A stretch of 25,837 nucleotides of DNA, from the IMG/VR virus record IMGVR_UViG_3300023443_000722, positions 1 to 25,837 of that record; one strand, given 5' to 3'. The notes under the pieces were generated by a model that saw only the letters and a program-made list of their open reading frames with translations, did no database searches and was not told the origin of the DNA. Position 1 is the stretch's first letter. Each line of letters begins with the position of its first letter. The stretch is from a virus. Shown here piece by piece: positions 1-25,837 of the stretch. Both the position numbers and the translations under genes were made by a program.

Positions 1-467
1 GGGACTACGGATGGCAGGTGACTGCCGTCAACAAGTTCGGTGAGTCTGCACCCACGGCTATCGACGTTCCTGCTGTTGATGCGACCACGGCGGCCGGGGA
101 TAGCCACGACATCGTCATTACTGACGGTGGTGGAGCAGATGGGGCGACGGGATACCAGGTGTATCGGACTGCGAAGGACGATGCAGCGGGTGTGACCTCT
201 CGGATCGCGAGAGTTGGAAGGGCGAAGGCCGCTGGGGTCTTCACCAGCCCGACCACGATCAACGATTTCAACGAGACTCGTCCGTTTACTCACGTCGGCT
301 TGATGCTTGACTTCAACGAGCAGTCGCTGAGGTTCAAGCAGTTGGCTCCGATGATGAAGATGGATCTGGCGAGAATTGCTCCGACGATTCGTTGGATGCA
401 GTTGCTCTACGGAACGCCGATCGTCTACAACCCGAAGAAGAACGTCGTCTTCCGAAACATCGGGTAG
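1..467 (+). CDS. Major capsid protein, C-terminal part (5' truncated by window edge)
   Basis: The reading frame is open from base 3 to the TAG at 465-467, so this is the end of a longer gene. The first roughly 65 residues look like an Ig/fibronectin-type module: TAVNKFGESAPT resembles a fibronectin-type strand, and YQVYRT follows. The last roughly 55 residues (LMLDFNEQSLRFKQLAPM, then IRWMQLLYGTPIVYNPKK) resemble the P-domain/A-domain end of HK97-fold capsid proteins, in which a late conserved stretch on target names and pairs subunits. Codons favour C-ending forms (6 of 9 Ile codons are ATC), as expected of a very abundant protein. The next gene is a head-tail adaptor, which normally follows the capsid gene. 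Identification rests on C-terminal pattern and position only, because the diagnostic N-terminal part is outside the window. Confidence 0.72.
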   Translation, partial: DYGWQVTAVNKFGESAPTAIDVPAVDATTAAGDSHDIVITDGGGADGATGYQVYRTAKDDAAGVTSRIARVGRAKAAGVFTSPTTINDFNETRPFTHVGLMLDFNEQSLRFKQLAPMMKMDLARIAPTIRWMQLLYGTPIVYNPKKNVVFRNIG

Positions 468-473
468 CAAGTT

Positions 474-1088
474 GTGGGTTCAGTTGCTGGGGCAGGACTG
501 CCTGCAGGGGTGGTGTCCGTTTCGGATCTTAGGCTCTTCCTAGGATTCGATACAGACGACACGGATTGGGATGACCACCTCGAAGATTGGTTGTTGGAGG
601 CTGAAGAGGACGTTGCCTCCTACTTGAGTTGGTACTTGGGAGCGGAGAAAGAAAGGGTTGAGTTCATCACTCCTTTCGTACAGGATGAGTTCTTATGGCT
701 AGAACAGCTTCCGATCTCGATTACAGACATCGAGCTGACTCATCTGCTTATTCGTCCGGGGGATACTCTTGAAGCCGTTGAAGCTAACGATTACGAGATC
801 TATCCTCCAAGATGTGTCAAGCGGATTGATGGGAGATTTTGGTCGAATTCGACGGGGGCGTCGAGAGCAAAGGTCACCTACCAGATCGGGTGGGATCCAG
901 GACAGCACCCCCGTCAAATGCAGAGAGCAGTGAAGGAACTGGCTTCGAGGAAGTTCAGGAACTTCGGAAGGACCGAGGTGGTTTCAGTGAGTGGGGGAGG
1001 CTTTTCCACGACGTATGATACCAGAGTCACAGCTGAGAAAGGGGATTATGTGATCTTGGAGAGACTCCGGAGAGCCATGGGGGTGTGA
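474..1088 (+). CDS. Head-tail adaptor (gp6-like connector)
   Basis: About 204 residues if translation starts at the GTG at 474. There is no clear Shine-Dalgarno there, and GTG 510 or 513 would give a protein beginning VSVSDLRLFLG, closer to the usual family start. The N-terminal part (SDLRLFLGFDTDDTDWDD, then LEDWLLEAEEDVASYLSWYL) is the typical alpha-helical opening of HK97 gp6/SPP1 gp15-like adaptors. These form a dodecameric ring below the portal and connect it to the closure protein. The middle (LEQLPISITDIELTHLLI, then NDYEIYPPRCVKRI) is the beta-strand insertion common in this family, and the C-terminus (MQRAVKELASRKF) is again helical. It directly follows the capsid gene, as expected. 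Unusually, the closure protein that normally comes next is 6.4 kb downstream. Confidence 0.82.
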   Translation: MGSVAGAGLPAGVVSVSDLRLFLGFDTDDTDWDDHLEDWLLEAEEDVASYLSWYLGAEKERVEFITPFVQDEFLWLEQLPISITDIELTHLLIRPGDTLEAVEANDYEIYPPRCVKRIDGRFWSNSTGASRAKVTYQIGWDPGQHPRQMQRAVKELASRKFRNFGRTEVVSVSGGGFSTTYDTRVTAEKGDYVILERLRRAMGV

Positions 1089-1113
1089 GTTTATTCAGAG
1101 AGTATTCTTACCA

Positions 1114-1174
1114 CACGCATCAGCGTGAACCTCTCCAGGAGATGTGAGACAGCCTAGGATCACGATGGAGAGGT
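1114..1174 (+). other. Two inverted repeats in the 126-base gap before the accessory cassette
   Basis: A perfect 5-bp hairpin CACGC-ATCA-GCGTG occupies 1114-1127. A perfect 8-bp inverted repeat follows, ACCTCTCC (1129-1136) paired with GGAGAGGT (1167-1174) across a 30-base loop. No T-run follows either, so a Rho-independent terminator is not supported. The rest of 1089-1214 shows no convincing promoter or ORF. A structured leader, an RNA-processing site or chance are all possible. Confidence 0.4.
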
Positions 1175-1214
1175 GAATTGAACCAGCACAACGAAAATAG
1201 AGAGTTAGTCTGAT

Positions 1215-2456
1215 ATGTCAGTTTGGTATCAGAGTAGCGTCTTCGTTACCCCAGCGTCGGGGACTACAGTTATTCCTACGACGAAGGGGAAGTTTCCTAG
1301 GTTTCTACATACCTGGACTGCGATTAATACGTCTGACCAAGTGATTCAGAATGATGCTGCCAGTAATCATGGGTTCAGTGCGGGTGTCACTCTTGGAGAT
1401 TTGGCTACTCTCCAAATGAGAGAGTCGGATCCTGACGAGAATACTCAGAGAGCTTCAACGGCTGGTTTCTGTGTACATATCCGGAACCCTGCTAATGATG
1501 CTATCATAGTTCAGGGCTCCGCGGTGATGAATGAGGATGACATCACGATCACTTGGGACACCTTTACCGCGGGTCATATTGTTCATTATGAGATTCTTGG
1601 TGGGGATATGGATGCTGCTGTTCAGATGGTGGCGGCTGATTCAAGTCCTCATGCGGGGGTGGGGTTCCCTCCGGAGATGGTCTTGATGAGTACAGCTGGA
1701 AACTTGTTCCCAACTCCTCCTGGTTCTACAACCTCGATACACGCGTACCAGAGTTACGGTGTGGCATACGATAATCCATCAGGAGTTGATCAATGGTGCT
1801 TGTTCTCCTATATGGGGGATAATGATTCAGATGCGCTTGGGTCTGCGATCTCTGGATTTAACGGAGATGTGGCTGGTCAGTATGATGTGGACTTTGCGGA
1901 TTGGCAGATTCAGGTTACTTCCTTCGATACAGATGGGATTACTTGGGCTGGCAGTAATGGTGATGAAGTGATGATGGCATTCCTGAGCTTCCGGGGAGCA
2001 ATTGAAGTTCAGCTTGATGTTATCCAGAAGGCCACTGATGCTGCTCCATTTGATCAAGACTTCACCTTGGACTTCCAGACTCAGGGGGTCTATCTGGCGA
2101 CAGCTTGTGAAGTGGCAACTTCAATCAATGTAAATAGAGATTCCAGGGCATCTCATGGGGCTCATGACGGTACGACTCCTGGGCATTCTGTTATCACTAC
2201 TGCAGATAACAATGATCCGGATGATTCGCATTCTAGGTCAGATGAGGCGATGGGTTTGCAAGTTAGTCAGAATTTGAATGGAGTTGGAGTCCAAGCTAGC
2301 GCTGTGGTAACGTTTCTTCAAGAGAGACTGACCCTACATTGGGACCCCAATGATGCGCTGGCTGTTCAGATTGGATTGATTGCATATCAAGCGGAGGGCC
2401 GCCACCATAGGCCCGTGGTCGTGTCGCAAGGAGTGAATCGGGCGGGCACTTTCTAG
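1215..2456 (+). CDS. Accessory virion protein with three tandem beta domains
   Basis: 413 residues of unknown function. I see three related segments with a period near 130 residues. Each starts with a strand carrying a G/F-x-P or GVYLxT-like pattern (near residues 26, 151 and 289). Each ends with an acidic turn, then I-T-W or L-H-W, then a hydrophobic strand (DDITITW at 108, FDTDGITW at 237, ERLTLHW at 370). The first ends YEILGGD, the second FLSFRG, the third IAYQ. This resembles jelly-roll or lectin-like domains seen in phage appendage proteins. There is no signal peptide or membrane segment. The ribosome binding site is poor (AGAGAG). It opens the cassette inserted between adaptor and closure genes, so a head, neck or tail decoration role is inferred. 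Confidence 0.55.
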   Translation: MSVWYQSSVFVTPASGTTVIPTTKGKFPRFLHTWTAINTSDQVIQNDAASNHGFSAGVTLGDLATLQMRESDPDENTQRASTAGFCVHIRNPANDAIIVQGSAVMNEDDITITWDTFTAGHIVHYEILGGDMDAAVQMVAADSSPHAGVGFPPEMVLMSTAGNLFPTPPGSTTSIHAYQSYGVAYDNPSGVDQWCLFSYMGDNDSDALGSAISGFNGDVAGQYDVDFADWQIQVTSFDTDGITWAGSNGDEVMMAFLSFRGAIEVQLDVIQKATDAAPFDQDFTLDFQTQGVYLATACEVATSINVNRDSRASHGAHDGTTPGHSVITTADNNDPDDSHSRSDEAMGLQVSQNLNGVGVQASAVVTFLQERLTLHWDPNDALAVQIGLIAYQAEGRHHRPVVVSQGVNRAGTF

Positions 2457-2466
2457 GAGGAGTGGG

Positions 2467-2931
2467 ATGTCATCGAGATACACAGTAGAGTCAGCAGGGA
2501 ATATTGCCCTTGTGGCAGCGATATTCAAGACTGTTTTGTTGTTCAGGCTCACCTCTGCAGAAGTTTTTAGGATTATTGAGCTTGGCATCAGTTTTGATGG
2601 GCAGGTGGCGACAAATGAGCCAATCCTTGTCCAATTGGTTGCGTCTGATGGGACGACGAATGGGACTGCAACCGCTCATACTCTGTTCCAGAGTGGAGGG
2701 ATTTCTAGGGGGGTAGTTGGGATTGGGGAGAGGAATTTCACGGTGGAGCCTACAACTTTGGATGTGATCAAGCCGATGAGGATGCGTCCTGATGGAGGCT
2801 TGGTTATTCTACAAGCCCCGTTGGGCCGAGAAGTGGAGCAGTTCAGAGGATCAGGGAATGGCTTCGGGATTAGGATTCAAGCTCCTGATAACGTGAACTT
2901 TACGGGATGGATGGAGATCGAGCAGGGCTAG
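2467..2931 (+). CDS. Conserved small phage virion protein (decoration-like)
   Basis: 154 residues with a strong ribosome binding site, AGGAGG, that overlaps the previous stop codon and sits six bases before the ATG. The pattern is an N-terminal RYTVESAGNIALVAA stretch, FRIIELGISFDG, then PILVQLVAS, NFTVEPTTLDVIKP and a final GFGIRIQAPDNVNFTGWMEIE. This is an all-beta sandwich profile that I recall from conserved hypothetical proteins in structural modules of many tailed phages. No catalytic motif is visible. It is translated close to the 413-residue protein and probably belongs to the same structure. The precise role is unknown. Confidence 0.55.
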   Translation: MSSRYTVESAGNIALVAAIFKTVLLFRLTSAEVFRIIELGISFDGQVATNEPILVQLVASDGTTNGTATAHTLFQSGGISRGVVGIGERNFTVEPTTLDVIKPMRMRPDGGLVILQAPLGREVEQFRGSGNGFGIRIQAPDNVNFTGWMEIEQG

Positions 2932-2968
2932 TCAGTACTTCAATCACCACCAAGGGGAGGACAGTATC

Positions 2969-3553
2969 ATGACGAACGAAGCTCTACAGCGTCGGTGGGG
3001 ATATTCGACGCGTGAGTTGGAGGATGCTCGAGAGCGCGTTTCGGGTATCTTCTCATACCAGCCCGGCCGAATGGTCAAGCGGGGCGGTATCTGGCAGAAG
3101 GAGCACACTGGTGAGATCGTGCACCAGCACAACCTGGTGGTCAACGAGGGTCTGAACCACGCCCTCGAAACTGTGATCAACGCGGGAACGCCGATCACCG
3201 TTTGGTTCCTCACGGGGTTCACGGACAACGTGACTCCGCTGGCCACGCACACGGCAGCGGCTCCGGGAGTGACCGAGATCACCACCACGGACGTCGCCGA
3301 AGCTGTCCGTGAGACCTACAATGCCAACACGGCAGCGGGTCAGTCGATCGACAACGTGGCCGGACCTGTGGCTACGTACATCGCCGATCAGACATTCACG
3401 ATGTTTGGAATGTTCTTGATCGGTGGAGGCACTTCCGCCTTCGGTAACACGGCGGGAACCCTCTGGGCCTCGACTCTGTTGACGCCTTCCAGGCCGATGG
3501 TTGCTCTGGACAGCCTCGACATGACTTACACGTTCCCGGCTTCCGCTACTTAA
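2969..3553 (+). CDS. Conserved virion protein, probably highly expressed
   Basis: 194 residues with a GGGGAGG ribosome binding site eight bases before the ATG. Residues 1-40 are charged (RRWGYSTRELEDARERV). An HNLVVNEGLNHALETV segment follows at about residue 51, then TVWFLTGF. The rest is beta-rich and ends MTYTFPASAT. The VVNEGLNH...WFLG-like pattern with a later QTFTMFGMFLIGG and GTLWAS recurs in conserved phage structural proteins of unresolved function. All nine isoleucine codons are ATC, against 4 of 13 in the preceding gene. This matches the codon style of the capsid and tail tube genes and suggests a high-copy virion component. It could be a decoration or appendage subunit. Confidence 0.55.
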   Translation: MTNEALQRRWGYSTRELEDARERVSGIFSYQPGRMVKRGGIWQKEHTGEIVHQHNLVVNEGLNHALETVINAGTPITVWFLTGFTDNVTPLATHTAAAPGVTEITTTDVAEAVRETYNANTAAGQSIDNVAGPVATYIADQTFTMFGMFLIGGGTSAFGNTAGTLWASTLLTPSRPMVALDSLDMTYTFPASAT

Positions 3554-3585
3554 AGTAGCTGACGGGACCTAACGGAGTACGGAAT

Positions 3586-3873
3586 ATGGAGCAGACTACA
3601 CTGCGCCGTAAGGCGTATCCGAGTCGGCAAGTTGCTCGGAGGGCCTCTTTGGAGAGGCAGGTCAGTCATTTCGAGTTGTCTATCGAGAGGATTGAGGCTG
3701 CCATCCAGAAGAGGTTGGAGGAAGGTCAGGCTGAGCTGGCCAACTTCCAGCACGAACTCGAGGAAGCCAAAGCTCGTTTGGCTGCGTTTGAGGAAGCACC
3801 TCCTCTCGAGGAACATCCGGCTGAAGCAGAGTCGGCTGACGACGACGCCGTGGAGGAAGACTCTACCCCGTAG
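3586..3873 (+). CDS. Small coiled-coil protein with acidic tail
   Basis: 95 residues. Residues about 20-70 are a continuous heptad-rich helix (LERQVSHFELSIERIEAA, then LEEGQAELANFQHELEEA and ARLAAF), followed by a disordered acidic, Pro-containing tail (EEAPPLEEHPAEAESADDDAVEE). The start codon is ATG preceded by ACGGAGTACGGAAT. The gene lies between the 194-residue virion protein and the giant repeat protein. A trimerisation or scaffold-like helper for the appendage is possible but is inference; no family is recognised. Confidence 0.5.
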   Translation: MEQTTLRRKAYPSRQVARRASLERQVSHFELSIERIEAAIQKRLEEGQAELANFQHELEEAKARLAAFEEAPPLEEHPAEAESADDDAVEEDSTP

Positions 3874-3890
3874 TCGAGGAGTGAGTCTGA

Positions 3891-6800
3891 ATGGCTCGAC
3901 ACGGTAGGGGGATAGTATTTAGGCCAGCTAACCGGCTATCTGTAGTATTGTTGGCCGGGGTTGCTGCCTTCGAAACTGATGGCATCACTTTTGGTGATGT
4001 TCCCTTTACCCAAATCACTGCTTCGGCAGTAGAATCAGATGGAATTGCCTTCGGGTCCGTAGCGGACGCGAGGGCTAATTTCATAGTAGCAGAATCAGAC
4101 GGGATAGCGTTCGGCTCAGTAGCAGCTGCGGGATTGAATCTTACGGCTGATGAGTCTGACGGTATAGCTTTTGGATCCGTTGCTGATACTGCGATTACAT
4201 TCGGTGCTTCCGAAACCGACGGTATAGCTTTTGGATCAGTAGCTGCGGCATTCATGCAGTTTATGGTTGCCGAGTCTGATGGAATCTCATTTGGCTCCGT
4301 AGCAGCTACTCAGCTGGATGCTCTAGCGTCTGAGTCCGACGGGATAGCCTTTGGATCTGTAGCCGCAGCGGGTCTCAACTTTGCAGCCTCCGAAACTGAT
4401 GGTATAGCCTTTGGATCAGTAGCTCTGGCAATAGCTGTCTTCCAAGCCTCCGAGTCTGACGGTATCACGTTCGCTGATGCTGCTGTTGCAGAGGCTGACT
4501 TTCAAGCATCTGAATCCGATGGCATTACCTTTGGATCAGTAGCATTTACTCAGATAACCGCTACGGCAGCGGAGACAGACGGCATTACCTTTGGATCAGT
4601 AGCTCTGGGGGTAGCTACCTCCCAGGCTGTTGAGACAGATGGAATCGCTTTTGGATCAGTAGCCCTGGCAGTTGCTGTTTTCCAAGCTTCTGAATCAGAT
4701 GGGATTGGATTTGGAGATGTTGAGGCGGTAGAAGCTGATTTCCAGGCCTCTGAATCCGATGGGATAACCTTCGGGTCAGTAGCGTTTACTCAGATAACTG
4801 CTACAGCAGCTGAGTCTGACGGGATCACCTTTGGATCTGTCTCTCTGGCTGTAGCCGTCTTCCAAGCATCTGAATCTGACGGGATCACCTTTGGTTCCGT
4901 AGCAGCTACTCAGTTGGATGCTCAAGCCTCTGAGTCCGATGGAATAGCTTTCGGCTCCATTGCAGCTACTGCCTTTACTGGTGCTGGGGCTGATGAGACA
5001 GACGGCATTGCTTTCGGATCAGTCGCACTAGCGGTAGCTGTATTCCAAGCGGTTGAGACAGACGGAATAGCCTTCGGGTCTGTGTCTCTTGCGAGGGCTG
5101 ACTTCCAGGCTTCCGAGGCAGACGGAATAGCCTTCGGGTCAGTGGCTGCTGCGTTTGCTTCTCCGTTTATAGGGGCCGAGGCAGACGGAATAGCCTTCGG
5201 GTCTGTAGCAGCAGCTGTTCTGACAGCATTTGTGTCAGAGACAGACGGAATAGCCTTCGGGTCTGTAGCAGCTACTCAGTTGGATGCTCAGGCAGCCGAG
5301 TCTGATGGCATTGCTTTCGGTTCTGTTGCGTTCACTAACCTTGTCTCTGCAGCAGCTGAGTCTGATGGAATAGCATTTGGATCGGTGGCATTAGCGGTTG
5401 CTGTCTTCCAGGCTTCCGAGTCCGATGGTATTACCTTTGCTGATACTGCTGTTGCTGAGGCAGATTTCCAAGCTTCCGAGTCAGACGGGATAGCTTTCGG
5501 GTCAGTCGCTTTCACGAATATTGTAGCTACGGCTGCTGAATCGGACGGAATAGGATTTGGCTCTGTAGCAGCTACTCAGCTGAATGCTGAGGTCGCTGAG
5601 GCTGATGGCATAGCCTTTGGCTCGGTGGCTGTCGCGATAGGTACCTTCCAGGCCACAGAAACCAATGGAATTGCCTTTGGATCGGTGGCTGCCGCGATAG
5701 CCACCTTCCAAGCCTCTGAATCAGACGGTATAGCTTTTGGCTCAGTTGCCTCTACAGTCTTTATTCCGGGAGTTGGTGCGGAAGAGACTGACGGCATAGC
5801 CTTCGGGTCAATAGCGCTAGCAGTTGCTGTCTTCCAAGCGATTGAATCAGACGGAATTACCTTTGGTTCCGTGGCAGCTACGACTGCTGTCTTCCAAGCC
5901 TCCGAGTCTGACGGGATAGGATTTGGGGATACTGAGGCTGCTGAAGCTGACTTCCAGGCTTCCGAATCTGACGGAATAGCTTTCGGATCTGTTGCAGTCG
6001 CTGTTCTGACTGGGGCAGTTTCAGAGACTGACGGAATAGCTTTCGGATCTGTAGCCTTTACCCAGATAGTGGCGACAGCGGCTGAATCAGATGGCATAGC
6101 CTTCGGGTCAGTTGCGTCCTTCGTATTCACACCGGGAACTGGGGCAGACGAGACTGACGGCATAGCCTTCGGGTCAGTTGCTCTAGCGGTAGCTGTCTTC
6201 CAAGTTTCTGAATCAGATGGAATAGCGTTCGGATCAGTCGCAGCTACAACTGCTGTCTTCCAAGCCTCCGAGTCTGACGGAATTGGCTTTGGAGATGCTG
6301 AGGTTGCTGAGGCAGACTTCCAAGCTTCTGAATCCGACGGGATTACCTTCGGGTCAGTCGCTGCTACGAGGTTGGATGCTCAAGCTTCCGAATCGGATGG
6401 CATAGCATTCGGATCAGTAGCTGATACTCAGATTACAGCTGCTTCGTCAGAGTCTGACGGGATTGGTCTTGGGGATACTCCGAACACCATCGGCTCATTT
6501 ATTGCATCCGAGTCTGATGGAATAGGCTTTGGTGACACTGCGGTAGGTGCTCCTACCTTCATAGCTTCTGAATCAGACGGGATATCGTTCGGGTCAGTAG
6601 CGGACGCTCAGATCACGTTTGCTGCTGTTGAGTCAGACGGGATAGAGTTTGGAAGTGTCGCAGCCACTCAGATTACTGCAGCTGCTTCTGAGTCCGATGG
6701 TGTTACGTTTGCGGATACACCTCTGACTGTAGCGGTGTTCCAAGCGTCTGAGTCCGATGGTGTTACGTTCGACGATATTGCTTTGGCTGTTCCGATGGGT

Positions 6801-7148
6801 GGGGCGGAAGAGACAGATGGAATAGCATTTGGATCAGTTGCTGACGCTCAGATCACCTTTGCTGCTGTTGAGTCTGATGGGGTCACCTTTGCTGACGTCC
6901 CATTCACATCTATCATCTTCCAAGCCTCAGAGTCCGATGGAATAGGCTTTGGAGATGTTCCTGCTGCTGGTCTAGACTTCTTCGCCTCAGAGACTGACGG
7001 GATTACGTTTGGAGACATACCTCTTACAGTACTCAATTTCATTCCCTTCGCTCCTGACATTGTGGAAGTGACTGTGAATATTCACAGGTTGGAGGAGGCG
7101 GGGATTGTTAACATAACGAGAGTGATAAGTTCAACGGTGGAGATATAG
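3891..7148 (+). CDS. Giant 51-repeat fibrous protein (ESDGIAFGSVA repeats)
   Basis: 1085 residues. After a 27-residue N-terminus (basic start, then the hydrophobic run SVVLLAGVAAF), residues 28-1053 are 51 tandem units, all 20 residues long except for two of 21 and two of 22. A 32-residue tail ends VISSTVEI. The consensus is E-[S/T]-D-G-I-[A/T/G]-F-G-[S/D]-V-A followed by a variable nine-residue half, often ALAVAVFQAS or ATQLDAQAS. There are no cysteines or aromatic clusters beyond the invariant Phe. Regular spacing with D-G turns suits a beta-solenoid or beta-helical rod, giving a long thin fibre. The ATG follows GAGGAGTGAGTCTGA. Synonymous sites differ widely between units, so the protein motif is under selection. 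Context suggests a neck, head or tail appendage; function is unknown. Confidence 0.72.
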   Translation: MARHGRGIVFRPANRLSVVLLAGVAAFETDGITFGDVPFTQITASAVESDGIAFGSVADARANFIVAESDGIAFGSVAAAGLNLTADESDGIAFGSVADTAITFGASETDGIAFGSVAAAFMQFMVAESDGISFGSVAATQLDALASESDGIAFGSVAAAGLNFAASETDGIAFGSVALAIAVFQASESDGITFADAAVAEADFQASESDGITFGSVAFTQITATAAETDGITFGSVALGVATSQAVETDGIAFGSVALAVAVFQASESDGIGFGDVEAVEADFQASESDGITFGSVAFTQITATAAESDGITFGSVSLAVAVFQASESDGITFGSVAATQLDAQASESDGIAFGSIAATAFTGAGADETDGIAFGSVALAVAVFQAVETDGIAFGSVSLARADFQASEADGIAFGSVAAAFASPFIGAEADGIAFGSVAAAVLTAFVSETDGIAFGSVAATQLDAQAAESDGIAFGSVAFTNLVSAAAESDGIAFGSVALAVAVFQASESDGITFADTAVAEADFQASESDGIAFGSVAFTNIVATAAESDGIGFGSVAATQLNAEVAEADGIAFGSVAVAIGTFQATETNGIAFGSVAAAIATFQASESDGIAFGSVASTVFIPGVGAEETDGIAFGSIALAVAVFQAIESDGITFGSVAATTAVFQASESDGIGFGDTEAAEADFQASESDGIAFGSVAVAVLTGAVSETDGIAFGSVAFTQIVATAAESDGIAFGSVASFVFTPGTGADETDGIAFGSVALAVAVFQVSESDGIAFGSVAATTAVFQASESDGIGFGDAEVAEADFQASESDGITFGSVAATRLDAQASESDGIAFGSVADTQITAASSESDGIGLGDTPNTIGSFIASESDGIGFGDTAVGAPTFIASESDGISFGSVADAQITFAAVESDGIEFGSVAATQITAAASESDGVTFADTPLTVAVFQASESDGVTFDDIALAVPMGGAEETDGIAFGSVADAQITFAAVESDGVTFADVPFTSIIFQASESDGIGFGDVPAAGLDFFASETDGITFGDIPLTVLNFIPFAPDIVEVTVNIHRLEEAGIVNITRVISSTVEI
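3972..7049 (+). repeat. Coding tandem repeat array, 51 units of about 60 bases
   Basis: The 60-base unit encodes the 20-residue repeat of the fibrous protein. Units 17 and 20 have one extra codon, and units 30 and 36 have two. DNA identity is generally low at third positions, but the 20-mer GACGGAATAGCCTTCGGGTC recurs exactly at 5061, 5121, 5184 and 5244 (units 19-22), which marks a recently homogenised patch. Larger blocks also recur: units 30-33 match units 36-39, including the two-codon insertion. Confidence 0.9.
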
Positions 7149-7149
7149 C

Positions 7150-7494
7150 ATGCCTCACATAAGAGAGTTTCAAAAAGGAGTTATCGGAGGGATTCTCCGT
7201 ATAGTTGTCACGGATGATGGAGAGGTGTTCGATCTGGGGCCTGCCACTACTCACGATTTCGTGTTGAAGGATCCTTTTGGGGCGGAAAAGACAGTTAATG
7301 CGATCTTTACGCCTCTACCGGATGGGGCAGGAGATGGATCAGATGGTTCGCTGGACTTTGTGACAGATGATGCGGGGGACTTCGATGTGGGTGGCTCTTG
7401 GGAGGCTCAAGTAGATCTGGTACATCCTGCGACGATACCTCCGTTCTCGGGGCTGTCTTCCATTACAAGATTCAGAGTCAGGGATAATCTCTAA
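7150..7494 (+). CDS. BppU N-terminal-like domain protein
   Basis: 114 residues with ribosome binding site GGTGGAG eight bases upstream of the ATG. The single domain reads GGILRIVVTDDGEVFDLGPA, then DFVLKDPFGAEKTV, DGSLDFVTDDAGDFDVGGSWEAQV and SSITRFRVRDNL. This order (DxxGxxxDLxxA, a P-x-G loop, a D-G-x-x-x-x turn, G-x-W-x-x-Q and a final F-x-V) is that of the Ig-like N-terminal domain of baseplate upper proteins (BppU_N family), which anchors receptor-binding parts to the virion in lactococcal phages. Here it stands alone, directly after the giant repeat protein, so it may serve as that protein's adaptor or cap. Its stop overlaps the next start (TAATG). Confidence 0.6.
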   Translation: MPHIREFQKGVIGGILRIVVTDDGEVFDLGPATTHDFVLKDPFGAEKTVNAIFTPLPDGAGDGSDGSLDFVTDDAGDFDVGGSWEAQVDLVHPATIPPFSGLSSITRFRVRDNL

Positions 7495-7919
7495 TGGCCT
7501 TTCTGAAACCAGGTGATTATCTGACCAAAGGCCTTCCGGGAGAACGCTCCGATGATTCTATTATGGTCACGGAGGAGTCTCTTCGATTTGTGAAGGTTAG
7601 AGGGGATGATGTGATCTTCACTAAGGATTCTCTTGATAATTACGACCCTGTCACTGCTGATGGGGATGAGATCATAGTGGAGATTCCGGGCAGAGCATTG
7701 AGAATGCCCTTGAGTGCAACAGATACCAACAGATATAGGGAGTTGGGACTAGTTCAATCCAAGAGTCCGAAGCTCTTGTTCATCCCTACAACTGAAGGTG
7801 AGTTGCCTGAACTGGAGATGACAGTGGTGTGGCAAGGTGAGACTCTCAATGTGAGAGACGTGGCTCCCTTGGCTCCGAATGGAAGACTGATCTGTGCTCA
7901 CGTTATTGTAGGAGAATAA
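7494..7919 (+). CDS. Head closure (stopper) protein
   Basis: 141 residues. The N-terminal part is specific to this phage (KPGDYLTKGLPGERSDDS). The C-terminal half (KLLFIPTTEGELPELEMT, then VVWQGETLNVRDVAPLAPNG and a hydrophobic end HVIVG) follows the beta-barrel pattern of SPP1 gp16/HK97-type head-closure proteins, where a W/V-x-G-x-x-Y/L-x-V-x-D-V-x-P strand pair precedes the C-terminal strand. Position supports it: a gp10-like gene follows and a tail terminator comes next. In most phages this gene touches the adaptor gene; here a six-gene cassette separates them. The call is mostly from synteny plus fold pattern. Confidence 0.62.
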   Translation: MAFLKPGDYLTKGLPGERSDDSIMVTEESLRFVKVRGDDVIFTKDSLDNYDPVTADGDEIIVEIPGRALRMPLSATDTNRYRELGLVQSKSPKLLFIPTTEGELPELEMTVVWQGETLNVRDVAPLAPNGRLICAHVIVGE

Positions 7920-7920
7920 T

Positions 7921-8292
7921 GTGACGAGGTTTGGTGATGATCTTGGCCGGTTCAACAAGAAGTTGCAGAGGAAACCGGAGGAGTTCATTGACCTAGCAAC
8001 AGACGAAGTATTTAATTCGATAGTTAATGGGTCGGCTTTAACTGGAGCTCCGGGGCAGCCAGTTCTGTCAGGGGCACTGAAGCGATCTTGGAGAAAAAGG
8101 AGAACTGGGCCGGGGTCGAGTCAAGTTGTTACGGACTCTCCTTACGCTAGGACGATAGAGAATTTGGTTGGAAGGTTCGGCACTATTACGATTAGATCTG
8201 CAGTTGGGGGAGGGCATTCAGTGAAGATGACACAAGCGGGTTGGGATAACATAATCCGTAAGGTGCTTCAAGATATAGCGAACACTCAATAA
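7921..8292 (+). CDS. HK97 gp10-like neck/tail-completion protein
   Basis: 123 residues, starting at GTG 7921 (the ATG two bases earlier runs straight into a stop). Ribosome binding site AGGAGA lies just upstream. The family hallmarks are in order: an N-terminal helix (DDLGRFNKKLQRKPEEFIDL) and TGAPGQPVLSGALKRSW, where the P-V-x-x-G-x-L-x-x-S/W motif is typical. SPYARTIENLVG follows (the P-Y-A-x-x-x-E signature), then a C-terminal GWDNIIRKVLQDI helix. Proteins of this family act between the head-closure ring and the tail terminator during joining. It overlaps the next start by TAATG. Confidence 0.85.
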   Translation: MTRFGDDLGRFNKKLQRKPEEFIDLATDEVFNSIVNGSALTGAPGQPVLSGALKRSWRKRRTGPGSSQVVTDSPYARTIENLVGRFGTITIRSAVGGGHSVKMTQAGWDNIIRKVLQDIANTQ

Positions 8293-9020
8293 TGCCTATT
8301 AGCCACACTCAGAATGTTGAAGCTCTAAGGGCGCGTTTACTTACCTTAGTTGTTGTGGCGATGGTAGATGAGTCAATGTCAGTGTCAAAAAGAGATTATA
8401 CTAGGGCGGGGGGCTCTTTCAAGGAAGATGGATTTGAGGTGGGGATGGAGGTGACAGGGTCTGGATTCTCAGTGCCAACGAACAACGATGTATCTATCAT
8501 CAGACAGGTGAAGGATACGACGTTGAGGGTCAATAGGACCTTAACAAATGAAGCATTGGGGGCAGGTAAGTCATTAAACGTATTCATTCCAGGAGGACAG
8601 GCTTGGGAAAATCGGAAGTTTGATCCGGAAGGGGAGAATCCCTTCTTTGAGGAGCAGTACATCCCAGGTGCTCAGGAGTTCATCACTCTGGGGAAGAACG
8701 CTGAGGTAGAGATCACTCCTATGTACTCGATTGGAGTGGAAGTGAAAGAGGGGACAGGGGCTGAAGCTGCAAGGCGATATGCTGATGCAATACTGGAACT
8801 CTTTTCTCCTTCGGAGGCAATGTTCTTGAGGAACGGAGATTGCTTGCGAGTGAGAGGTGACACTGGGCCTTTTCCAGGGCAACTGTTAAAATCAGGTCCG
8901 GGAAAGGTGGTGATACCGGTGACTATCCCCTTGAGATTGAGAACACAGAATGTGATTGATCCCGCTTTCCCTGTCACGGGGACTGGGTGGTCTGATGGCT
9001 TTGACGAGGGATTTGGCTAA
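8292..9020 (+). CDS. Tail terminator with inserted tail-tube-type domain
   Basis: 242 residues. The core is a tail terminator of the DUF4128/gp17-like type: an N-terminal helix (VEALRARLLTL), a strand pair (EVEITPMYSIGVEVKEG), the helix GAEAARRYADAILELFSP, then LRVRGDTGPFPGQLL and a final VVIPVTIPLRLRT. Such proteins cap the finished tail tube and bind the head side. Residues about 31-99 interrupt the core with a small beta domain (AGGSFKEDGFEVGMEVTGSG, then TNNDVSIIRQVKDTTLRV). It resembles residues 103-178 of the tail tube protein encoded two genes downstream. The last 15 residues (GTGWSDGFDEGFG) are a low-complexity tail. Confidence 0.75.
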   Translation: MPISHTQNVEALRARLLTLVVVAMVDESMSVSKRDYTRAGGSFKEDGFEVGMEVTGSGFSVPTNNDVSIIRQVKDTTLRVNRTLTNEALGAGKSLNVFIPGGQAWENRKFDPEGENPFFEEQYIPGAQEFITLGKNAEVEITPMYSIGVEVKEGTGAEAARRYADAILELFSPSEAMFLRNGDCLRVRGDTGPFPGQLLKSGPGKVVIPVTIPLRLRTQNVIDPAFPVTGTGWSDGFDEGFG

Positions 9021-9565
9021 TGCCACAAACTGAGAGAACGACGGCTGAGGTGAATGAGATTCTGAAGGACAATACGTCCAAGGATATCTCACCTCAGGAT
9101 ATGCGGGATGTAGTTGCCTCGATCTTTGGTGGATACGCATCGCTAGGGTTTGCAGGTGCTGCGTCAGGCAGTTTGGCTGTATCCACGACACCTGCGGTGA
9201 TTACCCAGTATGACGTGAGGGAGACCCAGTCCATTGATGTCAATTTGGAAGGGTGTGCAGCAGATCAATCAACTGGAATCATCACGATCGGACAAGCTGG
9301 CATCTACCAGGTCAACTTCTATTGTTCGTTTGATCTGAATCAGAATAATAGGTTGGTGACTTTCCAAGCATTCAGGAATGGCTTGGCGAATGAGCCTGGG
9401 TTGGAGAGATTTGTTTCAAATGGAGCTGATGTAGGAGAGGTAGCTGCCAGTGGACAGGCAGTGTTGGCAGACGGAGAGACAGTGGAGATTAGGGCCTCTC
9501 TGGACACAGGTACTGGGAATATGTCGTTTACATCGTTAGGATTCAGTGTTTTCCGGGTGGGTTGA
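9020..9565 (+). CDS. C1q/TNF-like virion fibre or decoration protein
   Basis: 181 residues. The N-terminal 35 residues (ERTTAEVNEILKDNTSKDIS, then PQDMRDVVASIFGGYASL) match the short helical ISPQDMRDVVxSI attachment segment found at the start of many phage fibre and spike proteins. From about residue 60 a jelly roll follows: GIITIGQAGIYQVNFYCSFD, then a QAFRNG turn, GQAVLADGETVEIRA and a final TSLGFSVFRV. These match the G-x-Y-x-V/I and D-x-V-x-V-x strands of C1q/TNF-like domains, which form trimers. Its place between tail terminator and tube genes is unusual for a fibre, so it may decorate the tail tube or neck. Function is inferred from fold only. Confidence 0.68.
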   Translation: MPQTERTTAEVNEILKDNTSKDISPQDMRDVVASIFGGYASLGFAGAASGSLAVSTTPAVITQYDVRETQSIDVNLEGCAADQSTGIITIGQAGIYQVNFYCSFDLNQNNRLVTFQAFRNGLANEPGLERFVSNGADVGEVAASGQAVLADGETVEIRASLDTGTGNMSFTSLGFSVFRVG

Positions 9566-9610
9566 TCTGTAACCAACGGAGATTAGAACCTCAACTGAGG
9601 GAGAGAGCAG

Positions 9611-10819
9611 ATGGCTGAACAAACTGGCCAACAGATTACGGTGAATTACAAGGAGGAGGTAACCTTCAACACACCCCCTGATCCTAGTGGTGGAGAGCAG
9701 TTGAGGATGACTCCTTCCGGAGGGCAAAACTTGGCAAGAGCCCTCATCGAGAGTGAGGAGATCAGGAAAGACTTGCTCACAACTATGGGCAGGTTGGGTT
9801 CCAGCTCGGTCGACGGTGCCTACAGCGGAGAGCTGTCGGTGCAGAGCTTCGACACGATCATGCAAGCTGTGATGAGAAGCACTTTCGTTGCGGCAGTTGC
9901 GATCACGGAAGCTGAGATGACTTCCATCACGACCACGATCGGCTCTATCGTGGCAGCGGCAGGAGATTGGCAAGCAGAGGGAGTTCGGGTTGGGGATGTA
10001 GTCAGGCTGACCGGGCACGATACGGCGGCCAACAACGACCTCAATCTGAGGGTGATCTCGGTGTCGACTCTCACGCTAGGGATCGCAGGAGATCCTCTGG
10101 TGGTGGATGCGGTTCCGGATGTGGCCTTTACTCTGACCATTCTGAAGAAGATCACCGCTCCTTCGGGAGTGATTCCCACCCGTCGTTCGTATTTCTTCGA
10201 GGAATACTACGACATCTTGGACCTTTCCGAGACCTTCGGTGGTGTGAGATTCGTTCGGTTCAGAGTCACCGGTGCTCCTGATGGATTCGCTGTTGTGGAG
10301 ATTGGAGTCATGGGAGCCAGTGCTACGGCTCTGGACAACGCAGCATCTCCTTTCTTCGCGGCTCCAACGGTCTACACCTCAACCGGACTCATCTTTACGG
10401 ATGCGTCGATCCGGTATGGTGGAGTGGAGAAGGTCACTCTGACCGGAGTGGAGATTCTGTTGGAGATCGCGGCCGAGACTCTTCCGGTGATCGGTTCCAA
10501 CGTGACTCCTGATGTGTTCGACAATGACATCAGAGTGACGGGGAATGTATCCGGGTTGAGACAGGATCTGTTGAATTTGTCTCGGTTGGAAAACGAGACT
10601 GAGTTGGAGTTGCAGATCCTCTTGGAAGAGCCTACTGCAGTGCCGAAGGAATGTATCAACTTCTTCGTGCCAAGGCTGAAGCTCTCTGCGTCAGAGAAGG
10701 AGCTTGGAGGGGACGGAGCGTTGCTGGAGAGCTCCCCCTGGTTCGCGGGACCGAAGGAAACCGTGGACATCAACTATGACACGGGGATGGTCACGATTTC
10801 GACTTCGTCGTCCCCGTAG
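9611..10819 (+). CDS. Major tail (tube) protein
   Basis: 402 residues with a GAGGGAGAG ribosome binding site before the ATG. The N-terminal pattern (YKEEVTFNTPPDPSGGEQLR, then ALIESEEIRKDLLTTMGRLG and SGELSVQSFDTIMQAVM) is that of phage tail tube proteins with a T-x-x-P-x loop, an L-x-x-x-E-I-R segment and a G-x-x-S-x-E-L strand. Residues about 103-178 are an inserted Ig-like domain (EGVRVGDVVRLTG, then ANNDLNLRVISVSTLTLGI). The core resumes with RRSYFFEEYYDILDLSETF, FVRFRVTGAPDGFAVVEIG and a C-terminal DNDIRVTGNVSGLRQDLLNL. Hundreds of copies stack as rings to form the tube. Codon choice in the middle of the gene favours C-ending codons, fitting high expression. A hairpin that may stop or attenuate transcription follows. 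Confidence 0.85.
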   Translation: MAEQTGQQITVNYKEEVTFNTPPDPSGGEQLRMTPSGGQNLARALIESEEIRKDLLTTMGRLGSSSVDGAYSGELSVQSFDTIMQAVMRSTFVAAVAITEAEMTSITTTIGSIVAAAGDWQAEGVRVGDVVRLTGHDTAANNDLNLRVISVSTLTLGIAGDPLVVDAVPDVAFTLTILKKITAPSGVIPTRRSYFFEEYYDILDLSETFGGVRFVRFRVTGAPDGFAVVEIGVMGASATALDNAASPFFAAPTVYTSTGLIFTDASIRYGGVEKVTLTGVEILLEIAAETLPVIGSNVTPDVFDNDIRVTGNVSGLRQDLLNLSRLENETELELQILLEEPTAVPKECINFFVPRLKLSASEKELGGDGALLESSPWFAGPKETVDINYDTGMVTISTSSSP

Positions 10820-10827
10820 GAGTAGGA

Positions 10828-10858
10828 AGGTAAGTGTGCGCACCACTTACTTATTTGT
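10828..10858 (+). terminator. Terminator-like hairpin after the tail tube gene
   Basis: A 9-bp stem (10828-10836 with 10844-10852, containing one G-U pair) encloses the 7-base loop TGCGCAC and is followed by ATTTGT. The tract after the stem is only moderately T-rich, so termination may be partial. It lies nine bases after the tail tube stop, where partial terminators commonly lower expression of the genes after the most abundant virion proteins. The rest of 10820-10955 shows nothing else I can support. Confidence 0.5.
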
Positions 10859-10955
10859 AGTACAGACTCGGTCCTGTGCCTCTGCTGTTCTAGGGACTGT
10901 AAAAAGGAACTAGGTGCGTAACAGTGGGGGTGCAGGACCATTTAGGAGTGGGATC

Positions 10956-11429
10956 ATGGCGGACGAGAAGGAGAAAGTAGAAGTTGAGGATTCGGGACCG
11001 GGTGGTTTTGACCTGGAAGATGCTATCCCTGTGGAGAAGCTGGAGGACAAGGGGATAGAGGTTGAGCTCTTGGGTCTGGACGGGGAGTGGATGCTCTTCA
11101 AAGGGGAGAATGGGACTGAAGAGAATGTCTCCATGAAGGTTGTGGGCACCTACTCTACCAGATATCGTCGGGCACAGGAGACTCAGACGACCAAGACGCT
11201 GAGGAAGCGTTCTTCTTCTAACTTGGGGAGAGATCTCGGAGAGAGAAGGGTCGAGTTGGTGGCTTCTTGTGTTCTCAGTTGGAAAGGGTTCTACCATAAG
11301 GGTGATCCGATTACCTTTGGTCGGAACAATGTGATCAAGGTGTTGGAGCATGCTCCGTGGATTAGGGAGCAGTTGGAGAACGCGATGGAGAACCACGAGG
11401 CTTTTTTGAAGGGGAACTCGAGCAACTGA
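10956..11429 (+). CDS. Tail assembly chaperone, short form
   Basis: 157 residues from the ATG at 10956, chosen because it has an AGGAG ribosome binding site; an in-frame GTG at 10914 lacks one. The N-terminus is acidic and probably flexible (ADEKEKVEVEDSG). A folded part follows: IEVELLGLDGEWMLFKG, then VGTYSTRYRRAQETQTTK and the C-terminal VIKVLEHAPWIREQLENAM helix that ends in a W-I-x-x-Q-x-x-x-A-x-x-x-H-x-x-F motif. Such chaperones (lambda gpG type) bind the tape measure protein during tail assembly. The slippery heptamer T TTT TTG lies seven codons before the stop, so a longer fusion is also made. It sits between the tube and tape measure genes, as expected. Confidence 0.8.
   Translation: MADEKEKVEVEDSGPGGFDLEDAIPVEKLEDKGIEVELLGLDGEWMLFKGENGTEENVSMKVVGTYSTRYRRAQETQTTKTLRKRSSSNLGRDLGERRVELVASCVLSWKGFYHKGDPITFGRNNVIKVLEHAPWIREQLENAMENHEAFLKGNSSN
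11402..11408 (+). promoter_or_regulatory. Programmed -1 ribosomal frameshift site (T TTT TTG)
   Basis: The heptamer fits X XXY YYZ with zero-frame codons TTT (11403-11405) and TTG (11406-11408). After slipping back one base, reading continues at GAA 11408 into an open frame that ends at the TGA 11780-11782. I could not identify a clear stimulatory hairpin downstream. The position at the end of the chaperone gene, before the tape measure gene, matches the lambda G/GT arrangement. Confidence 0.85.
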
Positions 11430-11782
11430 TCGCGAAGGCGGTATTTGAATTCTCTTTGGGTAGGGTTCCAGACACGATTGGAGGGGCGTCGCAGGAAGCT
11501 CAGATTGCTCACCTGATCGAGAAAGGAATCCTACCAGAAGAGGATTTGATCAGCCCCGAAGTTCCCCCAGGCTTAGAGTACTTGTGGACAGGGTTTAAGG
11601 AGCTGCAAGCTACTCGGCAGTCGAGTATGAGTGGGATGGAAGCGTTTCAGTATTTGGAAATAGACGCTTTCTTGAGGTTGACTGATAGGTTCTGGTCACC
11701 TCACGATGTGAAAGCAATTGTGCAGATGGATCTTGAGGTTCGATTAGCAGTTAGGGAACAGTCAAAGCAGAAGGGGAAGTGA
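11408..11782 (+). CDS. Tail assembly chaperone, frameshifted C-terminal extension
   Basis: This frame is in the -1 phase relative to the short chaperone, has no ATG or GTG start with a ribosome binding site near its beginning, and joins the short form at the slippery site. The fusion would be about 275 residues: 151 from the first frame plus 124 here. The extension begins EGELEQLIAKAVFEFSLG and continues with helical segments (QEAQIAHLIEKGILPEED, then FKELQATRQSSMSGMEAFQY and a final SPHDVKAIVQMDLEVRLAV). In lambda the equivalent T domain recruits tube subunits around the tape measure protein. An independent start at TTG 11456 is unlikely. The stop lies two bases from the tape measure start. 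Confidence 0.8.
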   Translation, partial: EGELEQLIAKAVFEFSLGRVPDTIGGASQEAQIAHLIEKGILPEEDLISPEVPPGLEYLWTGFKELQATRQSSMSGMEAFQYLEIDAFLRLTDRFWSPHDVKAIVQMDLEVRLAVREQSKQKGK

Positions 11783-11783
11783 C

Positions 11784-14700
11784 GTGGATGTAGCAACCCT
11801 AGGACTGAAGTTAGATAGTCGAGGGTTTCTTGTTGGAGTTAAGGCAGCCGAGCAGAGCTTGGGTAGGCTGTCAAAGGCGGAGACTAGAGTCCAAAAGGAC
11901 ACTCTCAATATGGGGAGGGCTTTTGGCAAGCTTGGAGGTTTGGTAGCAGGCTTTGGGATAACCATTGGAGCGGTTGGACTGCTCCGAGGCTTGGTCAACA
12001 TCAACAGAGAGTTTGAGCGACTGAAAGCTCAACTCCAGACTACTGAGGGGTCTCTTACGGGAGCCAATTCAGCCTTTGAAAGGCTGGAAGAGCTCGCCAT
12101 TGGGACCCCGTTTGAGCTTGATGGATTGACCGAAGCGTTTGTACAATTGCGGGTGAGGGGCGCAGATCCTACCAACGAGCAGTTCCTCGCATTGGGTGAC
12201 ATTGCGTCCTCGTTCTCTCGTGACATCACTGAGGTATCAGGAGCCGTTGCTTCTGCTACAGCGGGTATGTCCAGACCTCTGAGAGGGTTCGGGTTTGAGG
12301 CCAAGGTAACGGGAGATCTGGTCGAGCTATCCTTTGGTGGAATGACGAAGACTGTCAATAGGTCAGCTCAAGATATAGTTGAAGCCATGGGTGAGTTGAC
12401 CAAGGGTAAGTTGGCCGGCGCCATGGAACGGGAGATGCGGACCGTTAACGGTATTATCTCCAACTTTGCTGACAATGTGGGTCGGTTGGCTAGGGCCATT
12501 GGTGGTGGAGGTGGTCTGAATGCAGAAATCTTTAAAGTCGTTCAAAGAGCTGAAACTCTCGTAGGGGTAATGGCGGACAACGCCACTGCTATCCGACAGT
12601 TTACCAATATAGCTATTCAGGCTGCAAAGGCGATTCTTGCTCCATTCATCGCGATAATCAGGATACTCTTTAATCTGGGCCAGCAGGTTGGAGAAGTAGC
12701 TAACATCATTGGATTTGTGTTGACTGGTCAGTTTAATAAGGCATTTGAGGCTTCGGCAAGAATCGAAGGTAACTTCGCAGATATGGGAGATGCGGTTCTC
12801 GACAATAGTCGGGCTTGGGATTCCTTGATGTTCGCCATAACAGATGTCCCTCCTGCTATTCGTGCGGTGAATGATGCTGCGGAAGATACGGCAGGTACGG
12901 CTGGAGGGGCTATTGAATTAAGTGAAGCTGAGCTGAAACTGGCGAAGGCATCTCAGGAGTTGGTAGCTGCCCTTGAGATTCAGATAGATGCTGAGAAAAG
13001 ACTACTGGCTGCGCAGATAGAAGGTGCACAAGCGTTGTCCATGGTGGAAGCTCAGTTGGAGAGAGAAGCTGCTTTGAGGGAAGCTGCAGCCATTGCGATT
13101 GACTCCCAGAAAGATGAAGTAGAAGAATTAGTAAACTCTCTGCAAGATCTGTTTGAGGCAAGAGCTGAGGAAGCCCGTCAAGCTGAGGCGGGACGGAACG
13201 TTGAGGCTCTACGGCAGGAAGTGGAGGAACAGAAGAGATTGGTGGCTGTACTGGGACAGGGTGAGGCGGCTTCGAAGAGGGTTCAGAATGAGATAGCTCG
13301 AGAGAATGCTCTGAGAGAGGCGTTGTCAAATACGACAACTGAATATAAAGAGGAGGTTACAGCTCTCATAAATGAATTGTTTGATCTGGCTGACGCTAGT
13401 GAAGAGGCAGGTAAGGTAGCGTCAAAGTTGACGCCACTTTACGAGAATGCAGCTCGTGGAATTCAGTCTGCACTGGCTGAAGGATTTGGTAGTGTCTTCG
13501 AGGATGGGCTTACTGGCTTTCAGGACTTTGCTGAATCTATCCTCGATATCTTTACTGATCTAGCTTCTGAGATTGCTGGAGCAATGGCGGCGGATGCTTT
13601 GGGGCTAGACGATATTCTCTCTTCTCTCCAGAGTGGTGAGGGACTAAATCTCTCTGGGACACAACAGATTATTGTGTCGGCAGGGTTGGGGGCTGTAGGG
13701 GGAGGAATCATTGCGGGAGCTACTGGAGGGAGTACTACAGGTGGTCAGATAGGGGGAGCCATTGGTGCAGGGGTAGGTACTGCGTTCGGTGGCCCGATTG
13801 GTGGCTTTGTAGGCGGAGCCATTGGTGGCTTTGTAGGCGGTTTGTTCGGAAAGAGCGAAGAAGAGAAGGCTCAGGAAGCATTCTCTGAGACGATTGATGA
13901 ATACATTGAAGCCATGAAGCGTCCGTCAGATCAAGGTTCTGCGGTTATTGCTGATCTCAATAAGCTAGCCCAGGATTTTGCAGACGTGTTTGAAATAGAT
14001 GACTTTGATGAGATCGTCAGAGTACAATCTGGCACTGCTGTTGAGGACCTGAATGTAGATAATTTCCTCCGCGAAATGGGTCAGGTGGGTCAGGCGTTCG
14101 AGAGAAACGAAGAGAAGATGGCCGCATTTAATCAGGTGATGGAGCTTGCGGCATTAACCATAGAAAAGTTGAGGAAGGCTCAGTTAGAGCAGACTAGAGA
14201 TTTCCAGGCTGATCTGACGTCTAGAGAGCTTGCTGCGGGAGGAGATGCTGCGGGAGCGATTTCAGCTCGATTGGTGAGGGAACAGCAGAAGGAGTTAGAA
14301 GCTGCGGTGGAGTTGGAGAAGCAGGGAATTATCACTTCGGACGAGTTGTCTAGGTTGGCTCAGGTGTTAGATCAAGAGCTTGCTCAAGCCATCATGGGTG
14401 TAGAAGGATCAGTTGCGCAGTTTGCAGCCCAAGCTAGAGAAGTGGTGAACGATTTACAGAGCTTCATGGATGGGCTCTTGCTTGGATCTAATTCGCTTCT
14501 CTCACCTATTCAGAAGCTGAGCGAAGCGAGAAGTCAGTTCGAAGCTATCCGGGAGCGAGCAGAGGCTGGGGATGTAGATGCTGCGAGACAATTACCTCAA
14601 GTGGCACAGCAGTTGCTGGATATCTCTAGACAAGTCAATGCTTCGGGTGAGGGCTTTGTTCAAGACTTCAATGAAGTTCAGGATGCAGTAACAGGTACTC

Positions 14701-14918
14701 AAGCTGAATTTGAGGGTGTTGCAGACACAGAACAGCAGATGATCGCCCTACAGCAGACTAATGTGGCTAATTTGGAGGCAATTAGGGCAGAGGCGGCAGA
14801 AGCTGCTAGAATTGCTGCGCTAGGTACTATTGATATCACGGACCACCTCAATACTGTTGCTAACAGGATGAGGACTATGATTGAAGAGATCAAGAGGAGA
14901 AACGAGGTGACTCGTTAA
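11784..14918 (+). CDS. Tape measure protein
   Basis: 1044 residues from GTG 11784, preceded by AGAAGGGGAAG. The order is a short N-terminal beta segment (VATLGLKLDSRGFLVGVK) and a hydrophobic helix (LGGLVAGFGITIGAVGLL, about residues 50-70). The conserved tape-measure N-terminal domain follows (LEELAIGTPFELDGLTEAFV, then FSRDITEVSGAVASATAGMS and AMGELTKGKLAGAMER). Long coiled-coil helices cover about 390-560. A strongly hydrophobic glycine-zipper stretch lies at about 627-691 (GGAIGAGVGTAFGG and repeats). More coiled coil runs from 760 to the end. The protein sets tail length and may insert into the host membrane through the glycine-rich stretch. By the usual 0.15 nm per residue rule the tail would be about 150 nm long. 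No cell-wall hydrolase domain is visible. Confidence 0.92.
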   Translation: MDVATLGLKLDSRGFLVGVKAAEQSLGRLSKAETRVQKDTLNMGRAFGKLGGLVAGFGITIGAVGLLRGLVNINREFERLKAQLQTTEGSLTGANSAFERLEELAIGTPFELDGLTEAFVQLRVRGADPTNEQFLALGDIASSFSRDITEVSGAVASATAGMSRPLRGFGFEAKVTGDLVELSFGGMTKTVNRSAQDIVEAMGELTKGKLAGAMEREMRTVNGIISNFADNVGRLARAIGGGGGLNAEIFKVVQRAETLVGVMADNATAIRQFTNIAIQAAKAILAPFIAIIRILFNLGQQVGEVANIIGFVLTGQFNKAFEASARIEGNFADMGDAVLDNSRAWDSLMFAITDVPPAIRAVNDAAEDTAGTAGGAIELSEAELKLAKASQELVAALEIQIDAEKRLLAAQIEGAQALSMVEAQLEREAALREAAAIAIDSQKDEVEELVNSLQDLFEARAEEARQAEAGRNVEALRQEVEEQKRLVAVLGQGEAASKRVQNEIARENALREALSNTTTEYKEEVTALINELFDLADASEEAGKVASKLTPLYENAARGIQSALAEGFGSVFEDGLTGFQDFAESILDIFTDLASEIAGAMAADALGLDDILSSLQSGEGLNLSGTQQIIVSAGLGAVGGGIIAGATGGSTTGGQIGGAIGAGVGTAFGGPIGGFVGGAIGGFVGGLFGKSEEEKAQEAFSETIDEYIEAMKRPSDQGSAVIADLNKLAQDFADVFEIDDFDEIVRVQSGTAVEDLNVDNFLREMGQVGQAFERNEEKMAAFNQVMELAALTIEKLRKAQLEQTRDFQADLTSRELAAGGDAAGAISARLVREQQKELEAAVELEKQGIITSDELSRLAQVLDQELAQAIMGVEGSVAQFAAQAREVVNDLQSFMDGLLLGSNSLLSPIQKLSEARSQFEAIRERAEAGDVDAARQLPQVAQQLLDISRQVNASGEGFVQDFNEVQDAVTGTQAEFEGVADTEQQMIALQQTNVANLEAIRAEAAEAARIAALGTIDITDHLNTVANRMRTMIEEIKRRNEVTR
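13797..13840 (+). repeat. Short tandem repeat inside the tape measure gene
   Basis: The 20-mer ATTGGTGGCTTTGTAGGCGG occurs twice without change, at 13797-13816 and 13821-13840 (24-base period). It encodes two consecutive IGGFVGG(A/L) units of the glycine-zipper segment. Exact synonymous identity indicates a recent slippage or duplication event. Confidence 0.85.
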
Positions 14919-15388
14919 TGGCAGCTCTTGCTCTCTTCCACTCATTCGATCAATGGACTCTCAATATAGCCGGGGGATTCTTTAATCTCAATACAGATGA
15001 CCTGCAGGCGTGGCTGACGGATGAGACTCCTGATGAAGAGAATCATAGAGGACATGACCCAGCGGTCCCTGCATCAGTTAATCTTGAACAAATTCCATTT
15101 GGGTTTGGCTACGAAGGTCCTATCAGTATCCAATCAAGTGTAGCTTTCCCAACAGGAAATCTCTTTGAGTTATCAGGGCAGTCTATCCTCATTGTGGCTG
15201 TGGGTGGAAACATAGGGCCCTTTCGTTATGTAGTTTTGGAGAATGCTGACCGTGTTGTTGGAGCAGCGCCTGTGGTGATAAGTTATTGGGATCACGGGTT
15301 TCAAACTCAGATCTTGAATGGAGGATCGTTTGAGATTCTTTGGGAAGGCCTACAGGGAACTGGTCGGGTGCTGAGTGTGGTAACCTAA
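14918..15388 (+). CDS. Small virion protein, tail-tip region (tandem paralogue 1)
   Basis: 156 residues, starting in a TAATG overlap with the tape measure stop. The order is FHSFDQWTLNIAGGFFNLNT, then DDLQAWLTDETPDEEN, FGFGYEGPISIQSS, ILIVAVGGNIGPFRYVVLEN, VISYWDHGFQTQILNGGSFE and a final RVLSVVT. This matches a widespread phage structural family in which D-x-L-K/Q-x-x-L-T/S-D-x-x-P, a GNGY/GFGY motif, x-A-x-G-G-x-I-G-P-F-R-Y-x-V-L and W-D-[H/Y]-G occur in that order. Its molecular role is not settled; proteins of this kind are found in tail and head modules. It is homologous to the next gene along its whole length. Confidence 0.62.
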   Translation: MAALALFHSFDQWTLNIAGGFFNLNTDDLQAWLTDETPDEENHRGHDPAVPASVNLEQIPFGFGYEGPISIQSSVAFPTGNLFELSGQSILIVAVGGNIGPFRYVVLENADRVVGAAPVVISYWDHGFQTQILNGGSFEILWEGLQGTGRVLSVVT

Positions 15389-15843
15389 TGGCTGTATCAC
15401 TACCTTTCCAACCGTTCGATATTCTCGTAACAGATTTGATCACGGGAGGGCAGAATTATGCGAATGATGTCCTTCATGTTTATTTGTCGGATGTAGCTCC
15501 TGATGTGGTCAATGATACGCTGAAGGCTGATATAGCTGAGATAGCGGTTGGGAATGGTTACGCGGGATCTATTGACGTAAATATTGGCTTTTCTTCTGTC
15601 CGTAAGATATTCACCTTCTTCGGAGACTCTTTCTTACTCACTGCGGCGGGTGGAGACATTGCTCAATGGCAGTGGATAATTCTTTTTAATGAGGATACCA
15701 CTGTAAAGGTAGATCCTTTGATAGGTTTTTGGGACCATGGGCAGAAAGCTAACATCACAAACGGAAATACGCATGAGATATTGTTCAATGGTTCACCTGT
15801 TGGGACACCGGGGAGTTTCTTAACCATGTTGTCATTCGTATGA
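15388..15843 (+). CDS. Small virion protein, tail-tip region (tandem paralogue 2)
   Basis: 151 residues, starting at the ATG 15388 in a TAATG overlap; the in-frame TTG further upstream lies inside the previous gene. It has the same order of motifs as its neighbour and is closer to the family consensus: NDVLHVYLSDVAPDVVND, then LKADIAEIAVGNGYAGSIDV, LLTAAGGDIAQWQWIILFNE and LIGFWDHGQKANITNG. The pair has diverged well beyond recent duplication; shared residues are mainly the AGG-x-I, W-D-H-G and N-G-x-x-x-E-I-L motifs. Two specialised subunits, perhaps in one hetero-oligomeric ring or sheath at the tail end, is an inference. It overlaps the next gene by ATGA. Confidence 0.64.
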   Translation: MAVSLPFQPFDILVTDLITGGQNYANDVLHVYLSDVAPDVVNDTLKADIAEIAVGNGYAGSIDVNIGFSSVRKIFTFFGDSFLLTAAGGDIAQWQWIILFNEDTTVKVDPLIGFWDHGQKANITNGNTHEILFNGSPVGTPGSFLTMLSFV

Positions 15844-16022
15844 GCCTAATCCTGCCGGGTCAGCAGAAGGAAGATGGACGGAGACCTTGCTGTAAGATTC
15901 CACAGAATCTTACCAGGATGCCAACTGGAAATAGAACTTACATCCTGTTGATCTGCAGAGTTTGTCAGGCTGAGCATACGAAGATGTTGCTGGATTACGG
16001 GAAGATGAGAGTTCGGGGCTAA
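15840..16022 (+). CDS. Cys-rich miniprotein, zinc-ribbon-like
   Basis: 60 residues, starting within an ATGA overlap and ending in a TAATG overlap, so it is translationally coupled on both sides. It has Cys17-Cys18 and a C-R-V-C pair (Cys39 and Cys42), then Q-A-E-H-T-K-M and the end LDYGKMRVRG. The spacing of paired cysteines around a two-strand hairpin (RTYILLICRVCQ) suits a small zinc ribbon. I recall similar short Cys-x-x-Cys proteins in this position of other phage tail modules, but the function is not known to me. A structural or assembly role is inferred from location only. Confidence 0.55.
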   Translation: MSLILPGQQKEDGRRPCCKIPQNLTRMPTGNRTYILLICRVCQAEHTKMLLDYGKMRVRG

Positions 16023-16672
16023 TGGGACTCACGTTTCAACAGACGGATGCAGCTGCTCCAAGTGGGCAGCAGACTGCTTGTGATACTCGTGGGGATGGAG
16101 TTTCAGGAGCAGCCCAAGATTACCTTGCTGTGGATGGAGGCGTGGCGGGTGTTGGCGTTGACGTGATGGGAAATACGTTGGCGTTCAGTGACCAGATCTG
16201 TTTGATGATTGAGTTGGAGATTACGGCGATCACGAATTGGTTGTCTGGACTCTGGACGGTTCCCATTAACGTTATTGGAGGCAATGCCGGATTGAAGTGG
16301 GAGGCATTACAGATTTGCCGCTTGGATGTAGGGGGAACTAGTCAAGAGCAGTTGGGGATTCATGATTTTGCCGCTACTCCTGTTCTGATGTCGGCAGGGA
16401 TCCAGTTTGCCCAGGTTAATGCCTCAGCAGTACCGGCTCCGGGTGCTGGCGACAGCATCTACATTCTATGTAATTTCTCTTCCACTGGCTTTGGCGCAGA
16501 TACCGTTACAATGACTCCGGACCAAATAATTACCACTCCTTTTTCAGAATCGGGGATATCGGATCTAGGTCCTGGTCAGATAGTGATGGGAGGATTTGGC
16601 AACCAGTCTACTCTTTTCCCGAAAGAGAGGCCTCCCCGGCCTGAGAATCCTCTTGATATTCTGGTGCCTTAA
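16022..16672 (+). CDS. Putative minor tail protein, unknown fold
   Basis: 216 residues, in a TAATG overlap with the Cys-rich miniprotein. The sequence is beta-rich with few charges (IELEITAITNWLSGLWTVPI, then LKWEALQICRLDVGGTSQ and GDSIYILCNFSSTGFG), and ends in a Pro-rich tail (ERPPRPENPLDILVP) that may be an interaction peptide. I recognise no family or catalytic motif. Alternation of hydrophobic strands suggests a jelly-roll or lectin-like virion protein. It is immediately followed by the hub gene, so it probably sits at the tail tip. Confidence 0.5.
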   Translation: MGLTFQQTDAAAPSGQQTACDTRGDGVSGAAQDYLAVDGGVAGVGVDVMGNTLAFSDQICLMIELEITAITNWLSGLWTVPINVIGGNAGLKWEALQICRLDVGGTSQEQLGIHDFAATPVLMSAGIQFAQVNASAVPAPGAGDSIYILCNFSSTGFGADTVTMTPDQIITTPFSESGISDLGPGQIVMGGFGNQSTLFPKERPPRPENPLDILVP

Positions 16673-16674
16673 AG

Positions 16675-19212
16675 ATGGCTGGCGAGGTTATCTGGCTGGC
16701 CGTCTTGGAGGTTTTTGATACGGTCTCAGGGGTAGAATCCACACTCTACTTCTCGAATGATGCTATCACATCTGGACCGGCAGAGTCTCCTCCGAATCAA
16801 TTCTTTGATCCCCGAATATCTACTCCTTGTAAGATTCGAAGGAGTATGTTTGCTCCGGACACGACCTTTGGGCGTAGTCAGGTAGGTTTTGGAGATTTGG
16901 TCTTGGCTAACGATGACGGGGGACTGGACTTCCTGAATGATTTCAGTTTTGACGGGTACAGGATTACTCAATATCGTGGAGTGAGAGGAGAAGGCGGAAA
17001 GTTCATCAAGGTACTATCAGCCATCATGGATCAAACTGTGATGACTCGTGACGAATTTACGGTTAAGTTGAAGGATAGGCAGACTGAGGTTGAGATAGCA
17101 TTCCAACCTACGAAATATTCAGGTGGAAATGTACTGCCTGATGGGTTGGAAGGTGTGTCAGATCTGGTCGGGAAGCCTAAGCCGATTCTTTATGGGAAGG
17201 TGAGGAACATAGCACCTCCTTTTGTGAATACCTCTAAGCTGATTTACCAGATTAGCGACGGCCCGATTGAGACAATCGAGGCTGTCTACGACTCTGGCAT
17301 TGACTTGTCAAAGTCACCCCGATTGTGGATTCAGGAAACGACTCCAATCTCACAACAGATTAACGCGATTGCTTCTGGAGTGGGTAGTGCGTTTGCATCT
17401 CCGAGGAGGTTTGTAGCGGTTGGTAATCTCGGGGAAATCATAACCTCAGAGGATGGTGCGACCTGGACGTCAAGGGCTAATCCATTTGAGGTGACGGGAC
17501 CGAATCTCTTTGCTGATAACATCAATTGGGTTGCATTTAGTGAAGATCAGGGGAGATGGTTAGCAGTAGGGGATGGGATTGGATCCTCTCCAAGAGGGGG
17601 GCTAGCCACAAGTGATGATGGAATTACCTGGACGCAAAGGACAAGTCCTTTTGTGGCAGGGACTCTGATATTCAGTGCGGTGTATGGGAATACGATTACA
17701 GCTGGGCCAGTGTGGATCATTGGGGCATCTGGGGGTCAGGTGGCAACTTCTCCTGACGCAGAGAACTGGACTGTTAGAGCTACTGACCCGACATCTTTTC
17801 CTGTGTTAGCTCTCATATTTGGGATCGGATTGTTTGTTAAGGTTCTGGGGTCGGTTGGTGAGCAGAAGCTCCAATCTAGTACGGATGGGATTACCTGGAC
17901 AAATAGAAATGCGGGTGTAGATCCGGAGATACTCTTGAGTAGAGGATTCTTTGGTAAAGGGGCTTTTTTAGTGGGAGGGAAGGATACCTCCACAGCTGAG
18001 AGTCCTGATGAAGTCATGACATCTTTTTCTAGGGATGGGATTGCTTGGACTCCACAGCCTCAGAATCAAGGACTGCTCATCAGTGATATCTCCTATAGTG
18101 AGGCTATGGGTAAATGGTTGATATCAGGAGAGAATGAAATTAGTGGAGTCACGAGTCAGATTCTGTCTTCACCCACTGGATTACCTCCTTGGGAAGTGAA
18201 TGATCCTTTGTTCTTCGCAGATGTCACTAGGGGAATTGGGGTGGGTCCTGATATTACTGTCGTTGGAGGTGATTCAGGGAAGATAGCGAGGATAGTTGCT
18301 GCGGCAGAGCTTCCTTACACAACTGAAGAGGAATTATTGAATGACGGTTTAGCTCCTGCTCCTGGGACGTACCGAGCTTTCTTGGGAGGAGGGCTCTTTA
18401 GGTTGGGGTCCCCTGCTTTTGGACAGATTACTGTAGACGCAACTGAGGGGGCAGCGATAGCAGATAGGAGAGCATCTACTCTCTTTGCAAATGTGATCTT
18501 GCAATCAGATTTGATCCTGGAAGATATCAGGCAGGAAGATTTGCCTGCCCTTGATGCAGTTGTTCCTTTCGAGATGGGTTTTTGGTCAGGTACTAGAGAG
18601 ATACTGTCATCTTTGGTTCTGAATCAGATTGCAGAGAGTGCGGGAGCTTGGTGGGGAGTTGATGCGGTGGGGTTCTTTAGGATAGAGCAGTTGATCAATC
18701 CAGAGATCATTCCTCTTTTCAGAACATTTGTTGCTGAGGACATGGTTGAGTGGCTTAGAAGAGGGTTGGTTCAGGATGTGGGAAGAGGGATACCACCGTT
18801 TAGAACCATCGTGAGGTATAGAAGGAACTACACTGTTCAGGATAAAGCTCTTGCTCAGGGTGTGAGTGATTCGAGAAGAGCTGATTTGGGAAAGGAGTTT
18901 GACGACGAGACAGTCCTCAATTCTAATGTTCAGATCGACCACTTGCTGTCTAGAGAGCAAACTTTCACTTCGTTGATCTTTAATCAGGATGATGCCAGGG
19001 CATCAGCAATTAGATTTCAAGGTCTTCGGGGAGTGAAGAGAAATCCTTTCGAGTTTGCTGTGGCGTGTAAGGGGAATGATGGTCTGGATATAGGCATTGG
19101 GGTTGAGATATTTCATGATCGCTTTGGTTTGGAGAATGGACTGAGGACCGTTATTATCGGATACGATCCTGATCCTCCGAATGACACCATCAAATTGACT
19201 GTGTGGGGATAG
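16675..19212 (+). CDS. Tail tip hub protein with inserted beta-propeller
   Basis: 845 residues. Residues 1-230 form a hub-like part: IWLAVLEVFDTVSGVESTLY, GFGDLVLANDDGGLDFLNDF, then GKPKPILYGKVRNIAPP. Residues about 240-540 are five or six repeated blades with Asp-box-like S-x-D-G-x-T-W motifs (SEDGATW at 258, SDDGITW at 313, SPDAENW at 359, STDGITW at 402, SRDGIAW at 452), each after a strand such as RFVAVG, RWLAVGD, VWIIGA or KWLISG. This is a BNR/sialidase-type propeller. After it, the hub part resumes with GGLFRLGSPAFGQITVDATE and a C-terminal half with INPEIIPLFRTF and RYRRNYTV. No sialidase active-site residues can be assigned, so carbohydrate binding is more likely than catalysis. The start follows the previous stop by two bases and has a weak ribosome binding site. 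Confidence 0.72.
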   Translation: MAGEVIWLAVLEVFDTVSGVESTLYFSNDAITSGPAESPPNQFFDPRISTPCKIRRSMFAPDTTFGRSQVGFGDLVLANDDGGLDFLNDFSFDGYRITQYRGVRGEGGKFIKVLSAIMDQTVMTRDEFTVKLKDRQTEVEIAFQPTKYSGGNVLPDGLEGVSDLVGKPKPILYGKVRNIAPPFVNTSKLIYQISDGPIETIEAVYDSGIDLSKSPRLWIQETTPISQQINAIASGVGSAFASPRRFVAVGNLGEIITSEDGATWTSRANPFEVTGPNLFADNINWVAFSEDQGRWLAVGDGIGSSPRGGLATSDDGITWTQRTSPFVAGTLIFSAVYGNTITAGPVWIIGASGGQVATSPDAENWTVRATDPTSFPVLALIFGIGLFVKVLGSVGEQKLQSSTDGITWTNRNAGVDPEILLSRGFFGKGAFLVGGKDTSTAESPDEVMTSFSRDGIAWTPQPQNQGLLISDISYSEAMGKWLISGENEISGVTSQILSSPTGLPPWEVNDPLFFADVTRGIGVGPDITVVGGDSGKIARIVAAAELPYTTEEELLNDGLAPAPGTYRAFLGGGLFRLGSPAFGQITVDATEGAAIADRRASTLFANVILQSDLILEDIRQEDLPALDAVVPFEMGFWSGTREILSSLVLNQIAESAGAWWGVDAVGFFRIEQLINPEIIPLFRTFVAEDMVEWLRRGLVQDVGRGIPPFRTIVRYRRNYTVQDKALAQGVSDSRRADLGKEFDDETVLNSNVQIDHLLSREQTFTSLIFNQDDARASAIRFQGLRGVKRNPFEFAVACKGNDGLDIGIGVEIFHDRFGLENGLRTVIIGYDPDPPNDTIKLTVWG

Positions 19213-19213
19213 C

Positions 19214-20074
19214 ATGGCTAATCTACTGTTGGCTTTTCCGAATCTCGTTGATGATGCTCTGCTGTCTAATGGAAGGTATGTTTCCAGACTACCCAGAGAG
19301 AATGTTCAGGATAATCGAATTCGTAGAGTTGCGAGGACACTGACAGCTGCTTTAGTGGATACGGTGATGGACGTTGATCTTGGGACTTCTCGTATCATCA
19401 GGGTTGTCTCCATCTTGGCACACAACGCTTCTCTGACAGCGACTATTAGGATACGGGGCGGGGATGACCCGACGTTCACTCTGTTCAACTTCGACACGGG
19501 GTTCTTCAGAGTCTACGAGCTTATCTATCCAACAGCAACATTGTCTTGGGGAGATGCTGGATTGTGGGATGGAAGGTTAGGTCAGGCAGAGCTTGATGCG
19601 GGAGTTCCGTCTCCAATTCATGTGGTTCTCAATCCGATCAACAAAGGTAGGTACTGGAGAGTTGAGTGGAATGATGTTACTAATCCGGACGGGTATATAG
19701 AGTTTGGAAAGCTAATCATTTCTCCTGGATATACTCCCTCGATCAACATGAAAAGGGGAGTGCAGATGGGATATGAAACCACCTCAACGAGGACTGAGAC
19801 AGATGGTGGAGCCATATTTCATAATCCGAGGATCAGAAGGAGAGAGTTCCAGTTCACAGTCCCCAATATTCCTGAGAATGAGGCTTGGGTGAAGTTGTTC
19901 GACATACCTAGGGATAGGGGGACAAGTGAGCCACTGTTGGCAGTCTACGACCCGGAGGATACGTTCTTGTTGGACAGACGAACTGTTTGGGGGAGTTTGA
20001 GAAGGCTCTCTCCTTTACAGATTCCGTTTGCTCACCATGCTGAGCAAGGATTTTCACTAGTAGAGGAGCTGTAA
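19214..20074 (+). CDS. Minor tail protein with discoidin-like domain
   Basis: 286 residues. The N-terminal part (ENVQDNRIRRVART, then DTVMDVDLGTSRIIRVVSIL and HNASLTATIRIRG) is typical of a galactose-binding-like (F5/8, discoidin) sandwich. GRYWRVEWNDVTNPDGYIE and FGKLIISPGYTPSINM follow, the conserved R-Y-W-R-V-E and G-x-L-x-I/L-G/S-P pattern. The C-terminal half (ETTSTRTETDGGAIFHN, then RRREFQFTVPNIPENEAW) matches phage minor tail proteins that pair with the hub gene. The role is a tail-tip component with possible glycan binding. It starts one base after the hub stop and its ribosome binding site overlaps the hub end. Confidence 0.7.
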   Translation: MANLLLAFPNLVDDALLSNGRYVSRLPRENVQDNRIRRVARTLTAALVDTVMDVDLGTSRIIRVVSILAHNASLTATIRIRGGDDPTFTLFNFDTGFFRVYELIYPTATLSWGDAGLWDGRLGQAELDAGVPSPIHVVLNPINKGRYWRVEWNDVTNPDGYIEFGKLIISPGYTPSINMKRGVQMGYETTSTRTETDGGAIFHNPRIRRREFQFTVPNIPENEAWVKLFDIPRDRGTSEPLLAVYDPEDTFLLDRRTVWGSLRRLSPLQIPFAHHAEQGFSLVEEL

Positions 20075-20075
20075 C

Positions 20076-20564
20076 ATGTCAGTCATCCTGAATGGAAACG
20101 AGTATGACCTGGCTGACTTTGTCGGGCCTGACGGCAGGGGATACACAAACGTCAATCCCGACACAGGCTTGCCGTTCTTTCCTGATTCGATCTTCTCGGA
20201 TATGTTGGCGGAGATCGATTCAGCCCTTACCTCCTATGATGTGAGTGCTTTTATTGCGGGTACTCCTTCTGGTCTTGATGTTGTTTTCCAGTTCGTGGCT
20301 GTTAGGAATGTGACCTTTGCAGATGACTTTACTGGATCTTTAGGGATAAGTAGAGTGGTTACTACTGCGACTCGGGAATATGTCATACAGAAGAATGGAG
20401 GACAAGTTGGAACTCTGACATTCACTAATGCTGGAGGGGTGGATGGAGTCTTTGTGACCTCGGGAGGATCTACAACTCTAATACCTGGGGACATCATTTC
20501 TATACTTGCTCCGGCTGCGGCAGACGCTACGCTGGAGGATGTCGCGGTTACTTTCAAAGGATAG
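20076..20564 (+). CDS. Fibre head-like / minor tail protein
   Basis: 162 residues with GAGGAG ribosome binding site about eight bases from the ATG. The first 70 residues (NGNEYDLADFVGPDGRGYTN, then PDSIFSDMLAEIDSALTSYD) look like an attachment segment. Residues about 85-162 form a beta domain with REYVIQKNGGQVGTLTFTNA, GGVDGVFVTSGGSTTLIPGD and IISILAPAAADATLEDVAVT. The N-G-x-x-I/V-G-T-L-T-F, G-D-x-x-x-x-x-A-P and D-A-T-x-x-x-x-x-x-x-x-x-G order is frequent in C-terminal domains of phage tail fibres and minor tail proteins. It probably acts as an adaptor or knob for the large adhesin that follows. Confidence 0.65.
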   Translation: MSVILNGNEYDLADFVGPDGRGYTNVNPDTGLPFFPDSIFSDMLAEIDSALTSYDVSAFIAGTPSGLDVVFQFVAVRNVTFADDFTGSLGISRVVTTATREYVIQKNGGQVGTLTFTNAGGVDGVFVTSGGSTTLIPGDIISILAPAAADATLEDVAVTFKG

Positions 20565-20571
20565 TCTCTTG
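20556..20571 (+). promoter_or_regulatory. Ribosome binding site and TTG start for the large adhesin
   Basis: AAAGGA (20556-20561) is followed by seven bases and TTG (20569-20571). It overlaps the stop codon of the previous gene (20562-20564). Upstream in-frame alternatives are ATG 20539, whose GGAGG is directly adjacent to it, and TTG 20506; both would overlap the previous gene and give an arginine-rich, untypical N-terminus. Confidence 0.55.
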
Positions 20572-23460
20572 GGTTACCAACCTCCATTTACTTCAAGGTC
20601 TTTCGCTCCCGTCACTAACCTGGTGGGAGAGTTTGGAGTTAACATCACGACGGAGGCGTTGAGCTACATCCTCCCGGCCAACTTTGATTCTGAGAGTTGG
20701 TCGATGGTGTTCTGGTTCGTCCCGAATTGGGCGAACACGGATGGTCTCCGCCATGTCATTGCGCAGATCCGTCTTTCAGATGCGGATAACGTGACTATTG
20801 AGAAGGATGCTGCAGGAGATCTGCTTATAACCTATGTGGGTTTCTCTCAAGTAACAGAGGTGACTAGAACGGTTGCCTTCTCTGCTGGCACTCCGGTGTT
20901 TGTAGGGATAGGAAAAGATGGGAAAGGAAATGTAGCACCTTCATTCAATAGGAACTACGTCACCATTGCGGCGGACCAAAATGGAGATGGCTCACTTGAG
21001 TATGTCTTCAAGGGTCCATTCGGATTCCCGCCAGATATCAATCGCATGGAACAAGGAACTTACACCCTTTATGTGGGATCAGACTTTGAATTCAATGATC
21101 CTCTAGATGGGACTGTTTCCATTCAAATTACAAATAACCAGGATCAAGCCGCTATTGGTGACAGATTCAATGGTGGTGATGGGTTGGCCTTGGTGGGTGA
21201 GGATGGTTGGATAGGGCGTTGGTGTGAGTTCCTGGTGATCTCTATTTCTGCAGAAGCTTCTGGGAATGTTCGGGCTGACACTCGAGAGGGAGCTCTGGAT
21301 ATAATGGATGTGACTGATCCGGGGACAGGGAAGTTGGTCTTCGATCAGGCCGATGAGGATTTCGTTGACTTTGGAAACACTGAGATTTTTAATGGTCTAG
21401 CCGCAGGAACATTCTTCTTTGACTTCGAGAATAAGAACACTTCTCAAGGGAAGATCCTAGCGGGTAGGTTCCCGATTAACCCCAATACTAGAAGACAGTG
21501 GCTGGCTTCTTTTGCTGGATTAGGAGAGTTGGATTTTCAGATCAACATTGACCCAAGTCCTGGGGGAGAGAACGGTAATATCCACTCCCAAACTAGATAC
21601 GCTCAGTTGGGCCAGAGGATATGTTGGATTGTTAGGTACGATGGGTCAGAGCCGGATGATATAGGACCGACAGGAAAGGTAAGGTTCTTTTGGGCTGTTT
21701 ACTCTTCTACAGGTGCGATCGGTGTACCGTTCCCAGCTCCGCTGAATCCTGAGAGGATCTGGACTCCCTTCATAGAGATTCCGGCCTCTGATCTGTTAAA
21801 TAATGGGACAGGTCCTGTACCAACTACGTTCAAGAGTGCGATCAGTGCTACCAACTATAGATGGTCCTCTTTTGATGATCAGCAAGTCAGCGAAATGACA
21901 GGGGACTTCCACGATTTCCGCCAGAATCTAACCAGAGCCCTTGGTGTAGATGAGATTCTAGCATTGAATCCGAGCGAGTTTGTTAGGAGTCAATGGACTC
22001 ATCGTTGGGGCATGGTTCTGAATGCTGCGGGAGAGGTTCCGGATGATTATGGATCGGGCCTTGATGGGAGTATGGAGACTGTTGGGGGAGATGGTCCGGA
22101 TGAGGCCAGTGATGACCGGAGCTTCCGCCATGGACAGTTCCCTGAAGTGATCGAAGAAGGTGTCTTTGCCTTCGATGGAGTGGATGACCTTATTCTCACC
22201 TCAGATCCGGGGGATGTGGCTGATATTGAATCCACTCGTCTTTCTCTTCCTGGGGATGGGAATGCTTTGGGAGGGAATACAGCCACCACTCCTAATGACA
22301 CTGCTTTTGATGTGTTGGTTGGAGACTTGGACCTACGAATTGATATGAAAAGGGACAAGTACTCGGATGCAGAGAATCAGTTCAACTCTCAATTATTGAT
22401 AGGTAAGGCTAGTGGTGGTCCTAACGATAGGACCTTCACGTGGTCATTTGCAGGCTTCATGACACAGAGAATGATCGTCTATGACACGACAGGAAGCTCT
22501 GTAGGAGATTGGACATTCGTAGAATTCCTTCCGAAGACGTTGGATGGTAAACGTCTCTGGTTTAGGGTAACAGCTGAGTTAGATGATGGGGCAGGGAATA
22601 GAGTAGCGAAATTCTATTACTCGGAGACTTGGGATGGAGTCTCGGCGGACGATGGTCAGACTTGGATCCTTCATGAGACTGTGTCTTTCGTTGGAGTGAT
22701 TGCGAATCCATTGGATGCGAGTCCGGGTTCGAATATGTCAATTGGGGCTCATTCGGGCAATCAATTTGCTAGGCTGAGGGCTGACGTATTTCGAGCTCAG
22801 GTTCGGGACGGGATCGATGGGACGATTGTTTACGATCCTAACTTTGAGGCCGAGGCCCCTGGCACGACATCTTTCTCAGAGGATGCGAATGCTCTGACTG
22901 TGACTATCAACCAGAATGGAGATCCTCAGGCTGAGATCACCAACGGATTGCAGAGGGTAACCTGGGGATGGTGGGGACGGATCGGTAGGATCGATGCTGG
23001 ACCGTTGGAAACTATCTTCGGGAGATTTGATGGATCTGATAACCAATTCCGAATAGTTCGCAATGGAGCCGACATTCGGGTTGAGATCTCTAGTGGAGGG
23101 GCATCGGAATCTGATTTTGCTGACTTCACCTTGGGGATGCAGCCAGGAGAGAAGTGGAAGTTCATAGTAACCTACGTTGGATCGGGAGCTTATGGACATG
23201 CTCAGCTTGATCTGCCGAGAGGAGTTAGGGTTACTCTTTACGCTTATCTCTTTGACCCAATAACAGGGTTGTGGGGATCCCGTCAGGAGCCTACTCCTGT
23301 GGTCACTGGAATTATTCCTCAAGCTTTAGTTCCTTCGGCTCTGGGCTATGTCTGGGCTAATTCATCCTTCCTGGGTGAGGTTGACGAGACTAGGATCTGG
23401 AATGATCGAGTTCTGGATAGGGTAGAAGCTGACCAGGAAACAGTGTACCAGACATCATGA
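20569..23460 (+). CDS. Large tail adhesin with several LamG/concanavalin-like domains
   Basis: About 963 residues from the TTG at 20569. Several beta-sandwich domains of the LamG/concanavalin type are visible. The first begins TEALSYILPANFDSESW and has FWFVPNW; the second begins KLVFDQADEDFVDFGN and has ICWIVRYDGSEPDDIG; the third begins FAFDGVDDLILTSDP and has LWFRVTAELDDGAGNRVAKF; the last begins LQRVTWGWWGRIGRID and has WKFIVTYVGSG. The domain type, glycine/Asp turns and absence of catalytic motifs fit carbohydrate or surface binding. Residues near DNA 22735-22940 (IGAHSG, then APGTTSFSEDANALTVTI) are shared with the 396-residue protein downstream. It probably forms the main receptor-binding appendage. 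The end overlaps the next start by ATGA. Confidence 0.72.
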   Translation: MGYQPPFTSRSFAPVTNLVGEFGVNITTEALSYILPANFDSESWSMVFWFVPNWANTDGLRHVIAQIRLSDADNVTIEKDAAGDLLITYVGFSQVTEVTRTVAFSAGTPVFVGIGKDGKGNVAPSFNRNYVTIAADQNGDGSLEYVFKGPFGFPPDINRMEQGTYTLYVGSDFEFNDPLDGTVSIQITNNQDQAAIGDRFNGGDGLALVGEDGWIGRWCEFLVISISAEASGNVRADTREGALDIMDVTDPGTGKLVFDQADEDFVDFGNTEIFNGLAAGTFFFDFENKNTSQGKILAGRFPINPNTRRQWLASFAGLGELDFQINIDPSPGGENGNIHSQTRYAQLGQRICWIVRYDGSEPDDIGPTGKVRFFWAVYSSTGAIGVPFPAPLNPERIWTPFIEIPASDLLNNGTGPVPTTFKSAISATNYRWSSFDDQQVSEMTGDFHDFRQNLTRALGVDEILALNPSEFVRSQWTHRWGMVLNAAGEVPDDYGSGLDGSMETVGGDGPDEASDDRSFRHGQFPEVIEEGVFAFDGVDDLILTSDPGDVADIESTRLSLPGDGNALGGNTATTPNDTAFDVLVGDLDLRIDMKRDKYSDAENQFNSQLLIGKASGGPNDRTFTWSFAGFMTQRMIVYDTTGSSVGDWTFVEFLPKTLDGKRLWFRVTAELDDGAGNRVAKFYYSETWDGVSADDGQTWILHETVSFVGVIANPLDASPGSNMSIGAHSGNQFARLRADVFRAQVRDGIDGTIVYDPNFEAEAPGTTSFSEDANALTVTINQNGDPQAEITNGLQRVTWGWWGRIGRIDAGPLETIFGRFDGSDNQFRIVRNGADIRVEISSGGASESDFADFTLGMQPGEKWKFIVTYVGSGAYGHAQLDLPRGVRVTLYAYLFDPITGLWGSRQEPTPVVTGIIPQALVPSALGYVWANSSFLGEVDETRIWNDRVLDRVEADQETVYQTS

Positions 23461-24347
23461 CTATCCCTCCGAGCAACCGTTGGAATTTCAGGAAGTCGGA
23501 AGAGGTGTCTCCACTTTTAGCTCCATCTATCATTATCCCGCCCCCTCCACCACCTCCCCCTCCTACTCTTGTGTCAGGAGATTTGATTGACTTGGGAGGC
23601 GGAGAGTTTGCAGGAGCAACCAATTTCTCAGAGTTCTCTGTGGCGGCAGGATTGCCCTCCGGGATCACGCAATTTGGCATCAGCTCCACATCTCCGGTAA
23701 CGCACGCAATCGCCAATGACTCGATTGAGGGCAACTACTTCTCGATGGACGGTCATGACCCGACTGCTCGGGCCTTTGGTTATGGCTATGATGCCTTCGA
23801 CAATGTCTTTGAGTTTGGTGAAATTCTCGCCAGGATTCACACAGTCTTTGATGACTCGAACAATGGTCGTAGAAGCATTGGACCAGGCGCAAGAATCTCA
23901 GGGTTGGTTGGTCGTCCTGAGGTCAGTCCGGACTTTGATTGCCTCTGTCAGGGACTGAGCCTAGCCAGCCCAACCTTCCTAGACAACGGACTCTATGTCG
24001 ATGCTGGCAGCACATCTTTGCCGTCGAGTGGCGCCGTCCAAGAGATTTTCCAGACAGGACAATGGATGTGGTTGCGTTTGCGAATAGTCGAGAATGGGGC
24101 TGATGATGATTGGATCGTCACTGCATGGTATGGGTCCCAATCGGATCCTCTCGATGCTGGTGGACAACCTAGCCCAGATTCAGTAAATCTGTCTCGGTTC
24201 CGGACCATCTTTGCGATTGATGCTCTTGGATGGGCGTGTGGAGAATTTTGTGATGGGGCTGAGCAGAGGATTTCATACTTGTCATTCTCGACTGATCCGA
24301 CAGTAACTCCCCCACCTCTCCCTGATACCGTGATTGGAGGTCCCTGA
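23457..24347 (+). CDS. LamG-like adhesin with nine-proline linker
   Basis: 296 residues, starting in an ATGA overlap. After a short N-terminus, residues 28-36 are nine consecutive prolines (23538-23564), encoded by mixed Pro codons, forming a rigid spacer before a single LamG-like domain. The domain shows FEFGEILARIHTVFDDSNNG and WMWLRLRIVENGADDDWIV, then AWYGSQSDPLDAGG and a final RISYLSFSTDPTV, followed by a second Pro-rich end. Four cysteines occur (DCLCQG and ACGEFCD) and could pair. Such polyproline runs normally need EF-P for translation. The role is inferred as host-surface binding. Confidence 0.62.
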   Translation: MTIPPSNRWNFRKSEEVSPLLAPSIIIPPPPPPPPPTLVSGDLIDLGGGEFAGATNFSEFSVAAGLPSGITQFGISSTSPVTHAIANDSIEGNYFSMDGHDPTARAFGYGYDAFDNVFEFGEILARIHTVFDDSNNGRRSIGPGARISGLVGRPEVSPDFDCLCQGLSLASPTFLDNGLYVDAGSTSLPSSGAVQEIFQTGQWMWLRLRIVENGADDDWIVTAWYGSQSDPLDAGGQPSPDSVNLSRFRTIFAIDALGWACGEFCDGAEQRISYLSFSTDPTVTPPPLPDTVIGGP

Positions 24348-25537
24348 TGACTGAAGTCATTAATGCCCTCGAGGGAGATCTGGATGCAGTAGTAATTGGG
24401 GCTGGTCAAGCTGCTGATCTGAGACAACCTGTGGGATATGTGCGAGGAGATGTTGACCAAGTTGATGGACTTGGAGAGATTGAGAGATGTCTTGGCTCTT
24501 ATCTTGCTCTTGATGGAACTTCCGGTACTTTTGCTAGCATAGCCAGTACTTCTCTCCTAGATATCTCTGCTGCTTCTCAGTGGGAGGTGTGGATCGATAT
24601 TGCTGCCAGGAGATGGGATGGAGGGACTGGCGGAGAGACTTATGTTGCGAGATGGGCAGAAGATACTAGTCAAAGATCCTGGCGCCTCCATGTTGGGGGC
24701 GGTGGGGGAGGCGGAAGCTTTTTCCATCAGTGGAGCAACGATGGAATCAACCAGAGTAATGTAGCGGCTGCTCCTCAGTTGTTTACCATCGCTAACGATA
24801 GGATCCGGATGAAGTTTCGGGTCATGTTTGATAACAGCACAATAAATCTAGTGGACAATCGGACTTTCCGTAGGTTCTCTGATGTTGACCCTTGGACCAA
24901 TATACAGAAGCATTTCCAAACAGGCGGCACACCTATCTTCAATGGCACAGCTGATCTGAGAATTGGAGATCACGGACCGGGACCTGTGGAGAATCCTTAC
25001 AACGGGCAATTCTTCTCACTCAGGGTCTGGGATGGATGGAGAGAAAGGGAAGGCGTGGAGATAGTGAACATTGACTTCACCAAGCTCACTCCTGGGATTA
25101 CCTCTTTTGAGGAAGACGCTCAAGGCTTGACAGTGAATCTAAATGGAGCTGCGGAGATCAAGGGTGGAGGATCCTCGTTTGGTGATTTCTGCTTTAGATT
25201 GACAGCCACAGGGGGTCATCATCCATTGATTCTTAGGACCGACGCCAATATAGAGCTGTTAAGAGGTAGGTTGAATGTTGTCAAGTCTAAATCTAAGGGG
25301 ACGCCAGCGTCCTCCGGGACTTCGAGAATAGATCCGACTTGGGATGCTGATCTGAGGGTCCCAATCCTTAAGTCTCAGAGCTTAGAGGAGTATAACACGG
25401 CCATACGAAACGCTACTGGTGAAGCTGGCTTGATTCAATTGGAATCGAGGGACTTCTCGGAAGCGTACTTTGATGAGTTGAGGGTGTTAGTATTGGAGAG
25501 GGTTACTCCAATCAGGAAGAGAATCATCCACGTTTGA
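24347..25537 (+). CDS. LamG-like adhesin sharing a module with the large adhesin
   Basis: 396 residues, starting in a TGATG overlap with the previous stop. The N-terminal 45 residues are probably an attachment segment (ALEGDLDAVVIGAGQAADLR). A LamG-like domain follows: LALDGTSGTFASIASTSLLD, WEVWIDIAAR, a seven-glycine turn, RMKFRVMFDNSTINLVDN and FFSLRVWDGW. The stretch TPGITSFEEDAQGLTVNLNG (about DNA 25090-25149) matches APGTTSFSEDANALTVTI in the large adhesin, which marks a shared building block. The last 120 residues (DFCFRLTATGGHHPLILRTD, later SRIDPTWDADLRVPILKS) are not recognised. Likely a second tail-tip binding protein, alternative to or partner of the large adhesin. Confidence 0.62.
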   Translation: MTEVINALEGDLDAVVIGAGQAADLRQPVGYVRGDVDQVDGLGEIERCLGSYLALDGTSGTFASIASTSLLDISAASQWEVWIDIAARRWDGGTGGETYVARWAEDTSQRSWRLHVGGGGGGGSFFHQWSNDGINQSNVAAAPQLFTIANDRIRMKFRVMFDNSTINLVDNRTFRRFSDVDPWTNIQKHFQTGGTPIFNGTADLRIGDHGPGPVENPYNGQFFSLRVWDGWREREGVEIVNIDFTKLTPGITSFEEDAQGLTVNLNGAAEIKGGGSSFGDFCFRLTATGGHHPLILRTDANIELLRGRLNVVKSKSKGTPASSGTSRIDPTWDADLRVPILKSQSLEEYNTAIRNATGEAGLIQLESRDFSEAYFDELRVLVLERVTPIRKRIIHV

Positions 25538-25548
25538 AGGAGAATCTC

Positions 25549-25809
25549 ATGGAAATCATCAATGCAATTATCCCGATCGCTCTTGGCGTGTCTACGAAGT
25601 ATATCTATGCATACATCAAGAAGTACCTCACGTTCCTGGATGGACTTCCTGCTCCTTTCCAGCAGGGTGGAGTCCTACTGATTGCTGTGCTGATTACTTG
25701 GGGAGCAACATTCGTTCCGGGTCTGGAATCGTTGTTGCTGGAAGACCCAGAAATATCAGCTGCTCTTGCTGCTGCGACAGCGTACGCGGTACACAAGCCT
25801 ACTAGCTAG
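25549..25809 (+). CDS. Holin-like small membrane protein
   Basis: 86 residues from the ATG at 25549, chosen because AAGGAG precedes it at correct spacing; an in-frame TTG at 25534 lies inside the previous gene. There are two or three hydrophobic helices: INAIIPIALGVSTKYIYA (about 4-21, moderately hydrophobic), GGVLLIAVLITWGATFV (about 40-56), and EISAALAAATAYAV (about 68-81). Charged residues (KK, K) lie after the first helix and near the C-terminus. Size, topology and position at the end of the tail module, just before another gene with a strong ribosome binding site, fit a holin that releases endolysin. Without the next gene, another small membrane protein cannot be excluded. Confidence 0.6.
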   Translation: MEIINAIIPIALGVSTKYIYAYIKKYLTFLDGLPAPFQQGGVLLIAVLITWGATFVPGLESLLLEDPEISAALAAATAYAVHKPTS

Positions 25810-25823
25810 GCTGAGGAGGAGGG

Positions 25824-25837
25824 ATGCCGGCACACAT
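25824..25837 (+). CDS. Start of next gene (3' truncated by window edge)
   Basis: ATG at 25824 is preceded by GAGGAGGA (ribosome binding site, spacing suitable), and four codons (M-P-A-H) are visible before the window ends. After a holin-like gene an endolysin is a common neighbour, but too little sequence is present to say so. Confidence 0.5.

Follow-up and report, generated by a model that had tools for sequence, protein, structure and literature searches.

A Long Array of 20-Residue Repeats in a Viral Head–Neck Gene Block: A Candidate Shaft for an Accessory Neck Appendage

Introduction

What is a protein composed almost entirely of one short repeated unit doing among the head and neck genes of a virus? 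The question is raised by an open reading frame of 1,085 amino acids (positions 3891–7148, + strand, ATG start, preceded at nine bases by a ribosome-binding-like GAGGAG at 3876–3881) in a 25.8-kb viral record, that of a tailed phage known without culture. The whole stretch of this record, hereafter the window, was analyzed. A sequence-only reading had proposed that this ORF encodes a long virion fiber, possibly an undescribed phage appendage.

Neck appendages are known in a few model phages but are poorly understood. In TP901-1 the neck passage structure (NPS) is described as non-essential fibers at the portal vertex (PMC4493119), and the NPS of many 936 phages carries carbohydrate-binding modules (PMC6669499). 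Other fibrous projections of the collar or neck are the whiskers of T4 (gp wac), the collar spikes of XM1 (gp40), and the pre-neck appendage of phi29 (gp12) (PMC10491603).

Results

An Array of 51 Diverged Units

The repeat motif starts 51 times, from residue 28 to residue 1034, at spacings of 20 residues (46 cases), 21 (two), or 22 (two), and the last unit ends at residue 1053. The number of units and the limits of the array are exactly those proposed from the sequence alone. The unit length of 20 residues that had been given for all of them applies to 47, whereas two units have 21 residues and two have 22. Residues 28–1053 (positions 3972–7049) are indeed made of units throughout, and this description can be refined by the two segments that flank the array: a 27-residue leader (3891–3971) and a 32-residue C-terminal tail (7050–7145). 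From the polarity of related proteins (see below), the leader would be the distal tip and the tail the anchor, the latter occupying the slot held by two head-closure (Hc1) domains in the nearest relatives, L007 and L008.

The half of the unit described as near-invariant, E-[S/T]-D-G-[I/V]-x-F, deserves the name: E1, G4, and I/V5 are found in 51/51 units, D3 and F7 in 50/51, and S/T2 in 48/51, with Ala in the other three. The pattern E[STA][DN]G[IV]x[FL] is found at 51 places in the ORF and at no more than one in any of 2,000 residue shuffles. In their DNA the units differ, with a mean identity of 57% and 87% for the best pair, and all four Gly codons are used across units at the invariant G4. 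Among between-unit codon differences, the synonymous share is 69% in the conserved half and 27% in the variable half. Hence, the motif has been kept by selection, and the units are not fresh copies of one another. The array is old and grew by duplication, and blocks duplicated as four or as six units can be discerned in it to this day. An assembly error is unlikely, since a second contig (L001, IMGVR_UViG_3300023223_001592) contains a near-identical copy of the 3′ half of the array. The − strand has long open frames with a repeat pattern of their own at 3863–4255 and 5576–6163; these were rejected as genes, as the repetitive codons of the + strand account for them.

Relation to Named Families

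No family library searched assigns a function to the repeat unit. Searches of Pfam, NCBIfam, and PHROGs gave no named family that fits the array, and PDB chains yielded no significant match, bearing out the earlier impression that it belongs to no named family. One candidate was the pentapeptide repeat family PF13599 (Pentapeptide_4), because a coil of 20 residues would equal four pentapeptides and the full ORF scores 52 bits, above the Pfam cut-off of 38 bits. This score is an artefact of summing: the thirds of the array reach only 19.5–24.8 bits, and the L007 and L008 proteins are unmatched. The five-residue periodicity A(D/N)LXX also fails, as position 2 is Ser/Thr and position 12 is half polar in L007 and L008. 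Matches to DUF5111, Ku_bact, TRIP13, and phrog_12495 (a family of unknown function) were likewise discarded, since each adds up stretches that are singly below threshold in a query full of repeats.

Predicted Fold

The 20-residue unit reads as two β-strands. The earlier reading had suggested predicting the structure of consecutive units as a way of telling a structural fiber from a disordered chain. Eight units were submitted to AlphaFold with a gap-free pseudo-alignment built from the protein's own repeats and the repeat segments of L007 and L008, and the result was an all-β model of moderate confidence (pLDDT 71.7, pTM 0.68), with no stretch below 50. In the model the predicted strand pattern repeats regularly with the unit, and the sequence shows a matching pattern. 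Foldseek found no match to solved structures at E ≤ 0.001, the best having E = 0.25; the neighbors below significance are mostly β-solenoids, ice-binding proteins included, and FapC and CsgA also appear. The array is thus predicted, at the level of a model, to be a β-solenoid; with 51 coils of about 0.48 nm, the rod would be about 25 nm long (24.5 nm). A model of the array together with Hc1 had a pLDDT of 41 and was discarded.

The variable half of the unit carries a pattern that, independently of the model, fits such a fold. In the window, polar residues make up 0–4% at positions 15, 17, and 19, versus 53–68% at positions 14, 16, and 18. Residue volumes at positions 15 and 17 are anticorrelated (r = −0.58 in the window, −0.68 pooled), a large residue going with a small one in either order (A-F, L-A, I-A); none of 5,000 permutations was as extreme, although these ignore the relatedness of the units. 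At stacked positions of neighboring units, no correlation of size was found.

These data bear on the possibility that the protein is a disordered or elastomeric low-complexity spacer, as its composition might suggest: Ala, Gly, Ser, and Thr account for 547 of the 1,085 residues, and the chain is strongly acidic (151 acidic and 9 basic residues, with no Lys, Cys, Trp, or Tyr). Alternating polarity and compensation between positions 15 and 17 would not be expected of a disordered chain. Together with the fixed 20-residue register, the near-invariant I/V5 and F7, the β prediction, and the synonymous excess in the conserved half, they make a spacer of this kind very improbable.

A Gene of the Head–Neck Block

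The array gene was thought to lie among virion genes, and this holds on both sides, all of the following being on the + strand. Upstream are the C-terminal part of the major head protein (phrog_752, 3–467), the head–tail adaptor (phrog_442 and PF05135, 474–1088), and three genes with no assigned function, of which the last encodes a 194-residue protein of phrog_8123 (2969–3553). A 95-residue protein (3586–3873), judged from its sequence to be a probable coiled coil, immediately precedes the array. After the array come a 114-residue protein (7150–7494), Hc1 (phrog_161, 7494–7919), the tail completion or Neck1 protein (7921–8292), and the tail terminator (phrog_179, 8292–9020), followed by a major-tail-like protein, chaperone genes, and the tape measure. 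The array gene is therefore inside the head–neck block, one gene before Hc1, as would be expected of a gene for a neck appendage.

Two genes farther downstream in the window have features of their own. The tail protein at 16675–19212 (phrog_8917) contains, in its middle part, DGxTWT-like repeats similar to sortilin/BNR propellers, and part of it matches a gene of another phage annotated as photosystem II assembly factor. Close to its start, the protein at 23457–24347 has nine prolines in a row (IIPPPPPPPPPTL); it has no family match.

The same neighborhood speaks to another possibility, that of a functional amyloid: a released subunit like curli or FapC, polymerizing outside the virion, for example in the lysate or in a biofilm. 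Like CsgA, FapC, and the β-solenoids of FHA/HpmA type, the array is predicted to stack strand-turn-strand coils, and some of these proteins are among its weak structural neighbors. It differs from them in having no significant structural or sequence match: the Ser/Gln/Asn ladder of curli and FapC is absent from the unit consensus, and there is no Pfam match. Moreover, the gene lies within the head–neck block, relatives fuse the array to a head-closure protein (see below), and no secretion genes were recognized in the window by Pfam or PHROGs. An amyloid of this kind is hardly credible.

Close Relatives Fuse the Array to Hc1

A search with the phrog_8123 protein led to two related but distinct viruses, L007 and L008 (L009 is of the L008 type again). 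Their ORFs share the 20-residue unit, in the form E-S/T-A/S-G-I-x-F-G-S, with 37 units in L007 and 29 in L008, so that the repeat number varies among relatives, as had been anticipated. In both, the array ORF immediately follows the coiled-coil gene or the place corresponding to it. The coiled-coil gene of L007 (L007:3136–3384) and its Neck1 gene are orthologous to those of the window (36% and 37% identity, respectively). With a repeat unit common to all and orthologous flanking genes, the array genes of L007 and L008 are, on sequence grounds, positional orthologs of that of the window.

In L007 and L008 the array continues in the same chain into about 250 residues that correspond to two tandem Hc1 domains. 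The phrog_161 profile matches this C-terminal part of L007 in two stretches (E = 3.8 × 10−8), and both halves of the relatives' C-terminal part align to the separate Hc1 of the window. A search of the whole records (70 kb for L008) found no phrog_161 match elsewhere in L007 or L008; the profile match and the position among neck genes identify these C-terminal parts as Hc1. The window array itself contains no Hc1 domain and is not fused, its Hc1 being a separate gene. Literature searches turned up no fusion of Hc1 with a long array of repeats, and tblastn against 50,697 phage records gave no homolog of the window array.

The difference in length between the two relatives has a definite location. 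In a unit-by-unit alignment, units 15–37 of L007 pair without gaps with units 7–29 of L008. The difference of eight units thus falls N-terminally, in the half remote from Hc1, and is distal.

Because the nearest relatives' arrays are joined to Hc1, the window protein has a fair likelihood of being placed at the neck. The earlier proposal of a virion appendage is thereby supported by context and acquires, with that same likelihood, a site. One may instead suppose that the protein is a β-solenoid fiber or decoration on the surface of the capsid or tail, and that the Hc1 fusion is specific to the lineage of L007 and L008. These are, however, the nearest relatives of the window and have orthologous flanking genes, and the window array is just upstream of the genes for Hc1, Neck1, and the tail terminator. 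More distant relatives, discussed next, offer the capsid or tail some support, which leaves such a site unlikely but still worth considering.

A Wider Family with a Common Partner

Scans for the repeat as a DNA pattern, made independently of phrog_8123, found three further viral arrays, with eight units in L035 and 12 each in L180 and L181 (with a relaxed motif). A profile of the repeats of the window, L007, and L008 matches them with E values of 2 × 10−23 (L035), 4 × 10−29 (L180), and 1.5 × 10−21 (L181). In all three the gene next to the array is phrog_8123, and across the family phrog_8123 adjoins the array gene or is one gene away in 6/6 related viruses. The arrays of L035, L180, and L181 are also accompanied by small proteins, with 17–25% identity to the 114-residue protein of the window, a level at which no homology to it could be established. 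The L180 array is matched by phrog_12240 (E = 6.7 × 10−7), a family whose own function is unassigned; related arrays therefore exist among reference viruses. No homologs of the L180 and L181 arrays were found by tblastn in the 50,697 phage records.

The positions of these genes are where a capsid or tail site finds its support. Neither L035 nor L180 fuses its array to Hc1; in both, the gene has head genes on one side and the adaptor on the other. The L181 cassette comes after the tape measure and the genes of the distal tail. In phage KPP25, homologs of phrog_8123 are beside proteins deposited as structural. Given the L181 cassette, at least one relative may carry the array on its tail, and the site of attachment need not be identical across the family.

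In L035 a laminin-G (concanavalin-like) domain is N-terminal to the array (PF13385, E = 1.9 × 10−11), and L035, L181, and the window have in common that the chain ends 32–33 residues past the last unit. The Hc1 fusion, the distal laminin-G domain, and the matching C-terminal tails together suggest a polarity common to the family, with the C-terminus anchored and the N-terminus distal, sometimes bearing a binding head.

Both length and polarity are relevant to whether the rods project at all. They might lie along the head–tail joint or the capsid and stabilize it as a collar or sheath, their length being set by the object wrapped; the neck of phage Milano is covered by a collar without projecting fibers (PMC10491603), the window chain is very acidic and free of lysine, and the proteins of the window, L007, and L008 have no large distal domain. 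Arrays of 51, 37, and 29 units, with the L007–L008 change in the distal half, are easier to reconcile with a free end than with a fixed wrap, and the lectin-like domain of L035 is also distal, so that a collar of wrapped rods is improbable.

In the phrog_8123 isolates KPP25, F116, AP1, MetMV, MW202615, and Vibrio VS-ABTNL-3, no homologous array is found beside phrog_8123. In the last of these (L183:3951–4937), the gene preceding the phrog_8123 homolog has a different, degenerate repeat (SLGSKS...), so that the place adjoining phrog_8123 may in general be one for variable repeat proteins. A viral ORF with about eight units of S-G-G-I/L-x-F-G-G at 20-residue spacing (L037:1–1212) was left out, its match to the profile (E = 0.001) leaving kinship unproven. 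A scan of a genome collection for the repeat pattern gave at least 115 stretches; those listed are mostly simple Gly/Val/Phe repeats by checks of periodicity and profile, and none of them comes near the scores of the viral arrays. The best among those listed is an ORF of a genome contig (L153, E = 6 × 10−9).

Discussion

We consider, with a probability of about 0.6, that the product of the ORF is the shaft of an accessory appendage of the virion, located at or near the head–tail connector: a slender β-solenoid anchored by its C-terminus. On the best reading it would be a whisker or stalk of the neck; other phages are known to have accessory appendages of this kind, but the repeat of which this one is made is apparently undescribed. 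We infer from gene context, relatives, and models its presence in the virion, its anchoring in the window phage, the length of the rod, and its function.

Each unit would form one coil of two strands. The repeated core would comprise the turn E-S/T-D-G, the strand I5-x-F7, and the inward face of the second strand (positions 15, 17, and 19), with positions 12, 14, 16, and 18 outward and variable; 51 such coils, stacked at about 0.48 nm, would give the rod its length of about 25 nm. With its C-terminus the protein would sit on the neck, through two Hc1 domains in the relatives and through the short tail in the window, where the partner, contacted non-covalently, may be the product of the separate Hc1 gene or some other connector protein. 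The N-terminus would then point away from the neck, and rod length would change through gain or loss of whole units, chiefly in the distal half.

As to function, the most likely role would be that of a whisker or stalk giving weak multivalent contact with the host or the surroundings, or keeping a binding tip clear of the capsid. The lectin-like head of L035 fits adhesion. In the window, L007, and L008 there is only a short distal leader, so the face or the tip of the rod itself would have to act.

The lactococcal NPS (TP901-1 ORF51 and the 936 group) is a close comparison, being an accessory appendage of the neck or portal vertex whose fibers may end in carbohydrate-binding domains. Its plan is different: an NPS is described as having a BppU-like N-terminal anchor, a coiled-coil shaft, and a C-terminal binding domain, whereas the window protein would have a C-terminal anchor and a shaft of 20-residue β-repeats beginning at residue 28. 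No NPS-like domain (BppU-like anchor or coiled-coil shaft) was found in the ORF by Pfam, NCBIfam, or PHROGs. T4 gp wac, XM1 gp40, and phi29 gp12 also project from the collar or neck, but their architecture is unlike that of the array, for which the searches of named families and PDB chains showed no sequence relation.

A more specific arrangement can be put forward tentatively, and we hold it to be doubtful: the head-closure ring would bear a crown of β-solenoid rods whose length evolves by whole 20-residue coils at the free end. With two Hc1 domains per chain in L007 and L008, six chains would make up a ring of twelve positions with six rods. If this were true, the length of an appendage could be read from its gene.

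A neck shaft of this type would have several consequences. It would be new, and its repeat family is unnamed in Pfam or NCBIfam. In relatives, gene fusion links the array to the connector; the array also keeps the company of one partner gene in divergent phages, and its length varies in steps of single units. This gives a testable rule, that rod length equals the number of units times about 0.48 nm. Such a long and regular predicted β-solenoid may also interest protein engineers. The repeat would also provide a sequence handle with which to find neck fibers in metagenomic phages.
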